This document shows positions 1 through 64,000 of a stretch of 64,000 nt of DNA, in pieces. The notes beneath the pieces were generated by a model. It was not told the origin of the DNA. It searched no databases and saw only the letters and a list, made by a program, of their open reading frames with translations. The stretch is from assembly GCA_029882535.1 (NCBI GenBank), contig JAOUKM010000001.1, forward strand, positions 1 through 64,000, read 5' to 3'. The position numbers and the translations under genes are program-made. The DNA comes from Candidatus Bathyarchaeota archaeon (lineage in GTDB: Archaea; Thermoproteota; Bathyarchaeia; Bathyarchaeales; SOJC01). How positions within the stretch are numbered: the first letter of the stretch is position 1; every line of letters starts with the position of its first letter.

Positions 1-366
1 CGAAACAAACAGAATATTCTCATCAGAATAATTTTTAAGTTGTTCTTCAGGTTAAGAAAATCGGACAGGTTTAAACCCGATTTATATATCGACAAGGGAT
101 ACGATTTCTCTGGATATGGATTCGACGCTAAAGTTCTTGATATTCCAGGGCACTCAAAGGGTTCAATAGGCATCCTGACAGGCAGCGGCGACCTGTTTTG
201 CGGGGATCTGCTGGCCAATGTGGGCAAACCAGAGATCTGGTCCATTATCGATGACCCAGTTGCAGCGCACGCCAGTGTCGAAAAACTGAAACGTTTACAA
301 ATCAACTCAGTGTACCCCGGGCACGGCCAGCCATTCCCGATGGAGCTGTTCATGAAAACTCACTAG
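1..366 (+). CDS. MBL-fold metallo-hydrolase, C-terminal part (5' end outside window)
   Basis: C-terminal part of a metallo-beta-lactamase superfamily hydrolase. The frame is open from base 1, so the apparent TTG start at 40 is probably internal and the gene begins left of the window. Visible family features are the GHSKGSIG segment (metal-ligand His), the FCGDLL segment (bridging Asp) and VYPGHGQP (last metal His). The N-terminal HxHxDH motif would lie outside. The substrate cannot be told from this part; MBL proteins include glyoxalase II-like thioesterases and phosphodiesterases. The stop is TAG at 364-366. Confidence 0.8.
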   Translation, partial: RNKQNILIRIIFKLFFRLRKSDRFKPDLYIDKGYDFSGYGFDAKVLDIPGHSKGSIGILTGSGDLFCGDLLANVGKPEIWSIIDDPVAAHASVEKLKRLQINSVYPGHGQPFPMELFMKTH

Positions 367-442
367 CTAGTTACTAACCCGAACATATTCGTGAAATGAA
401 TGCGCTAGCTAGCTATAAAACCCTCGCGCGCGCATGGTTATA

Positions 443-511
443 GTTGGTTAGGTTAAATCGGGTTTGACTGGCTAAGTGTGGGTTCGGGGTTCAATTCCAA
501 CCCGACCAACC
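443..511 (+). other. tRNA-like 3' arm / hairpin, no complete tRNA fold
   Basis: A TTCAATT T-loop-like heptamer (490-496) is flanked by GG/CC and GGGTT/AACCC pairing with a 2-nt bulge. The outer strands GTTGGTT (443-449) and GACCAAC (504-510) also pair. The span is too short for a D-arm and no anticodon arm can be drawn, so I do not call a tRNA. It may be a decayed tRNA or an integration scar. The rest of 367-686 holds no convincing gene. Confidence 0.3.
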
Positions 512-686
512 AAAAAAAACACTGACAACGCAATGGATTCAAGGTTAAACTACCAATACAGCATCCTGCCATGTTGCTACACCCATTGGCTATGCGCGCA
601 TGCGAAAAGGAAGGACTATTGTTCTTCCGAAAAAGAAAATAACGCGTCTCAACAATTGAAAAGCTACGGGGTCAGGAAAAAACGAT

Positions 687-774
687 GCGGGGTTGCCCTA
701 GCCTGGTAGGGGGCAGGCCTGCTAAGCCTGTGGTCCATCGGGCCGCGCGGGTTCAAATCCCGCACCCCGCGCCA
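687..774 (+). tRNA. tRNA-Ser(GCT)
   Basis: Class II tRNA. The 7-bp acceptor pairs GCGGGGT (687-693) with ACCCCGC (764-770). The anticodon stem is CAGGC/GCCTG with loop CTGCTAA, giving anticodon GCT at 721-723. A long variable arm follows, then a T-arm GCGGG/CCCGC around TTCAAAT. The discriminator is G and CCA is encoded at 772-774, unlike the other tRNAs of this window. Reads AGC/AGU serine codons. Confidence 0.96.
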
Positions 775-939
775 TCCTGTCACATAAAACATCATTTTTT
801 GCTTGGGAACAGTCGTCTCCTTAGCCTTTCTTTTCCCTTGTCTCTCCGATAGAGATTTGAATTAATGGCGCATGCAGTATCGCAATATGTGTGCACCGAA
901 GTCAATGACATAGTTGCAACATGTCTGTAACTGCGCATA

Positions 940-2283
940 TCAGCGTTTTTTGCCAATGTATTCAGCAGTTAGAAGAGCGCTTCCAAGCTGTACTCTAACC
1001 AAACTCCTTATGGGTACGACCTCGTAGGAAAGTTGCTTCTCAAGCTCTTTATTCCATTTTACGACACGCTGCAAAACTGCTTTTTCAATTTTCTTGTTAT
1101 TCGTGCTTTTCACGCAGCGATAGAGCATCCCTAAAGACAAAAGATCGTAAAAGCGGCTAATCACATATGAATCAAACTTTTCGGCAACGGTTGCTTTCCG
1201 TTTTAGTTTTGGATCGGTCTTAGCCCAATGTTTCCAAGCTGCTATGGTATCTGGAAAACGTTTCAGAGAATCTTCAATCGCATCTATAAATGGTTTCTTA
1301 TCCTCATGGCTACTAAGACTTGCTTTCACTTCTGAATACTTTTTCTTGATGAAATTGTAGCGTTCCTCTGCAAGCTTTATGCTATGTAGAACTGCCTCTT
1401 TTCTTATCACGTCTGATTCAGAAGTATCCTCAATTCTCGAATCGTAATAATATGGCATTTCACACACTAAGGTAAAGCTTCCAGCGACTCTTCGAGCATA
1501 ATCGTCGCTACTTGTACCATAGTTAATGATCTCTGCCGGATCTTTTTTTGTGTGTTTCTTCAAGAACTCGTATGTTTCGACTGATGTTGGCATTCTGAAT
1601 ATTGCTTCTGCGAGTTTCTTCACGTAGGGTGTTTCTGGTTCGCCTAGATGTAAGGGCAGCTTTTCTTTCTTAGCCAGATTCTGGAACTTTGGATAGAGTG
1701 GCTTACAGCGTGATGAAACATAGAAGTAGACTCCGCCGAAGCCAGAGTTGTGAAGGCTATACATAAACTGGGGCTTCACATCTTCCATAACCCTCATCAA
1801 GGCTCTTGTTTCTGGAATCGGCGTGTCCCATAGAAGGGTTTTGTACTTGATCGGGAAGGTCCACTCAATTTGCTGATACCCTGGAGGGCGATAGTAATTC
1901 AAAGCATAATTAAACGGAGTGAAGGGGCCTTTGAACCATCCCTCATTCAGCCTTGCTCCATCTGGATCTATACATTTAACTATATACCATGTAAAGTCAA
2001 GTTTGTCCAAGGCGCGATCTTCAACTAGTCTCCACGAAAGATATTCAAGCGCCACGCTTCCAATAGGCTCATTTGGGTGAGGAAAACCGAATAGCAACGC
2101 TGTCTTTTTTCCTTTGCCGATTCTTAATGCCTTTATCATCTCTCCCTTTCGTGACTTGCCAATCTCGAAAATCTTTACTTTTGACGGATGTTTTTGAGCT
2201 AGTTTTTCAGAGCTTGCGTTCAATTCATCTATCGTGTAAAAGGCTTTGTAGTCAGGGATCTCTTCTACAACATTATCAAACAT
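940..2283 (-). CDS. M14-family zinc carboxypeptidase-like protein
   Basis: A 447-residue protein with the zinc carboxypeptidase (M14) signature: GFPHPNEP gives ligands His69 and Glu72, YSLHNSG gives His178, and LVCEMPYY supplies a plausible general base Glu275. There is no signal peptide, so it is probably cytosolic, unlike the secreted M14 enzyme at 23968-25728. The C-terminal ~150 residues are helical, charged and specific to this type. The gene stands alone between tRNA-Ser and a divergent phosphatase gene. M14 membership is firm; the substrate (peptide, amide or peptidoglycan-like) is unknown. Confidence 0.8.
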   Translation of the reverse strand: MFDNVVEEIPDYKAFYTIDELNASSEKLAQKHPSKVKIFEIGKSRKGEMIKALRIGKGKKTALLFGFPHPNEPIGSVALEYLSWRLVEDRALDKLDFTWYIVKCIDPDGARLNEGWFKGPFTPFNYALNYYRPPGYQQIEWTFPIKYKTLLWDTPIPETRALMRVMEDVKPQFMYSLHNSGFGGVYFYVSSRCKPLYPKFQNLAKKEKLPLHLGEPETPYVKKLAEAIFRMPTSVETYEFLKKHTKKDPAEIINYGTSSDDYARRVAGSFTLVCEMPYYYDSRIEDTSESDVIRKEAVLHSIKLAEERYNFIKKKYSEVKASLSSHEDKKPFIDAIEDSLKRFPDTIAAWKHWAKTDPKLKRKATVAEKFDSYVISRFYDLLSLGMLYRCVKSTNNKKIEKAVLQRVVKWNKELEKQLSYEVVPIRSLVRVQLGSALLTAEYIGKKR

Positions 2284-2465
2284 ATAATTTCGCCGAATGC
2301 AGAATACTAACCAATAACATAAAGAATTTGCGCACCCTTCTCAAAAGGATAACTAGCAATCACATAGGAGAAGTTTATAACTCTCTAAGCAGGTAAGAAT
2401 TTAGAAGTTTATAAGATCTTAACCTAATCTATAATCTCAGAAACTTAGATGCTCACGTGGCTTGT

Positions 2466-2864
2466 ATGAAAGTTTTGTTTGTATGTTCGGGAAATGCTTA
2501 TCGAAGCCCTGTAGCAGAGGCACTGTTGAAGAAGCTTAAACCAGAGGTAGACGTGGACTCTGCAGGGATAGATCCGGCAATCCCAATATCTGAAGCCGCG
2601 AAAAAATACTTGGCAAGAGAAAACGCTCAAAAATATCTAAAGCATGCTCCAGAGGGTTTAAATGAGAAAGAACTTGGCAGCTATGACCTTATAGTGGCTA
2701 TGAAACCTAAACACAACGAAGCCATCTTAAGAAAATGCCCACAATGTGCAGGCAAAATTGTTGTGTGGAACATCGACGATCCATACTTCTTGCCCCACGG
2801 ATACGCTGAGAAGATATTCATGCAGATAAAAGATAAAGTTGTAGAGTTGGCTAATTCGCTATGA
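2466..2864 (+). CDS. low-molecular-weight protein tyrosine phosphatase family
   Basis: A 132-residue LMW-PTP/arsenate-reductase-fold protein. The N-terminus MKVLFVCSGNAYRS is the P-loop CX5R-S (Cys7, Arg13, Ser14), and WNIDDP near 101-106 supplies the general-acid Asp. I chose ATG at 2466 over the upstream in-frame GTG (2457) because family members begin two or three residues before the first beta strand. It probably dephosphorylates phosphotyrosine or a small phosphoester. An arsenate-reductase role is possible but the resolving cysteines cannot be assigned. Confidence 0.87.
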   Translation: MKVLFVCSGNAYRSPVAEALLKKLKPEVDVDSAGIDPAIPISEAAKKYLARENAQKYLKHAPEGLNEKELGSYDLIVAMKPKHNEAILRKCPQCAGKIVVWNIDDPYFLPHGYAEKIFMQIKDKVVELANSL

Positions 2865-2970
2865 AAAATACCGCGAAAACTACACAACATGCGTCTCACA
2901 CATCATGCGTATATAAAAACGATAAGTTAAAATAGTTTAGAAAATAACTGGACAGTAAGGTGAAAAAGAA

Positions 2971-3066
2971 ATGTCTTGTTGTGGATCCAAGAAAGCAAAA
3001 CCCAAACCTGACGATCCATGTGATTGCGGAAGCGGAAAGAAGTATAAAGACTGCTGCGGAGAATAA
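2971..3066 (+). CDS. SEC-C motif miniprotein (31 aa)
   Basis: A 31-residue ORF (ATG 2971, TAA 3064-3066) preceded by AAGGTG at about 2957. Nearly the whole peptide is a SEC-C zinc-binding motif: PCDCGSGKKYKDCC follows an N-terminal CC and a Lys/Pro spacer. SEC-C motifs normally sit at the C-terminus of SecA and other proteins, where they bind zinc and mediate contacts; here the motif stands alone. The motif match and ribosome-binding site make a real gene likely. Its partner is unknown. Confidence 0.7.
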   Translation: MSCCGSKKAKPKPDDPCDCGSGKKYKDCCGE

Positions 3067-3189
3067 ACACACAAAACCAGCCTAGAAGCACAGTCCACCT
3101 TTTTCTTTACAGACACACATTTTGTAAAAAAAAGAAAACAGCAATTATAATTACAACGATCAAAGAATAAAGAGTAAGGTGACCTATTC

Positions 3190-4434
3190 GTGAAGGCAGT
3201 TCTCGTCATCGCAGATGGAATGGCAGACGTCCCCCTCAAAGAATTAAACGCCAAGACCCCGCTGGAAGCAGCCAAAAAACCACACCTCAACCGCATAGCA
3301 AAATCAGGCATATGCGGCATGATAGACGTAATAGCGCCAGGCATTCCGCCAGGAAGCGACACAGCCCATCTTGCGTTGCTGGGCTACGACATAATGGAAG
3401 TATACACTGGAAGAGGAGCACTTGAAGCAATCGGTTCAGGAATAGACATTCTCCCCAACGACTTGGCGTTTCGATGCAACTTCGCCACTATTGACAAAGA
3501 TTTCAAAGTGCTGGACAGAAGGGCAGGGAGAATAGGGAACGAGGATGCAGCTAAGTTGGCAGTTGCTGTTGAGGAGTCGCTTCAAGCTGACCCACCCGAA
3601 GTAGGAGGCGCACTGTTCAAAAGCACCGTTCAACATCGAGCGATACTTCGCCTAAGCGGACCAAACCTGTCCACCATGGTTTCTGATACAGATCCGCATG
3701 AAACAGGAGCCAAGGTTTTAAATGCTCGCCCACTTGATGGAAGCAGAGAAGCAAAAAACACTGCCGATGTTCTGAATAAGCTCACACAACAATTCCACGA
3801 AGTGTTGAAAAATCACCCAGTAAACGAGGAAAGAGATAAGAAAGGTTTGCTGCCTGCTAACTTTATTCTTTGCAGAGGCGTTGGACAATTACCCGAAATT
3901 GACCCCATTCCTCTTCTCTACGGAATTCGTCCAGCAGCAATCGCGGCTGTGCCTCTTGTAAGAGGTGTTTGCAAAACTGCTGGAATGCGTTTAATTTCGG
4001 TTCCAGGCGCTATGGGAACGTACGAAACAGATGTCATTGCAAAGGCAAAAGCTGCAGTGCAAGCTTTACAATCCTACGATTTTGTGCTTGTTCACGTAAA
4101 GGCTACTGATCTGGCAAGCCACGATGGAAAGCCTCAGAAGAAAATAGAGATGATTGAAAAGGTAGACGCCTTAGTTGCCCACTTCATAAGTCATGTGGAT
4201 CTGGATGAGTCGTTTATCGCCGTGACTGCAGATCACACGACTTCGTCGATAAAGAAGGAGCACAGCGGTGAGCCAGTGCCTGTTGCGATTATGGGGCCAA
4301 GTGTCCGTACGGATGATGTTAAAGAGTTCGGAGAAAGAACATGTGCAAAAGGGGGGCTTGGTCGAATTAGGGGGAGAGACTTGATGTTTATACTTATGAA
4401 CTTGCTGGGGAAGGCTGAGAAGGCGGGCGCCTGA
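3190..4434 (+). CDS. apgM: 2,3-bisphosphoglycerate-independent phosphoglycerate mutase, archaeal type
   Basis: A 414-residue glycolytic/gluconeogenic enzyme interconverting 3- and 2-phosphoglycerate. It belongs to the archaeal alkaline-phosphatase-superfamily branch. The N-terminus carries VIADGMAD (metal Asp9) and PPGSDTAH with the phosphoserine nucleophile Ser56. The C-terminus carries TADHTT and a GLGRIRG segment, and the length matches aPGAM. It starts at GTG 3190 behind an AAGGTGA Shine-Dalgarno. It is convergent with the NAD-kinase-like gene, with only three bases between stops. Confidence 0.95.
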   Translation: MKAVLVIADGMADVPLKELNAKTPLEAAKKPHLNRIAKSGICGMIDVIAPGIPPGSDTAHLALLGYDIMEVYTGRGALEAIGSGIDILPNDLAFRCNFATIDKDFKVLDRRAGRIGNEDAAKLAVAVEESLQADPPEVGGALFKSTVQHRAILRLSGPNLSTMVSDTDPHETGAKVLNARPLDGSREAKNTADVLNKLTQQFHEVLKNHPVNEERDKKGLLPANFILCRGVGQLPEIDPIPLLYGIRPAAIAAVPLVRGVCKTAGMRLISVPGAMGTYETDVIAKAKAAVQALQSYDFVLVHVKATDLASHDGKPQKKIEMIEKVDALVAHFISHVDLDESFIAVTADHTTSSIKKEHSGEPVPVAIMGPSVRTDDVKEFGERTCAKGGLGRIRGRDLMFILMNLLGKAEKAGA

Positions 4435-4437
4435 TTT

Positions 4438-5556
4438 TCATCTGATCTGTAATAGTCTCCATTCGCGGTAGTCTGTGGCTACTCTTATGTATCCCCTGAG
4501 CATCCTGTCTACTTCTGCATCGCCCGTGTCAACTCTCAAAACGCCTTCTTCAATGCTTCTAATCTTGCTTCTAGTTGCCAACACGAGAATTTTGTCTTTC
4601 CCAACAAGTCTGATGATTTTCTGGCTGATTTGCAGATTGCCTCGCCCGAACAAGATTCCTTGTCGTCCAATTGGAGAAACAATAATCCACGTGTTCTGCC
4701 AATCGTCTATTTCTTTCAACAACTTCTCTTCGTTAACGTCTTTTGTCATTCCGTCTTTGCGGTATATGTCAACTCCTAGGAGAGTTTTTTCCACACCTAA
4801 CAAGTCCGCTACGCATTTTACGGTGGTACCGGGGCCGAGGATGTAGGCAGCGTTGTGGTTCATCTCTTCTATTATAAAGCGGGCAACAGCCACCTGGTTT
4901 TCATGTTCATCTAAGGTCTCTGGAGACACTTGTTTACTTCCTTGAATGCGCATTGGCAGGAAAGGACCTTTTAAAAAGCCATAGAGTCGTATGTTGAATT
5001 GGTCGTTTCGGATGGCGGTTTCGTCTGCGTCTATTATTTCGAAGTCGTCTAGTTGAGTTTCTTGTTTGATGAAGGCTTCAACGATGTAGGCTGCGTCTAT
5101 TGGGTTGATGGCGAATATTCCGCTGTACATTTTTACGCCGGATGGAACGCCTAGAACTGGTGTGGAGTTTGAACTTTGCAGTGTGTCTAGAATGTCCCTT
5201 GCTGTGCCGTCGCCACCTACGAATAGAATAAGGTCGATTTTGCGTTTTGTCATTAGTTTTACTGCTTTTTTTGTGTCTTCTGCGGTTGTTTTTGTTGTTA
5301 TTTCCATTGATAAAATGTCGGCGTCTAAATTTGCCAAGCAGGTTTCTTCTTCGCCCATTGTGGCTGGGCATGTTATTAGTTGGATTCTTTGGTTTAGTCC
5401 TAGCTCTTTTAGTTTTTTTAGAAATTCTGTTCCTCTTTCAGGGGCAACTGGTTTTGCTCCCATGTTAACGGCTTTTTTGAAGACACTATCTGTTCCTTTT
5501 AGTCCGACTTTTCCTCCCATGCCCGCAATTGGGTTAACGAGAAAACCTATTCTCAT
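4438..5556 (-). CDS. ATP-NAD kinase family protein (COG3199 type)
   Basis: A predicted polyphosphate/ATP-NAD kinase-like protein of about 372 residues. NPIAGMGG lies near the N-terminus and the diagnostic GGDGTARD sits near residue 114. The long C-terminal domain (YILGPGTTVK, GVDIYRKDGM) is typical of the COG3199 archaeal/clostridial branch rather than of canonical NadK. I prefer the internal ATG at 5556 (MRIGFLVNP) to the 13-codon longer ORF, because the family starts at that beta strand. Phosphorylation of NAD or a related small molecule is inferred. Confidence 0.85.
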   Translation of the reverse strand: MRIGFLVNPIAGMGGKVGLKGTDSVFKKAVNMGAKPVAPERGTEFLKKLKELGLNQRIQLITCPATMGEEETCLANLDADILSMEITTKTTAEDTKKAVKLMTKRKIDLILFVGGDGTARDILDTLQSSNSTPVLGVPSGVKMYSGIFAINPIDAAYIVEAFIKQETQLDDFEIIDADETAIRNDQFNIRLYGFLKGPFLPMRIQGSKQVSPETLDEHENQVAVARFIIEEMNHNAAYILGPGTTVKCVADLLGVEKTLLGVDIYRKDGMTKDVNEEKLLKEIDDWQNTWIIVSPIGRQGILFGRGNLQISQKIIRLVGKDKILVLATRSKIRSIEEGVLRVDTGDAEVDRMLRGYIRVATDYREWRLLQIR

Positions 5557-5802
5557 AATACAACCATTTATCAACACCCTAATATAATCATACACATCAC
5601 GTGGTCTGTGGTTCGAGCTTGTTCTTCTAGGGACCCCATAAAATCTGGCGCTTCATGGTGTGAAGCAAAAGTCTGCTGAATTCAATGGTTGAAACTTCAG
5701 TTTTTTGTTTGGCTGCGCGCATCTTCCTATACAGTATTGGAGAAGATATAAGGCGACCGATTGAATAATCACAAACTTGCACGCGAGGTGAAAGGTTTGA
5801 TT

Positions 5803-6135
5803 ATGGTTCAGTGGTCATGTGAGATTCCTCCTGAAAAGCTGGAGGACTTCGTGAAATTTGCTAAAGAGAAGCTAAAACCTTTTCATGAATCCCATGGCTG
5901 CAAACGGGTTGAGTTATTCATGCCCATGGAAGTGCAGAAGAAGTATTTCCCATATCAGACTATCCATAAGAGAAATAGATACATAGAACAGTTGATCTTC
6001 GACGATCTGAAAGCCTTTGAGGATTTTCTTGACGCAGTAAAGAAGGATCCTCAGGCAGAAGAGATTATAGGAAGGTACGGAAGGGAGTTCAATGTCTCCT
6101 CTTGCAGCTTCACTGTTTTAGCACAAACTGTATGA
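5803..6135 (+). CDS. small hypothetical protein, possible dimeric alpha/beta-barrel fold
   Basis: A 110-residue protein with a pattern of strand (IMVQWSCEIPPEKL), long helix, strand (KRVELFMP) and a second helix (AFEDFLDAV). It resembles antibiotic-monooxygenase/NIPSNAP-like ferredoxin folds, but I see no diagnostic active site. The start is ATG 5803, supported by GAGGTG at 5785-5790; an upstream TTG (5761) has no such site. It stands alone. The 200 bases upstream (5596-5802) contain no other gene. Confidence 0.6.
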   Translation: MVQWSCEIPPEKLEDFVKFAKEKLKPFHESHGCKRVELFMPMEVQKKYFPYQTIHKRNRYIEQLIFDDLKAFEDFLDAVKKDPQAEEIIGRYGREFNVSSCSFTVLAQTV

Positions 6136-6144
6136 GCATTCTCG

Positions 6145-6690
6145 TTAAGCTTCGTTTTTGACTTCCACTAAATAGAATAGGTTTTCGTCAGGATCAGCAA
6201 ATAAGGCAGCATACCCACCCCAGTATTGCTTCTTAGGTGGCTCGATGAATTTCACACTTCTGTCACTCAGTCTTTTGTATTCTGCGTCAAGATCTTCGAC
6301 GGCAAAGTAGATGTTGGGTGCACCTTCCTTTCGTCCCTTTTTCTTGCGCTTTCTATTTTTCAGATTGGCTTTTTTTCCCCTATGAGAGACTCTATAGTGG
6401 AAATAATGAGTGTCGTGTTGTGACTTTGAGATTCTGGGTTTCAGTCTGGTGGCAGGCAACTGTGACAGTCTGGATAATTTTGTGGTATGCCTTTTGTTTT
6501 CTATGTGTGCTACTTCATGAGCCACCATGTACCTGAGTATATTCTCTGGTAGGGCTATGGCATCAAGCTGCAGAATTATCCTGTTACCTTTGAGTTTGGC
6601 AATTCTCCCTTTCTTGTTGTCAATTCTTTTTGCAATCTCAAAGCCTAAGTTTCCTAGAAGGTCAATTTTTCCTTCTTTTTTGTAGAATAA
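6145..6690 (-). pseudogene. composite remnant: YgjP-like metallopeptidase fused to the C-terminal half of a VOC domain
   Basis: One open frame joins two unrelated partial genes. The N-terminal part, open from just after an in-frame stop near 6690, reads ALPENILRYMVAHEVAHI and on to KRH. This is the HExxHxxxxxH centre of a YgjP/SprT-like zinc peptidase and has no usable start codon. After a basic low-complexity linker the last ~55 residues (NIYFAVEDLDAEYKRL ... ALFADPDENLFYLVEV) are the second half of a glyoxalase/VOC module. The VOC N-terminal half is missing. This looks like deletion-driven fusion of two decayed genes; the ATG at 6528 could still give a 127-residue product. Confidence 0.6.
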
Positions 6691-6829
6691 ATTTTACTAC
6701 CACCCATAGAAAATAGAGTGCCAGCAAGAGAGCAACCCATTCAAACATTTCTCTTGCATATACCCAAACAACTACCAGTGCAAAAATGATTGTTGCTAAG
6801 TTGACTAGAATTGTCGTCGAATATTTCAT
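6662..6829 (-). CDS. small membrane protein (55 aa)
   Basis: A 55-residue ORF from ATG (6829-6827) to TGA (6664-6662). It contains two hydrophobic segments (TILVNLATIIFALVVVWVY and WVALLLALYFLWVVVKFI) separated by a short charged turn, and ends in a basic tail (QKRRKN), as expected for a two-helix membrane hairpin. Its 3' end overlaps the open frame of the peptidase remnant. The function is unknown. Amino-acid composition and topology are the only evidence. Confidence 0.5.
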   Translation of the reverse strand: MKYSTTILVNLATIIFALVVVWVYAREMFEWVALLLALYFLWVVVKFILQKRRKN

Positions 6830-6927
6830 GGGTTAATACCTTTTCTGAAGATAGTTAAAACTCTTCTTGACAGTTTACAAGACAAAAAACCCACTAATCT
6901 ACACTCAGCAAGCTAACTTTAAATCCG

Positions 6928-7320
6928 ATGCGCGCGCTTTCATGTCGTATTTTATATACGATAAGAGCAAAGTGTCATTTTGGGAAAAATCTTGCCAGTT
7001 CGCAATTTGTGGTCTCTGCAACCTGCAAATGCATTGTAGCTGAAGAACTGTCAAGTGAGGGTTTTGACGTGTATTTCCCTTTGCATGACGTAGGCGTCGA
7101 CTTGCTTGTTTTTAAAGGAAAAGAACATGCCAGAATTCAAGTTAAAGCATCACGTTACTATATCGGACATAAATGGAAAAGTGGAAGCCTAGCTCACGAT
7201 TTGTATAGGGACAAGCTACTGAGATCAGTTATAGAGAGGCTGTAATGACATAGAGGCAAGAGACAAGCGATATAGGTTCATCAAGACTGTAGAGAACAGA
7301 GAAATTATCTGCAAAGCGCG
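6928..7320 (+). pseudogene. degraded PD-(D/E)XK nuclease-like gene
   Basis: The frame 6928-7245 contains FVVSATCKCIVAEEL, then GVDLLVF and ARIQVKAS. This arrangement (helix, GxD, strand, QVK) is seen in small archaeal endonuclease-like proteins of the Hjc/PD-(D/E)XK group. The region after QVKASRYY is much shorter than expected. A coding-like continuation (RDKRYRFIKTVENRE) lies in another frame after the stop at 7243. I read it as a gene with an internal deletion and a frameshift. It is close to a GCGCGCGC tract at 7316. Confidence 0.5.
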
Positions 7321-7324
7321 CGCA

Positions 7325-8437
7325 TTACGCTGCTGTCGCTAATTTCTCCTTTAAGGTTTCCTTATAAAGGTCTTCATATTTGGGCACAATTTTGTCAGGT
7401 GTATACTTCTCAAGAACCTTTCGCATAGCGTTATTTCCTAATTTCTTCTGCAAGTCTGAGTCTGTTAAAATCTTTAGAGAGTATTGAGCAAGCATTTCTA
7501 CATCTCCCACTTCAGTCAGATAACCATCGACACCATGAGAGATCAACTCTTTTAATCCTCCAACATTGGTGGCAATTACAGGAACTTCACAACTCATAGC
7601 TTCCAATGCAGCAAGTCCGAAACTTTCATCCTCTGATGGTAAGAGGAATAAATCACATTTGCCAATGATCTCCTGGACGTTCTTCACGTTTCCAAAGAAT
7701 TTTATGTTCTCTGATATCCCAAGGTTTCTCACCATTTCTTGGGCCTTAGGCCGTTCAGGCCCATCTCCAATGAGGAACAACTTGCATTCGACTTCTTGCA
7801 AGATTTCTTTAAAGGCCTTAATAATATCAGGTATTCGTTTTATTGGTCTGAAGTTTGATGAATGACATACAATCTTTTCTTTTCGATCTGTCTTCAATCT
7901 CTTGAACTTTTGAGGATCGACAAAATTTGGTATCATTTTAATTTCCCTTGTGATATCAAATTCAGCCACTGTGCGTTCTTTCAAGTATTCAGAAACTGCG
8001 GTCAATGCATCGCTATTTTGCATACTAAACTGTGTTACCTCTTTGTAAGAGGGATGACTTCCAACCAAGTAAGAGTCGGTACCGTGAAGTGTAGTTACCA
8101 CCTTCACAGAGTCATTACAAATTTTTTTAGCTAAATAAGCAGATGTGGCATTTGGAACGGCATAATGAGCATGAACTATATCTAGACTGCAGGATTTTAT
8201 GACCTCTGAGAGTTTTGAGATTAATGCCAGAGAATAACAACATGGAACACGCTCGAAAAGTGGGTATGAGAGAAGCTCCACCTTATGAAAGGAGAAATCT
8301 GTCTTCTCCTCCAATCGAACAGGCTTGTCATAGCTGACCAAATGTAACTCATGCTTCTCTGCCAGCAGGTGCGCCAGTTCGGTAGCAATGATTCCGCTTC
8401 CGCCATATGTTGGAAAACATGCAATGCCTATTCTCAT
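7325..8437 (-). CDS. bshA: bacillithiol biosynthesis glycosyltransferase BshA
   Basis: A GT4 (GT-B) glycosyltransferase of 370 residues. It transfers GlcNAc from UDP-GlcNAc to L-malate, the first step of bacillithiol synthesis. Features specific to BshA rather than generic GT4 are FPTYGGSGIIATELA at the N-terminus, HAHYAVPNATSAYLA, TTLHGTDSYLVGSHPSY near 115-130, and AVSEYL/IPNFVD. The nucleotide-sugar E-x7-E region is EDESFGLAALEAM. The start overlaps the bshB1 stop by 4 bases (ATGA), so translation is probably coupled. Third gene of the bshC-bshB1-bshA operon. Ends in TAA at 7325. Confidence 0.93.
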   Translation of the reverse strand: MRIGIACFPTYGGSGIIATELAHLLAEKHELHLVSYDKPVRLEEKTDFSFHKVELLSYPLFERVPCCYSLALISKLSEVIKSCSLDIVHAHYAVPNATSAYLAKKICNDSVKVVTTLHGTDSYLVGSHPSYKEVTQFSMQNSDALTAVSEYLKERTVAEFDITREIKMIPNFVDPQKFKRLKTDRKEKIVCHSSNFRPIKRIPDIIKAFKEILQEVECKLFLIGDGPERPKAQEMVRNLGISENIKFFGNVKNVQEIIGKCDLFLLPSEDESFGLAALEAMSCEVPVIATNVGGLKELISHGVDGYLTEVGDVEMLAQYSLKILTDSDLQKKLGNNAMRKVLEKYTPDKIVPKYEDLYKETLKEKLATAA

Positions 8438-9111
8438 TTCGAGAAGACCACCGGATCATCGATCATTAAAGGAGTATTGCAGAAGAATGGTTCGCCATAT
8501 TTGACACCTACTCTTGAACCATAGATTTGGTCTCTTAATTCTGTTGATTTAAGCAAGCCTTCCATTCCTAACATTAATCCTATCTGAGATTTGTAGGCTT
8601 TAATGGCCTCTAATTTCTTTCCATGACTCTGCGTAACATCGACGATAAACGATGGAACAAACGATTTATGTAACATGTAATAAGTAACCATTTTAACTTG
8701 GTGCACTTCGTTATCTGTTCGCACTCTTGATAGTTTGGCAAAGAAGACTGCTTTATCAACAAGCTTCCTGCTCGCTGCGTGGTCTGGATGATGATCATCC
8801 CCATATGGTGCTATCAGAAGTGAGGGGATATATTGCCTAATCACACCTGCTAATTTTTTAGCCTCATCAAAACCAGAGCTTACTCTACAATCTCCGAAAT
8901 CCATGTTTTCACGAATCTGTACACCAAGTAAATCAGCTGCTTTAGTTGCCTCTTGCATCCTGATGTCGGCTGTTCCTTCAGTTCCCAACTCTCCCTTAGT
9001 AAGGTCCACTATACCAATGCGATATCCCTTGCTACCCATCTTTGCGATGAGACCGCCACAACAAAGCTCTACATCATCAGGATGAGGGCTAATGGCAAGG
9101 ATGTCTAACAT
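8434..9111 (-). CDS. bshB: bacillithiol biosynthesis deacetylase BshB1
   Basis: A LmbE/PIG-L zinc deacetylase of 225 residues that removes acetyl from GlcNAc-malate. SPHPDDVE (His10, Asp12, Asp13) is the zinc/catalytic motif and DDHHPDH near 105-111 supplies the third ligand. The segment VDLTKGELGTEGT and the MQEATKAADLLGV block are typical of BshB1 and not of mycothiol MshB. It lies in the operon: its ATG lies inside the end of bshC when bshC is read through its frameshift, and its stop overlaps bshA. Substrate assignment rests on the flanking bshA and bshC. Confidence 0.93.
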   Translation of the reverse strand: MLDILAISPHPDDVELCCGGLIAKMGSKGYRIGIVDLTKGELGTEGTADIRMQEATKAADLLGVQIRENMDFGDCRVSSGFDEAKKLAGVIRQYIPSLLIAPYGDDHHPDHAASRKLVDKAVFFAKLSRVRTDNEVHQVKMVTYYMLHKSFVPSFIVDVTQSHGKKLEAIKAYKSQIGLMLGMEGLLKSTELRDQIYGSRVGVKYGEPFFCNTPLMIDDPVVFSK

Positions 9112-10711
9112 TTAATCACCCTATGTTCACCATAATCGGCTTCAATAAAGTTTTCGTAAACATCTGTCAAAAATTTTTTTCCGAATTTTATGATGTACTC
9201 CAAGACATTTATCTGCCTTTCTTGGAGGTGGCTATTAGGAAAGAGATTGTTATATGCTTTTGTAATCTGTCGTCTGACAACCAGATTATGCTCTTACGCT
9301 TCGAAGCGATCTTGTCTTCCAAGACTTCTATTGTCTTAAGTATTTTACCTTTTGTGAGTGCGCAAGGTTCAATGAGAGCCTTGTCAATAGACTCAGCTTG
9401 TCGAATCACTTCAGACATGTTCCTCGAAACTTCGCTCTTAAAGGAATCAAAGACATCCCCCATCTTCTTCCTAGCTAATTCTTTCAATAGTTTCGCCGGG
9501 TTCCAAAGTTCATAAATTTCTACATTATATTTTTCAAGAACTTTGGAAACCTTTTTCTCGACTATTGTAGCCCCAAATCTCGGAAATATAACCGGTGCCT
9601 CTAGGGAGAAAAAGTTGTATAGTCCTTTCAATTGGGCTTGATAAGCTATCTCGTTTGGTCCAGCCACATATGCGAACGTGGGAAAGAGGAAATCCTGAGT
9701 TATAGGTCTTGTGAAAGCATTCGCACTAAATCTGGAGGGATTGCCATCTAATAGATCAAGTAGTTCTTTCTGTGAAAAAGTTTCATTGGCAGCCTGGAAT
9801 TTGCCATTGTATGTGACTCGCAGTCGCTTTCCATCTTCGTTCAAGAGAAAGAAATTGCATATGTTGGATTTCTTGTGGATTCTAGGAGAATAACCAAGCT
9901 TCTCAAGCTCTAAACCTGCTCTGTTCAAGATCTGAGTGCATTCAGTTGGGCTTCTAATTAACCTGTTAAAAACAGGAATCATCAAATCTCTAAAGTGTTG
10001 CGGCTCCATCATGACAAGTCCTAATTCTCCAAAAAGCCAAATCATAAACCTGGAGAAGAAATCTCCTATAGTGGATGAATTTTCTATGATTTCTTTGCTC
10101 TTTCTCAGTAAAGGCGCTTTAAACTCGGAGTCTGGAGATACATCCTCTATGACAGTTAACATCTTATTCAATTCGAATTTGTCAAGACTCATATGTGAAA
10201 GAGCTACGTCCTTTGCTGCACAGTCATAATGAATTTTGTATGGCTCATTTTCCATGAACATGTTAATGTGATTAACCTCAGAAAAGTCATGATCCTCAGA
10301 TGCATTCCAGAAAATGGGAACGAGCGAATATTTCTTGGTAGACAATCTTTCACAAATGACAATGGTAGAAATTGCTTTGTATACTGTGTACAATGGACCT
10401 GAGAACAAGCCGGGCTGTTGACCTGTTATCACAGCATAAGTCTCTGCTTGTGAAAGAGATTCTATATTTTGAGTCACTCGGTTGGGCGCGTTTATTTTCT
10501 TGTTGTAATCCAGCAACTTGTCTACAAGTCTCTGACGGTCTACGTTGCATTTTCGAACGGTTGGCTCTCTGAAATGTTTTGGGAACACGTGCTTTAGATT
10601 ATTTGCATAATTGATGTAGTCGATGGTTATCCTCTCTGAAGTTACGAATTCATAAGGCAAGACACTAGATTTCACTTTAGATCCCCTTTTGCTTTTGAGA
10701 TTTGTCACCAA
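9105..10711 (-). CDS. bshC: bacillithiol biosynthesis cysteine-adding enzyme BshC (one apparent frameshift near 9293)
   Basis: Adds cysteine to GlcN-malate, the last step of bacillithiol synthesis. Family motifs are TGQQPGLFSGPLY (96-108), PIFWNASEDHDF (132-143), FPTFAYVAGPNEIAYQAQL and PVIFPRFG. The uninterrupted frame stops at 9209, but the conserved C-terminus (LFPNSHLQERQINVLEYI ... YGEHRVIKC, stop 9105-9107) continues in another frame. Inserting one G between the bases complementary to 9292-9294 joins them into about 535 residues, the normal BshC length (~540), ending 7 bases inside bshB1. The start is uncertain: TTG 10711, GTG 10708, GTG 10675 or TTG 10660. First gene of the operon. Confidence 0.9.
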
Positions 10712-10850
10712 AGTTATTTTAACCTATACCCAATTGCGTATTTGTCCATTGTGTTTCCTTGCTGCTGTGTTTTCTGTTAATGTGTGTGCGTTAATAGAAA
10801 ACATTTTTGTTGGCACCAATTCTAATGGGGTACTACTCCTTCAACAAGCA

Positions 10851-10858
10851 TTTATATT
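10851..10858 (+). promoter_or_regulatory. TATA box of the DinB-family gene
   Basis: TTTATATT at 10851-10858 fits an archaeal TATA element about 25-30 bases before a start site near 10880-10885 for the gene starting at 10901. On the other strand, TTAAAATAA (10714-10722) could serve the divergent bsh operon but lies very close to the annotated bshC start, which favours one of the internal bshC starts. Confidence 0.45.
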
Positions 10859-10900
10859 CGTAAGACACAACTCATACCAGTTACGTATGAGCTGGTTTCA

Positions 10901-11383
10901 ATGTCTGAGAAAGTTGCATTAATAAAAAGGTTCGTAGAAATAGCCTTCGAGAGATTTGACTCGGCGATGAAGGACCTCTCTGAAAAGGAGATTGATTGGC
11001 GACCTCTAAAAGAGACTAACTCCATAAGGTGGATACTTACCCATCTCTCCCAACAATGGAATGTAGGAATACACAAAATCCTAAAGGGTGACCCAGAGTA
11101 TAAGCCAAAAGACTGGTCTGAAGACTACATTGACAACAGATCATATTCTTTAAGCAAAATAATGAGTGACATAGAAAAGGGAAGAAAAAATTTGATAAAT
11201 AGTCTCGAAGAGCTGACTCTGGCAGAACTCGAAGTCGAAATACCCCTCTGGGGAGGAAAAAGGAAACGACAATATGGTCTCTTGGCTTATGTCTCTGAGA
11301 TTTTCCACCATGTTGGGCAAATTGCTTATATCAGAGGTGCCATCAAACGGCGAAAGCAGACAGATGACCACTTCCTAACCTAA
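10901..11383 (+). CDS. DinB/YfiT-fold protein, putative bacillithiol-dependent S-transferase or hydrolase
   Basis: A 160-residue four-helix DinB-fold protein. WILTHLSQQW provides His48, and SEIFHHVGQI (132-141) is the C-terminal metal motif, normally HxxxHHxGQ. Here the first His of that motif is Glu133, so the predicted metal triad is His48-Glu133-His137. In Bacillus and Staphylococcus, DinB-fold enzymes such as BstA use bacillithiol as co-substrate. Divergent placement beside bshC makes the same role here the best inference. Alternatives are another thiol-dependent enzyme or an uncharacterised metalloprotein. Confidence 0.75.
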   Translation: MSEKVALIKRFVEIAFERFDSAMKDLSEKEIDWRPLKETNSIRWILTHLSQQWNVGIHKILKGDPEYKPKDWSEDYIDNRSYSLSKIMSDIEKGRKNLINSLEELTLAELEVEIPLWGGKRKRQYGLLAYVSEIFHHVGQIAYIRGAIKRRKQTDDHFLT

Positions 11384-11403
11384 GCTGTATCATCATACTC
11401 TCT

Positions 11404-12357
11404 TTATTTTTCTAGTTTCAATAATGTCGCAGCGTTTTTATAAAAAATCTTCTCAATGCTTTCCTTATCGAGCCCTATTGTTCGGCAAGCTTTTAGCTGC
11501 TCCATAAGATATGGGGTACTGAAACCTCTTGGAAAATAGCTTGAGTCGCTTCCAAAGATCAAACGATCTGGACCAACAGTCTCGATAGCCTTCCTAAAAA
11601 GCCCTTTTAAGTCCATTTCGAATGGCATCCAATGCATCCAACGGTTTGACCCCGAAGTATCTATGTATACATTGGGACATGACCAACAAAGTAGAAGAAG
11701 CTCTCTGAGGTACCCCGCGCCAAAATGGGGAATGACGAACGGAATTCTCGGAAACATCTTTGCAACCTCCCATAGTGTAAGCGGGTTCATATTCCTTAAA
11801 TCAAGGGATGGCCCTCCACCTCCACCAAGGACACCGAAATGAATTATCACAGGAACTTCAAGTTTCTCCACAGTTTCCCAAACGGGGTAAACTGACTTAT
11901 CATCTATAGATTTCATCTGCGAGGATGCTATCATTTTGTATCCCTTTAATCCAAGCTTTTTAATTGCCCTCTCAAGCTCTGAATACGAATCCTCCGAGAA
12001 TATACTATGGTGGGCAAACCCTGAAAATTTGTCGGGGTATAACCTCACGATTTTAGATAAATTATCGTTTCCCCCACCTGTCACAAAATTTACCCTTTCC
12101 ACACCTTTGCTAGCCAAATCCGTAGCCCACCTAGCTGCTTGCTCCTCATCTGAAAGTGTCCCAGATTCAGGAGGCGCAAAGCCCCAAAGTTTCCTCATTT
12201 TTTCCTTATCTTGCATTGACTGCTCTACAAGTAACTGAGCCTTCTCCATTCCATATCTCTCAGCTAACTTTTTTCTCCATGAGGCAACCCAATTCACCCA
12301 TTTTGTAGTCGGAAAATGAGCATGGAAGTCGATTATTTTCAATCCGTTAGAGGTCAT
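11404..12357 (-). CDS. amidohydrolase_2 family metal-dependent hydrolase/decarboxylase (ACMSD-like)
   Basis: A 317-residue TIM-barrel protein. Metal motifs are DFHAHF near the N-terminus (HxH), PVIIHFG, PFVIPHFGAGY and LIFGSDSSYFPRG (Asp). This arrangement is that of the amidohydrolase_2/ACMSD family, whose members decarboxylate or hydrolyse aromatic acids and related compounds. It is convergent with the DinB gene, with about 20 bases between stops. Whether it belongs to thiol metabolism is unknown. Substrate not assigned. Confidence 0.82.
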   Translation of the reverse strand: MTSNGLKIIDFHAHFPTTKWVNWVASWRKKLAERYGMEKAQLLVEQSMQDKEKMRKLWGFAPPESGTLSDEEQAARWATDLASKGVERVNFVTGGGNDNLSKIVRLYPDKFSGFAHHSIFSEDSYSELERAIKKLGLKGYKMIASSQMKSIDDKSVYPVWETVEKLEVPVIIHFGVLGGGGGPSLDLRNMNPLTLWEVAKMFPRIPFVIPHFGAGYLRELLLLCWSCPNVYIDTSGSNRWMHWMPFEMDLKGLFRKAIETVGPDRLIFGSDSSYFPRGFSTPYLMEQLKACRTIGLDKESIEKIFYKNAATLLKLEK

Positions 12358-12589
12358 ATAATTTCCTCTTTTCTTTAAGATATTATCATTTTAGAAGAAT
12401 ATTTAGGTTATTTTATTTCATGGTGATTGCACGCGCGAAAACAATTCATACTCAGCACAGGCTTTGTTTTTCTCCAGTTTTTGTCTTGTGTATAAGGTTG
12501 AACAAGTTCGTTTAGATAAGTTTTTTAGCTTAAGAACTAAATGGATTATTTCTCTCAAATTATGCTTCAAAAGTGGAGAGTTTGAGAAT

Positions 12590-13657
12590 ATGTATGCAGT
12601 TGTTAAGACGAAACGGGCGCCGGGTGCAGAAACCACCACTGTTAGTATTCCGAAAATTGAAAGGAACGAGGTTCTTGTAAAGGTTAAGACAGCTTCGATA
12701 TGTGGTACTGACGTGCATATTTGGAACTGGAACAAGTGGGCGCAGGAACGGATAAAGAAAGTTCCATTTATTTTTGGACATGAGCTTTGTGGTGAGGTAG
12801 TGGAAGTGGGGGTAGATGTATCTAGCGTAAAGAGCGGAGATTTTGTTTCTGCTGAGACGCATATAGTGGATGGCACTTGTTATCAGTGTCGAACTGATCG
12901 TATGCACGTTTGTCGACATGTGCAAATATTGGGCGTTGACAGGGATGGCGTTTTTGCGGAGTACGTTGCTTTACCCGAGAGGAATGCGTGGAAGAACGAC
13001 CCGAAGCTTGACTCTGGAGTTGCGTCCGTCCAAGAGCCATTGGGGAATGCTGTTCAAACGGCTTTGCCGAAGGATAATGTTGAAGATATTGTGGGAAAGA
13101 ACGTGGCTGTTTTGGGTTGTGGTCCTATTGGGTTGATGGCTGTTGCTGTGTTGAAGGCGTTGGGTGCGGCGAAGATCTTTGCTACTGCAGGCGGTTTGAA
13201 CAGGGTGCGTATGGATTTGGCGACAAAGATGGGTGCAGACTTGGTTCTTAGTGCAAGGGAGGAGGGGGAGAATATTTCTCAGATAATACTTGACGAAACC
13301 GATGGAAAGGGCGTTGATGTTGTTTTAGAAATGTCGGGTGCTCCGAGTGCTTTGCGGCAGGCTTTTGAGATTTTGACGCCTGGTGGGAGAGTTTCTTTAT
13401 TGGGGCTTTTTGATTCTTCCGTTATGTTTGATTTTAATAATACTATGATTTTCAAGGCAGCGACGGTTTATGGTATTTCTGGGAGGCGGATGTTTCAGAC
13501 TTGGTATCAGGTTAAGGGGTTGCTTTCGGATTCGGTGTTTCGGAGTAAGATTGCTTCTATTATTACGCATAAGCTTTCTATGGAGGATGTGGAGGAGGGT
13601 GTTGAGTTGATTAATTCGAAAAAGGCTGCGAAGGTTGTTTTGGAGCCCAAATGGTAG
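12590..13657 (+). CDS. tdh: L-threonine 3-dehydrogenase-like zinc alcohol dehydrogenase
   Basis: A medium-chain Zn-dehydrogenase of 355 residues. Catalytic-zinc motifs are SICGTDVHIW and IFGHELCGE, with structural-zinc cysteines in GTCYQCRTDRMHVCRH and a Rossmann LGCGPIG. The order and the neighbour kbl identify threonine dehydrogenase, which makes 2-amino-3-oxobutyrate. The acidic residue that normally follows strand beta-2 for NAD binding is absent (FATAGGLNR), so cofactor preference is uncertain. I start at ATG 12590 (MYAVVKT), preceded by GGAGAG; the longer frame from 12464 has no support. First gene of a tdh-kbl pair. Confidence 0.88.
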   Translation: MYAVVKTKRAPGAETTTVSIPKIERNEVLVKVKTASICGTDVHIWNWNKWAQERIKKVPFIFGHELCGEVVEVGVDVSSVKSGDFVSAETHIVDGTCYQCRTDRMHVCRHVQILGVDRDGVFAEYVALPERNAWKNDPKLDSGVASVQEPLGNAVQTALPKDNVEDIVGKNVAVLGCGPIGLMAVAVLKALGAAKIFATAGGLNRVRMDLATKMGADLVLSAREEGENISQIILDETDGKGVDVVLEMSGAPSALRQAFEILTPGGRVSLLGLFDSSVMFDFNNTMIFKAATVYGISGRRMFQTWYQVKGLLSDSVFRSKIASIITHKLSMEDVEEGVELINSKKAAKVVLEPKW

Positions 13658-13727
13658 AGCGGTAAAAGTTAAGAGAATGCTAATCGAATATGGAAAGCAG
13701 AAAAGATAGTTTATTGAGGTGAAACGT

Positions 13728-14930
13728 GTGCAAACAAAACGTCACCCAACAAAATACATGGGTGAAGAATACCGTCGACTCGTAAACGAAAGCCTAAACT
13801 GGGAACTCAAAGAACTCCAAACAGCCAGCGAACCCGCATGCACCATAGATGGCAAACAAGTCATCATGCTCTGCGCCAACAACTACCTCAACCTAGCCAC
13901 ACACCCCAAAGTCGTAAACGCCATGCTAGAAGCAACAAAAAAATACGGAGCAGGCGCCGGCAGCGACCGCTCCATCGCAGGCAACATGACATTACATGAA
14001 GAGCTAGACCGCCGCCTAGCCAAATTCAAAAACGCCCCCGCCTCCTTAACATATCAAACAGGCTTCATGGCAAACGAAGGACTAATACCACAACTGTGCG
14101 GCAGAGGCGACCTCTTCGTCTCCGACGAACTCAACCACGGCTCCATAATAGACGGCGTACGCCTAACCCACGCAGACCGAGCAATCTTCAAACACAAAGA
14201 CATTGAAGACTTAGCCCGCGTCATGGACGAAACAGAAAAACACCAGCCACCATATAGGCACATATGGATTCTCACTGACGGCGTCTTCAGCATGGATGGC
14301 GACCTCGCCCCACTATCAGAAATTGCAAAAATTGCCGAAGAATACGGCGCAGGCGTTTATGTAGACGACGCCCACGGCGAAGGCGTGCTAGGCGAAGGCG
14401 GACGCGGAATCGTCAGCCACTTCCACTTAAATCGAAACCAAGTGCACGTTGAAATGGGAACGTTTTCCAAAGCCTTCGGCGTCATAGGAGGACACATAAC
14501 TGGCTGTGAAGACTTGAGAAACTTTGCCTACAACAAATCGAGAAGCTGGCTTCTCAGCGGAGGAGTCCCCCCAGGCGTGGCCGGCGCATGCACCGCAGCA
14601 ATTGATGTCCTTGAAACCGAGCCTGAACACGTAAGGAAGGTGTGGGAAAACCGCAACTACTTCCTCAAAGCAATGCAAGACCTGGGCTTCGAAACAGGAA
14701 ACAGCGAAACCCCGATAGTGCCTGTGATGTGTGGAGAAAGTAAAACGGCAAAGGAGCTTGCAAACTTCATCTGGAAAAAAGGCATATTTGCATTGCCAAT
14801 TGTCTATCCAATGGTTGTACGTGACAAGGCGAGAATTCGAGTTCAACTGTGCACCAAACACACCAGAGAACATTTAGACAAGGCTATTCAAGCGTTTGAG
14901 GAAGGAGGAAAGAAGCTAGGGCTAATCTAA
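13728..14930 (+). CDS. kbl: 2-amino-3-ketobutyrate CoA ligase (glycine C-acetyltransferase)
   Basis: A PLP-dependent alpha-oxoamine synthase of about 400 residues. It cleaves 2-amino-3-oxobutyrate with CoA to glycine and acetyl-CoA. NYLNLATHPKV, GAGAGSDRSIAG, LNHGSIIDG, YVDDAHGEG and the PLP lysine segment GTFSKAFGVIGG are all present. GTG 13728 follows GAGGTG (13716-13721) at good spacing and is preferred over GTG 13719, which lies in that site. Together with tdh it converts threonine to glycine plus acetyl-CoA. Its coding strand is A/C-rich whereas that of tdh is G/T-rich. Confidence 0.93.
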   Translation: MQTKRHPTKYMGEEYRRLVNESLNWELKELQTASEPACTIDGKQVIMLCANNYLNLATHPKVVNAMLEATKKYGAGAGSDRSIAGNMTLHEELDRRLAKFKNAPASLTYQTGFMANEGLIPQLCGRGDLFVSDELNHGSIIDGVRLTHADRAIFKHKDIEDLARVMDETEKHQPPYRHIWILTDGVFSMDGDLAPLSEIAKIAEEYGAGVYVDDAHGEGVLGEGGRGIVSHFHLNRNQVHVEMGTFSKAFGVIGGHITGCEDLRNFAYNKSRSWLLSGGVPPGVAGACTAAIDVLETEPEHVRKVWENRNYFLKAMQDLGFETGNSETPIVPVMCGESKTAKELANFIWKKGIFALPIVYPMVVRDKARIRVQLCTKHTREHLDKAIQAFEEGGKKLGLI

Positions 14931-15079
14931 GCAACATGAAACAAAGGGCAAACATCACCCAATTTTTCTACAACAAGCATCAAAGAAACATCCATTGTAA
15001 ACTCAAAAGAAGCAACCCGGATAGTTAGAGTTAAATCCGTCCAACCTAAATCAATGCAACATAAAGATGGAGTGTCAAC

Positions 15080-15697
15080 GTGTCTTTCATAGATTGGATG
15101 CATGGCGTGGCATTACAGTTTGGATATTTCGGCGTGTTTTTAATCAGCCTAATTGGCACCATGGCAATTATCATCCCCATACCCTACACAGTAGTTATTT
15201 TATTTCTAGGCATTGAGGGATGGAACCCCTTGCTGTTGACAATTGCCGGAGGCTCCGGCTCAGCTATCGGAGAACTTGCAGGCTATTTCCTTGGATACTA
15301 CGGGCGAAGAATAATCAGCGAAGAAAGACAGAGAAAAATGGACTATTTCCTTAAGCTTTTCGGCAAATACACTCCCGCCGCCATCTTCATCTTTGCGTTA
15401 ACCCCCCTTCCAGACGACTTGCTATTCATTCCACTAGGCATTCTGCAATACAGCCTATTCAAGGCGTTCATTCCAGCCATATTAGGAAAGACCCTCATGT
15501 GCTACATCCTAGCGACCTTCGGCAAAATTTACGGAGACTTGCTCACCCTTCTTTTCGGAGACACGGGAAGCTGGATAGGTATTGCTATAACTGCTGTGTT
15601 TCTGATCTTAGTTATTTATGCCTTATATCGAGTTGACTGGGAAAAAGTCTTTGACAAGTATGTTACAAACAGAGGAAAAGTTGAGGATAATCGCTGA
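15080..15697 (+). CDS. VTT-domain (DedA/SNARE-associated) membrane protein
   Basis: A 205-residue integral membrane protein with four or five hydrophobic helices. The VTT/DedA pattern is visible: an IPIPYTVV re-entrant segment near the N-terminus, GSAIGELAGYFLGYYGRR (a family G..GYxxGxxxG motif), and FALTPLPDDLLFIPLGI as the second re-entrant segment. DedA/TMEM41 relatives act as lipid scramblases or transporters; the precise role here is unknown. It starts at GTG 15080. No operon partner. Confidence 0.85.
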   Translation: MSFIDWMHGVALQFGYFGVFLISLIGTMAIIIPIPYTVVILFLGIEGWNPLLLTIAGGSGSAIGELAGYFLGYYGRRIISEERQRKMDYFLKLFGKYTPAAIFIFALTPLPDDLLFIPLGILQYSLFKAFIPAILGKTLMCYILATFGKIYGDLLTLLFGDTGSWIGIAITAVFLILVIYALYRVDWEKVFDKYVTNRGKVEDNR

Positions 15698-15774
15698 CTA
15701 TAAGCATGGAAACACTTCCGCAAAATTCTGTTTTTTCCTCTTGGGGAAGTGCGTGTGCTCGTGCTTTCTTTAGG

Positions 15775-15783
15775 TTTAAAATA
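15775..15783 (+). promoter_or_regulatory. TATA box, probable leaderless transcript
   Basis: TTTAAAATA lies 24 bases before ATG 15807. This is the spacing expected when transcription begins at or next to the start codon, as in many archaeal leaderless mRNAs; no Shine-Dalgarno is visible. Confidence 0.45.
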
Positions 15784-15806
15784 GTCAAGGCATCATACTA
15801 TTGTTC

Positions 15807-16598
15807 ATGAGTGAAGTCAAATCACTGAAACCTGAAGAAGACGCGTTTGGTCAAAAACTGTGGGTTGCCTACAAAGGAAACCAAGTTTTCGAAATAGTGG
15901 AGAGAAATAATGGATATATAGATGCTATGAGCTTGAAAGGCTATTTTTCCGATTATGGAGACTGGCATCCAATTGAACAGAAGGCAATGGAGTTTGTTCA
16001 AGGAAGAATTCTAGACATAGGTTGCGGAGCGGGTAGACATTCATTGTATTTACAGAAAAAGGGTTTTGATGTGCTTGGAATTGATATTTCCCCTCTTGCT
16101 ATAAAGATCTGTAAGCTAAAAGGGTTGAAAAAAGCCAAAGTCATGTCAATTGAGGACGGGAATTTCCAGCCTAATTCGTTTGACACGATTATCATGATGG
16201 GAAACAATTTTGGTTTATTCGGCAGCTTCAAGAAGGCAAGAAGACTCCTTAAGAGGTTCCATAAGATGACTTCTGAAAGCGCTTTAATCATAGCTTCAAC
16301 TCGCGATCCTTACAAGACGGACAATCCCGCACATTTGGAATACCACGATTTAAACAAGAAGAAAGGTAGAATGGGTGGACAAGTGAGAATTAGATCAAGA
16401 TTCCGAGAATATGTTGGCCGATGGTTTGACTATCTGATGGTTTCCAAAGAGGAGATGAGAGAAATACTTAAAGAAACTGGGTGGAAGGTAAAGCAATTCA
16501 TAGATTCTGAAGACGCACAATACGTAGCCATCATTGAAAAAAGACGGTTTGCTGCTTTTCAGGAAGCGAAAAAAATCGTGACAGCCCCAAAAACTTGA
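15807..16598 (+). CDS. class I SAM-dependent methyltransferase
   Basis: A 263-residue Rossmann methyltransferase. ILDIGCGAGRHSLYL is motif I, VLGIDISPLAI is motif II (acidic ribose-binding residue), and FDTIIMMGNNFGLFG lies at the motif IV/V position. There is a C-terminal extension after residue 200. The substrate cannot be deduced. It starts at ATG 15807, two codons inside the longer TTG frame, and may be leaderless. Its stop lies 7 bases before the EndoQ gene, so the two are probably co-transcribed. Confidence 0.85.
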   Translation: MSEVKSLKPEEDAFGQKLWVAYKGNQVFEIVERNNGYIDAMSLKGYFSDYGDWHPIEQKAMEFVQGRILDIGCGAGRHSLYLQKKGFDVLGIDISPLAIKICKLKGLKKAKVMSIEDGNFQPNSFDTIIMMGNNFGLFGSFKKARRLLKRFHKMTSESALIIASTRDPYKTDNPAHLEYHDLNKKKGRMGGQVRIRSRFREYVGRWFDYLMVSKEEMREILKETGWKVKQFIDSEDAQYVAIIEKRRFAAFQEAKKIVTAPKT

Positions 16599-16605
16599 CA
16601 GTCAG

Positions 16606-17904
16606 GTGGAAAACTTGAGAGTTATCGCTGATTTGCATATTCACAGCCGCTTCAGTCGAGCCACTAGCAAGAGGATAAATATCCAAGAGATTTCGCGATT
16701 TGCAAAAATAAAAGGGTTGAATCTAGTAAGCACGGGAGATTTCACGCATCCACAATGGTGGAAAGAGCTGCAAGAAGACTTGGTTGAAGTTCCAAACACA
16801 GGGCTTTTCAAGTCTACTAAAACCGCTAACTCAACTTATTTCATGATAACCAGCGAAGTAAGCACGATCTTTATTTTCAGAGGCAAGACAAAGAAAATTC
16901 ATCACGTAATTTTGACGCCTAACTTTGAGACAGCAACGCAAATCAACGACCGACTGGCACGGTTTGGTGACTTAAGCCTTGACGGAAGACCGACTCTTGA
17001 AATGACTGCGCCGCATTTGGTGGAAGAAGTCATGGCTGTTTCAGCAGACAACGAAGTTATTCCAGCTCACGCTTGGACACCATGGTTCAGCCTCTTCGGC
17101 GCCTTCAGCGGCTTCGACAAAATAGAAGACTGCTATCAAGACATGACAAAACACATTCACACCCTAGAAACAGGCTTGTCTTCCGATCCACCTATGAATT
17201 GGCGACTAAGCGCCTTAGACAAATTCACTCTAGTGTCAAACAGCGACAGCCACAGCTGCTGGCCCTGGAGAATTGGACGAGAAGCTAACGTTTTTGACCT
17301 TGAACAGCTCACGTACAAAGAAGTCGTGGACACACTTCGCAAGAAAGACCCTAGACGGTTCAAGTTTACTATAGAAACAAATCCTGCCTACGGCAAATAC
17401 CATTGGACTGGGCATAGAAGCTGCAATGTTTCCATGCCGCCACAGGAAGCAATAAAGTTTGGCAATCTTTGTCCAGTGTGTCGCAGAAGGTTAACGAAGG
17501 GCGTGGAACAAAGAGTTGAAGAGTTAGCCGACAGACCAGCAGGTTTTAAGCCGCAAAACGGTATCGGCTACATACACTTGCTGCCACTCTCAGAAATCAT
17601 CGCAACGGTTTTAGACTCGTCATCTCCCAGCGTGCAAAGCGTCTGGAGCGTCTACAACAGCCTAATAGCCATGTTTGGCAACGAATATATGGTGCTGATT
17701 GACGCTTCTAGAGAAGAACTGTGTAAAGTTGTTGACCCGAAAATCGCTGAAGCCGTTGTGAGGGTTAGAGAAGGAATGGCCAAAGTCATCCCTGGCTATG
17801 ATGGAGTCTATGGCCAGCTTAATCTCTTTGAAGAAGAGAAAGTGGAGGCGAAAGTTAGCAGAGTTCCACAGCGAAGTCTTACGGAATGGTGCAGTCAAAC
17901 CTAA
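16606..17904 (+). CDS. endonuclease Q (PHP-domain DNA repair nuclease)
   Basis: A 432-residue EndoQ-family nuclease. It nicks DNA 5' of deaminated bases (uracil, hypoxanthine, xanthine) and AP sites. The PHP core begins with ADLHIHSRFSRATSK (metal ligands Asp9, His11, His13), followed by STGDFTHPQWW, PAHAWTPWFSLFG and LVSNSDSHSCWPWRIG. A zinc finger is formed by SCN...C-P-V-C after residue 270. The C-terminal helix-hairpin-helix-like tail resembles UvrC-type TIGR00375 proteins. The ending NLFEEE near the C-terminus may be a PCNA-interacting region, as known for Thermococcus EndoQ. GTG start at 16606. Confidence 0.9.
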   Translation: MENLRVIADLHIHSRFSRATSKRINIQEISRFAKIKGLNLVSTGDFTHPQWWKELQEDLVEVPNTGLFKSTKTANSTYFMITSEVSTIFIFRGKTKKIHHVILTPNFETATQINDRLARFGDLSLDGRPTLEMTAPHLVEEVMAVSADNEVIPAHAWTPWFSLFGAFSGFDKIEDCYQDMTKHIHTLETGLSSDPPMNWRLSALDKFTLVSNSDSHSCWPWRIGREANVFDLEQLTYKEVVDTLRKKDPRRFKFTIETNPAYGKYHWTGHRSCNVSMPPQEAIKFGNLCPVCRRRLTKGVEQRVEELADRPAGFKPQNGIGYIHLLPLSEIIATVLDSSSPSVQSVWSVYNSLIAMFGNEYMVLIDASREELCKVVDPKIAEAVVRVREGMAKVIPGYDGVYGQLNLFEEEKVEAKVSRVPQRSLTEWCSQT

Positions 17905-17992
17905 CACTTACTATTATGCACTCCGACTAGGTCGTTTTTCTTAAGAGCATTTCTTTTCTCCACTCTGGGTAAACTTCTCAGTCTAGACAAGT

Positions 17993-18004
17993 CTTTTATA
18001 TTAA
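17993..18004 (+). promoter_or_regulatory. TATA box of the glycine-rich membrane protein gene
   Basis: CTTTTATATTAA lies about 35 bases before TTG 18034. GAGGTG at 18023-18028 is a good ribosome-binding site 5 bases before that TTG, so TTG is the likely start. Confidence 0.5.
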
Positions 18005-18033
18005 CAAGCAATGTAGAAAGTTGAGGTGTTAAT

Positions 18034-18399
18034 TTGGGTAGCTCGGGCAGTTTATGGCTTGGAGCTTTCATAGGTTTTCTCATCATTATTGTTCTTGGGT
18101 GGGTGATCCCGATAATTGGCCATTTAATCGGCGGATTAGTTGCGGGATTAATAGCTAAGGGTGGAATGGGCAGAGGAGCACTAGCTGGTTTTCTTGCCGG
18201 AATATTCGGTGCGATAGTGCTTGGTGTACTTGCAGTGATAGTTGGGGGGACAATAGGCGCAATTTTAGGAGGACCGATTGGCGGAGTTTTAGGAGGACTA
18301 GCAGGTGCAGTTATAGGATTAGCAGCAATTATAGTGAGCGCCTTTGGAGCAATAGTAGCCGCCATTGGAGGACTAGTCGGCGGAGCAATAGCAAGATAG
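18034..18399 (+). CDS. glycine-rich integral membrane protein (DUF5518-like)
   Basis: A 121-residue protein made almost wholly of Gly/Ala/Ile/Val with GxxxG repeats (GGLVAGLIAKGG, GAILGGPIGGVLGG, GGLVGGAIAR). It forms three or four transmembrane segments with no charged loops except a short KGGMGRG turn. It resembles small archaeal DUF5518 proteins. A proline-rich frame on the opposite strand (17901-18431) is its shadow. The function is unknown. Confidence 0.7.
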   Translation: MGSSGSLWLGAFIGFLIIIVLGWVIPIIGHLIGGLVAGLIAKGGMGRGALAGFLAGIFGAIVLGVLAVIVGGTIGAILGGPIGGVLGGLAGAVIGLAAIIVSAFGAIVAAIGGLVGGAIAR

Positions 18400-18472
18400 C
18401 AATGAAACCTTTTTATGCCACTTAAACTCACGTTCTAAAAACATAAAACAAAGAAGGGAGCACCTCGAAGAC

Positions 18473-19387
18473 TTGGTTAACATAGAACACGCAGTTTTTC
18501 GCATAAGAACCTTGAGAATAATCAGCCAATTTGTCTTCTTCTTACTCTTCAACGCTGTAGTATTCGGCTTCGAACCCTTATCTCTATCACTACCAGTTCT
18601 ACAAAGCCTAGGAAATCCCGCAAAAACTGTAGGAGACGCTTTTGCAGCAATGCAGTATATGCTTTACGAAGCCACTTTTCCATGGCTTCCCCTTGCATCT
18701 TTTCTCATAGTTGCGGTGCTTTTGGGCAGAACATTGTGCGGGTGGGCTTGCCCATTTGGCTTCATCCAAGACATACTCGGCTACATGAAAAGAAAACACA
18801 TGGAAATTTCGCCGAGAACTCATAAAGATATGGTTTATATAAAATATGGAATCCTTGGAGCAGTTTTACTCATAAGCATAACAATATCTGCCACAATAAT
18901 AATGAGAATGGGTTACAGTTATCGAGATGCTTTGGGAGTTTTCGCCCAGGCACCTTTTAACGCGTTGAGTCCTCACGACATGCTGTTTGCAGTACTGCCC
19001 ACCATGGCATACAACGCATTTTCTGCAGGAGCACTTTTCCAAGACATTTTAGGAGGGATACTTACTCTTTCACCGTTGTTTTGGACTCGCCTGTTTATTT
19101 TGGGGCTTGTTTTAGTGTTTGCAGTCTATACTCCCAGAAGCTGGTGTAAATACTTCTGTCCTGTAGGAGCGATAATGGCTCTGCTTAATCATTTTAGTTT
19201 TCTAGGGCTGAAAAGAAACGTAGTACACTGCACAAAGGAAAGCTGCCGCAGTTGCGTAGAAGCATGCCCAATGAAAGTTCCAATTCTTGATTTGTCTTGG
19301 GAAAAGTTCACCCATCCCGAATGCATATACTGTCTTGAATGCGTAGATGCGTGTAAGACAAAAGCATTGAAACCAAAATTTCCCTAA
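18473..19387 (+). CDS. NapH/CcoG-like polyferredoxin membrane protein
   Basis: A 304-residue protein with about five membrane helices. Two CxxxCP loops of the NapH/YccM family are present: LCGWACPFG and WCKYFCPVGA. The C-terminus holds two ferredoxin clusters, CTKESCRSCVEACPM and CIYCLECVDACK. Such proteins pass electrons across or along the membrane to reductases. No partner reductase lies nearby, so the acceptor is unknown. TTG start at 18473. Confidence 0.87.
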   Translation: MVNIEHAVFRIRTLRIISQFVFFLLFNAVVFGFEPLSLSLPVLQSLGNPAKTVGDAFAAMQYMLYEATFPWLPLASFLIVAVLLGRTLCGWACPFGFIQDILGYMKRKHMEISPRTHKDMVYIKYGILGAVLLISITISATIIMRMGYSYRDALGVFAQAPFNALSPHDMLFAVLPTMAYNAFSAGALFQDILGGILTLSPLFWTRLFILGLVLVFAVYTPRSWCKYFCPVGAIMALLNHFSFLGLKRNVVHCTKESCRSCVEACPMKVPILDLSWEKFTHPECIYCLECVDACKTKALKPKFP

Positions 19388-19407
19388 AAACAACACCGCT
19401 AACTCAA

Positions 19408-19704
19408 GTGTATGACTCACAAAGTATCCGAGAAATTCTTCGAATAAGTTGTGAAGAAGAGAAGATAAAGATGGAAAAAGGCGCTATTAGAAAACTTACA
19501 GAGGTTGGTGCAAAGAGTTCCCCTCGGTACGCCGTTGGGCTTCTAAGTTTAGCAGCTCAAAGCGCCAAAACTGCAGGTCGAGATAAGGTGACTGTGGAAG
19601 ATGTGGAAAGGGTCGACAAGCTATTCATGGACATCGGAGAAGCAGCAGATTGTTTGAAACAGTACGAAAAGAAACTAATGACACATAAAAGAATTTGCTG
19701 CTGA
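19408..19704 (+). pseudogene. C-terminal fragment of a TIP49/RuvB-like AAA+ ATPase
   Basis: A 98-residue frame matching only the C-terminal lid of TIP49 (RuvB-like) proteins: YDSQSIREILRISCEEE, SSPRYAVGLLSLAA and VTVEDVERVDKLFMD. The Walker A/B ATPase core and OB-like insertion (about 350 residues) are absent; upstream lies the end of the NapH-like gene. A GTG at 19408 could start a short product, so a free-standing lid protein cannot be excluded. Truncation is the simpler reading. It is followed 16 bases later by an unknown gene. Confidence 0.6.
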
Positions 19705-19720
19705 AGAAGAAATCTTGATT

Positions 19721-20107
19721 ATGGAGAAACAAGACTTTAATTTGGGCATCCCCTTTCATAATAAGGATGCTAAAAACATGGCAGAAAGAAAACAAAGAAA
19801 AAATTCTCCAGAATTTTTAGATTTGGACGAACCTGAACAATTCATATTAACAGAACCTGAACCTATAGAAATCGCTTCAGGCTACTCCATATCCGTCAAA
19901 TACGACAAAAACGGTAGACCAGTGATATACGTCAAAAAATATGGTGACGTTGACACGAAAGGATTGAGAAGAGAGATTGAACGAAATTATCCCGGCGCTG
20001 CTATTCAAGGGTTGGAAAAACTACAACTGATTGAAATAGAAAATAATCAGAAGAAAAAACCTAGAAAGTCCTGCGTCAAACGCCGCAAAAAAAGACAACG
20101 CATCTAG
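19721..20107 (+). CDS. hypothetical protein
   Basis: A 128-residue charged soluble protein. The middle (GYSISVKYDKNGRPVIYVKK) has strong strand propensity, followed by a short helix (LRREIERNYPG) and a very basic tail (KKKPRKSCVKRRKKRQRI). The tail suggests nucleic-acid or ribosome contact, but no domain is recognised. ATG 19721 is preferred over TTG 19715. It lies directly after the TIP49 fragment. Confidence 0.5.
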   Translation: MEKQDFNLGIPFHNKDAKNMAERKQRKNSPEFLDLDEPEQFILTEPEPIEIASGYSISVKYDKNGRPVIYVKKYGDVDTKGLRREIERNYPGAAIQGLEKLQLIEIENNQKKKPRKSCVKRRKKRQRI

Positions 20108-20306
20108 AAACCGTTCTCACCCGAAATTTGCGGTTCCGACACGAGATTAAAATTTAATGCTTCACTCCTTTTTATAGCTTTCACTTTTACAAACGTAAAA
20201 TAGCGTATCGAACCGCTTAACAGGTTAAAAGCCAAGGAATATATGATTCACATTTGCTGCGACATTTTTAATAAACTCGTCTCACTAATTATTTGATGTG
20301 AGATTC

Positions 20307-20525
20307 ATGGCTAAAAAGAAAGAAGCGGCAGTTTATCCCCCAACATTGCCAAAAAGACCTAAGAAAAAAGAAGATTGGCGATGGCCTCCACCAACTCCTC
20401 TGCCTAGTTTTCCAACAGAAAATTCAGGGCGCATATTAAAGCAAATTCTGAACCGACTGGATGCTATTGAGAAGCGGTTGGAAAACATTGAAAAAACGTT
20501 GATGAAAAGCAGACGGACACCATAA
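20307..20525 (+). CDS. small proline-rich coiled-coil protein
   Basis: A 72-residue protein. The N-terminal half is basic and Pro-rich (YPPTLPKRPKK, WPPPTPLP), and the C-terminal half is a short coiled coil (LNRLDAIEKRLENIEKTL). ATG 20307 is likely; a GTG at 20298 is in frame. A TTTTAATA element near 20265 could be its TATA box. The function is unknown. The 200 bases before it contain nothing else visible. Confidence 0.5.
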   Translation: MAKKKEAAVYPPTLPKRPKKKEDWRWPPPTPLPSFPTENSGRILKQILNRLDAIEKRLENIEKTLMKSRRTP

Positions 20526-20618
20526 TATCTTAAAAAGCATTGTTTAACAGACAAATTCTAGACAACAAACTACGCGCCGAGTTTTCTGATATAGTGCCTT
20601 GGCAATACACTAAATCAA

Positions 20619-21695
20619 CTATTTTGCGATTGATTCTACAGCCTTCGAGACACGCTTTAAGCAATGTATTGCAGAGGCATAGGTTGGGAATCCTCGTAAC
20701 CCGCATTCTGCACCAGCCAGCACCACTCTTTCCACACCAAACCGTCCAACAATTCTCACAAGCCGCTTCTTCATGACACCAACATCTTCCAGAAACGCTT
20801 CTGGATTCAACGTCCCATTTGAAATGTTTTTCCAAGCCTCTGCGACAGAATCGTCAGACGCATTTGAACCCAACTTCTCCCTGACTAATCGATCAAAGTC
20901 TGTGATGGCTATGCTAGCTTTTAACAGTTTATCTTCCCTTTCCAAACGCTGTTTAGTTGTTTTCATCTCGTAAAGAGGGTCATCTACATGTGACTCTACG
21001 ACCCTAAGCGACTTGACCGCCCAGAACAAGTCGTCAGAGGTGCAGTGGAGATGGATACAAGTTTCTACGTTCCTGTTTCTAGCATCGCTCATCATGGATT
21101 CCCACGCCGCAAGAAGCTCCTCCCTTCCCTCAGTGCCTCTGTCTATTAAAGGGTCGTCAACCATGCCAAAAAGCGGCTCGTCTATAGAAATTAGGGCAAC
21201 TTTTCCTTGCTTAGTGGCAAAAACGTTCTTCTCTATGATTTCTGAAAGCACTCGACCAAGTTGTCCGTAGGTTTGACTGTTCTTATAGGGGAAAAATAAG
21301 GCCAATGTATATGGTCCAGTAATGCAGACCCTGAACTGAAAAGGGTCGCCTGTCTGCGCGTGAATTTTTTCAGCGTTTCGCTCTATAGCTGCCACTTCAG
21401 GTAGTCTGCCATACCCAGACTTCAAGGTTAGCCGCCCTGTCTCGATGTAGCCGCCCTTTATCTTTTCTAAGCCTTCGAAAGTTGAAAGAAACATCTTATT
21501 CATGTCTCTAAATTGCGGAAAAGCTGGAACTGCAATGCCTGCCTTCAGCTTGTCTAAAAAAGCGTCAACAACCGTCTGCTCAAAAAGCTTGGCAGAGGCG
21601 TCGCTAATACTAGCCGCAAAATTTTCAGCCCCCTTTAACAACTTGTCAGGTTCACCTACGTAGGGGAGACTTCCAACGTCACAGGATTGAATCAG
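20619..21695 (-). CDS. MetE-like core methionine synthase (cobalamin-independent synthase C-terminal family)
   Basis: A single-domain MetE-C/UROD-superfamily protein. Zinc motif HLHC (His and Cys) and AGAECGLRGFPTY (third Cys) are present, with CITGPYTLA and ISIDEPLFG of the barrel. It lacks the MetE N-terminal domain, like archaeal core methionine synthases. The first ordinary start is TTG 21641, but the conserved VGSLPYVGEPDKL segment lies upstream in frame. The only start-like codon there is CTG 21695, which overlaps the thiL stop as CTGA. I therefore extend the gene to 21695. Methyl donor unknown (methylcobamide or corrinoid protein likely). Confidence 0.8.
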   Translation of the reverse strand: MIQSCDVGSLPYVGEPDKLLKGAENFAASISDASAKLFEQTVVDAFLDKLKAGIAVPAFPQFRDMNKMFLSTFEGLEKIKGGYIETGRLTLKSGYGRLPEVAAIERNAEKIHAQTGDPFQFRVCITGPYTLALFFPYKNSQTYGQLGRVLSEIIEKNVFATKQGKVALISIDEPLFGMVDDPLIDRGTEGREELLAAWESMMSDARNRNVETCIHLHCTSDDLFWAVKSLRVVESHVDDPLYEMKTTKQRLEREDKLLKASIAITDFDRLVREKLGSNASDDSVAEAWKNISNGTLNPEAFLEDVGVMKKRLVRIVGRFGVERVVLAGAECGLRGFPTYASAIHCLKRVSKAVESIAK

Positions 21696-22699
21696 CCTAG
21701 TCGCTTCCCTTCATGCTTGAAATGCTCATATCCTCGCGCTTCTATTTTGACCATCTTACCCTTTTGCTTGAGAAGTAGAGCTTTCTTTGATGTGGTCTTG
21801 CCGATTTTCACAAGGTTGCCTCCTTCTTGCACAACCGCTTCTCTAACTCTTCTCCAATGTCTTGGCTTAATGGTGACAACTAACTCATATTCTTCACCGC
21901 CGTAAAGGCTTATCTCCAAAGGGTTAAGATTGTGTATTTTTGCGAACTCGCAGGTTTCTTGAGCGATTGGCGGAGTGTCAATTACGAAGCCTATGTTGCT
22001 GGCGCGGCTGATTTCATAAAGACTCCACGCCAATCCGTCGCTGGAATCTATAGACGCTGTAGTTGCGCCTGTTTTTGCTAAAGCTAGGCCTTCTTTGAGC
22101 CTTGCATGGGGCATCAGAACAGCGTCCACAAGCTTCTTTCTAATTTTCGGTGGTGCAGTGAGTTTCGCTGTTAATATTTTAAGGCCCAACGATGTTAAGC
22201 CGAATAAGCCTGTTGTGGCTACAATGTCTCCTGGGTGTGCGCCGTTGCGTAAGATGAGGTTTTCTTTTTTTGTTAATCCGAAAGCTGCAATGCTAATTAT
22301 GAGGTCTTGTGTTTCGCTTGTGTCTCCTCCCAAGACGTAGGTGTCGTATTCTCTTGCGCCCGCATTCAAGCCTTTTCCAATCTGCGTTATATCTTTCTTT
22401 GTTAAGTTTCGCGGGATGCCTAATGAAACAAGGAGCCCTAAGGGTTTTACACCTTTTGCAGCGAAGTCGCTGATGTTCATGACGACTGCTTTGCGAGCAG
22501 CCTGCCAATAGGTCATTTGGGGTGGGACATCTGTTTTGCCTACAAGCATGTCTGTTTTTAGAACTGCGAGGTTGTTGTCGTTGTATCTGATGGTTGAAAC
22601 GTCGTCGCCGAAAGACACCGGCATGTTGGGGGCTTTGTTCAGGTGTTTACAGATGGTTTCAATTATTTTGCGTTCGCCAAGCTTCTCTGCTGTGCCCAA
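21692..22699 (-). CDS. thiL: thiamine-monophosphate kinase
   Basis: Phosphorylates thiamine monophosphate to thiamine diphosphate, the cofactor of the E1 enzyme encoded at 29869-31854. About 335 residues in the AIRS/PurM fold: LGERKIIETI, SFGDDVSTI, VLKTDMLVGKTDVPP, MNISDFAAKG and VLGGDTSE are the ThiL/PurM-type nucleotide and metal motifs. The start is TTG 22699, placed by an AAGGTG site about 10 bases upstream; the longer frame from 22756 lacks support. It is translationally linked to the MetE-like gene. Confidence 0.92.
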   Translation of the reverse strand: MGTAEKLGERKIIETICKHLNKAPNMPVSFGDDVSTIRYNDNNLAVLKTDMLVGKTDVPPQMTYWQAARKAVVMNISDFAAKGVKPLGLLVSLGIPRNLTKKDITQIGKGLNAGAREYDTYVLGGDTSETQDLIISIAAFGLTKKENLILRNGAHPGDIVATTGLFGLTSLGLKILTAKLTAPPKIRKKLVDAVLMPHARLKEGLALAKTGATTASIDSSDGLAWSLYEISRASNIGFVIDTPPIAQETCEFAKIHNLNPLEISLYGGEEYELVVTIKPRHWRRVREAVVQEGGNLVKIGKTTSKKALLLKQKGKMVKIEARGYEHFKHEGKRLG

Positions 22700-22837
22700 G
22701 TCAGTAACACCTTCTCTTGGTAAAGAATTGTTGTGGTTTGGCTTAAATATTAGCAAATATCAGCCACGTTTACGGGAAGGGGAAATGGTTAAATTTGTGG
22801 ATGATGTTTTGCTGTAGGAAATTTGGAGGAAAATAAT

Positions 22838-23782
22838 TTGCTGAAAATTCGCCAGTTTGTTCAGGGAAGAGATGAAGAAGACTGGGTTAGGGTACGGAAT
22901 GCTGCGTTCAAAGAATATGAGGATGACAGGCAGATTGCAGTGGATGAGTTTAGGATTTTTGAAAAAGCGCCTGATTTTGATTCTAAAGGAAGATTCATTG
23001 CAGAACTAGATGGAAAGCCTGTTGGAATTATTCATGCTCATGTTGACAAAAAAAGAGAAGAAAGGAAAGGTTTCATAAGGTCTTTTGGGATTATTCCCGA
23101 GTTTCGAGGTAAGGGAGTAGAGGAAAAGCTTGTGAATATTGCTCTGAAGGAGTTGAAGAGTCGCGGGATGGAAATTGTTCAAGGTTGGGCTGTTGATACT
23201 AGGGAAGATAGGATCCGCCTTTGGGAAAACTTGGGTTTTAAGTTGGTTCGGAAGTTTAGTTTGATGAAAAGGGACTTGGACAAGATCCCTTCAGATATTG
23301 GGGAGAACAAGGAAGTGGTGTTGAAGCCGCTTCGAAAGGATTTAGATGAGGATTTGAAGGTGCTTACTTGGCTTAGCAACGAATGTTTCAAGGAGCATTT
23401 TAACTTTAGACCTGGCACTTTTGAGGAGATGGTTTATTGGTTGCGGAAGGATCCGTGGTTTAAGGAGCAAGTATGGTTTTTTACCATTTTTGACGAGGAA
23501 CATGTGGGTTATATTGGTGTGGGGATTGATGAGAAGTATAATGTGGAGAAGAATGTGAAGAGCGGTTGGATTATGGATATCGGTGTGTTGAAGCCTAATA
23601 GAATAAGGGGGATTGGTACGAGGTTGATGTTGCAAGGCATGGAAACGTTGAAAGCTAAAGGTATGACTACGGCGATGTTGGGTGTGGATGATTGGAATGT
23701 GACGAAGGCAATGAAATTGTATGAGAAGGTTGGCTTCAAAGTGGTTAAGAAGGACTTTACCTACGAAAGAAACCTTGAATGA
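22838..23782 (+). CDS. tandem GNAT N-acetyltransferase
   Basis: Two GNAT domains in one chain of about 314 residues. Domain 1 has IPEFRGKGVEEKLV (acetyl-CoA P-loop R/QxxGxG/A) near residue 95. Domain 2 has VLKPNRIRGIGTRLM near 255 and ends with YEKVGFKVVKK. The tandem layout resembles mycothiol synthase MshD, but no mycothiol genes are present and the likeness may be only architectural. Start TTG 22838 follows GGAGG (22825-22829) at 8 bases. It is divergent from thiL. Confidence 0.82.
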   Translation: MLKIRQFVQGRDEEDWVRVRNAAFKEYEDDRQIAVDEFRIFEKAPDFDSKGRFIAELDGKPVGIIHAHVDKKREERKGFIRSFGIIPEFRGKGVEEKLVNIALKELKSRGMEIVQGWAVDTREDRIRLWENLGFKLVRKFSLMKRDLDKIPSDIGENKEVVLKPLRKDLDEDLKVLTWLSNECFKEHFNFRPGTFEEMVYWLRKDPWFKEQVWFFTIFDEEHVGYIGVGIDEKYNVEKNVKSGWIMDIGVLKPNRIRGIGTRLMLQGMETLKAKGMTTAMLGVDDWNVTKAMKLYEKVGFKVVKKDFTYERNLE

Positions 23783-23856
23783 TCCCGCAATCTCCTTTTT
23801 TCTTGCTGAGTTTGCGAATGTTTAAAATGCTGTTTTGCTCAGTCATTTAGCAGTGC

Positions 23857-23930
23857 GCCTCGGTGGCTCAGCCTGGTAGAGCAACGGTTTCGTAAACCGT
23901 CGGTCGCGGGATCAAAGCCCGCCCGAGGCT
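23857..23930 (+). tRNA. tRNA-Thr(CGT)
   Basis: Acceptor GCCTCGG/CCGAGGC, D-stem GCTC/GAGC, anticodon stem ACGGT/ACCGT with loop TTCGTAA, giving anticodon CGT at 23891-23893 (reads ACG). The T-stem is GCGGG/CCCGC. The discriminator T is normal for archaeal threonine tRNA. The T-loop is ATCAAAG, with A in place of the near-universal T54. No CCA is encoded. A TATA-like TTTAAAA lies at 23821-23827, about 30 bases upstream. Confidence 0.95.
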
Positions 23931-23967
23931 TCAACTTTTAGAGAATAATAGAAAGGAGAAGGAGAAG

Positions 23968-25728
23968 TCATGGTTGCCAGCTTTGTCCATAATGTGATGT
24001 GCATCTTACCACGTCGTATATATCGATTATACCATCGCCGTCAATGTCGGAGTTTGGCTTGTAGTTCGGATCTCCTGCTTGAGACCGATAGATACCAGTG
24101 ATTTTTACCACGTCATATATGTCCACGTCTCGGTCGCCATCAACATCGCCAGAAATACTCACAAAAACCCAGCCGTATACGAGCAAGCTATCCGAAGTTT
24201 CTGCTTCGTTTGACACTGGAGTGGCATACGCGCTTACGTTGTAGTTGCCCTTAGCCCAACCTGTTGTATCCCACGTTAAGGTAATAGTTGTGGAGTTTCC
24301 GCTTGTTAAGGTGATATTTGTAAGCGTGTCGATGAGTGTTGTGTTGGCGTAGAGTGTTACGTTGAAAGTTTCTGCAAAATTGCCTTGATTTTCGACTGAT
24401 ACGTTTATGCTTGTGGAGAATCCTTGTCCAATTATGGTTCTTACGGGTTTTATGCTAGTTATAGCTATGTCGTAGGTTGCGTTTATTGCTTTGTCTGTAA
24501 TATAAGTGAAGACTGGTAGCCAACGTTGGATTATGGCTTCGATGTTATCAGGGTCAGGGTTGAAGAATTCGGAGACACCTTTTACCCACCACGAGTTTGG
24601 GTATGGTCCAGGTTCGTATTGCCATGCACTGTCGTTTGTATAGATTTCACACGTGAAAGCCATTATGCTTCTGTTGCCGTACATCCAGTCATCCCAAACA
24701 CCAGAAGTCGTATACCATGCTCCTGACTGCCCATACCAACATCCCACAAGACTCGAAATTTGACTTGCAGTTTCATTGAACGTTTCATGGTCTGGCGGAA
24801 AAACTGTTGAATAGCTCCATGGATAAATAATGCATTCGGCACCAGAATGGAAACTTACAGCGTATCTGAAATTGTGTTGCAGGGTGAAGTCCCTTATGGC
24901 TTGTGTTTCTGGTTCTGAGAATGGTGCTAGTCCACGGTAGTCTTCTGCAGATGGGTCGGTGCTACCGCTTTGAACGGTTGCGTTCCATTGATAGCCATAG
25001 TTTCTGTTTAGGTCAACGCCTCCTACAAAGTCTTCGTTTAAAAAGCCATCGCCATCATCATCTACGCCTTCATATCCAGTTGGAAAATGTTGCCAGAACT
25101 CCTCTATGTAACCGTCCCCGTCTTCATCGTCAGGTGGATCCTCATCAAATAAGCCATCATTATCTTCATCTGTAGGTCTAGCATTTTTCCTTTGCCAATC
25201 ATTGGCTTCGAATAGGTCGAAGCCATCAACATTGAGTGCCACAACTACGTAGATTTCACATGTGTTGATTAGTTCCGTTATGGTAGTGTTCGAACCATAA
25301 TTCGTGGCGGCATGAACAACAAAATATAAGAGAAGCTCGGCACTTATAAGCTCACGAGCATGATGGTAACCTACGAAAAGAACTTCCGATTTTGACTTTT
25401 GGTCTGTTTCGTTTGTCAGCCGCACACAATAGATGTCACGGTTCCACCAACTTTTGCCAATAGAAAAAACATCAACAATATTTGGATAAGTTTCGTTCAA
25501 CGCTAGTAATATTGTAACTATCTCCGTATAGTTGTGGTAGTGAACCCAATCTATTGGAGGCAAAGAAGTAGGATAGTTATCCTGATTATTTTTGTCAATA
25601 ATGTGTAGGACAGCATCATCAGCCCAATTCATAGGTCTAAATTTAGTTGATTGTGTATTGAACTTCAACGTTAAAACGGAGATTAGCAACAGTGCCAATA
25701 TTATTCTAGAAACTATTCTTTTAGACAA
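23968..25728 (-). CDS. secreted M14 carboxypeptidase with CARDB and C-terminal dockerin
   Basis: A 586-residue extracellular protein with a hydrophobic N-terminal signal/anchor (residues 8-22). The M14 catalytic domain has GYHHARE (His123, Glu126), GVDLNRNYGYQW (Asn/Arg), VSFHSGAE (third His) and FTCEIY (catalytic Glu). Inserted within it are calcium-loop repeats (DEDNDGLFDED, DEDGDGYIEE, DDDGDGFLNED). A CARDB-like beta domain (about 410-510) follows, then a type I dockerin with two DxDxDG loops (GDVDGDRDVDIYDVV and SDIDGDGIIDIYDVV). Many N-x-S/T sites fit N-glycosylation by AglB. Starts at TTG 25728 after AAGGAAAGG. Confidence 0.9.
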   Translation of the reverse strand: MSKRIVSRIILALLLISVLTLKFNTQSTKFRPMNWADDAVLHIIDKNNQDNYPTSLPPIDWVHYHNYTEIVTILLALNETYPNIVDVFSIGKSWWNRDIYCVRLTNETDQKSKSEVLFVGYHHARELISAELLLYFVVHAATNYGSNTTITELINTCEIYVVVALNVDGFDLFEANDWQRKNARPTDEDNDGLFDEDPPDDEDGDGYIEEFWQHFPTGYEGVDDDGDGFLNEDFVGGVDLNRNYGYQWNATVQSGSTDPSAEDYRGLAPFSEPETQAIRDFTLQHNFRYAVSFHSGAECIIYPWSYSTVFPPDHETFNETASQISSLVGCWYGQSGAWYTTSGVWDDWMYGNRSIMAFTCEIYTNDSAWQYEPGPYPNSWWVKGVSEFFNPDPDNIEAIIQRWLPVFTYITDKAINATYDIAITSIKPVRTIIGQGFSTSINVSVENQGNFAETFNVTLYANTTLIDTLTNITLTSGNSTTITLTWDTTGWAKGNYNVSAYATPVSNEAETSDSLLVYGWVFVSISGDVDGDRDVDIYDVVKITGIYRSQAGDPNYKPNSDIDGDGIIDIYDVVRCTSHYGQSWQP

Positions 25729-25829
25729 TTCCTTTCCTTACAATACTCAGCTATATCGTAGAAATAAGTTTTAGCGAGAATATTCATCGAAATTGGTGCT
25801 TGTTATCATGTTGATGAAGTGTTTGATAG

Positions 25830-26387
25830 CTAGAGAATGTTTTGTAAATCAGCTAGATAGTTAATAACGTCAACACAGGTTGCTGAAAGATACGGTCGCT
25901 TACCCAAAGAAATTTTTCTACTAAAACGCAAAACGTATCTTTCATCTTTCTTCGGCAACCCCACCTGATCACCCAAAACAAACACTGGATCCTCTCCAAA
26001 CTTCATCTTCCAAACGTCTTCACCCTTCTCCTCAAGAACAAACACATTCCTGTCAACACGCTTCTTCACAAGCTCCTGCAAACTCTCCTTCTCAACACTA
26101 ATCCCGGGATGCGAACCATCAGACAAAACCTTCCTAAAAATCTCCTCCCACGTCCGCTCATCCGTCCTTACATCCCACAGACCCCTCCCATCCACAGTCA
26201 AACACAACGGAGGCCTAGGCGGCCCACCCAAAACCACATGAAAAACAACATCACGCCTCAACGCACCAGAAACAAACAAACCAAACAACAAACACTGATA
26301 AACAACATCCAACCTACCCCCCGCCCTCAAACTCCCGAATTTGCCATCGGTTCTGCCCCGGCGAGAATACAAAATAAACTCTCTCAT
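25830..26387 (-). CDS. trmY: tRNA (pseudouridine54-N1)-methyltransferase
   Basis: A 185-residue SPOUT methyltransferase that makes N1-methylpseudouridine at position 54 of archaeal tRNA. Near-complete family signature: REFILYSRRGRTDG, GRLDVVYQCLL, RRDVVFHVVLGGPPRPP, DERTWEEIF, HPGISVEKES, and the SAM-binding trefoil knot FVLGDQVGLP with SLGKRPYLSA. The length is typical. It lies alone between the dockerin gene and the dehydrogenase cluster. Confidence 0.95.
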   Translation of the reverse strand: MREFILYSRRGRTDGKFGSLRAGGRLDVVYQCLLFGLFVSGALRRDVVFHVVLGGPPRPPLCLTVDGRGLWDVRTDERTWEEIFRKVLSDGSHPGISVEKESLQELVKKRVDRNVFVLEEKGEDVWKMKFGEDPVFVLGDQVGLPKKDERYVLRFSRKISLGKRPYLSATCVDVINYLADLQNIL

Positions 26388-26521
26388 AACACCCCACTAA
26401 TGATCAACAAGAAAGATTTCTAACTTTCCCTCCTCCACTAAACGCCAATTATACCTTGCATCTATCAGACGCCTATCTGGAACATATAATAAAAAGCCTA
26501 CTTTCCCTTTTCTTTGAAGTT

Positions 26522-27565
26522 CTACGGTTGTATGGCCAATTTTATCTCAGTCTTGGAACAACCCAGAAGTTTAAATGCCTCTCGAATTTTTCTCAACGGC
26601 ATTCGCCCAGTAACAAAAGGCTTCACATTTAACACCCCAGACGCAATAAGATTCAACGCCTTCCTAAAATGCGTAGGAGTCGCATGAAAAGCCCCCATCA
26701 CCCTAACTTCACCATAATGCAACAGCTCAGTACCCACCTCGATTTTGGTTCCAAGCGGACAACCACCAAATTCAAGCACTGTGCCACCTTTATACACCAT
26801 TTTCAACGCTTGTTCCCAAGTAGCTAGCAAGCCTATGGCTTCAATTACTACATCCGCCCCATAACCGCTTGTTAGTTTCTTGACTTGCTCCACAGCATTT
26901 TCCATTCGAGCGTTTATTGTTTCGTCTGCCCCAAGTTTTCGAGCAAACTCAAGTCTTTCATCAACTAAATCAATTATAATTATTCTTCCTGCACCAAGTT
27001 TCTTGGCAACAAGTAAATGGAGAAGACCGACGGGCCCCGCACCAATTATTGCTACAGTGTCACCAAGTTTTATGCCTGCTTCCTCAGCTCCATGGAGAAC
27101 ACAAGCGAGAGGTTCAGTTATCGCGGCTTCTTCATAAGTAACGTGAGATGGAATTTCTTGCGTGTTGACCCGAACTGTGCGGGCTGGAACGCGAATGTAC
27201 TCGGCGTAGGCGCCCCACAGCCAAAGCATGTCCTCACACAAGTTGTATTTTCCTTTTTGACACATCTTACACCGCAGACAGGGAGCACTATTTCCCGCTC
27301 GAATCCGCATGCCTTTCTTAGGCCACGTTACGCCTTCACCAATCTCAACAACATCGCCTGCCCACTCATGCCCAAAAATTGTTGGCAACTTGATTATTTT
27401 CTCTACGTATCCTCTCTGAAAAATCTTCAAATCTGTACCGCAGGTTGTTGCGGCTTTAATCTTGACTAAGACCTCTCCAGAGCCTATCTGCGGCTTTTCG
27501 ACATATCCTACTCGAAGGTCCTTTACCCCGTAAAGCATTGCGGCTCTCATTTTTTCACCGCTCAT
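26522..27565 (-). CDS. zinc-dependent medium-chain alcohol dehydrogenase
   Basis: A 347-residue sorbitol/threonine-dehydrogenase-like enzyme. Catalytic zinc: TTCGTDLKIF and IFGHEWAGD. Structural-zinc cysteines: CLRCKMCQKGKYNLC. Rossmann IGAGPVGLLHL, followed by IIIIDLVDER, whose Asp predicts NAD(H). It overlaps the upstream dehydrogenase gene (27555) by 11 bases. With that gene and the E1/E2 genes it may feed a 2,3-butanediol/acetoin or polyol pathway; this is inference from context. Confidence 0.87.
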   Translation of the reverse strand: MSGEKMRAAMLYGVKDLRVGYVEKPQIGSGEVLVKIKAATTCGTDLKIFQRGYVEKIIKLPTIFGHEWAGDVVEIGEGVTWPKKGMRIRAGNSAPCLRCKMCQKGKYNLCEDMLWLWGAYAEYIRVPARTVRVNTQEIPSHVTYEEAAITEPLACVLHGAEEAGIKLGDTVAIIGAGPVGLLHLLVAKKLGAGRIIIIDLVDERLEFARKLGADETINARMENAVEQVKKLTSGYGADVVIEAIGLLATWEQALKMVYKGGTVLEFGGCPLGTKIEVGTELLHYGEVRVMGAFHATPTHFRKALNLIASGVLNVKPFVTGRMPLRKIREAFKLLGCSKTEIKLAIQP

Positions 27566-28583
27566 TCAACACCACCACTTTTATACATTCCTTGCTTCTC
27601 GCCGCTGTTTGGAACGCCTCCACGGTTCTACTTAACGGAAACCTATGCGTTATCAGGGTTTTTGCATCAATTCTTTTTGTCTGAATGAGCTTGAGAGCAG
27701 TTCTAGTTTCTATGTGCGATGTTGAATAAGAGGGTATTAGTTTGATTTCAGAGAAGAACAGTTTATTCGGGCTTAGTCGCATAAAATCTTCTGATTGAGT
27801 AGGTGCAAAAACACATAAAGTTCCACCTTTGGAACAAAGTTCCATTCCAGCAAGATAAGCATTAACGTTGGGTGCAGTGACAATAACAACGTCTGCGCCC
27901 CGTCCGTCAGTTGCTTTCTTAACCACATCAATAAGGCTTTCTGTCTCCGGGTTAACCGTCAAATCTGCACCTAAACGTTTAGCTGCTTTCAGCCTATAAT
28001 CAATAAAATCAGTAACTATAACTTGGCTTGCACCCAAAATTCGTAAGAGCATCGTGTGAATAATCCCTGAGGGCCCAGCGCCAACAACTACAGCCGAGTC
28101 TGATGCTTGGATATTACATTTGTTTAAGGCTCGAATGCAACATCCAACTGGTTCTACGAGGGCTGCTTCTTCGAAGGAAAGTTCATGGGGAATTTTTAAG
28201 GTGTCGGTTCGAAGGTTTGGCGCTGGAACTTTAAAGTACTCCGCGAAGCCACCTGGTTCCAGATGAGTTTTTGTGAACTGTTCGCACAAGGTGTAGGCTC
28301 CGCGTCGGCAGTAGTGGCAGGTTAAACAGGCAATATGATGGTGGGCGAAAACTCTGTCACCCACCTCAAAGCCCTCTACTTTGCTGCCAACTTTAGCAAC
28401 TACGCCCGATGGTTCATGTCCAAGCACTAGAGGTACACGCGTTTTTAAGTACCACTCCATTAGATCGGAGCCGCATACCCCACAAGCCTTCATCTCCACT
28501 AAGATTTCTTGCGCACCAATTTTGGGTATAGGCATGTCTTCGATTAGCATGTTGTCGAGGCTGTAGTACACGACGGCCTTCAT
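27555..28583 (-). CDS. zinc-dependent medium-chain alcohol dehydrogenase
   Basis: A 342-residue paralogue of the gene that follows it. Catalytic zinc ACGVCGSDLMEW and LGHEPSGVV, structural zinc CLTCHYCRRGAYTLC, Rossmann VGAGPSGIIHTML, and VTDFIDYRLK giving an NAD-type Asp. Upstream gene of an overlapping pair. The two paralogues together might act as a heteromer or on successive substrates. It lies 119 bases downstream of the E2 gene on the same strand. Confidence 0.87.
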   Translation of the reverse strand: MKAVVYYSLDNMLIEDMPIPKIGAQEILVEMKACGVCGSDLMEWYLKTRVPLVLGHEPSGVVAKVGSKVEGFEVGDRVFAHHHIACLTCHYCRRGAYTLCEQFTKTHLEPGGFAEYFKVPAPNLRTDTLKIPHELSFEEAALVEPVGCCIRALNKCNIQASDSAVVVGAGPSGIIHTMLLRILGASQVIVTDFIDYRLKAAKRLGADLTVNPETESLIDVVKKATDGRGADVVIVTAPNVNAYLAGMELCSKGGTLCVFAPTQSEDFMRLSPNKLFFSEIKLIPSYSTSHIETRTALKLIQTKRIDAKTLITHRFPLSRTVEAFQTAARSKECIKVVVLNER

Positions 28584-28701
28584 AGATGATCACTGGGATT
28601 TGAGAAAGACTGTGACGCACTTAAGATTTTTCCAAGAGATAGGCTGCTACGTGAACATAAACACAGAAAATGGAATAACCAATCTCGTTTTTGGATGTGT
28701 C

Positions 28702-29853
28702 TTATTCAGTTGTAATTCTCGCTTCAATTATTTCTTTTATTTTTCTCAAGAATATGGATGCGGGTGCGCCGTCTATTATTCTGTGGTCATACGCAAGCGT
28801 AAGCGTCATCACAGGCTTGACTACAATTTCTTTACCTGCGGCAACTGGTTTCTCCACCGTACATCCCGCTGCAAGTATGGCGGCCTCAGGAGGATTGATT
28901 ATTGGCAAGAACGTTTTCACACCATACATTCCAAGGTTTGTCACCGTAAAAGTTCCACCAGTTAATTGTTCCTTTGACAGCTTACCCCGTCGTGCTTTCT
29001 CAGCTAATTCCTCTAATTCTGAAGATGTTTTTGCAAGCTGTTTTTTATCTGCATTACCTATAATAGGAACAACAAGACCCTTGTCGGTGGAAACAGCTAC
29101 GCCTATGTTAATGTCTTCATAAACTTGGATTTTCCCATCTATTAACGTGGAGTTTACCGTTGGATGCTCACGCAAAGCCTTCGCCACCGCATAGACCAAT
29201 ATTGCTGTGTAGGAAGACTGGGTTTTTTCTTGCAGTTTTACGGCTTCCGTCATGTCAACATCCATTATGATGAAGCTGTGGGGTGCTGTCTGAAAACTGG
29301 AAGCAACACGTTCTGCAGTTGTTCTCCTAATACCCGTTAAAGGAATTACCTCTCTTACCCGTGGTGTCAGCTCGGTTTTTTCTTCTATGAAACGTTTGAC
29401 ATCTTCTTCTGCAATTCTTCCTTCAGGACCAGTGCCTTGTACTTGCGTCAAATCGATGTTGCGTTCTTTCGCCAGTCTTTTTGCTGCGGGTGAAGCCAAA
29501 ACACGTTCTCTGACTACAGTTGTCTCTGTTTCTTTCCTTACCGCAGCCTTTTCGACAAGTTTAGTAGGAGGAGCCTCAGCTGCAATTGCAACTTCAACTT
29601 CGGGCAACTCCTCGTCGGGTGCAGCTATCAAAGCAAGTGTGGCGCCCACAGGCATGTCCACACCCTCCTCAGCTAAGATTTTTCGAAGAACCCCTGCCGT
29701 AGATGCCTCAACGTCGTATGTGACTTTTTCGGAAAGCACTTCTACAACGGGTTCGCCTTTTTCAACTGTTTCGCCTTCTTTCTTAAACCATTGGATTACG
29801 CTACCAGTTTTCATTGTTAGGCTGAGTCGGGGCATGAGGATTTTTGTGACCAA
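28702..29853 (-). CDS. dihydrolipoamide acyltransferase E2 of a 2-oxoacid/acetoin dehydrogenase complex
   Basis: A 383-residue E2. The N-terminal lipoyl domain has its lipoyl-lysine in VLSEKVTYD (about residue 43). A peripheral-subunit-binding domain (SPAAKRLAKERNIDL, GTGPEGRI) follows, then the CAT catalytic domain ending DHRIIDGAPA with the HxxxDG active site. It is immediately downstream of the fused E1 gene, 15 bases apart. Transfers the acyl group from E1-bound thiamine diphosphate to CoA. No E3 or lipoate-protein ligase is in the window. Confidence 0.93.
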   Translation of the reverse strand: MVTKILMPRLSLTMKTGSVIQWFKKEGETVEKGEPVVEVLSEKVTYDVEASTAGVLRKILAEEGVDMPVGATLALIAAPDEELPEVEVAIAAEAPPTKLVEKAAVRKETETTVVRERVLASPAAKRLAKERNIDLTQVQGTGPEGRIAEEDVKRFIEEKTELTPRVREVIPLTGIRRTTAERVASSFQTAPHSFIIMDVDMTEAVKLQEKTQSSYTAILVYAVAKALREHPTVNSTLIDGKIQVYEDINIGVAVSTDKGLVVPIIGNADKKQLAKTSSELEELAEKARRGKLSKEQLTGGTFTVTNLGMYGVKTFLPIINPPEAAILAAGCTVEKPVAAGKEIVVKPVMTLTLAYDHRIIDGAPASIFLRKIKEIIEARITTE

Positions 29854-29868
29854 AATAGTTCACTCCTT

Positions 29869-31854
29869 CTAAACGATTTCTTTCACCGCTTCTATTATGC
29901 GTCTTTCGTCAGGTATAACATATTTTTCTAGCGGTGGACTGAAGGGAATCGGAGTGTCTGGTTCAGCAACTCGTTTTATCGGAGCGTCAAGATAGTCTAT
30001 GGCTTCCTCAGCAACCACAGCGGCAATTTCCGCAGTCACTCCGGCTGTTTTGCAGTCTTCGCTTACGATGACTAAGCGTCCTGTTTTCTTCACCGAGTTG
30101 ATTATGGCTTCTTTGTCTAGGGGAACAAGCGTCCGCGGGTCAACGACTTCAACACTTAGGCCATCTTTTTCAAGTGTTTTCGCCGCCTCCAAGGCTTTGT
30201 GAACCATGAACATAGTGGCAACTATTGTTACGTCTTTACCTTCCTTTTTGACGTCAGCAGCACGGAACGGAATCGTGTAGTCTTCTTCGGGTATCAAGCC
30301 TTCAATTGGATAGAGAAGCTTATGCTCGCAAAACACTACGGGATTGTCGCTTCTTATTGCTGCTTTCAACAGTCCTTTCGCATCATAAGGCGTTGAAGGA
30401 ACTGCAACAAATAGTCCAGGTACATGCATAAACCACGCCTCAAGACTTTGAGAATGGTGGGCTGCAATGTTAACGCCTCCACCGAAAGGAGTTCTGACGA
30501 CTAGAGGCACTTTTGCTTGTCCACCAAACATGTAGCGAATTTTGGCTGCTTGGTTAGCTATCTGATCCATGGCAAGAGTTGTTAAGTCGCCGAACATAAT
30601 TTCTGCAACAGGCCGCATGCCAGTTATTGCAGCACCAACTGCAGCCCCTACGATGGCAGATTCACTGATTGGAGTATCTCTGACACGTTCGTCACCGAAC
30701 TCTTTAGCCAACCCTTTAGTCACCTTGAAAGCGCCCTCCCAGTAGCGCCCTATATCTTCACCCAAGAGAAACACGTTTTTGTCTCGTCGCATCTCTTCCA
30801 ACAGTGCCTCGCGAAGCGCATCTCTAAAAGTTATTTCTCGCATCTTCTCACCCTCCCTGCGCATAAACATCTTCCAGAGCCTCTCAGGAGTGGGATAGGA
30901 GCTATCCATGGCAAACTCGACGGCGGCCTCCACAGCATCAGACACTTCCTTTTCTATCTGCATTGCCTCTGTATCTGAGATTTCTCCGTTTTCCAGAAGC
31001 CGCTTCTCAAGTCTACGAACTGGGTCTTTCCCAAGCCACTCTTCAACTTCCTCTTTTGGTCTGTAGGTTGCTGGGTCAAAGCGGGAATGCCCCTTGTGTC
31101 TGTATGTTTTGCATTCTATCAGCGTGGGGCCATCGCCGCTTCTTGCTCGTTTGACTGCCTCTTGTGCTGCTTCGTAAACAGCTAATACGTCGTTTCCATC
31201 TACCGAGACTCCGGGAATCCCATATGCAGCAGCTCTTTTCGCGATGTCTTTTATGAGCATGACCTGAGTTTGACGGGTTCCCATGGCATAGAGGTTGTTT
31301 TCGCATACGAATAGAACTGGAAGCTTCCAAACCGCTGCCAAGTTGACACCTTCGTGAAATGTTCCCTGGTTTGAAGCCCCATCGCCGAAGAAACAAGCTG
31401 TTACTTGGTCTGTGCCTCTTAGCTTTATGGAAAGCCCTGCGCCTGTGGCGATTGGGATTCCTCCGCCTACCACTGCAGTTGCGCCTAACATGCCTACACT
31501 GAAGTCTGCTATGTGCATAGAACCACCTTTCCCCTTGCAATATCCTGTTTTCTTGCCTAAAATTTCAGCCATCGTCTTGTCTAATCTTGCGCCTTTCGCT
31601 ATGCAATGTCCGTGTCCTCGGTGGGTGCTTACGATGTAATCATTTTTTCGCAGGTTTGCACATACGCCTACGGCTACTGCCTCCTCTCCTGCATACAGGT
31701 GGATAGTGCCAGGTACAAGGTTCTGACCGTACAACTCGAAGACTTTTTCTTCAAAAAGCCTGATTTCCAACATTTTTCGGTACATTTCAATCATTTTGTC
31801 TTTGTCCAAAGCCAGATGTTCTCCTATACTCTGTTTCTTTAGAAAGACTGCCAT
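29869..31854 (-). CDS. 2-oxoacid/acetoin dehydrogenase E1, alpha and beta subunits fused
   Basis: A 661-residue protein. Residues 1-~335 are E1-alpha: HRGHGHCIAKG and the thiamine-diphosphate motif GDGASNQGTFHEGVN...CENN. From EKMREITFRDAL (~338) to the end it is E1-beta (LLGEDIGRYWEGAF, GMRPVAEIMFGD, PFGGGVNIAAHHSQSLEAW). The two are separate genes in most PDH, BCKDH and acetoin complexes; here one frame covers both with no internal stop. The alpha part resembles acetoin/pyruvate E1. An acetoin role is suggested by adjacent dehydrogenases; pyruvate or branched oxoacids remain possible. Confidence 0.92.
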   Translation of the reverse strand: MAVFLKKQSIGEHLALDKDKMIEMYRKMLEIRLFEEKVFELYGQNLVPGTIHLYAGEEAVAVGVCANLRKNDYIVSTHRGHGHCIAKGARLDKTMAEILGKKTGYCKGKGGSMHIADFSVGMLGATAVVGGGIPIATGAGLSIKLRGTDQVTACFFGDGASNQGTFHEGVNLAAVWKLPVLFVCENNLYAMGTRQTQVMLIKDIAKRAAAYGIPGVSVDGNDVLAVYEAAQEAVKRARSGDGPTLIECKTYRHKGHSRFDPATYRPKEEVEEWLGKDPVRRLEKRLLENGEISDTEAMQIEKEVSDAVEAAVEFAMDSSYPTPERLWKMFMRREGEKMREITFRDALREALLEEMRRDKNVFLLGEDIGRYWEGAFKVTKGLAKEFGDERVRDTPISESAIVGAAVGAAITGMRPVAEIMFGDLTTLAMDQIANQAAKIRYMFGGQAKVPLVVRTPFGGGVNIAAHHSQSLEAWFMHVPGLFVAVPSTPYDAKGLLKAAIRSDNPVVFCEHKLLYPIEGLIPEEDYTIPFRAADVKKEGKDVTIVATMFMVHKALEAAKTLEKDGLSVEVVDPRTLVPLDKEAIINSVKKTGRLVIVSEDCKTAGVTAEIAAVVAEEAIDYLDAPIKRVAEPDTPIPFSPPLEKYVIPDERRIIEAVKEIV

Positions 31855-31897
31855 CTCACATATAAAAACTCTAAAGAAAGGGAAACGGTTAGTGCGG

Positions 31898-32329
31898 CTA
31901 GTATGAACGGTGTTGGGGTCTTACAAGTTCCTCCAGTATTCTCAGCATGTTAGGAACCTGCGTTACTATGTCGGTGAATGTGAGTATTCCAACAAGTTTG
32001 TCGTTGTTCATAACAAGAAGCCTCTTAATTCTTTTCCTCGCCATAATCTTCGCCCCTTCATCGACGCTGGCAGTATCGCGAATGGTTATCACAGGGCTTG
32101 TCATAACTTCTCTCGCACGCAAAGCTTCTGGCGCTAAACACGGCTCCACTATTCTTCGAAGAATGTCACGTTCAGTTATAATGCCTACCGGGCGGTTACT
32201 CTGCACCACTACAATAGAGCCTATGTCGAACTTGTTCATCGTAGCAACGACTTCTTTGACAAGTGTGTCAGGTCTAATTACTTTTACGTCTTTTGACATA
32301 ACGTCTCTGACAAGAACTATTCCTGCCAT
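31898..32329 (-). CDS. CBS-domain pair protein
   Basis: A 143-residue protein made of two CBS motifs forming one Bateman module. Each has the VRDVMSKDVKVI / REVMTSPVITI start and the GIITERDILRR / GILTFTDIV end. Such modules bind AMP, ATP or SAM and regulate partner enzymes. It lies just upstream of the E1 gene on the same strand, with 43 bases between, so regulation of that complex by adenylate is possible but unproven. Confidence 0.88.
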   Translation of the reverse strand: MAGIVLVRDVMSKDVKVIRPDTLVKEVVATMNKFDIGSIVVVQSNRPVGIITERDILRRIVEPCLAPEALRAREVMTSPVITIRDTASVDEGAKIMARKRIKRLLVMNNDKLVGILTFTDIVTQVPNMLRILEELVRPQHRSY

Positions 32330-32402
32330 TCATATTCCTCTCCAAACACCCCATTCAACAATAACTTCGCGTATGTTTCTTAAGTGTTTTTACACAGATT
32401 AG

Positions 32403-33401
32403 TTAAGGTTCGTCTTCGTCCGCCAAGTGGTATATTTGATACTCCATCAATTCTTCTGCCGTTATGGAGCCAAACTCATCTTGTATTATCATGATGGCTG
32501 CTTGAGGCGGTATAATTCCCCTTTCTGTAACTATAAGGTCTATGTACTCTGGAGGAGTTATGTCAAATGAAGGATTCCGCACCGTGACATTCGGTATTCT
32601 CTTTAGTGCTTTTTCCGATAGGATTTCTGAAGAACCACGTTCTTCTATTTTCACAAGCTGCCCTAACATGGTCTCTGGGCTGAACTTGTAGGTTTCTGCA
32701 GCTACGAAGAATAGAACTCTTGACTCGTGTGCAGCCAAAGCCACCATCGAAGTTCCTATTTTATTTACAACAGCGCCATTAGCAGCTACGGCGTCGGCTC
32801 CAACAATCGCCTTATCCATCTTTGCCATAAAAAAGCGGGTAGCTCCATCAACAATTAATGAAGTAGGTATTCCAACATTGCTTAATGCCTTAGCGGTTAT
32901 TCTGCCCTGAAAGCGCGGTCTCGTTTCACATACAAACACTTTGAAGCGCTTACCCTGATTAAAAGCCGTTTTAAGCACAGCTGTGACTGCAGCGCTATTG
33001 CAATGGGTCATGATAAAATCGCCATCTTCTATTCGCCTAGCACCAATTTCACCAATATGTTTTACGGCATTTTCAGAGTTTTGAATAAATTCTGTCGCAG
33101 TTTTAACAACAAGAGATCGCAAGTCTTCCAATTTCACGTTTCTTTTTTGAGCTTCTCTAACTCTAAACATTATGTAGCGTATGCTGTTTGGCAATGACAC
33201 GGCTGTCGGCCGAGTGCTTAGAAGAAGCTTCGCTGAGGTCTCAAGCTCCTTAACCAAAGTTGAAGATTTCCTAGCCTTCGACTGCTGAGCAGTTATAAGA
33301 AGCGCTTCAGCAGCAGATCTAGCGATTTTCCCTGCGCCACGTATTTTCATTCTTTTTATGTCCTGGGCAATTTCTTTGACTTTCTCGTTAACTTTCGTCA
33401 T
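32403..33401 (-). CDS. ribose-1,5-bisphosphate isomerase (eIF2B-like)
   Basis: A 332-residue eIF2B/MtnA-superfamily enzyme. It converts ribose-1,5-bisphosphate to ribulose-1,5-bisphosphate in the archaeal AMP pathway that feeds form III Rubisco. THCNSAAVTAVLKTA supplies Cys134 and GADAVAANGAVVNKIGT supplies Asp203, one position off the Cys133/Asp202 pair known for the Thermococcus enzyme. RPRFQGRITA is the phosphate-binding segment. AMP phosphorylase and Rubisco are not in the window. ATG/GTG start at 33401. Confidence 0.9.
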   Translation of the reverse strand: MTKVNEKVKEIAQDIKRMKIRGAGKIARSAAEALLITAQQSKARKSSTLVKELETSAKLLLSTRPTAVSLPNSIRYIMFRVREAQKRNVKLEDLRSLVVKTATEFIQNSENAVKHIGEIGARRIEDGDFIMTHCNSAAVTAVLKTAFNQGKRFKVFVCETRPRFQGRITAKALSNVGIPTSLIVDGATRFFMAKMDKAIVGADAVAANGAVVNKIGTSMVALAAHESRVLFFVAAETYKFSPETMLGQLVKIEERGSSEILSEKALKRIPNVTVRNPSFDITPPEYIDLIVTERGIIPPQAAIMIIQDEFGSITAEELMEYQIYHLADEDEP

Positions 33402-33604
33402 CGCTTTCTTCTCAAACTATCTTGATAAGCTTTAGAAAAAAGCTTTACTACGTTGTCCGTTGGCATCTCTTGGCGGATTTAACGTTATATTTGCTAATTA
33501 GCGCCATGTCTCTTCAAGACAAAAGTTGGAAAAACGGCGCAATGAAGTTTTTTCGCCGAAAAACCCCAAAAACGCGGTTGTACATATTAATTTCATGCGT
33601 AAGA

Positions 33605-33612
33605 TTTATAAT
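33605..33612 (+). promoter_or_regulatory. TATA box
   Basis: TTTATAAT about 38 bases before ATG 33650. A weak GTGGG lies 9 bases before the start. After the stop at 34060 a long T-rich stretch (34075-34101) could terminate the transcript. Confidence 0.4.
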
Positions 33613-33649
33613 GTGTTAGTAATGATAACTAGACTTTTGTGGGTTTAAA

Positions 33650-34060
33650 ATGGAAATGGAAGAGATAGCAAAATGGGCGTACATCATCTTCCTTGTCATA
33701 GCAATCGTAGCGGGACTAGCAATCGGCTACATGGCCTTTGCTGCACATGAAACAGGGGGCTTTAGCGACCCTGATGTTGAAAACACCAATGGCTATGTCA
33801 TTCTAATCATGTTAATCCTAGGAATCATTATCGGACTCACAAGCATTACCACTAAAGAGGTCACTCCGTTCCTTATAGCAACAATTGCTCTGATGGTCGC
33901 TGGTGCTGGAGGAGTCTGGGATCCACTGCTAAAAATTGAGGCACTACAAGTGGTCTATTATATCGCCGCAGCAATCACCAGCTATATCGCAGCGTTCGCA
34001 GCTCCAGCCGCTGTCATAATCGCAGTTAAAGCCGTCCTAGCTATGGCGAAAGAAAAATAG
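33650..34060 (+). CDS. four-helix membrane protein, function unknown
   Basis: A 136-residue protein with four hydrophobic helices (about 10-30, 47-63, 70-85 and 98-130). A soluble loop rich in Asp/Gly/Asn (HETGGFSDPDVENTNG) sits after helix 1. There is a short charged N-terminus and a KEK tail. No family recognised. It is monocistronic, with its own TATA box and T-rich tail. Confidence 0.65.
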   Translation: MEMEEIAKWAYIIFLVIAIVAGLAIGYMAFAAHETGGFSDPDVENTNGYVILIMLILGIIIGLTSITTKEVTPFLIATIALMVAGAGGVWDPLLKIEALQVVYYIAAAITSYIAAFAAPAAVIIAVKAVLAMAKEK

Positions 34061-34193
34061 CACACCATTTCCCCAATTTTTCTTTCTTTTTATTTTAAGC
34101 CATTCACTAGATAACAATAGAACAGCTATTGCCACTTTCGAATCTAGAAAACATTATAATAAAGTCGAAGCTATTTTCAAAATGTGATCTTTC

Positions 34194-35024
34194 ATGGAAA
34201 ACGTATTAAACGAGTTGAAAGTCAACCCGCTTAATTATGTTGCACATCTAGAATCACCAATCGGCGTTTACCTTAGAAGAGACACATTCAAAAAAGAAAC
34301 TAAAGCTGACGTAGACTTGAAGAAAAACTTGTATAAGAAAACGGTTGCCAGTCAGTCAACAGATGGAAGCTGGACCCAGCTATTTGTCACCACTGCTAAC
34401 AGTCTTTGGAAGCTTGCTCTCCTAGGCTACGATGCAAAAGATAAAAGCGTTAGGAAGGGGCTAGAGTGGCTTCTGTCAATTCAGAGACACCAGTATAGAG
34501 GCTATCCAGGTTTTTTTCTCTCAAACAACAGAAAAGACGCGAGCGTGATGCGTTCGACATCTTATGGAGAGTTTGGCCCAGGCTGCACAGTTTTTTACCA
34601 AACAACCTATGCAGTTCATTTGTTCCATATTTTCGGTTTTGATAACAACAGGAAAGTTCAAACAACTGTAAAATCTTATCTTAAGTTTTGGAGGCCAGAC
34701 TGGTGTGGTTCATGGTGCACAATCAACGTGTTACGCATATTAATTGAACATCCGTTGAGCAAAGAATCCAACAAGGTTGAGAGTGGAGTGAAATATTTGG
34801 CGAAGCGACAGACCAAGAGAGGAGCGTGGAAAGGTTTTCCTTTCTACCACACGTTTCATGCTTTATCCAGAGCGCACCATGCTTTAGCAAAGAAACAGTT
34901 TGAAAAGGCGTTTCCTTTAGTTGTTAGGAGACAGAATAAAGATGGAAGTTGGGGTAGAAAAGAACAAGAGACTGAAACGTTTTTAGTTTTAGATGCTTTG
35001 AAAAACTCTGGTTGCATTAAATAG
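34194..35024 (+). CDS. prenyltransferase/squalene-cyclase-repeat protein
   Basis: A 276-residue alpha/alpha-barrel-type protein with QW-like repeats: SQSTDGSWTQL, GLEWLLSIQRHQYRGYPG, KRQTKRGAWKGFP and RRQNKDGSWGRKEQETETF. These Gln-Asp-Gly-x-Trp repeats occur in terpene cyclases and protein prenyltransferase beta subunits. The chain is too short for a full cyclase and lacks a visible DxDD acid motif, so a single-domain relative of unknown substrate is likely. A TATA-like AACATTATAAT lies near 34150. Confidence 0.72.
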   Translation: MENVLNELKVNPLNYVAHLESPIGVYLRRDTFKKETKADVDLKKNLYKKTVASQSTDGSWTQLFVTTANSLWKLALLGYDAKDKSVRKGLEWLLSIQRHQYRGYPGFFLSNNRKDASVMRSTSYGEFGPGCTVFYQTTYAVHLFHIFGFDNNRKVQTTVKSYLKFWRPDWCGSWCTINVLRILIEHPLSKESNKVESGVKYLAKRQTKRGAWKGFPFYHTFHALSRAHHALAKKQFEKAFPLVVRRQNKDGSWGRKEQETETFLVLDALKNSGCIK

Positions 35025-35083
35025 AAACATGACTATAATTATAGCTGCAAAAAATATGCTCTCCTCAATAATATTACAGAAAA

Positions 35084-35650
35084 TCAGACGATGCTTTCTC
35101 CTTCAAGCTCACGCAAGCGTTTTTTATGTTCCGCCTGCATCCTGTTCCAACTACACACCAACATCACCTCTCCAAAGTTAGCATAATATCGTTTTTGGTC
35201 ATATACACCCCCAACTACTCCATCGACGTACCATTCGCCGCCCAAACTGATTCTGCCACTTTCAACGCCGCGAGAAAACCTTAACACGAGAGCGTCACTT
35301 CTCTGCCGTCTTGTTGCTGGATGATAAAAATCCACAATCTTTTCGCCAATTTGAACACCGCCCTCAAAGACGGGAACAGTTTCGAAGCTGCCAGGTTTTG
35401 GCGTCTTGATTCTATAAGAGGTTTCGTGGCGGCATTCAATGCAGTGGAAACGGATAATCTTGTATTTCTTGTCGTGGCGAAGCTCAAAATTTTCGCTATG
35501 GCAGTTTGGACAGCCAGTTGCGGCGATAGTTTGGAGAGCAGTGTTATTTGCGCTAGCCCACTTCAAGTATTGAGTTTCAGGTGAAAATTTGTTTTCTAAA
35601 TCTTTGAAGGCAAACCACCTATATTTTCGCGGTCGTCCACGTCGTGTCAT
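35084..35650 (-). CDS. zinc-ribbon protein with AT-hook-like N-terminus
   Basis: A 188-residue protein. The start MTRRGRPRKYRW contains a GRPRK AT-hook-like motif. CPNCHSE...FHCIECRH forms a CxxC...CxxC zinc ribbon at about 47-76. The C-terminal half is beta-rich (DALVLRFSRG, RISLGGEWYVDG) and unrecognised. DNA or RNA binding is inferred. The 260 bases between this gene and the CoA-transferase operon hold only a TATA-like TTAAAATATA near 35760. Confidence 0.6.
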   Translation of the reverse strand: MTRRGRPRKYRWFAFKDLENKFSPETQYLKWASANNTALQTIAATGCPNCHSENFELRHDKKYKIIRFHCIECRHETSYRIKTPKPGSFETVPVFEGGVQIGEKIVDFYHPATRRQRSDALVLRFSRGVESGRISLGGEWYVDGVVGGVYDQKRYYANFGEVMLVCSWNRMQAEHKKRLRELEGESIV

Positions 35651-35909
35651 GCTTCTTCAAGATACAATTGGGTGTTGTTGCTTTTCTTACTTTCCCCAAA
35701 ACACATAGTGATTAGTGTAGAGGCGAGATCCACACACAGGTTTGTTGGCAAAAACCTGCTTAAAATATACTTACGAGAGCTCAAACCTCTTCTAGACTGG
35801 CACACATCTTGTTTAAGAAAACATCAAATACGACTTTATTTAATCTCTGAGCAACATAATCGAGGATGAAGAAAGATTTGGTATTCTTGACGAAGGAAAA
35901 GGAGAATTA

Positions 35910-36890
35910 TTGGCGTGGCGCGACCCAGATGAGCATCGAAGATGGGTCTTAGAAAACAAGTCCAGAAGCCTTGAAGACAAGCAGACGAATTTGAAAGAGG
36001 CGATTGCTAAGTTTTTGCATAATGGAGATTACATAGCTATGGGTGGATTTGGTCACATTAGAGTTTCTATGGCCGCTATCTATGAAATTATAAGGCAAAG
36101 GAAACGTAATCTTGTAATGGCTGGGAAGACTGGCGTTCACGACTTTGACACACTCGTGGCATCAGGTTGCGTAAGCAAGGCGGAGGTAGCCTACTGCTTC
36201 GGACACGAGCTTCGAGGCTTGTCGCCAGCATCTAGAAGAGCAGTTGAGAACGGAAGGGTAAAAGTTGTAGCTGAAATTTCAAACGCCGGCTTCCAGTGGC
36301 GCTTCAAAGCGGCAGCTATGGGTCTTCCATCTATTCCAACACGCGTGATGCTGGGCACCGACACCTTTAGACACAGTTCTGCGAAGATTATGAAAGACCC
36401 ATTCAGTGGAAAACCTATATGCTTTCTCCCAGCATGCTATCCAGATGTAGTCTTTGTACATGTACATCGATGCGATAAGTATGGAAACTCTCAAATTGAT
36501 GGCATAGTTGTCGAGGATTTTGAGCTTGCCAGAGCCGCACGTAGGCTAATCATAACAACTGAAGAAGTCATAGATGAAGAGAAAATCAGAAAAGAACCTT
36601 GGAAAACAGTGATTCCTTTCTATTTGGTTGACGCTGTTGTCGAGGTGCCTTATGGATCTCATCCCGGCAACATGCCATACCTTTACTACTCGGATGAGGA
36701 GCACATGGCGGAGTGGCTTAAGCTTTCAAAAACAGATGAGGGAGTAAAACAGTATTTCGAAAAATACGTATACGGAGTTGAATCCTTCGAGGAGTATCTA
36801 CATTTGATTGGTGGAGACCAAAAGCTTAGGTATCTTAGACAAGTTGAGCAACTTAAAGTGCCTGTGAAAGCACCTTGGAAGGAAGGCTGA
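35910..36890 (+). CDS. CoA-transferase family I, alpha subunit (glutaconate CoA-transferase-like)
   Basis: A 326-residue subunit A of a two-subunit CoA transferase. LKEAIAKFLHNGDYIAMGGFGHIR is the glycine-rich start of the fold (shown only as KFLHNGDYIAMGGFG in the strict motif), and VMLGTDTF, CFLPACYPDVVFVHVHRCDKYGNSQIDG resemble GctA. TTG 35910 has AGGAG 8 bases upstream. It lies 6 bases before the beta-subunit gene, so the two form one operon. The acyl-CoA substrate cannot be assigned. Confidence 0.85.
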   Translation: MAWRDPDEHRRWVLENKSRSLEDKQTNLKEAIAKFLHNGDYIAMGGFGHIRVSMAAIYEIIRQRKRNLVMAGKTGVHDFDTLVASGCVSKAEVAYCFGHELRGLSPASRRAVENGRVKVVAEISNAGFQWRFKAAAMGLPSIPTRVMLGTDTFRHSSAKIMKDPFSGKPICFLPACYPDVVFVHVHRCDKYGNSQIDGIVVEDFELARAARRLIITTEEVIDEEKIRKEPWKTVIPFYLVDAVVEVPYGSHPGNMPYLYYSDEEHMAEWLKLSKTDEGVKQYFEKYVYGVESFEEYLHLIGGDQKLRYLRQVEQLKVPVKAPWKEG

Positions 36891-36896
36891 AACATT

Positions 36897-37676
36897 ATGG
36901 AAATGAAGGTTGAGTATTCAACTATCGAGCTTATGGCTTGTGCAGCTTCCAAAATCCTTGATGATAAAAAATCAATCCTTGTTGGAACAGGACTTCCAAT
37001 TATAGCTGCTGCTTTGGCTCAGAAAACCCATGCGCCTAATCTGCTCATAGTTTTTGAGGCTGGAGGAATGGGACCGCAAATACCGATGCTTCCTATATCC
37101 GTAGGGGATTCACGTACGTTTTATAGGGCGCTCATGGCCAGCAGCATGGATTACGTAATGTCTACCGCCCAGTTGGGCTACGTAGACTACAGTTTTCTAG
37201 GAGCTGCTCAAATAGACATGTACGGAAACATTAACACCACCGTAATAGGCTCACATGAAAAACCGAAAGTACGGTTGCCTGGAAGTGGCGGTGCAAATGA
37301 TGCAGGTTCTCTTTGTTGGCGAACAATCATCCTCATGCAACAAAACAAACGAAAATTTGTGGAGAAAGTAGACTTTCTAACCACCCCTGGATATTTAAGC
37401 GGCGTTGGCGCTAGGGAGAAGGCTGGACTTCCAGCCGATACAGGTCCGTATCGTGTGATTACTCAGCTGGGGATCATGGGATTTGATGAGAAAACAAAGC
37501 GAATGACTCTGCTTTCGGTACATCCTGGAGTGACAGCTGACCAAGTTAAGGCTAGTACAGAGTTTAAACTAATCGTGTCTGACAATGTGACTGTAACAAA
37601 GCCGCCGACTGAGAAAGAATTGGAAATACTAAGAACGGAAATTGACCCTGCTGGGATGGTGTTAGGGCGAAGGTAA
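36897..37676 (+). CDS. CoA-transferase family I, beta subunit
   Basis: A 259-residue subunit B. LIVFEAGGMGPQIP carries the Glu that forms the glutamyl-CoA thioester in this family. SSMDYVMSTAQLGYVDYSFLG, LPGSGGANDAG (a conserved glycine loop) and LLSVHPGVTADQV match GctB-type subunits. Translated right after the alpha subunit. Moves CoA between two carboxylic acids in the cytoplasm, probably in amino-acid or aromatic-acid degradation. Confidence 0.85.
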   Translation: MEMKVEYSTIELMACAASKILDDKKSILVGTGLPIIAAALAQKTHAPNLLIVFEAGGMGPQIPMLPISVGDSRTFYRALMASSMDYVMSTAQLGYVDYSFLGAAQIDMYGNINTTVIGSHEKPKVRLPGSGGANDAGSLCWRTIILMQQNKRKFVEKVDFLTTPGYLSGVGAREKAGLPADTGPYRVITQLGIMGFDEKTKRMTLLSVHPGVTADQVKASTEFKLIVSDNVTVTKPPTEKELEILRTEIDPAGMVLGRR

Positions 37677-37829
37677 TCTTCCTTCTACTTTTACCTATGT
37701 TTCCGTCACACTTTTTGCGTTGCATGCTGAACTCGCTAGTCTTCTTTTCCAAGTTTAGAACAACTTTCGCGCGTGCGCGATATGAATGACCTCAAAATTT
37801 TCTAAAAGCGCAAATGAAGTTAAAAGTCT

Positions 37830-37880
37830 GGGGCGGGATTTGAACCCTCTCCTCAGTGGAGACATCACCTGCAAACCCAC
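37830..37880 (-). other. tRNA 3'-half-like sequence, copy A
   Basis: On the minus strand this reads as a class II tRNA 3' half: a variable-arm hairpin TCTCC-ACTGA-GGAGA, then T-arm-like AGGG-TTCAAAT-CCC and a GC-rich end. No D-arm or 5' acceptor strand is present. It aligns with copy B (38102-38160), and the likeness extends upstream into the flanking AAAAA/GGGTTT sequence. Either a split or decayed tRNA, or an integration target remnant. Between 37677 and 38205 I see only these two copies and a 26-codon ORF. Confidence 0.4.
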
Positions 37881-37964
37881 ATTTTTCTATGGAAAAACGT
37901 GCGTATTGACCGTAAGTTTAATGCTGCTCTGCCATAACCTCAATATGATGTGAATTGATTGGGT

Positions 37965-38045
37965 ATGGGGAAAAGCTCTAAGAAAAAGCCAGTGACTAAG
38001 AAAGAAAGAAAAGAGAAAAGGAAAAAGCGCAAAGAGAAACGTTGA
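37965..38045 (+). CDS. lysine-rich 26-residue ORF
   Basis: ATG 37965 to TGA 38043-38045 encodes 26 residues, of which about 16 are Lys or Arg (MGKSSKKKPVTKKERK and similar). It could be a tiny nucleic-acid-binding peptide or chance coding in A-rich DNA between two tRNA-like repeats. No ribosome-binding site is clear. Reported because it is the only ORF in this gap. Confidence 0.25.
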   Translation: MGKSSKKKPVTKKERKEKRKKRKEKR

Positions 38046-38101
38046 GACTACTCATACTTCCATGTGCGCGTAGGGAAAAATTATGTGGATGTATGCGTGG
38101 A

Positions 38102-38160
38102 AGCGGAGGATGGGAATTAAACCCACATAGAGTGGAGATATCTCACGTAAACCCCCTCTT
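38102..38160 (-). other. tRNA 3'-half-like sequence, copy B
   Basis: The minus strand reads GATATCTCCACT..., T-arm GTGGG-TTTAATT-CCCAT and acceptor-like CCTCCGC. It parallels copy A with many substitutions but keeps T-arm pairing. No matching GCGGAGG 5' acceptor or D-arm lies in the upstream 60 bases. See copy A for interpretation. Confidence 0.4.
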
Positions 38161-38205
38161 TTTCATAGTTTTCCTCTAGGTTTCATTAAACTCTTAGGTT
38201 CTCTA

Positions 38206-38748
38206 CTATCCCCTAATCAGCCGTCTACCTGCCTTTTCCAACATCTCAAACTTATGATCCTTTGAGAACCGAGTTACCGGAACCAAATCGAAGATATCGA
38301 ACCCAAGCCTCCTAAGATAATCTTCAAGATTATAAAGAGCGCGAACTGCACCTCGACCACTTCCACCAGCCGAAGCTATCCCAATCACTTTCTTACCAGT
38401 AAAAGTCTTAAAGCCTACACTAGTCTCACATCTACGAAGACGATCCAGAAAGATCTTAGCAAACTCGCTTAAATCATGCCAGTACACAGGAGTAGCAAAA
38501 ACTAATGCATCACATTTGCCTATCTTATCCGTCAAATTCTGGAAGTCATCTTCAAGAATACAGCCCCCTTCATCCCCGCACTTTCCCCATCCATTGTCAC
38601 AGGCAATGCACGGCTTAAGGTTCAGCTTATTTAGGTGAATAAGTTCGGTCTCTCCACCCTCATCTCTTACGCCCTTGAGAACGGATTGGGCGAGACTTGA
38701 CGTCAACCCATTTAAGTTAGGACTCGACTGAATAGCAAGAACTTTCAC
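38206..38748 (-). CDS. NADPH-dependent FMN reductase / iron-sulfur flavoprotein family
   Basis: A 180-residue flavodoxin-like protein. SSPNLNGLTSSLA is the FMN phosphate loop. PCIACDNGWGKCGDEGGCI holds the cysteine cluster seen in Isf-type flavoproteins of archaea, and ATPVYWHDLSEFAKIFLDR and GIASAGGSGRGA bind the isoalloxazine ring. Whether a [4Fe-4S] cluster is bound depends on cysteine spacing I cannot confirm. It probably reduces quinones, disulfides or oxygen species. Monocistronic. Confidence 0.85.
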   Translation of the reverse strand: MKVLAIQSSPNLNGLTSSLAQSVLKGVRDEGGETELIHLNKLNLKPCIACDNGWGKCGDEGGCILEDDFQNLTDKIGKCDALVFATPVYWHDLSEFAKIFLDRLRRCETSVGFKTFTGKKVIGIASAGGSGRGAVRALYNLEDYLRRLGFDIFDLVPVTRFSKDHKFEMLEKAGRRLIRG

Positions 38749-38816
38749 ACTAACAACCTCAAGCTAAAAAATAGAAACGCAAAGAAAAATGTTGCGTAAC
38801 CACTTTCAATCAAAAG

Positions 38817-38901
38817 TGCGGGGGGTGGGATTTGAACCCACGAACGCCTACGCGACAAGGTCCTAAGCCTTGCTCCTTTGACCAGGCTTGGAGACCCCCG
38901 C
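38817..38901 (-). tRNA. tRNA-Leu(TAG)
   Basis: The minus strand reads acceptor GCGGGGG/CCCCCGC, anticodon stem CAAGG/CCTTG with loop CTTAGGA, giving anticodon TAG (reads CUA). A class II variable arm follows, then the T-arm GTGGG-TTCAAAT-CCCAC. Discriminator A at 38817. No CCA is encoded. 85 nt. Confidence 0.95.
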
Positions 38902-39088
38902 TTGAACACTCATCCAAAAGATTGAAACCGTATATAAGCGTAAACATCTGTTTTCGAAATCTTTAAAAACATCTTGAAAAGTAATTTTCTTGACTGTCGC
39001 ACGCGCATTAAAGGACTCGAAAAGATCTTTGAGTTGTGTGGTTAAGGCCATACCAAGCTCTTTTATTAAAAAAAGGGTGCCTAGCTAT

Positions 39089-39640
39089 TTACTTTACCTT
39101 GAGGCTTTTTCTTTTCTTTGGCGACACGTGGTTAAATAGTTGAATATATGGAACTAGAGCTCCCACCACTTTGTTTTCAGCCTTTTTAAGGTGTTCTTGA
39201 AACGTCGTGCGTGGCACTTTTTCTTTAGCAGCTATCGTTTGAACATCAGCGTTCCTTGGCAAGTTGTAGTAGCCATGTCGATGCGCAGTTAGCATTGCTT
39301 CTATCTGTTTCTTAGTCAAGTCAGAAAATAGGGCGTCAGCTGAAAGCGTCAAAGAACTCGCAATAAACCCGTCGAAGGGGACTTTGCGCAAAATCTTGTA
39401 AACCCATCCCCAATTCTCAAGGCGTCGCAAGAGTTCCTCTAGGTCTTCGTGTCTAAATACTACGAGACGATGATAAGCCCAGCTATTCTCTATCAAGTTT
39501 GGGAAAATGTTGAGAATGCCTAATTCACCAATATGCCTGACAATTGTGTCTTGTTTCATACAATGACATTCATGTACGTTTAGATAAAGCCTACAACCGT
39601 CAGATATTTCCTCGAGAATCCTGTTTCTACCGCAAATCAT
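39089..39640 (-). CDS. bacterio-opsin-activator-type HTH transcription regulator
   Basis: A 183-residue regulator. The C-terminal HTH_10 domain is nearly canonical: LTKKQIEAMLTAHRHGYYNLPR, QTIAAKEKVPRTTFQEHLKKAENK (recognition helix; each motif quoted in pieces). The N-terminal ~100 residues contain a Cys/His cluster (LNVHECHCMK) that may sense metal or redox. The target is unknown; the divergent gene at 39699 starts 59 bases away and is a candidate. Confidence 0.85.
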   Translation of the reverse strand: MICGRNRILEEISDGCRLYLNVHECHCMKQDTIVRHIGELGILNIFPNLIENSWAYHRLVVFRHEDLEELLRRLENWGWVYKILRKVPFDGFIASSLTLSADALFSDLTKKQIEAMLTAHRHGYYNLPRNADVQTIAAKEKVPRTTFQEHLKKAENKVVGALVPYIQLFNHVSPKKRKSLKVK

Positions 39641-39698
39641 AAAAACTCCCTAGTCATAAGATTCGATTTCTAACCAAAAATCTCAAGCAGGTGTCTGA

Positions 39699-40163
39699 TT
39701 GTCGGAAGGGAAGATTACTGTCAGTCGGAATTGCCGTGAAGCAGTTGATAGATTGCATGAAACTATGAAATTGTTGGATTTGTCCCAGATAGACTTGGCA
39801 CATAAAGAGAAACGCTACGTGATAGTAGTCGCCATTTTCTCGCTATGGATAGGATTTGCGATTGCCGATTTCGTTTCAGCTGCTACAGTGGTTTATTCAG
39901 TAGGCCCTGTTACTGGGATGAAACCCGAATATGTGTTTTGGAATCCTGAAGGAGGAATTTTCATAAGCTTTACGTGGTTTGGCCTTGGACTCATTGTCAG
40001 CATCGTGTTTTCATTAATCTCGCTGTGTTATAGTGTTGTTTGCTCTTTTTCTCGCAGAGCAGCAAGAAGAGAATTAAAAGATCTTAACGTGAAGTTGAAA
40101 GAGGCTAAAAGCGTCATAGTTGAAGTCTGTCCCATGGAACTCTGGTATAGTGGTGAAGCCTAA
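39699..40163 (+). CDS. two-helix membrane protein
   Basis: A 154-residue protein. The N-terminal helical region (about 1-40) is soluble. TM1 is VIVVAIFSLWIGFAIADFVS and TM2 is FGLGLIVSIVFSLISLCYSV, with a 35-residue external loop between (TGMKPEYVFWNPEGG). The C-terminus is a charged coiled coil (ARRELKDLNVKLKEAKSV). TTG start at 39699. No family recognised. It is divergent from the HTH_10 gene. Confidence 0.65.
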   Translation: MSEGKITVSRNCREAVDRLHETMKLLDLSQIDLAHKEKRYVIVVAIFSLWIGFAIADFVSAATVVYSVGPVTGMKPEYVFWNPEGGIFISFTWFGLGLIVSIVFSLISLCYSVVCSFSRRAARRELKDLNVKLKEAKSVIVEVCPMELWYSGEA

Positions 40164-40197
40164 AGACATGTAAGATTTCTTTTCCCAAGAAATATGT

Positions 40198-40337
40198 AAG
40201 GCATTTGTTCCAGATAGATACATTGACATCTTTCAAGACCGTGCTCCAAAAAAGTTCTGGCGAAAGATTATACTCCGCATGGAATTAAGATGTTGAAGGG
40301 AATGTATGATAAGGCAAACTTGAAGGTGGTAGGGTAG
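40198..40337 (+). pseudogene. C-terminal tail of an archaeal tyrosine integrase, frameshifted
   Basis: KAFVPDRYIDIFQDRAPKK in one frame continues in the next frame as VLAKDYTPHGIKMLKGMY and DKANLKVVG-stop. This resembles the end of SSV-like archaeal integrases, where a Tyr in (H)YTP-type context is the nucleophile. Only about 45 codons survive and the Arg/His catalytic core is gone. One frameshift lies at the A-run near 40250. It sits 330 bases from tRNA-Thr(GGT). Confidence 0.5.
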
Positions 40338-40376
40338 GGAATTCTGCGCATGTCTGTTGTTAAGCTTAAAGCAGTT

Positions 40377-40595
40377 TCATTTTTCCGCGCGCGCATAAAT
40401 TTCATCTGCTCTCTAAGTTTCAGAAACTTGAGAAGTTAATTCGTCTATGTATTTCTGCATTAAGGTGTCATACTTCCTAATCCAGTTGTAAACTGTTTGA
40501 TGTGAAACTTCAATACCTAACAACCAAAGCGATTTCATTGTATTTCTCAGCGATTCGCCACTAAAGTATAACTGCATAGCTGTTGTTATGTTTGA
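40377..40595 (-). pseudogene. N-terminal remnant of an IS6/DDE-type transposase
   Basis: On the minus strand: TAMQLYFSGESLRNTMKSL, then GIEVSHQTVYNWIRKY, then DELTSQVSET-stop-RADEIYARA. The HTH plus VSHQTVYNW and (W)RADE layout is that of archaeal IS6/IS240-like transposases, where Trp-Arg-Ala-Asp-Glu holds the first catalytic Asp. Here the Trp codon has become TAG, and the rest of the DDE domain is missing. No inverted repeats were found. Dead element. Confidence 0.65.
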
Positions 40596-40666
40596 GGATT
40601 ATGCTTCATTCTCTCAAAACCAATAAATATGTCGGAATGTGAAAGCATTTCGCAGCAGCCAACTGT

Positions 40667-40740
40667 GCCTCGGTGGCCTAGCCCGGTAGGGCATCGCCTT
40701 GGTAAGGCGGTGGTCGCGGGTTCAAATCCCGCCCGAGGCT
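40667..40740 (+). tRNA. tRNA-Thr(GGT)
   Basis: Acceptor GCCTCGG/CCGAGGC is identical to that of tRNA-Thr(CGT). Anticodon stem TCGCC/GGCGG with loop TTGGTAA gives anticodon GGT (reads ACC/ACU). T-arm GCGGG-TTCAAAT-CCCGC has normal T54. Discriminator T. No CCA is encoded. A TATA-like AATAAATAT lies at 40622-40630. Confidence 0.96.
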
Positions 40741-40805
40741 TCTGTTTCTGAAATATGTACAGACCCGCAATTATCTCTATATTTCTCTGTTCGTGAGTAT
40801 TAATT

Positions 40806-41378
40806 ATGCGTTCCATAAACGTTCTAACGATTAACGGAGAGCCTGAAAACAAAGGAGACATAGTCAAGATTGTCGAGGATGCGAGGACCTATTTCCCGTT
40901 GGAAACATGGGACGATGTTAGATATCTTGGAGGACTTTGTTTGGAGTATGATTTTCAGATAGCAACAAGCGGCGAATCTTTTGGCGCCTTTCTTTTTGAA
41001 AAATTGGTTGAGAGAATTGAGGGGATAAAAAACTCTGATAAGTTGATGAGCCTCTTGTTAGGAATAACACCGGACCCTATAGTAGCCATGTACTATTTTT
41101 TTGATGGAAAACATTTCAAGAAAGCACTATATCTGGTTCACGATTACGTGGCTGAAAAAGTTGGGGTCGTCTCTTTTTTCCAAGTGAAAGATGAATTTTC
41201 AAGCAAAGTGGTGGCGCATGGGTTAGGCCACAACAGAGGTTTGCGTCATCATGTGAAGCCGATTGATCTCATGTATTCCAAGCTGTTACGAGTTCCCGCA
41301 TTACAGGTGGAAGGTTTTTGTGAAATTTGTCTGCACAAGTTGAAAAAGGATCAAACGGACACATTGGATTTAGAATAA
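40806..41378 (+). CDS. metzincin-like protein lacking the catalytic glutamate
   Basis: A 190-residue protein. VAHGLGHNRGLRHH (136-149) has the spacing HxxxHxxGxxH of metzincin/archaemetzincin zinc peptidases, and DLMY (Met156) sits where the Met-turn would be. The general-base Glu of HExxH is Gly139. C-terminal GFCEICLHKL (Cys172, Cys175) is a second metal-like site. It resembles the DUF6775 type of archaeal proteins. Either a non-proteolytic zinc protein or an enzyme with another general base. ATG start at 40806. Confidence 0.6.
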   Translation: MRSINVLTINGEPENKGDIVKIVEDARTYFPLETWDDVRYLGGLCLEYDFQIATSGESFGAFLFEKLVERIEGIKNSDKLMSLLLGITPDPIVAMYYFFDGKHFKKALYLVHDYVAEKVGVVSFFQVKDEFSSKVVAHGLGHNRGLRHHVKPIDLMYSKLLRVPALQVEGFCEICLHKLKKDQTDTLDLE

Positions 41379-41431
41379 TGGATGACACTCGAGAAACAGA
41401 GGGCAGATAGAGGAAGGATGATGTGTTCTTT

Positions 41432-42328
41432 TCAGAGTCCATAGATTTGATCTGGAGCTAAAATGTTAGGAAATCTGTTTCTTAGCCTCAAACGAGTGGA
41501 ATAGCATAAGTGGCATTCGTCAATGTAGCCTTCTTCGTGTTCAATACCGTATTCTCTAACAAGTTCAGCTGGTCCTCCTTTTAGAATTGGCGCACATATC
41601 GGATGTTTCTCTGGATTAAAATTGGCGAATAATTCCGACAGCGGAGTTTGCTTCATATTTCCTATCGTAATGCCTTGACAGATGTGAACATAGCTAAAAG
41701 GGTCGATGTGGACTCGGCTTTGGTTAGAAAAGTCTTCGTCTAAGCATTTGTCAAATTCGGTCCAAGGCTTGGTAGGCAGTACTTCAACGAGTTTTTCCAC
41801 CGCGCGACCTTTAAACAAAACTCTACCTTCGACAACGGGCTTGCCCTTCCACTTAATTTCCTTCATGTATTTTTTTGGGTCTTCGATAGTAATCTTGCTA
41901 ACAGGTAAGCCAAGGTCTTCTGCTGCTTCGTAAGCGTATTTGGTAAGGTTCTCCTCAGTCTCGCCATAATGGTAAGCGTCATCACTTATAGACAAGTCAG
42001 AAATGCCAATCTGAGAAATTGGGGTAAGCCATTCTTTCGCATCTTCGACAGATGTGGCCCAGTAAGCGTTCGTAACTATTCCCCTTTTAAAACCGAAGTC
42101 TTTAGCTGCGCGCAGGCCCCAAAGCATGGTTTGATAGTAGAGGAAGGGTTCACCACCCTCAAAGTATATCCACTTAATATGTCCAACACGTTTTGCTTCA
42201 TTGAGAATTTGGCGTATGTCTGATATTTTCATTACGCCTTCTGCGTCGGGGCGGCTGTAAACGAAACAATGGTCGCATTCGAAGTTGCATTTGTAGGTTT
42301 GAAGAAGATGCAACCCTGTTATTGTCAT
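41432..42328 (-). CDS. radical SAM protein with SPASM-like C-terminus
   Basis: A 298-residue radical SAM enzyme. TYKCNFECDHCFVYS gives the CxxxCxxC [4Fe-4S] motif (Cys14, Cys18, Cys21), and YFEGGEPFL is the SAM-binding GGE motif. C-terminal cysteines (KCLDEDF, HICQGITIGN, DECHLCYSTR) suggest at least one auxiliary cluster, as in SPASM proteins that modify peptides. No obvious precursor peptide gene is next to it. The substrate is unknown. Confidence 0.83.
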   Translation of the reverse strand: MTITGLHLLQTYKCNFECDHCFVYSRPDAEGVMKISDIRQILNEAKRVGHIKWIYFEGGEPFLYYQTMLWGLRAAKDFGFKRGIVTNAYWATSVEDAKEWLTPISQIGISDLSISDDAYHYGETEENLTKYAYEAAEDLGLPVSKITIEDPKKYMKEIKWKGKPVVEGRVLFKGRAVEKLVEVLPTKPWTEFDKCLDEDFSNQSRVHIDPFSYVHICQGITIGNMKQTPLSELFANFNPEKHPICAPILKGGPAELVREYGIEHEEGYIDECHLCYSTRLRLRNRFPNILAPDQIYGL

Positions 42329-42508
42329 AATTTACTGTTAGAAACTTGCAGCATTTAGCCTTTTTTACAACGGTAAAATGAGGGTGCTCGATGAGTTTTT
42401 CACTGCTTTGATTAAAAAGCTATAGGTTTTTATACATTAAATTAGACAAGTTTTTTGAAAGAATAAGCTCTATATATGAGGTGACAGCAACTTGATGAGG
42501 GGACTGTA

Positions 42509-43201
42509 TTGGGCTTTGAAGAGCTATTACTATACATAATACCTTTAACCGCAACACCTATCGCAGTCTTCATCGTCCTCTACGTTACAAGGTTTAGAAA
42601 AAAGAAAGAGGAAGAAAATTTGCAGCCTTCTCCAAAGCTAGAAGCCACGGAAAGTTGGCGCTACAGAGCCCAACGAAGTATCTCTTTGGATAACGCAAAA
42701 GGGGCAAGGGATGAGCTGAGAACCATTAGTTTAGAAAGAGAAATTCTAAGCGATGCCATACGTCGCCTCTACGAAGCCCACGCAGAAGGAAAGATAACTG
42801 AAGAAGAACGTGAACAATTGGCTAAAAGATACAAGTCGAGAATGATGACAGTTAAAGAAGCCATAGCAGAGAACGAGTCAATTGTGGCACTTCACGAATT
42901 GGAAGCAATGCAGGAAGATTTAATCAAGCTATTTGATGAACGATTCGACGAATTAAACACTAAAATTGAAACTTTACGTTCACAAGTTGGACTTGGAACA
43001 GAGGAAACAATCGTTCCCACCCCAATACCACAAATCGAAGCAGAACCACTTGAAAATGCGCTTGCAAGAAAGGCGAAAAAGAAAACCTCACGAAAGCTTC
43101 GGAAATCCCGCAAAACAGTTGCGGAAGAAAGAATAGAGAAAATTCGGGCAGAGGTGGAAAAGGTTTTAGACAGGCTTGAGCAGATGGAGGTCGAGACTTA
43201 G
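42509..43201 (+). CDS. membrane-anchored coiled-coil protein
   Basis: A 230-residue protein. An N-terminal transmembrane helix (LLLYIIPLTATPIAVFIVLY) is followed by a basic stop-transfer (RFRKKK). Two long helical stretches follow (about 48-150, rich in Glu/Arg/Lys) and a basic linker (KKKTSRKLRKSRK). The C-terminus is amphipathic. No family recognised. TTG 42509 follows GAGGGG. TATA-like TTTTTATACATT lies at 42427-42438. Its stop is 3 bases before rpiA, so they are co-transcribed. Confidence 0.62.
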   Translation: MGFEELLLYIIPLTATPIAVFIVLYVTRFRKKKEEENLQPSPKLEATESWRYRAQRSISLDNAKGARDELRTISLEREILSDAIRRLYEAHAEGKITEEEREQLAKRYKSRMMTVKEAIAENESIVALHELEAMQEDLIKLFDERFDELNTKIETLRSQVGLGTEETIVPTPIPQIEAEPLENALARKAKKKTSRKLRKSRKTVAEERIEKIRAEVEKVLDRLEQMEVET

Positions 43202-43203
43202 GC

Positions 43204-43893
43204 TTGGATTGGCGGGACAACGCCAAAAAGATGGCGGCTGTAAATGCAGTTGAACACGTTAAGGAGGGTTTTATTGTAGGCTTAGGAAGCGGGACAACAG
43301 TTGCTTACGCTTTTCAAGAGCTTGGCAAGAGAATACGTCAGAAGAAATTGCGGATTTACGGCGTTCCAACATCTTATCAAGCTTTCCTACTGGCTGTGCA
43401 ACATAGCATCCCCATAACAACACTGAACGAACATCCCCAACTCGACGTAGCAATAGATGGTGCAGACCAAGTGGACGAAGAGCTTAACATGATAAAAGGC
43501 ATGGGTGGGGCGCTAACTCGAGAAAAAATAGTGGCGTCTGCGTCAAAAATGAACGTTATCATAGTAGATGAGACAAAGTTGACAAAGAAGTTAGGCGTTA
43601 ATCAACCCGTTCCAGTTGAAGTTTTACCCTTCGCCTTGTCCACCGTAACAGCAAAATTACACATGTTGGGTAGCAAGCCCATATTACGTGAGGCAGAAAA
43701 GAAACTTGGCCCTGTAGTCACGGATAACGGAAACTTCATCCTTGACGTGCACTTCGGACCAATTGACAGCCCAAAAGAGCTAAATCGAAAGCTAAAGGTT
43801 ATCCCAGGAATAGTTGAAACCGGATTATTCGTGGACATAGCAAGCATTGTCTACATTGGCGGGAAAGAAGCTGTTCGGAAACTAGAAAAGTAG
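43204..43893 (+). CDS. rpiA: ribose-5-phosphate isomerase A
   Basis: A 229-residue enzyme interconverting ribose-5-phosphate and ribulose-5-phosphate. Motifs: GLGSGTTVAYAF (phosphate loop), DVAIDGADQVDEEL (catalytic region with Asp), KGMGGALTREKIV (catalytic Glu and Lys) and VEVLPFA. The length is typical. TTG start at 43204. It supplies ribose for nucleotides and connects to the R15P isomerase/ribose metabolism. Second gene behind the coiled-coil gene. Confidence 0.95.
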   Translation: MDWRDNAKKMAAVNAVEHVKEGFIVGLGSGTTVAYAFQELGKRIRQKKLRIYGVPTSYQAFLLAVQHSIPITTLNEHPQLDVAIDGADQVDEELNMIKGMGGALTREKIVASASKMNVIIVDETKLTKKLGVNQPVPVEVLPFALSTVTAKLHMLGSKPILREAEKKLGPVVTDNGNFILDVHFGPIDSPKELNRKLKVIPGIVETGLFVDIASIVYIGGKEAVRKLEK

Positions 43894-43911
43894 CTATTGG
43901 GCTGCAAAGTT

Positions 43912-44127
43912 TTATTGTTCTTTTGAGAGCAAAGTTTCTGCAACCTCTTTGGCTTTCGTCCCTGTAAAAGGATTCTTAACAATCTCGTTCAGATAATCTT
44001 TCCACGAAATGTCTAACGCTTTTATCCAAGTTTCAAATTGCTCCATCAAGTTTTGATGTGCCTTGTCGTGGAGAGCGCAATGGTCCTTATTAACGGCTTC
44101 TTTGCCGCAAATTTTGCATTTCAACAC
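43912..44127 (-). CDS. small zinc-finger protein
   Basis: A 71-residue protein. MLKCKICGKEAVNKDHCALHDKAH carries a CxxC...C-x2-H-type metal site (quoted here as KCKICGK and HCALHDKAH). It is followed by a helical domain (ETWIKALDISWKDYLNEIV). It overlaps the 3' end of topA by 38 bases in another frame, so it is co-transcribed with it. Unknown role, perhaps DNA binding. Confidence 0.65.
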   Translation of the reverse strand: MLKCKICGKEAVNKDHCALHDKAHQNLMEQFETWIKALDISWKDYLNEIVKNPFTGTKAKEVAETLLSKEQ

Positions 44128-46237
44128 GTTTCTTCCTCTCTTCTTTTCTGGGACAAACAGGATTTAGGCACAATCTCCAAGACCTTCGTCCTCTCATAAA
44201 GACTATAACCGTTGGCCAATCACAGACGCTACAAGTTCTTCCCGTTGGTTTCACTGTGCCACGTTGAGGGAGGGGAGAAGAGGTTTTGCAGCTGCCTTTG
44301 AAGTAGTTGGTGCATCCGACGAAACGTTTGCCAGTTTTACGGGAGCGGAGGATTACGAGTTTGCCCGTTTCACACGTTGGGCAGTCGCCAACTATACGCT
44401 CTTGCGGCTTTGACTGTCTAACAGCTTCACTTAGAACTTGACCTATCGTCTCCTCTCGGCTTTCAAGTTCTTCCAACACTAGTTTCAAACGATTAATAGC
44501 TTCTGCAAGGACGTTTTCTCGTTTTTCTTCATTGTCTTGGATGCGTTGCATTTTTTCTTCAAGTTCTCGTGTTAGCTTGACTGAAACTATTGTGGGAGCG
44601 TGTTTTTGGAGGGTTTCTGTGACACCTTTGCCTAGTTCTGTTACTCTGATGCTTTCTTGTGTAATATATTTTCTATTGTAAAGTGTTTGAATTATGTCTG
44701 CTCTTGTGGCTTTGGTGCCAATTCCCTCTGTTTCCATCTTTTTGAGAAGACTGTTGGGGTTATAGCGGGGCGGCGGCTTAGTGAATTTGTCTTCACAAAT
44801 TACATTTTTTACTTTGACCTTTTCGTCTTCTTCAACATCTGGAAGTAAGACTTCATCAAAGCGAACGTATGGCTTGTAGAAGCGTATCCATCCTTCCTTG
44901 AGAACTTTGCGGCCAGACAAGAAAAAGCGGTAGTCATTCAAGTCAATCTCAACCTTCACGCTTTGTTTTGTAGCAGGTTCGCCGAACACCGCCATAAAGC
45001 GTCTCACAATCAAGTCCCAAAGTTTCCGTTCAGAAACAGCTAGTCTGCGTTCTGGCAGATTGCCCGTTGGGTAGACGGCTGGGTGTGCAGAGTCTTCTTT
45101 TTTGCCTTCTTTAGGCCTCAGTCTTTCAAGTCTAAGTAGTTCTGAAGCTAGTTTACTATAAGTTGATTTTCTGTGCAACCCAGTAAGAATGGATTTGTAG
45201 TTGATTGTAGGTGGTAGTTTTTGGCTGCTTGTTCTTGGATAGGAAATTAACGCGCCTAGGTAAAGGCGTTCAGCTAGGTTGGTTGTTCGTCTCGGATTGT
45301 AGCCGAAGAGGCGATAGGCTTCGTTTTGCAGTGTGCCTAAGTCAAAGGGAACTGGAGGGTTTTGTCTAAATGTTTTTTCTTCAATTCTCGCTATTTCACC
45401 TGTCCTTCCCTTGCAAGCTCCAACTATTTCATCTGCTTCTGCTTTGTTCTCTATCGTTTTCTTTTCGTATCCTGCTTCGTAAAGCTTACCTTGCACTTCA
45501 ACTTGGGCTTTGACGATCCAATAGGGTGTGGGAACAAAGCAGGCGATGGAATCCTCTCTTAAGACTAAAAACCGCAAAGCTGGACCTTGCACTCTGCCTG
45601 TGCTTAGAGTTGCGTATCTGCCGCTTGCTCGTTTAAACGCTGAAGTCAGTGCTCTTGAAAGGTTTATGCCATAAAGCCAGTCTACTTCGTGCCTAGCTTT
45701 CCCGGCTTCTATGAGACTGAAATCAAGTGCTGGCAAAGGATGGTTGTAGGCTTGTTCTAGCTCGGTTTTTGTCAGCGTGGAATATTTCATTCGTTTAGCA
45801 ACATCTGCCTTGCCACAAGCATAGTTGAGGATGCTGTAGCCGATGAGGCTGCCTTCGATGTCATAGTCGCAAGCATCTATAAACACGTCGGCATTCAAAG
45901 CCAGATTGGAAATGGTTTCAATCCACACCTTGGTTCGTTGAGCGCCTTTCTCAACCAAGTATCGAGGAGCCCATTCAAACTTGAAAATCGGATAGTGAGA
46001 TCTTCCGCCTTTTCCTTTGGCAACGGTGTAAAGATGCCCAAGGGCTGAAACAACAACAATCGTCTTATCTCTCTCAGCAACGAAATACGGAACGCCTTTT
46101 TCTTTATGCACCTTCGGCTTGCTCTTCTTGTCCAGAGCTTTGGCAATACGTTCAGCAGCAGTCGGTTTTTCAGCGACGATCAAAGTATACTTTCCCATAA
46201 AGGCGCCCTCAAGACTTGCAAATTTCACCCTTTTCAT
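44090..46237 (-). CDS. topA: DNA topoisomerase IA
   Basis: Type IA topoisomerase of 702-715 residues that relaxes negative supercoils. TOPRIM: LIVAEKPTAAERIAKAL and DACDYDIEGSLIGY (DxD acidic pair). Catalytic Tyr in ALISYPRTSSQKLP. SLIEAGKARHEVDWLYGINLSRAL and STGRVQGPALRFLV are family hallmarks. The C-terminus has zinc-ribbon repeats (CPTCETGKLVILRSRK with CTNYFKGSC, then CSVCDW...CLNPVCP). ATG 46237 or ATG 46198 (MGKYTLIV) may be the start; the latter fits family N-termini. It overlaps a small zinc-finger gene downstream. Confidence 0.93.
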   Translation of the reverse strand: MKRVKFASLEGAFMGKYTLIVAEKPTAAERIAKALDKKSKPKVHKEKGVPYFVAERDKTIVVVSALGHLYTVAKGKGGRSHYPIFKFEWAPRYLVEKGAQRTKVWIETISNLALNADVFIDACDYDIEGSLIGYSILNYACGKADVAKRMKYSTLTKTELEQAYNHPLPALDFSLIEAGKARHEVDWLYGINLSRALTSAFKRASGRYATLSTGRVQGPALRFLVLREDSIACFVPTPYWIVKAQVEVQGKLYEAGYEKKTIENKAEADEIVGACKGRTGEIARIEEKTFRQNPPVPFDLGTLQNEAYRLFGYNPRRTTNLAERLYLGALISYPRTSSQKLPPTINYKSILTGLHRKSTYSKLASELLRLERLRPKEGKKEDSAHPAVYPTGNLPERRLAVSERKLWDLIVRRFMAVFGEPATKQSVKVEIDLNDYRFFLSGRKVLKEGWIRFYKPYVRFDEVLLPDVEEDEKVKVKNVICEDKFTKPPPRYNPNSLLKKMETEGIGTKATRADIIQTLYNRKYITQESIRVTELGKGVTETLQKHAPTIVSVKLTRELEEKMQRIQDNEEKRENVLAEAINRLKLVLEELESREETIGQVLSEAVRQSKPQERIVGDCPTCETGKLVILRSRKTGKRFVGCTNYFKGSCKTSSPLPQRGTVKPTGRTCSVCDWPTVIVFMRGRRSWRLCLNPVCPRKEERKKRVEMQNLRQRSR

Positions 46238-46307
46238 TTACTTTACTCTTTCGCCAAAAGATAACAAAAAGCCAAACGGTTATTGCAACAAAAATAATTA
46301 CGAAATG

Positions 46308-47639
46308 CTAATTATATTTCGAATATGTTTGGCCTCTATAAAAAGAACTCAGTTTTTTCCGAACTATTGCTAGTAGTGTTGCCACGACTAAAATTGGCAG
46401 GATGTTGTTCCATGGAAACTCTGGTATAACGGGTACTTTTTGAATAACCTCATCGAATGTTGACCCAGAAACATCTTTAGCATAGAGGTTAAGCGTTCCG
46501 TTAGTGAAAATATCTACTAATACGAAGTGATGTATACTTGAAGAGTAATCGGTCCACCAATTTGATCCGTTAGAGTATAAAGGTGCTCCCCAGCCGCCGG
46601 AAATTATGTACATTGTTCCTTTAGAGTAAGTGTCTTGTGGGGAAGTTTTGGATGCTGTATAGTTAATTGGCTTTGAACGTTCGTAATTATGGTCATGCCC
46701 TGCAAAAACAATATCAACATGATATTTGTCGAATAGAGGACACCAGTATTCTTGACCTTCAGTCCAGGAATCGTGCTTGCCAGAAGAGAACGGTGGTTGA
46801 TGAAATAGGACAAACTTCCAAGCATAGTTTCCATGAGATGCTAGGTCATTTTCTAACCAGTCAAGTTGTGCACTTGATGGGTCAGCCTCACTGTTTAGGA
46901 CGGTTATATGCACATATTTTCCCCAATTGAGTGAGTACCACTGCTCGTTACCAGGCAGAGCAAACTGTTCATAATAATTGGTGGCGTTCTGTTCGTGATT
47001 TCCGAGACATGGTATGATGGGTATAGTCAAACTGTTGCTTCCAATCCAATATGAATGTAAACCTTCGAAAAAACTGTCCCACATGGTTTGGTTGTAGCCA
47101 GAAGTCACGAGGTCTCCGCTAAATAGCACAAAACTTGGATTAAACTTGCTCATACCCCTAGATATGTTGTCACGTTGTGACCAGTTGGTTCTGGAATCCC
47201 CACCGACTACAAACCTTAGGTGGGAAGAGTGGATTGGCGCTGTTCGGAAACTTCGTTCATCGCTGTATCCCCCTTTTTCTCCTCCGCAAACGAAATAATA
47301 TGTTGAATTCGGTTTCAAACCTGACAGTTCCACGTCATGTATGCCGCCTGAAGCCCCGGGATATGTGTGATTTGTTCCTATAACCGAATATCGGTAAAGT
47401 GAAGGGGCACTATTCCGCGAAACGTTGTCATAAGCGACTGTGTTCCCCGAGTCTGAATCTCTAGTTTGCCAAGTTACGGTTATCGTGCTAGACATGTTGT
47501 TGTATTGCCAAGTCAAATGTATATGGATCGGCAAGTCTAGCTTTTCAGCAATACTTTCCTCGCAGAACAAAGGCGCAAATACTACAAATGCAGCTAGTAT
47601 CAAGCCAATTGTTAGACGAAAGCTTTCCCCTTTAATCAT
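46308..47639 (-). CDS. secreted purple-acid-phosphatase-like metallophosphoesterase with PEF-type anchor
   Basis: A 443-residue cell-surface enzyme. The signal/anchor helix (FRLTIGLILAAFVVFAPLF) is near the start. A fibronectin-like N-domain (ITVTWQTRD, GLKPNSTYYFVCGG) comes next. The catalytic motifs follow in order: GGDSR, FSGDLVTSGY, CLGNHEQN, VLFHQPPF, FAGHDHNYER (two-metal ligands). The C-terminal VIPEFPW, a membrane helix (ILPILVVATLLAIV) and RKK form a PEF-CTERM-like anchor. Many NxS/T sites. ATG 47639 (MIKGESF) is preferred over the longer frame from 47738. Confidence 0.87.
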   Translation of the reverse strand: MIKGESFRLTIGLILAAFVVFAPLFCEESIAEKLDLPIHIHLTWQYNNMSSTITVTWQTRDSDSGNTVAYDNVSRNSAPSLYRYSVIGTNHTYPGASGGIHDVELSGLKPNSTYYFVCGGEKGGYSDERSFRTAPIHSSHLRFVVGGDSRTNWSQRDNISRGMSKFNPSFVLFSGDLVTSGYNQTMWDSFFEGLHSYWIGSNSLTIPIIPCLGNHEQNATNYYEQFALPGNEQWYSLNWGKYVHITVLNSEADPSSAQLDWLENDLASHGNYAWKFVLFHQPPFSSGKHDSWTEGQEYWCPLFDKYHVDIVFAGHDHNYERSKPINYTASKTSPQDTYSKGTMYIISGGWGAPLYSNGSNWWTDYSSSIHHFVLVDIFTNGTLNLYAKDVSGSTFDEVIQKVPVIPEFPWNNILPILVVATLLAIVRKKLSSFYRGQTYSKYN

Positions 47640-47892
47640 GTTCATCCACATGCATGTGTTATTAAATACTAACAGATTAGTAGCTATGAAAGATTTAACT
47701 TTCGATAAAAAAGGAAAAGGCCCAATCCTTCTAGTCATATCCGGAGCTTATTAGCTACCTGTTTGGAAATAAATAAAACCTAGGAGAGCTTAGAAGAGGC
47801 GCACACACTCCTAAATCTCATTAAGGCTTATGAGAAGACATAAATAGTTTGCCCCATCTGTTCATTCTGGACCAACACAAGGGATAATATTT

Positions 47893-48057
47893 ATGCCTCA
47901 AAAAGTTTTTTGTCAAAAATGCGGTTATACTTTATATGAAGGCCCAGAATTGAAACCACCGGACGAAATTATACACAAATACAACGGAAAATGCCCAAAA
48001 TGCGACAGGAAACTGTCTTTCATACCCATAGATGTTGAAGTTAAACCAGCAAAATAG
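47893..48057 (+). CDS. zinc-ribbon miniprotein (54 aa)
   Basis: A 54-residue ORF from ATG 47893 to TAG 48055-48057. VFCQKCGYTLYEG and GKCPKCDRKLSF give a CxxC...CxxC ribbon. It lies 22 bases before the GcvT-family gene on the same strand, so probably the first gene of that transcript; a TATA-like CATAAATAG lies near 47838. It may act in translation or metal handling. The function is unknown. Confidence 0.6.
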   Translation: MPQKVFCQKCGYTLYEGPELKPPDEIIHKYNGKCPKCDRKLSFIPIDVEVKPAK

Positions 48058-48078
48058 GAAATTGAAAGGTGTCATCAC

Positions 48079-49215
48079 TTGAGCAAGCAAGGAAAAAAGA
48101 CTCACCTCTACAATTTTCACGCCCGAAACGGCAAAATAATCTCCTTTACAGAATTTGAAATGCCAGTCTGGTACAAAGGCATAATTCCAGAACATCTAGC
48201 TGTAAGAAACAGCGTCGGCATTTTTGACGTAACTCACATGGGAAGGGTAATAATAACTGGAAAAGACACGGAAGAATTCCTCAACTACGTAACAACAAAT
48301 AATGTATCCAAGCTAGAACCGTTAAGTGCCCACTACTCAACCATGTGCAATGAAAAAGGCGGAATAAAAGACGACTTTGTCATCTCACGACAAGCAAAAG
48401 ACAAGTTCTTTATGGTATATAACGCCGCCAACAGGGACAAAAACTACCAATGGCTAACAAAACAAGCAAACCAGTTCAACGTGAAAATAGAAGATGTGTC
48501 AGACAACATAGCCATGTTCGCAGTTCAAGGACCAAAAGCCCAAGAAACACTGCAGAAAATCTCCACAGGAGACTTGGACGAAATTAAACGATTCAAATGC
48601 GGATGGACAAAACTTTCAGGTCTTGAGACTTTCATGTCAAGAACAGGCTACACAGGCGAAGACGGATTCGAAGTATTCATCTGGGACACCCCTGTTTCAA
48701 ACCCGGAAAAAGCAGTTAAAGCATGGAACGCCGTTCTTGAAGCAGGGAAAGAATTCAATATCGAGCCCTGCGGCTTGGGCGCTAGAGACACTTTGAGGCT
48801 AGAAGCGGGCTTGTGCCTCTATGGCAACGACATAGACGAAAACACCACACCCCTAGAGGCAAGAATAAGTTTCGTGGTGAAGCTGAAGAAAGAAAATTTC
48901 GTAGGCAAAGAAGCATTGCTCAAGCAAAAAGCTGAAGGAATAAAGAAAAAGCGCATCGGTCTAAAAATGCTTGAAGCAGGAATTCTACGCTCCAAACATG
49001 AAGTCTTCAAAGATGGAAAGAAAATAGGCTACGTAACAAGCGGAACCTTCTCGCCACTACTAAAATACGGCATTGCTATGGTCTACGTTCAAACAGAGCA
49101 TGCAATTGAAGGAGAAAAAGTTGACGTAAAGATTAGAAATAAACAAAGAAAAGCTGAAATTGTCAAACCACCATTCTATGACACCAATCAATACGGTTAC
49201 GCGAGAAAACAATGA
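48079..49215 (+). CDS. gcvT: aminomethyltransferase, glycine cleavage T protein family
   Basis: A 378-residue tetrahydrofolate/tetrahydropterin-binding protein. Motifs are FEMPVWYKGIIPEHLAVR, GIFDVTHMGRV, YSTMCNEKGGIKDDFVIS (catalytic Asp region), RTGYTGEDGFEVF and GARDTLRLEAGLCLYGND. These match GcvT, which releases ammonia and passes methylene to the pterin. GcvP and GcvH are not in the window, so glycine cleavage, linked to tdh-kbl glycine, is inferred. TTG start at 48079 after GAAAGG. Confidence 0.9.
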   Translation: MSKQGKKTHLYNFHARNGKIISFTEFEMPVWYKGIIPEHLAVRNSVGIFDVTHMGRVIITGKDTEEFLNYVTTNNVSKLEPLSAHYSTMCNEKGGIKDDFVISRQAKDKFFMVYNAANRDKNYQWLTKQANQFNVKIEDVSDNIAMFAVQGPKAQETLQKISTGDLDEIKRFKCGWTKLSGLETFMSRTGYTGEDGFEVFIWDTPVSNPEKAVKAWNAVLEAGKEFNIEPCGLGARDTLRLEAGLCLYGNDIDENTTPLEARISFVVKLKKENFVGKEALLKQKAEGIKKKRIGLKMLEAGILRSKHEVFKDGKKIGYVTSGTFSPLLKYGIAMVYVQTEHAIEGEKVDVKIRNKQRKAEIVKPPFYDTNQYGYARKQ

Positions 49216-49269
49216 TGCTAAATTATTTCCGAAAACCGCAAGGGAAATAAAAGAGTTCTATCAACTTGT

Positions 49270-51477
49270 TTGAGCAAAAGGGAGACGTTGCCATTGGACC
49301 TTAGAAGCTTAATAACACGGCAAAAAATTGTGGATGCCCTGCATGGTCTATCAAACTTAAGAATCCCTGTTTCTCGCTCTACACTACTTACAATTTCAGC
49401 ATTAACGCTTATTTTCTTTATCGCCTTCTCCATAAGACTGTTCCCTATCCGCTGGGGACTCGAGCTCTCAGAATTCGACCCATACTTTCAATATCAATTT
49501 ACAGAAAAAATAGTAAAAGACGGATACTTCGACTGGTTGACGTGGACAACACGAGAATCTAACCGATGGTATCCTCTTGAAGTATCAATAGGACGCGCAG
49601 CTTTCCCAGGCCTTCCCCTAACCGCCGCAACCTTATACAACATACTCTCCATCTTAGGCGTGCCTATATCACTCTATCATTTTTGCATAATATTCCCAGC
49701 AATTTTCGGAGCGTTGGCGTGTTTGATGGCCTATTTCTTGGGAAACGATATCGGAGGCAAAACTGTAGGCCTTCTCTCTGCCTTCTTCCTCGCATTAAAT
49801 GCGTCCCACATCACAAGAACCGCCGCAGGCTTCTTCGATGATGAAACAGTTGGGATAGGGGCTATCCTCCTCTTTACCTTCTTGTTTCTCAGAGCCTTAG
49901 ACAAGGAACGCTCCCGAAAACACTCCATAATCTACGCGGTCACCGCTGGTTTGACGCTCGGCTACATAACCGCCTCATGGGGAGCGGCACTTTACCCAAT
50001 CGCGATGGCAACTCTCTTCGTTTTTGTCTTAATTTTAATCAAACGTTACTCACGCCGGCTACTTATTTCATACAGCCTAACATTCGGTCTCGGTTTGTTC
50101 CTAGCCATCAACATCCCCAAAAACTCCACTACATACCTTACGACAATGGCAGTCCTGCCGGTGCTAGGTGTCTTCGGTTTGCTATGCCTCAATGAAATAC
50201 TAAGCGCCACAAGAACCCAAAAAAGAAAAATCATCTTAACAGTGATTTTCTTTGCAACATTAATAGGGGGATTCCTAGCTCTATCGTATTTTGGATATAT
50301 GGGTTCGATTGCGGGAAAATTTATTCGCGTGGTTGACCCGCTGCAGAGGGAAGCATCAGAAATATACCAGTCGGTTCAAGAGCACAGACTCACCGCTTGG
50401 GGCTCCATATACTATGACTACGGTATAGGTGTCCTATTTTTCGCATTAGGCTTATTTTTTGCAATAAGAGACCTTACAAATCGGAACCTTTTCATCATAA
50501 TTTTTGGTATAACAACATTGTACTTTGCTTCTTCCATGGTCCGATTAACCATATTGCTAGCACCTGCATTCACCATCTTAATGGCAATTGGAATAGTAAA
50601 CTTGTTGAGACCCTTCATGGCCATAATGAAAAGGACGCCAAAACTACCGTCAGGAAAGAGATACATTACTGGACGTGTTGGAAAAGAATTCAGCGGATCA
50701 GTTCTCATCCTTATGTTCTTACTTTTAACTGTGACCTATGCCTTTCCTATGCGTGGAGGAGAAGTAAGTGTGTATAGTCATGCATACTCGCCATCTACAA
50801 TACTTGCTGCAAGCGTTCCAATAAAGCCGGGAGAACCAATAGAAGAGTGGACTAAGATGCTCAGTTGGATGCAATTTAACCTTCCAGAAAAAGCAATTAT
50901 TTGCAGTTGGTGGGACTATGGGTATTGGATTTCGGTGAAGGGAAATCGAACTTCTCTTGCAGACAACGCCACTTTCAATTCTACACACATAGGATTAATA
51001 GGTGAAGTATTCATGTCTAACGAAACTCAAGCCATAAAAATCCTGAAAGAACAGTTCAACGGTCCAGATGGCCCCCCGACACATATCCTTGTCTTCACAA
51101 CATTCAACAGCTTAGGCGGCGACCAAGGCTACGGAGACGAAGGAAAATGGAGATGGATGGCTAGAATCGCCAACCAAACTGTAGCATCTGGATTTTACCA
51201 TGAGTGGGGAGACCAAGGGCAGAATAATACGTTTGGGTATATCACGGAAAATCAGTGGGTGTGGAATGCCCAAGGAAAGAACACAACCGTTTACAAGTTG
51301 ATGCAAGCTGGAAAACATCACATAGTCTCTTCTGTAGAATTGCCTCAGCTAAAATACTTTAAAGTCGCCTACTTCTCACCTGGAAACCCCGTAGCATCCC
51401 TTGGAACGTATGAAGACCAAACGATCTATCTTCACGCGTTAGTTTGTCTTTATGAAATTAACTACCCCACCGCTTGA
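49270..51477 (+). CDS. aglB: archaeal oligosaccharyltransferase AglB (Stt3)
   Basis: A 735-residue GT-C membrane enzyme that transfers lipid-linked glycan to Asn in NxS/T sequons. About 12-13 helices occupy residues 30-490. First-loop SEFDPYFQYQ contains the metal-binding Asp (DxD-type site), and FFDDETVGIGAI is the second acidic motif. The C-terminal globular domain has the signature SWWDYGYWI. TTG start at 49270 (alternatively TTG 49291). It heads a cluster of overlapping glycan genes. Secreted proteins at 23968 and 46308 are plausible clients. Confidence 0.94.
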   Translation: MSKRETLPLDLRSLITRQKIVDALHGLSNLRIPVSRSTLLTISALTLIFFIAFSIRLFPIRWGLELSEFDPYFQYQFTEKIVKDGYFDWLTWTTRESNRWYPLEVSIGRAAFPGLPLTAATLYNILSILGVPISLYHFCIIFPAIFGALACLMAYFLGNDIGGKTVGLLSAFFLALNASHITRTAAGFFDDETVGIGAILLFTFLFLRALDKERSRKHSIIYAVTAGLTLGYITASWGAALYPIAMATLFVFVLILIKRYSRRLLISYSLTFGLGLFLAINIPKNSTTYLTTMAVLPVLGVFGLLCLNEILSATRTQKRKIILTVIFFATLIGGFLALSYFGYMGSIAGKFIRVVDPLQREASEIYQSVQEHRLTAWGSIYYDYGIGVLFFALGLFFAIRDLTNRNLFIIIFGITTLYFASSMVRLTILLAPAFTILMAIGIVNLLRPFMAIMKRTPKLPSGKRYITGRVGKEFSGSVLILMFLLLTVTYAFPMRGGEVSVYSHAYSPSTILAASVPIKPGEPIEEWTKMLSWMQFNLPEKAIICSWWDYGYWISVKGNRTSLADNATFNSTHIGLIGEVFMSNETQAIKILKEQFNGPDGPPTHILVFTTFNSLGGDQGYGDEGKWRWMARIANQTVASGFYHEWGDQGQNNTFGYITENQWVWNAQGKNTTVYKLMQAGKHHIVSSVELPQLKYFKVAYFSPGNPVASLGTYEDQTIYLHALVCLYEINYPTA

Positions 51478-51488
51478 AGGAGAAGAAC

Positions 51489-52355
51489 TTGTTTCCCAAA
51501 GCTATCGATCAACATAAGCCAAATAAGCCTTTAATTCACAACGGACTCGGCGTAATCTATGTCATAGTTAGCGCAGTATACCTTTTTCTGCTCTACTACT
51601 TTGACTTTACAGCAGCTTTACCCTTGGCTGGCTGTATTTTGTTCGGCGGATTTATGGGGCTCCTTGACGACTGGATGGATTTGAGATGGCGATACAAAGC
51701 ATTCCTTCCGGTATTTGCGTCTTTGCCACTTGTTGTGCTACGAGAAGGAAATCCTATAATGGCAACTTACATTTTTGGTAAAGTTGATTTCAGTCAGTTT
51801 CATTTCAACGGTTTTCCCTTAGGAGAAACACTATTCTACTTTGCAGTAATTCCGTTAATCGTAACCGTTGCCACCAACGCTATAAATCAGCTTGGCGGAC
51901 TAAATGGATTGGAAACAATCTGCCCTTCTATTGTTTTGATTGGTCTAATGCTTACATCTAATCGAAGCGTTTTGCTTTTTGTTCCACTAGCCGTCTATCT
52001 TGTTTTGGCTGTTTTCAATTTTTTTGGTAAAATTTTTGTGGGTAATACAGGTTCCTTCGCCATTGGCATCACGGTCGCCTCATACGCCATTATTGTCAAC
52101 AACGAACAGACATTGCTAATTTCAATTCTGCCCTTCATCTTCAACTCCTTCCTAATACTGCTAAACGTTTTCCTCTTCGGCAAAACTGCCCACCTCATTC
52201 TAGAAGGAAGCAAGCTACGTTCAGATAGCAAGCGCAGCTTACTAACGTTAATCGCTCACTATAGACCTTTATCCGAGCGAAAACTAGTGTTAGCCGTTTC
52301 GTTGCTCGTGGCACTCTCTACTTTCATAGCGGTTTTTGTGTGGTTCATATGGTAA
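51489..52355 (+). CDS. GPT/MraY-family sugar-1-phosphate transferase, short N-terminus
   Basis: A polyprenyl-phosphate sugar-1-phosphate transferase of about 288 residues that would start glycan assembly on dolichyl phosphate. GGFMGLLDDWMDLRWRYKAF holds the catalytic Asp pair, NQLGGLNGLE binds substrate, and FVGNTGSFAIG is the third motif. The usual first membrane helix before the D(x)HK...G region is missing: the protein starts at IDQHKPNKP. TTG 51489 follows GGAG by 6 bases, inside the end of aglB; TTG 51474 is in frame. It overlaps the next gene. Confidence 0.87.
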   Translation: MFPKAIDQHKPNKPLIHNGLGVIYVIVSAVYLFLLYYFDFTAALPLAGCILFGGFMGLLDDWMDLRWRYKAFLPVFASLPLVVLREGNPIMATYIFGKVDFSQFHFNGFPLGETLFYFAVIPLIVTVATNAINQLGGLNGLETICPSIVLIGLMLTSNRSVLLFVPLAVYLVLAVFNFFGKIFVGNTGSFAIGITVASYAIIVNNEQTLLISILPFIFNSFLILLNVFLFGKTAHLILEGSKLRSDSKRSLLTLIAHYRPLSERKLVLAVSLLVALSTFIAVFVWFIW

Positions 52356-53425
52356 AAAGAATCTTGATAACAGGCGCCGGCGGCCCAGCTGGAGTAAACT
52401 TCACGCAGTCGTTGAGAATTGCGCCTGAGAAGATGTTCTTGGTGGGCGCCGAAGCGAACCAGTACTACGCTAATCTAGCCGTTACTGATAAAGTAAGCGT
52501 TGTCCCGAAGGCAACAGCTTCTGATTACATCGACAAGATAAACGAAATCATTGAAAAAGAAAAAATTGATTTTGTCCATCCACAACCAGACGTTGAAGTG
52601 AAAACGATTTCAGAGACCAGAGAAAAGCTTAACGCAAACACCTTCCTCCCTTCAAAAGGCACAGTGCGCATTTGCCAAGACAAACTTGAGTCGGCTGAAA
52701 AGTGGAAAGGAAAAGGCATTCCTGTAGCAAAAACCGTTGAGTTAAGGAACGAAGGCGACGTTGAAAAGGCTTTTGAAGAGCTTGGGGCGCCCCTTTGGAT
52801 AAGAGCCAAACGAGGTGCGGGAGGAAAAGGAAGCACTCCTGCGAGCAGTCTAGAAACGGCGTTGTCGTGGATCAGCTACTGGAAATCCCGTAACAAAGGA
52901 TGGGAATTCATAGCCCAAGAGCATTTGCAAGGAAGAAACGTTGCGTTTCACAGCCTATGGAAAGATAGCAGACTCGTCACTTCCATGGCTAGAGAACGAG
53001 TTCAATACATTTATCCTCATCTCGCCCCTTCAGGAATCACTGGAACACCTTCTGTTCAACGAACAATCCACGATGACGAGGTCAACGAAATCGCCACCGA
53101 AGCTGTGCTAGCAATCGACCCGAACTTCAATGGTATTGCCTGTGTAGACTTGAAGGAAAATGATAAGGGAATTCCGTGTGCAACGGAAATCAACGCTGGA
53201 CGAATGTTCACTACTTCATTTTTTTTCTCCTATGCGAGCAAGAAAATGCTAAAGAATTATCACGCCAACTTCCCCTACCTCTACGTTAAACTAGCCTACC
53301 GAGAACACATGCCCAATGTTCCCAAACATAACATTCTGCCACAAGAACTCTACTGGGTCAGACACATCGATGCGCCAGCAAGACTTGTAAAGGCAGGAAA
53401 AGTGGTTGGGGCAATGTACAAATGA
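52349..53425 (+). CDS. ATP-grasp ligase, carbamoyl-phosphate-synthase-like
   Basis: A 358-residue ATP-grasp enzyme. ILITGAGGPAGVNFTQSL is a Rossmann-like preATP-grasp start, PLWIRAKRGAGGKGS is the ATP loop, and GIACVDLKEND...CATEINAGRMFT provides Mg-binding Asp/Glu/Asn. Relatives join a carboxylate to an amine or thiol through an acyl-phosphate. ATG 52349 overlaps the phosphotransferase stop by 7 bases. Placed between GPT and DUF354 it probably amidates or aminoacylates a sugar or nucleotide-sugar. Substrate unknown. Confidence 0.8.
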   Translation: MVKRILITGAGGPAGVNFTQSLRIAPEKMFLVGAEANQYYANLAVTDKVSVVPKATASDYIDKINEIIEKEKIDFVHPQPDVEVKTISETREKLNANTFLPSKGTVRICQDKLESAEKWKGKGIPVAKTVELRNEGDVEKAFEELGAPLWIRAKRGAGGKGSTPASSLETALSWISYWKSRNKGWEFIAQEHLQGRNVAFHSLWKDSRLVTSMARERVQYIYPHLAPSGITGTPSVQRTIHDDEVNEIATEAVLAIDPNFNGIACVDLKENDKGIPCATEINAGRMFTTSFFFSYASKKMLKNYHANFPYLYVKLAYREHMPNVPKHNILPQELYWVRHIDAPARLVKAGKVVGAMYK

Positions 53426-53916
53426 TTTATGGCGTAATTTTTGATTTGGAAGAAACATTGGTTAAGCTTCCTATAGATTATGAGCCATTGTATGAAGAGA
53501 TAAAGAGAGCGCTAAGGATTTCGAGAGTTAAACCGTTAACTAAAACTGTTAAGAAGTTAGATGGTAAGTCACGGGAGAAAGTTTATAAACTTTGGGAATG
53601 TGCTGAATTGAAAGCGTTACCGAACATGAGCGCCAACGAGGAAGGAATGAAAATATACAAAAAACAATGCAATAAGCCCGTGGCGTTAGTTACCATGCAA
53701 GGTAAGACTGTTGTCAGAAAGATTCTTGACCACTTTCACCTATCTTTTAATGTCATAGTCACTAGGGAAGATGAGATAGATAGAGTAAGACAATTAAGAA
53801 AAGCCATAGACGAAATAGGCTTGAAGCCCCACAGCGTGCTCGTGGTCGGAGATAGAGACAGCGATGAAGACTCAGCTAAACAAGTCGGTTGCAAATTCTT
53901 AAGGGTGATGGCTTGA
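53422..53916 (+). CDS. HAD-superfamily phosphatase-like protein
   Basis: A 164-residue HAD protein. Motif I reads FDLEETLV, so the usual DxDxT is DxExT with Glu in place of the acid/base Asp. Motif II is VALVTMQGK. The motif IV region VVGDRDSDEDSAK keeps the metal acids. It lacks a large cap domain. Its ATG overlaps the ATP-grasp stop by 4 bases (ATGA) and its stop overlaps the next start (TTGA). It probably removes a phosphate in the same pathway. Confidence 0.8.
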   Translation: MIYGVIFDLEETLVKLPIDYEPLYEEIKRALRISRVKPLTKTVKKLDGKSREKVYKLWECAELKALPNMSANEEGMKIYKKQCNKPVALVTMQGKTVVRKILDHFHLSFNVIVTREDEIDRVRQLRKAIDEIGLKPHSVLVVGDRDSDEDSAKQVGCKFLRVMA

Positions 53917-54890
53917 AAGTCTGGTATGATGCGTGTACTGGAAAACACGTAAGATATGGAGTTGCCATAGCCCAACGGCTCAAAGCTTCAGGACACGAAG
54001 TCATACTCACCACCAGAAAACACCCCGATACACTTGCATTATCCAAACTGCTTGGCGAAAAGTTCAAAGTTGTGGGCAAGTATTCCCCCTCTTCACCTCA
54101 GTCGAGACTGAAAGAAAGCTTGAAGCGTCAACTCGCTTTTTGTGAAATGTTCGAGAACGAACCACCAGATTATGCTGTCTCTCACGGGTCTATCGACTTG
54201 TGTCGAGTTGCTTTCGGATTGGGCGTACCTACAATATCAACGGCTGATGCCCCCCATGCCATTGCGGCAAACAAACTTGCACTGCCACTAGTCAATGTCT
54301 TAATCGCTTCCAAGGCAATCCCTCCACGGGAATATGAGAGCTTTGGAGTTAAGAGAATCGTCCAGTTTGACGGAGTGGACGAGGTGGCTTGGGTGAAGGG
54401 CTACAAGGCTAGACCCGACGAGTACGAAAAGCCCCTAATCGTTGTTAGACAAATGGAAACCATGGCATCTTACGCCAAAGGAAAACACGACGCCACGGAA
54501 CAGATAGCACAGAAACTTGTCTCCCTTGGAAATGTGATGTTTATTCCACGATATAGCAGAAGCTCCAGACGCGGGTTGATTGTTCCGCAAAAATTTGTTG
54601 ATTCTGTCAGTCTTTCAGCTACCGCAGATCTGGTAGTGAGTGTTGGGGGAACTATTTCTAGGGAAGCCGCGTTGCAGGGGACTCTGAGCATAGTGATTCG
54701 CACTTTTGGAGCGTCTTACGTCAATGATTATATTTTCAAGGGGGGATTCCCATTATTCACGGTGGAGCCGAGTGAAGCTCTAAAACTAGCGAAGAAATAT
54801 GTAAGTCGAAAATGGGACGTTAAAGAACGTCTAGAACAGCTTGAAAATCCAGTCGACTATGTTGAAAAAACCATTAGAGAGAAGCTCTGA
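53913..54890 (+). CDS. DUF354 family protein (GT-B-like)
   Basis: A 325-residue DUF354 protein. Family start KVWYDACTGKHVRYG, middle YAVSHGSIDLCRVAFGLGVP, HAIAANKLALP and late TADLVVSVGGTISREAALQG, which resembles the UDP-sugar-binding end of GT-B enzymes. TTG 53913 overlaps the HAD stop. DUF354 occurs in archaeal and bacterial surface-polysaccharide loci; its reaction is not established to my knowledge. The frame from 53889 is not supported upstream. Confidence 0.82.
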   Translation: MKVWYDACTGKHVRYGVAIAQRLKASGHEVILTTRKHPDTLALSKLLGEKFKVVGKYSPSSPQSRLKESLKRQLAFCEMFENEPPDYAVSHGSIDLCRVAFGLGVPTISTADAPHAIAANKLALPLVNVLIASKAIPPREYESFGVKRIVQFDGVDEVAWVKGYKARPDEYEKPLIVVRQMETMASYAKGKHDATEQIAQKLVSLGNVMFIPRYSRSSRRGLIVPQKFVDSVSLSATADLVVSVGGTISREAALQGTLSIVIRTFGASYVNDYIFKGGFPLFTVEPSEALKLAKKYVSRKWDVKERLEQLENPVDYVEKTIREKL

Positions 54891-55025
54891 CATTGCTGAA
54901 AAGATGTCGAAACAAAGTTTGAGTTTTTAAAAGCGGCATTTCTATCAAATTCTGCAATCCATAAGAGCTAAATAGAGTGGAACGTCCACATCTTACAATA
55001 AAGTATTCATGGAGTTAAAAGGCGT

Positions 55026-55766
55026 ATGAGAGTTGAAAAAGTTCTAGTTATCGGGCTGGGAGAGATAGGTGCGCCTCTTCTGGAAATTGTTAAGGGAATT
55101 TATAGTGCAGAAGGGCTAGACATTGAGCCTAAAGAGGTTCATGCCCCCGTTGACGTGATGCACATTTGCTTCCCCTATAGTGTAGATTTTGTGGAGACTA
55201 CGGCCAATTATGTGAACAAGTTCAATCCTAAACTGACCATTATAGAAAGCACAGTTCTCCCCTTCACAACAAGTAAAATCTACGAAAAAACGCAAAATCC
55301 AGTTTGTCACAGCCCTGTGAGGGGAAGAAAATCCGACGGGTTCAAATGGGCATACTTCACCTACACGAAGTTTATTGGACCCGCAAAACCGGAATTTGGG
55401 AAGATAGCAGAAAAATATTACCAATCGTTAGGCTTCAAAACACACGTATGCAGTTCCCCGTTGGAAACAGAATTCATGAAAGTCCTCAACACCACCTACT
55501 ACGGACTCATGATTACATGGTTTCAAGAAATCCACAGAATCTGCGAAAAATTCCATCTCAAAGAGGAAGAGGTAATCGAGTTTTTCAGAACAAACGAGAG
55601 AGATTCTGGAGGAAGGCATCTGCGGCCGGTGTTCTATCCTGGAGTTATAACAGGACACTGTGTTATTCCAAACGCCGAGTTGCTGAAAGAGTTGTATCCG
55701 TCCCCTTTTGTTAAGGCTATTCTGGAATCAAACGAAAAACGGAAAAAAGAAGTAGAATCAAAGTAA
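55026..55766 (+). CDS. short NAD-binding protein related to UDP-sugar/GDP-mannose dehydrogenases
   Basis: A 246-residue protein. LVIGLGEIGAPLLEIV is a Rossmann GxGxxG, VDVMHICFPY and TIIESTVLPFTT resemble the NAD domain of UDP-glucose dehydrogenases, and NTTYYGLMITWFQEIHRIC resembles the central helix. The canonical GFC catalytic Cys motif is not seen; a GGRHLRPVFYPGVITGHC segment replaces it. It is about half the usual 420-450 residues, with no frameshift visible. It may bind or reduce a sugar derivative. ATG start at 55026. Confidence 0.7.
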   Translation: MRVEKVLVIGLGEIGAPLLEIVKGIYSAEGLDIEPKEVHAPVDVMHICFPYSVDFVETTANYVNKFNPKLTIIESTVLPFTTSKIYEKTQNPVCHSPVRGRKSDGFKWAYFTYTKFIGPAKPEFGKIAEKYYQSLGFKTHVCSSPLETEFMKVLNTTYYGLMITWFQEIHRICEKFHLKEEEVIEFFRTNERDSGGRHLRPVFYPGVITGHCVIPNAELLKELYPSPFVKAILESNEKRKKEVESK

Positions 55767-55895
55767 ACTCGCTTGTTAGATAGGTGCTATGCAATAGATG
55801 AAGAACCTATACACGTCGCTAAGCATTAGAAGCTGTTTTTCTTCAAAGCGGCAGAGCTATAACACATTGGTCCGCGGAGGCATTCTGGTTTGAAA

Positions 55896-56816
55896 ATGAA
55901 AGCCATAGTGATACTGTTATCTGTGTCGCTCATAGTCTTGGAAATGCTTTTCCCAGTATCTAAGGCTTTGATAATACTGGTTCCGCCGATAGTCTTCGGC
56001 TTAGTGGTTACAATTCTATCAGTTAGAAAAGGAATTTCGTACCTCAATGAACTGCCAAATGTCCTAAGAGTTTTGTTTGCGTCGATTGGAGCTGCGTTGA
56101 TAGGTTTTTTCTCGCCTCTTTCTGCAGTGCTTGGGTTTCTGTTCGTTCTACTTGGTGTTTTTGCAAATGACGAGGCTATGAGGAGGCTGTACAAGCATAA
56201 AGGGGTTATTGTGCTGACTGGTATCGATGCCACTGGAAAGTCAACGCACGCCCGCAACATTTCTTCTTGGTTAAAAGGCAAAGGAATAACATGCGAAATA
56301 CTACCGTTTCACAGATACCTCTTTCTAGGCAAGCTTTCAGGCTTGAAAAAAAGTGGAGGAAAACCAAGTCGAGCAGCAGGAAACAGGGTCCCTATAGCCA
56401 AGACTAGCAAGTTTTCGCTCATTAGACCTTACGTGGCTCTTGTTGACAACGTCATATTTTACATCCTTAGAGTGCTTCCGCGCATCGCCGAGCGGGAATG
56501 CGTGGTTTGCGACCGTTTTATCTGGGACAACTGCGTTAAACATAAAGCTCTTGGATACAACACGCGTTTTCTTTTTAGGCTTTCCACTTTGATAAGGCCA
56601 CAAATCGGCATGGTTTTCGACTTGCCTGCAGAAGTCGCTTTCGAGAGAGTGGAGAAAAGAGAGAAGCACCCACGATACACGATTGAGCAGTATGAACTTG
56701 AAAGAAAGGAATTCAAAAAAATAGCGGTGATGCTAAACTATCCAACAGTCAACACGAACGAACCAATTCAACAAACATGGAACCGGATAGAGGCTTATCT
56801 TGATTCGTTTATTTGA
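55896..56816 (+). CDS. membrane-anchored thymidylate-kinase-like P-loop kinase
   Basis: A 306-residue protein. The first ~85 residues form three or four hydrophobic helices (IVILLSVSLIVLEML, LIILVPPIVFGLVVTIL, LIGFFSPLSAVLGFLFVLLG). The rest is a thymidylate-kinase-like domain: VLTGIDATGKSTHARN is Walker A, VVCDRFIWDNCV is the DR motif, and EKREKHPRYTIEQYE is the lid. A membrane-fixed kinase next to glycan genes could phosphorylate a lipid or sugar-nucleotide rather than dTMP. ATG 55896 or TTG 55890. Confidence 0.78.
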   Translation: MKAIVILLSVSLIVLEMLFPVSKALIILVPPIVFGLVVTILSVRKGISYLNELPNVLRVLFASIGAALIGFFSPLSAVLGFLFVLLGVFANDEAMRRLYKHKGVIVLTGIDATGKSTHARNISSWLKGKGITCEILPFHRYLFLGKLSGLKKSGGKPSRAAGNRVPIAKTSKFSLIRPYVALVDNVIFYILRVLPRIAERECVVCDRFIWDNCVKHKALGYNTRFLFRLSTLIRPQIGMVFDLPAEVAFERVEKREKHPRYTIEQYELERKEFKKIAVMLNYPTVNTNEPIQQTWNRIEAYLDSFI

Positions 56817-56880
56817 GAAAAAACAACGCAGCAGACTTTAAAATGTTTTTATCACACTTTTCAGCTAGTTAACCTGTCCG

Positions 56881-57705
56881 GTGATTGCTAAGAAAATGGC
56901 AAAAGTTTACGTTTTCATGCCTGCCAGAAACGAGGAAGAAAATCTGCCAAAATGCCTAGCCAACCTCTTAAACCAAACGTTGCGCCCACAAAAAATACTA
57001 GTCATTAACGACGCATCAACAGACAACACTCAAAAGATATGTGAGCGGTTCGGAGTTGATGTGATTACGCTAACTAAGCAACACAGGAACTACGTTACAA
57101 CGCCTGAACTCGCCTACAAAATGGCAGAAGTCATGAACCACGCTTTTCCGCCTCCACCATCATGTGACTACATGATGCAGCATAACCCTGACACGATCCT
57201 CCCAGAGAACTATATCGAAGACTTGACAACACGCATGGAAAAAACTCCACACCTTGTAATCGCCTCTGGCCGCATTGAGGGTGAGTACAGCCGAGAAAAT
57301 CACCCTCGCGCTACTGGACGAAAATATAAAACATGGTTTTGGAACAAATACATCAAAAAATTCCCATTGAACTACACTTACGAAACTTATCCGTTGCTTA
57401 AGGCTCAAAGCCTGGGGCTTGAAGTTAAATGTCTTCACGACGTTGTGATGACCACGCTTAGACCGACTAAGCAGTATAAGGCAGATTATGGATATGCAAT
57501 GAGGGAACTTGGATATTCACTCCCATACATGCTGGGAAAATGTGTCATGGGGTTACGGAAAGCAAAAGCAAAATCTGTCAAACTATTCTATTCGTACTTA
57601 ACCAGCCCTTACAGACTTGAAGACCCTGATTTGAAGAGGTTCATGAGGTATTATCAGGCAAAGCAGTTTACAAACTTCAAGGCGTTCATTAAACTATTAA
57701 AATAG
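56881..57705 (+). CDS. glycosyltransferase family 2
   Basis: A 274-residue GT-A enzyme. VYVFMPARNEEENLPKCL and VINDASTDNT are the nucleotide-sugar motifs. The metal motif position, usually DxD, reads MMQHNPDTILP, so it keeps one Asp. ASGRIEGEYS, TYETYPLLKAQ and CLHDVVMTT are the acceptor region. It probably builds the N-glycan or another surface glycan. Start ATG 56896 or GTG 56881. A short gap separates it from the kinase-like gene. Confidence 0.85.
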   Translation: MIAKKMAKVYVFMPARNEEENLPKCLANLLNQTLRPQKILVINDASTDNTQKICERFGVDVITLTKQHRNYVTTPELAYKMAEVMNHAFPPPPSCDYMMQHNPDTILPENYIEDLTTRMEKTPHLVIASGRIEGEYSRENHPRATGRKYKTWFWNKYIKKFPLNYTYETYPLLKAQSLGLEVKCLHDVVMTTLRPTKQYKADYGYAMRELGYSLPYMLGKCVMGLRKAKAKSVKLFYSYLTSPYRLEDPDLKRFMRYYQAKQFTNFKAFIKLLK

Positions 57706-58378
57706 CACGCAACTTCTTTATAATCCCAACCGAAATTACAGTTATAATAGACACAAGAGTTAAGAACTCATAAAAATAGTTTAATGGTTTTGTTAGTGTA
57801 TGCCACTAAGAAGTCGTATTTTTAGCGCATGCACATTTGTGAGCGGAATTTAAAACATCGCGAAAGGCACTAGTAAATAACATAGAAAAGGGTGAATCTT
57901 ATCAAACAGTGCGGCAGACTTTAAGGTTAATCTACTTAACACGTAAAGAATCAATTTAATTCAGCCCACTTTAATATTTTGGGAAAGAAATCAGTCATAT
58001 TGCGTGCGCACGCATTTTTCCATAGGTCTTTCGTAACAGGAACCGCATTCTCTCTTTGACTACCAAATCGTATTCTAAACCATCCAGAGCTATTATTGGA
58101 ACCTTCAATGATACTTAGTTCTCCTTCGGAATCCAATCTTTATTAAGACTCAGTTCTTCTTATGATTTATAGATTCTAGAAAAATATTCTGTAGCAATAC
58201 CAAAATACTCGCAATTGTGCTTGCCAAACTGTTTTGCCATTACTCATTTTTCCAAAGCTGTACTTGTTTTACGAGCCAAAGTGTTAACCAGATCAAACTT
58301 AGTTCCAATACTGATTCTGAATTCACAATACAGAATAATAACTAGAACTGAAAGAATTCAAAGCAGGCAGACTGTAGA
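57706..58378. other. gene-poor AT-rich interval
   Basis: About 670 bases with no convincing gene. A short minus-strand frame (57951-58136) has coding-like composition (GWFRIRFGSQRENAVPV) but no recognised family; it may be a gene remnant. A GC-rich alternating tract TGCGTGCGCACGC lies at 58001-58013. T- and A-rich patches could hold promoters for the GT2 gene at 58388, but none stands out. Confidence 0.5.
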
Positions 58379-58387
58379 GTGTTCAAA

Positions 58388-59305
58388 ATGGTGTTATCTC
58401 TTGAAAAACCTCAAAACATCATAAAAACACACAACAAAAACATATACATCCATACATATCTGCATAAAGTTGACTTAGTTATGTGGGCAAAAAACGGTTC
58501 CAAAACTCTACCTCTTGTTTTGAAACGAATTGATGAGGTTATACCTGAAGGCTTTGTTAACAACCGTATTTTGATTGATGACCACAGCGTAGATAATACT
58601 CGAGAGATTGCCAAGTCTTTTGGTTGGCAAGTTTTCTTTAATGAAGGGAAAGGCATTTGTAGTGGAGCAAACACTGCTCTTCAACATGTTACGACCGATT
58701 TCTTCATAAGTTTTGAACAAGACCTGCTTCTGGCAAAAGATTGGTGGCAGAAAATTCCGAGCCTTCTGGAAGACAAAACGGTGGTGATAGCTTCTGGAGT
58801 TCGTGTGCCAAACCAACCAAAAGCTTTGAGAAGGCTTCAAGAATATACGCTTAAGCGTTACCAACGTATTGACATGGAAAAAGCGGATCTCTTTAACGCC
58901 AAAACTTTGGACAACACGATTTACAAAACGAAGATAATTAGGAAGCTTGGCGGTTTTCCTTCGCTGTCAGTGTCGGCTGGAGTGGATACTTTTCTAGCTA
59001 AAAATGTGATCTCAGCGGGCTTTAGGTGGAAGGTTGATTATACTATAACGTCAATCCATTTGCGTGATGACTTGAAAGACGAACTTGCTCATTATTACTG
59101 GTATGGAGCGTGTCATAGACGAACGTCCAATGTATTATATGACAAACCTGCTGATGTCACACGCAACGTGCTTCGATTCTTTTTTAGTCCAGTTAGAGGG
59201 TTGCAGATTGCGTTCAAGAAGAACGCTCCTGAAGTGGTTTATATCTATCTGTTGATTCGACTTAACATTCTTAAGGGAATGATGGGGACAAACAGAACAT
59301 CATAA
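58388..59305 (+). CDS. glycosyltransferase family 2
   Basis: A 305-residue GT-A enzyme. LVMWAKNGSKTLPLVLKR and ILIDDHSVDNTREIA form the donor site, and FISFEQDLLLAKDW is the metal motif position (EQD). SGVRVPNQP and VSAGVDTFLAK follow. The C-terminus has a weak amphipathic helix (VYIYLLIRLNIL). ATG 58388; TTG 58379 is in frame. Paralogue of the gene at 56881. The acceptor is unknown. Confidence 0.83.
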   Translation: MVLSLEKPQNIIKTHNKNIYIHTYLHKVDLVMWAKNGSKTLPLVLKRIDEVIPEGFVNNRILIDDHSVDNTREIAKSFGWQVFFNEGKGICSGANTALQHVTTDFFISFEQDLLLAKDWWQKIPSLLEDKTVVIASGVRVPNQPKALRRLQEYTLKRYQRIDMEKADLFNAKTLDNTIYKTKIIRKLGGFPSLSVSAGVDTFLAKNVISAGFRWKVDYTITSIHLRDDLKDELAHYYWYGACHRRTSNVLYDKPADVTRNVLRFFFSPVRGLQIAFKKNAPEVVYIYLLIRLNILKGMMGTNRTS

Positions 59306-59528
59306 TCGCCTAAAAGGAGAAAATCACAAGTCAAAATTGGCGTGCGCGCAAGTTATAAGCTCTTAGTCTTTCCAACCATAGTTGTTAAAACCTGTTGCTT
59401 TAAACCTTTGGCGTGTGTATTTTCAATTCATATTTGGAATTCAGAAGTATAAAATATGGGGTCTAACTCAGAATCGGATTTCTTGGTCTCAGGACAGAAT
59501 GAGGAACAGGATTGTATAGGTGTTTAAC

Positions 59529-60140
59529 ATGGAATCCGTTGAAAAGCTTGAAGGTATCACAGAGTCTTATACGACGCCCTATAAAACAATAGGACGCCCA
59601 AAGGTTGTCGACAAACGTTCAATTCTTAATGTTGGTTGTGGAAACGACCCACATGGAACAATCAATTGTGATTTGTTCGTAGAATCGACAGAACACAGAA
59701 ACGCAGGAGACAAAAAAATAAAAACAAAGAAAATACCAAACTTCGTCATATGTGATGCACACTATCTACCATTCAAAGACGACAGTATTGAAATAGTATA
59801 CTCACATCACGTTCTGGAACACCTAGACTACCCATTAATCGCACTACAAGAATGGAGTAGGGTAGCGAAAAAGAAACTAATTATCATAGTTCCAGATTTA
59901 AAAATCTCAAGGATATATGGTGAATTCGGACCACATCTTTATTCTTGGAGCAAATGGACGCTGCAAACTCTAGTAAAAAAAGTTTGCGCAAAAGCTGAAG
60001 TACACATTAACCGTCAGCCATTGAGACTACGCAGAAAAGGGAAAATATCTCATATAATAAATTTCGTTTTAAAAAGAATAATGATTTATATGCCTATATT
60101 TCAAAACTCAGAACTAACTGCAGTGGGATATCTAAGCTGA
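59529..60140 (+). CDS. SAM-dependent methyltransferase (type 11)
   Basis: A 203-residue methyltransferase. SILNVGCGNDPHGTINCDL is motif I, ICDAHYLPFKDDSIEIVYSHHVLEHL includes motifs II-IV of UbiE-like enzymes (quoted in parts: CDAHYLPF, HHVLEHL), and KKLIIIVPDLK is post-motif. It is followed by a shorter C-terminus than usual. Within the glycan region it could methylate a sugar. ATG 59529; TATA-like GTATAAAATA near 59448. Confidence 0.82.
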   Translation: MESVEKLEGITESYTTPYKTIGRPKVVDKRSILNVGCGNDPHGTINCDLFVESTEHRNAGDKKIKTKKIPNFVICDAHYLPFKDDSIEIVYSHHVLEHLDYPLIALQEWSRVAKKKLIIIVPDLKISRIYGEFGPHLYSWSKWTLQTLVKKVCAKAEVHINRQPLRLRRKGKISHIINFVLKRIMIYMPIFQNSELTAVGYLS

Positions 60141-60158
60141 TAAAGAATAACCCCACAC

Positions 60159-60300
60159 ATGTCAAAAGCTTTAATAATAGGGTTAGATGGAGCAACTTGG
60201 AACATAATTAAAGCTTCTGTAGACAACAAAACGTACATATATTCAAGAAGCTGATATCAAATGGAGCTAAGGAGGGGTCATATGACTACACTCGATGTAG
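60159..60300 (+). pseudogene. N-terminal remnant of an alkaline-phosphatase-superfamily phosphodiesterase plus methyltransferase scrap
   Basis: MSKALIIGLDGATWNIIKAS is the typical N-terminus of archaeal type I phosphodiesterase/nucleotide pyrophosphatase proteins (metal Asp in GLDGAT). The frame ends at 60254. In the next frame IFKKLISNGAKEGS continues the family pattern. At about 60281 a separate scrap, TLDVGCGNRP-stop, looks like motif I of a methyltransferase. The rest of 60301-60436 has nothing recognisable. Confidence 0.5.
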
Positions 60301-60436
60301 GTTGCGGTAATCGTCCTTAGTTCGACCGATTAAATTGTCGTAAAAATCCAAAGTCTAACAACCAAGTGCGTGCGCGAAGCTGAGGGAATTCAACGTTGAG
60401 GTATTTGTCCAAGTATAGTCTTTTATAGGCTAAATC

Positions 60437-62020
60437 TCACACTTCTTTTACACGGGCAATACGACTAAACAAGTCAGCTATCCAACGGAGGCGCGATGGA
60501 AGATAATCATGTAGTAACTCTATGTCTCGCTTTTTCATAGCTTTCAATGCGATCAAAGAAAGAAGATGCACAACCACACCTACAACTGCGTAAACGGGAA
60601 GCAGACGTAAACGTAGAACAAGAAACTGATAAGACAAGGGGTCGATGATTGCCCTCAGAAGTTCCAATGAGAAAAGTGATAGAACCATGGTGATAGACGC
60701 CGTTGCCGACTTCCATATTGCCTCTTTGTCGAAATCTATCTTGAGACTCGACCAGAGCACATATGCTCCTAAACTAAACCCTGCAAGTGCAGCAAAAAAC
60801 CTTGAAAGCGCCACCCCTGTCAAGTCCGCGTTTAAATAGGCTAAAGAAACGTATGAAAGAAATGCTTCTAAGACAATAACGATTGCTGTAATTGAAGAAG
60901 CAACTTTCGTTCGTTTCAGCGTGTAAAGCGTGGGAAAAATAGCTGAACCTAAAACAGCTGGAAGCGAGGCTATACACATGACAGCCAACGGAAGCACAGC
61001 ACCCACGTATCTCACGGTGGCAAACAGGACAATTATTGGATAGGCTAAAGTCGCTACCATCAGGGATATGGGGAACCCTAAGAGGGCAGCGTACCGCGTT
61101 GAGGTCTTAAAAGCGTCTTTCAAACTGTCAACTCCTAACATCGAATGCATCTCCGACAATTTTGGAAAGAGAGCAACAGTTATCGCAACCGAAACCAAGT
61201 TAGAAACCACAGAAGCTCTAACGGCAATACTATACACTCCAAGAGCCTCCGTGCCTAGAAAAGGAAAAACCAAAATCTGATCCACCCAACCCACAATGAA
61301 GACCAAAAGTGCAGAGACATAAATCGGGAAAGAAAACACTAAAAGCGGTTTAAGTTTATGGGCATGTGCCGAGGGAGAAATGTTACGAAACGCAATAAAA
61401 AAGCTTGTTGAGCATGACAAAACAAGAGCGAATACCCAGCCTATGACTATTCCAAGAATCCCAAATCCTGCGTAAACCAGAAGAGTGGCAACAGAGTATT
61501 GAACCACGGTATAGAATATGCCTATGATCGCAATTTCACGTATCTTTTGCAGACCTTGTAAGAAGCCTTGCGTTTGAAAATAGAATATCTGAATAAAAGA
61601 AGACAGGGGGAGAAGCTGGAAAATAAGAACAGAGATACCGAAAATGTTGGATAGCACTCCAGCCAAGACAAAGATCAAGACTGCTATAGTTAATGAAGTT
61701 ACCACAGAAACCTGTAGAACGCGAGTCACTACTGATCTTGCCTCGTCCTTTTCCCCCTTTGCAAGATAATGGGCAATGTACCTGACAGAAGCCGATCGAA
61801 GAGCAAAAATTCCCAATGTCGAGGTTAGTGTTAGGATGAAGCTTAGCATAGTATACATGCCGAAATCCGCTTCAGTGAATAAAATTTGTCCTGCTATCTC
61901 CTTTGTGTGCAGAAGGAACCAAACATAAAGCACTCCTAGTGCCGCGTTTAGGAAACCTTGAACAAAGATGAAGGTTGCGCCTCTTGCAACGTGTGTTTGA
62001 GGACTTATATCTTCAGTCAA
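60437..62020 (-). CDS. polysaccharide flippase (Wzx/MurJ-MATE superfamily)
   Basis: A 527-residue integral membrane protein with about 14 helices. GATFIFVQGFLNAALGVLYV at the start, FGMYTMLSFILTL, FLGTEALGVYSIAVR and LFPKLSEMHSMLG are the polysaccharide-biosynthesis-protein landmarks. It probably flips the lipid-linked glycan across the membrane for AglB or a surface polymer. ATG or TTG near 62020. It is transcribed opposite to the methyltransferase. Confidence 0.9.
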   Translation of the reverse strand: MTEDISPQTHVARGATFIFVQGFLNAALGVLYVWFLLHTKEIAGQILFTEADFGMYTMLSFILTLTSTLGIFALRSASVRYIAHYLAKGEKDEARSVVTRVLQVSVVTSLTIAVLIFVLAGVLSNIFGISVLIFQLLPLSSFIQIFYFQTQGFLQGLQKIREIAIIGIFYTVVQYSVATLLVYAGFGILGIVIGWVFALVLSCSTSFFIAFRNISPSAHAHKLKPLLVFSFPIYVSALLVFIVGWVDQILVFPFLGTEALGVYSIAVRASVVSNLVSVAITVALFPKLSEMHSMLGVDSLKDAFKTSTRYAALLGFPISLMVATLAYPIIVLFATVRYVGAVLPLAVMCIASLPAVLGSAIFPTLYTLKRTKVASSITAIVIVLEAFLSYVSLAYLNADLTGVALSRFFAALAGFSLGAYVLWSSLKIDFDKEAIWKSATASITMVLSLFSLELLRAIIDPLSYQFLVLRLRLLPVYAVVGVVVHLLSLIALKAMKKRDIELLHDYLPSRLRWIADLFSRIARVKEV

Positions 62021-62119
62021 TGAACATTTTCACCATCTTAACAGAATAGAATACAATTTAAATGATTTAAAATTCACGCCAAACTATCCATAGTAAATTT
62101 TGGCACTTGCAAACAAGAA

Positions 62120-63115
62120 TTAGATGAGCCATGGACTATCAGCTTTGAAGAATTCGTCTTTCAGCAGAGGACACCACCACCATTCGTTATTCAAATACCA
62201 ATTAACCGTCTTTTCTAAGCCTTCAGCAAAACCAAACTTTGGTTCCCATCCAAGCGCCCTTATTTTAGCAGTATCCAGCGAGTATCTGCGGTCATGACCA
62301 GGTCTGTCAGAAACAGGCTTGATCAAACTTTCTGGTTTTTCCACTATTTTCAAAATGCCTTTTGCGACTTCAATATTCATACGTTCTTCACCAGAAGCGA
62401 TGTTATAGACATCTCCAGCTCCTCCTTCATGAGCCACAAGGTCTATGGCTGCACAGTTGTCTGTCACATATAGCCAATCTCTAACTTGTCTTCCGTCGCC
62501 ATAGATGGGTAAAGGTTGGTTGTGGAGGGCGCGCAGTATAAGTTTCGGAATGAGTTTTTCAGGGTATTGGAATGGTCCGTAGTTGTTGGAGCTGCGAGTG
62601 ACAACCAGTGGAAGCCCGTATGTTTTGTGGAAGGCTAGGGCAATGTGGTCTCCTGAGGCTTTGCTTGCAGAGTAGGGGCTGGATGGGTCTAGAATGTCTG
62701 TTTCTTTGAAAGACCCGCCCTTTATGCTGCCGTAGACTTCGTCGGTGGAAATCTGCACAAACCTTTCAACGTCAAATTTTCTTGCGGCGTCTAAAAGAAT
62801 GTAAGTTCCGTATGCGTCTGTTAAAACAAAGGAACCTGCCTCTACGACACTTCTGTCAACGTGGGTTTCAGCCGCGAAATTCACTATTAAGTCAAATTTT
62901 TCCTTCACCAAAGGCTCTACTGTCTTTCTCTCTCGAATATCTCCATGAACAAACCTGTAGCGTGAATCGTCCTTCACATCCTGCAAGTTCTCAAGCCTAC
63001 CTGCGTAGGTAAGCAAGTCGAAGTTGACGATTTCTATGTCGTCGTAGTTTGATAACGTATGTCTTATGAAGTTGCTGCCGATGAAGCCTGCACCGCCCGT
63101 TACTAAGACTTTCAT
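62120..63115 (-). CDS. rfbB: dTDP-glucose 4,6-dehydratase
   Basis: A 331-residue SDR enzyme converting dTDP-glucose to dTDP-4-keto-6-deoxyglucose. MKVLVTGGAGFIGSNFIRH is the NAD loop, NFAAETHVDRS and STDEVYGS lie in the core, and catalytic YSASK (Tyr/Lys) and SSNNYGPFQYPEKLIP are canonical. ATG 63115 follows GGTGA; the ORF from 63208 is N-terminally over-extended. In a minus-strand operon rfbA-rfbC-rfbB. A dTDP-4-dehydrorhamnose reductase (rfbD) is not seen here. Confidence 0.94.
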   Translation of the reverse strand: MKVLVTGGAGFIGSNFIRHTLSNYDDIEIVNFDLLTYAGRLENLQDVKDDSRYRFVHGDIRERKTVEPLVKEKFDLIVNFAAETHVDRSVVEAGSFVLTDAYGTYILLDAARKFDVERFVQISTDEVYGSIKGGSFKETDILDPSSPYSASKASGDHIALAFHKTYGLPLVVTRSSNNYGPFQYPEKLIPKLILRALHNQPLPIYGDGRQVRDWLYVTDNCAAIDLVAHEGGAGDVYNIASGEERMNIEVAKGILKIVEKPESLIKPVSDRPGHDRRYSLDTAKIRALGWEPKFGFAEGLEKTVNWYLNNEWWWCPLLKDEFFKADSPWLI

Positions 63116-63119
63116 TTTT

Positions 63120-63602
63120 TCACCCATGTTTAAGCCAGGGTGCAAGCTTCCAGTTGTATGGTATCTTTGTGGTGTTTGGCGGTAATCGGTGTTCGTCTGG
63201 TTTCTCATAGTTGTATAGATTAGTGGGTACGTTCATGACGAGGGCTGTTTCTTCGCTTATGGTTTTGAATCCGTGCCAAACTTTGGGTGGCACCTTCACA
63301 AGCGTGGGGTTTTTTTCGCCGACGATGAACTCGTTGATTTCTCCTTCGGTTTTTGAGTTTTTTCTGCCGTCATATAAGACGAGTTTAACCATTCCTTTTA
63401 TGCAGGCCATATTGTCTGTTTGTTTTTTGTGCATGTGCCAAGCCTTCACCACTTGGGGGTAGGCGGCGGTGACGTATGATTGTCCAAATTTTCTGAAGGT
63501 TTCCCAGTCGCTTCTGAACACTTCCATTAGCCAGCCTCTTTCATCTGCAATTAGCCGTAGTTGTTGTGTAACTACTCCTTCAATCAGTTCTAGATCCCTC
63601 AC
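63120..63602 (-). CDS. rfbC: dTDP-4-dehydrorhamnose 3,5-epimerase-like cupin protein
   Basis: A 160-residue cupin. RLIADERGWLMEVFRSD at the start, KAWHMHKKQTDNM (His of the active site), GMVKLVLYDGR and VKVPPKVWHGFKTISE are RfbC-like. It is shorter than the classic ~185 residues and resembles the archaeal/WxcM-like branch, so the exact sugar ring reaction (3,5-epimerase versus 3,4-ketoisomerase) is uncertain. GTG start overlaps rfbA by 4 bases (GTGA). Confidence 0.85.
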   Translation of the reverse strand: MRDLELIEGVVTQQLRLIADERGWLMEVFRSDWETFRKFGQSYVTAAYPQVVKAWHMHKKQTDNMACIKGMVKLVLYDGRKNSKTEGEINEFIVGEKNPTLVKVPPKVWHGFKTISEETALVMNVPTNLYNYEKPDEHRLPPNTTKIPYNWKLAPWLKHG

Positions 63603-64000
63603 ATAATTATTCTCGAATTTTCACCCACAACAAGTCTATAACCTTTTGGGCTTTTCTGATTTGTAGCTAGCGTGGTGCCCGCTCCTATGAGGCTGTCGGT
63701 TATTTTGCCGTTTATTTCTATGCAACAGCCATTCATGATTATCGAGTTTTCTATCTCGCCTCTCTTGATTTTCACGTTGTTTCCGATGCTTGTGTAAGGA
63801 CCTATGTAGACTTGTTCTCCTATGATTGTATGATTGCCGATTATAACTGGACCTCTTATCAAAGCTCCACGCTTGACAACTGTTTCTTTTCCAATGGCTA
63901 CTCTTCCTTGAATAGATGGTTTTTCTTCAACTGTGCCTTCTGTTTTCTCTTTAAGATCGTCAAGTACAAGTCGGTTTGCTTCCAGTATGTCTCCAACTGT
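63599..64000 (-). CDS. rfbA: glucose-1-phosphate thymidylyltransferase, C-terminal part (5' end outside window)
   Basis: The frame is open to base 64000, so the N-terminal nucleotidyltransferase domain lies beyond the window. The visible ~133 residues start with TVGDILEANRLVLDDL, then form a left-handed beta-helix of hexapeptide repeats (IRGPVIIGNHTIIGE, IGPYTSIGNNVKI, DSLIGAGTTL) and end SPKGYRLVVGENSRI. This matches long archaeal RmlA/GlmU-like enzymes that make dTDP-glucose. First gene of the rfbA-rfbC-rfbB operon. Confidence 0.88.
   Translation of the reverse strand, partial: TVGDILEANRLVLDDLKEKTEGTVEEKPSIQGRVAIGKETVVKRGALIRGPVIIGNHTIIGEQVYIGPYTSIGNNVKIKRGEIENSIIMNGCCIEINGKITDSLIGAGTTLATNQKSPKGYRLVVGENSRIIM

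Follow-up and report, generated by a model that had tools for sequence, protein, structure and literature searches.

A predicted bacillithiol biosynthesis cluster in Bathyarchaeia

Introduction

To our knowledge, bacillithiol (BSH) has so far been chemically shown in bacteria only. Passages of the 2020 review "Redox and Thiols in Archaea" report archaeal matches to BshA and BshC, mostly in Asgard archaea, and consider archaeal BSH possible; these passages do not include a complete operon, a BshB search, Bathyarchaeia, a phylogeny or accessory genes (PMC7278568). A 2025 survey reported the complete pathway in no archaeon (PMC12719100). In the open-licence literature we found no paper on bacillithiol in Bathyarchaeia or Bathyarchaeota.

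Among proteins acting downstream of bacterial BSH synthesis, the DinB/STL superfamily includes bacillithiol transferases such as B. subtilis BstA with its histidines H67, H160 and H164 (PMC5815605), and BSH conjugates are cleaved at the Bca/BshB2 step (PMC10950700). Here we compare with these systems a locus from a 64,000-nucleotide stretch (the window) of a Candidatus Bathyarchaeota genome.

Results and discussion

The genes bshC, bshB1 and bshA lie in this order at positions 7325-10711 of the window, on the minus strand, as an overlapping operon. The first gene, bshC (9105..10675, minus strand; TIGR03998), is predicted to encode bacillithiol synthase, the cysteine-adding enzyme. It is followed on the same strand by bshB1 (8434..9111; TIGR04001) for a zinc-dependent GlcNAc-malate deacetylase of the LmbE/PIG-L fold and by bshA (7325..8437; TIGR03999) for a UDP-GlcNAc:L-malate glycosyltransferase of family GT4, the last two genes overlapping by ATGA.

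For each product, the score exceeded the curated cut-off of the matching NCBIfam equivalog: 470.2 bits vs 273.7 for BshA (132 bits for the next family), 232.2 vs 182.5 for BshB1 (62.6 bits for the BshB2 profile) and, even without its shifted C-terminus (see below), 382.5 vs 265.8 for BshC. The claim of an earlier note on this DNA that all three bacillithiol enzymes are encoded is thus borne out. The same is true of its claim that the motifs are family-specific rather than generic, as the motifs it quoted were found and all three products rank far above other GT4 and LmbE families. Scores nearer to those families would have spoken against the note; with the Bsh profiles far higher, a generic GT4/LmbE reading of the locus was ruled out.

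In searches of solved structures, BshA, BshB and BshC entries came first for the respective proteins. The best matches for BshA were 2jjm and 3mbo followed by 5d00, which is named GlcNAc-malate synthase (E-values from 1e-87 to 1e-93), and the protein carries the motifs GGSG, HGTD and E271-x7-E279. In the alignment of BshB1 with 2ixd, residues H10, D12, D13, H108 and H111 together with R51 match H12, D14, D15, H110 and H113 together with R53, which we take to be the active site of that enzyme. The sole solved-structure match of BshC was B. subtilis BshC (4wbd). In comparison with relatives, dN/dS was 0.10-0.18 in all three genes.

Canonical BshC was found in 14 of the 257 genomes of the window's class, within three families of one order, so the locus recurs far beyond chance. 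Thirteen of these genomes exceed the BshC cut-off, and in the remaining one (G103) the gene is partial. Among 398 genomes sampled from the phylum, the cut-off was passed by the window's own genome alone. At 11 of the 13 other loci bshA and bshB1 adjoin bshC at full length; at L045 bshA is a 135-aa ORF and at L053 the contig ends inside bshB1. The closest matches in a search with the BshC alignment were from Candidatus Bathyarchaeota, six of them chromosome records, and single-contig Bathyarchaeota genomes carry the operon (CP070730, CP070649, CP070835, CP070765, CP070683 and CP070749), which confirms the archaeal host that had been assumed from the window.

Complete operons are also present in Theionarchaea (canonical BshC in 2/115 genomes of the class) and in Heimdallarchaea/Asgard bins (8/59 genomes of one class), and one further Thermoproteota bin (L077) has all three bsh genes within 6 kb. 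At the gene level, the operons of Bathyarchaeota, Theionarchaea and Heimdallarchaea contradict the 2025 survey (PMC12719100). The order bshC-bshB1-bshA is common to the other Bathyarchaeota loci, Theionarchaea and Heimdallarchaea, and several bacterial loci share it (bshC-bshB-bshA). Within the Bathyarchaeia, transfers and losses of bsh are suggested by its patchy presence, by flanks that are not shared and by a BshC tree in which the families are intermingled, transfer among members of the class being plausible.

Two further genes belong to the bsh cluster, because they recur beside the operon in relatives and are nearly restricted to bsh-positive genomes. One, divergent from bshC, encodes a protein of the DinB_2 fold (10901..11383, plus strand; PF12867, 50.7 bits vs 24.8) that also scores 32 bits for PF04978, the mycothiol-S-transferase family. 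The other encodes an Amidohydro_2 metal-dependent hydrolase (11404..12357, minus strand; PF04909, 124.7 bits), whose presumed metal-site residues H12, H14, H173, H211 and D271 are invariant in 13 homologues; its relatives of known structure are uncharacterised amidohydrolases and decarboxylases. Counting as bsh-positive the 33 of 257 class genomes with the canonical system or the divergent one described below, the DinB gene was present in 27/33 bsh-positive and 0/224 other genomes and a close Amidohydro_2 homologue in 25/33 and 1/224 (Fisher p of 4e-31 and 1e-26, respectively, both uncorrected for shared ancestry). G103 keeps both genes even though ~320 kb separate them from its operon. The DinB gene is absent from 5 of the 14 canonical bsh-positive genomes and the amidohydrolase from two; the Amidohydro_2 gene also clusters with the divergent BshA/BshC-like system. 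The complete overlapping operon described in the earlier note therefore needs to be restated: the three genes are where it placed them, but bshC is frameshifted as assembled and the unit is larger, with the DinB and Amidohydro_2 genes.

The DinB-fold protein resembles transferases of the BstA/YfiT type in its fold, similar size, predicted metal site and tie to BSH genes. The likeness holds at the superfamily level only: in place of the three-histidine triad of BstA, the candidate metal ligands are H48, E133 and H137, with the glutamate at the presumed third position. Since E133 replaces the third histidine, we classify the protein as DinB-fold and transferase-like, not as BstA; it is predicted to be bacillithiol-S-transferase-like, in a role that is speculative. 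By analogy, the Amidohydro_2 enzyme may process BSH conjugates: if it were an amidase, it would fill the same step as Bca/BshB2 and Mca, which, unlike it, have the LmbE fold.

Because of the equivalog scores, the structure matches, the kept gene order, the purifying selection, the recurrence in archaea and the co-occurrence of the accessory genes, we consider the locus to be a maintained archaeal BSH cluster, with a probability of roughly 80%. Archaea, judging from these sequences, very probably make bacillithiol. Going by the chemistry of the families, BshA would join UDP-GlcNAc to L-malate, BshB1 would remove the acetyl group with the help of zinc and BshC would attach L-cysteine to the amine thus exposed; the product would be BSH (Cys-GlcN-malate). 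The specificity for malate and cysteine is that expected from the family. BSH would then be the low-molecular-weight thiol of the cell, or one of them. Transfer of BSH to electrophiles would probably fall to the DinB-fold protein and the processing of BSH or its conjugates probably to the Amidohydro_2 enzyme, both roles being speculative.

In comparison with the pathway of Bacillus, Deinococcus-Thermus and Bacteroidota, the same three families are employed and the aligned active-site residues are kept. The archaeal system differs in its host, in forming a phylogenetic group of its own, in the DinB and Amidohydro_2 genes alongside and in the redox partners. No BSH-disulfide reductase YpdA/Bdr was detected in 16 genomes (the best score was 94.5 bits vs a cut-off of 339.9, which three of the control genomes passed), and BrxA/BrxB had no match in 16 genomes, with the B. 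subtilis control positive. Thus, the known route of BSH recycling was not found in these genomes.

We turn to the origin of the genes, a question independent of their function. In the concatenated tree, the archaeal bsh sequences (Bathyarchaeota, one other Thermoproteota bin, Theionarchaea and Heimdallarchaea) and those of Ca. Aerophobetes were split from all other sampled bacteria (100/100), and the same split was recovered with BshC (99), BshB (98/95) and BshA (97/97) singly. A recent gain from bacteria is thus not supported; the earlier note had held a gain by transfer to be probable. A recent transfer with Ca. Aerophobetes or their kin as donor would agree with their being the closest non-archaeal relatives in the BshC alignment search (47-50% identity) and adjoining Bathyarchaeota in the concatenated tree (99/97), with the mostly bacterial range of known BSH users and with the patchy presence in Bathyarchaeia. 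Nevertheless, the Aerophobetes fall inside a group otherwise made up of four archaeal lineages, and a role as recipients is therefore at least as credible for them as one as donors. The archaeal proteins form a group of their own on long branches, and the Bathyarchaeota have a long stem (0.44) and are a diverse group. An archaea-only group without Aerophobetes was rejected by the AU test (p=0.009), which fits a transfer from archaea to Aerophobetes equally well. With the nearest bacteria nested among archaea, we did not retain a recent bacterial donor, and regard such an origin as unlikely.

When the BshA tree was rooted by outside GT4s, the sampled bacterial BshAs appeared as one branch inside the archaeal diversity; because the outgroup branches are very long, this unreliable root is only suggestive. 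Bacterial sampling in the trees is also uneven, since retrieval by pattern favours sequences resembling Bathyarchaeota BshC. Bacteria might even owe the bacillithiol pathway to archaea.

The same long branches leave some room for a different product, that is, a bacillithiol-like thiol made with an acceptor other than malate or an amino acid other than cysteine, or carrying a modification as in N-methyl-BSH. N-Me-BSH is known in anaerobes (PMC6336425; PMC12719100), and the accessory genes are unlike those of bacteria. However, all three enzymes pass the cut-offs for BSH enzymes, not for MshA/MshB, and in their motifs and aligned active-site residues they agree with the BSH enzymes of known structure, so we judge another thiol to be quite improbable.

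As assembled, the main frame of bshC (the mechanically called ORF) spans 9209-10711. Nucleotide alignment with three relatives (L051, L048 and L055) places a single-base deletion at 9294..9296 (minus strand), after which the final ~60 codons lie in a different frame; that frame would end at TAG 9107-9105, overlapping the bshB1 ATG at 9111. Of the 13 relatives that have bshC, 12 carry it in a frame of full length (at least 523 aa), the exception being G103 with a 410-aa ORF whose profile match starts at position 218. Were bshC a pseudogene in this strain, BSH would have been lost here while still made by relatives. The one-base deletion, which is what would favour such a loss, is the sole defect seen, bshB1 and bshA being intact, and single-base indels are a common error in draft assemblies. 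The sequence beyond the deletion looks constrained (dN/dS 0.11-0.27, as against 0.14-0.18 before it), and hence the deletion either stems from faulty assembly or arose recently by mutation; a loss of BSH in the window's strain is very unlikely. In the same assembly, a minus-strand ORF at 6145-6528 matches the C-terminal half only of a glyoxalase/VOC protein and looks truncated or frameshifted, like bshC.

The likely start of bshC is GTG 10675 rather than TTG 10711, because the GTG is kept in 8/8 aligned loci. About 40 nt upstream of it lies a conserved element, GGTATAGGTTAAAATAA (10714..10730, minus strand), whose core is kept in 8 loci although the upstream sequence has otherwise largely diverged; it is a probable TATA-like core promoter of bshC. 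Between bshC and the DinB gene, the window also has a 13-bp inverted repeat (TGTTTTCTATTAA / TTAACAGAAAACA, spacer 10; 10768-10803). It was absent from the 12 relatives searched and was dropped as a candidate operator.

A chimera of assembly or binning, with bacterial DNA in an archaeal bin, which the earlier note had raised against itself and for which an 83-contig draft with 2.9% estimated contamination gives some occasion, is excluded by the recurrence of the operon in single-contig Bathyarchaeota: bshC is 57-77% identical in 13 other genomes of the same order, seven of them single-contig, the source contig measures 168 kb and the GC content of the bsh genes is just slightly below that of their neighbours (39-42% vs 43-50%).

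Beyond the canonical operon, a family of Bathyarchaeia (f27) has a true BshA (>390 bits) beside a BshC-like protein of mostly 580-600 aa. Two of these BshC-like proteins were scanned and reached 61.8 and 39.3 bits, below the TIGR03998 cut-off of 265.8. Aligned with the BshC profile by hhalign, the protein gave a probability of 95, and the sole significant Foldseek match of its predicted model (mean pLDDT 64) was BshC 4wbd (E 1.2e-10). The profile comparison and the model, which is of moderate confidence, show the protein to be a distant homologue of BshC, and its conserved Cys insert looks like a zinc ribbon. The f27 clusters often hold an LmbE protein that does not reach the BshB1 cut-off plus the same Amidohydro_2 and DinB genes, and on gene content they are a predicted second bacillithiol-like system. 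The divergent protein stands beside a bona fide BshA at L058, L059, L060, L186 and L188; at L059 a Thioredoxin_9 protein, a candidate recycling partner, is encoded directly downstream of bshA (6192-6785).

In Heimdallarchaeia, BshC homologues of some strength were found in 53/59 genomes of the class. Of six loci inspected, five have bshA and a similar, divergent bshC-like gene in tail-to-tail orientation; at L178-L182, which show this arrangement, no deacetylase gene adjoins. Even weaker BshC-like proteins (552-576 aa) were seen near LmbE-family genes at L184 (same phylum, family f61), L062 and L185.

Tentatively, these data could reflect an old archaeal bacillithiol lineage in two forms, the canonical operon, passed on to Aerophobetes, and a divergent form in many Heimdallarchaeia and in family f27 that pairs BshA in tail-to-tail orientation with the remote BshC homologue, which in f27 has the zinc-ribbon-like insert. 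Within Bathyarchaeia, the two forms would have the DinB-fold and Amidohydro_2 proteins in common, the Amidohydro_2 protein being an undescribed bacillithiol-processing enzyme. We offer this as a possibility that we hold less probable than its opposite.

Conclusions

The earlier note called the thiol unrecognised in this lineage. This is too strong, as passages of the 2020 review had already proposed a possible archaeal BSH (PMC7278568); the complete operons go beyond that proposal. In view of that review and of the 2025 survey, what we describe is a pathway already known, now placed in a new setting at the level of domains and anticipated in part, and the accessory genes and the divergent variant are the more novel leads. 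With complete operons present in archaeal genomes of a single contig, the prediction of archaeal BSH becomes concrete and testable.

Bathyarchaeia are abundant sediment archaea. A maintained BSH cluster would extend a major thiol system to them and to the Asgard relatives of eukaryotes, and the co-occurrence of the accessory genes with it points to new candidate bacillithiol-using enzymes.
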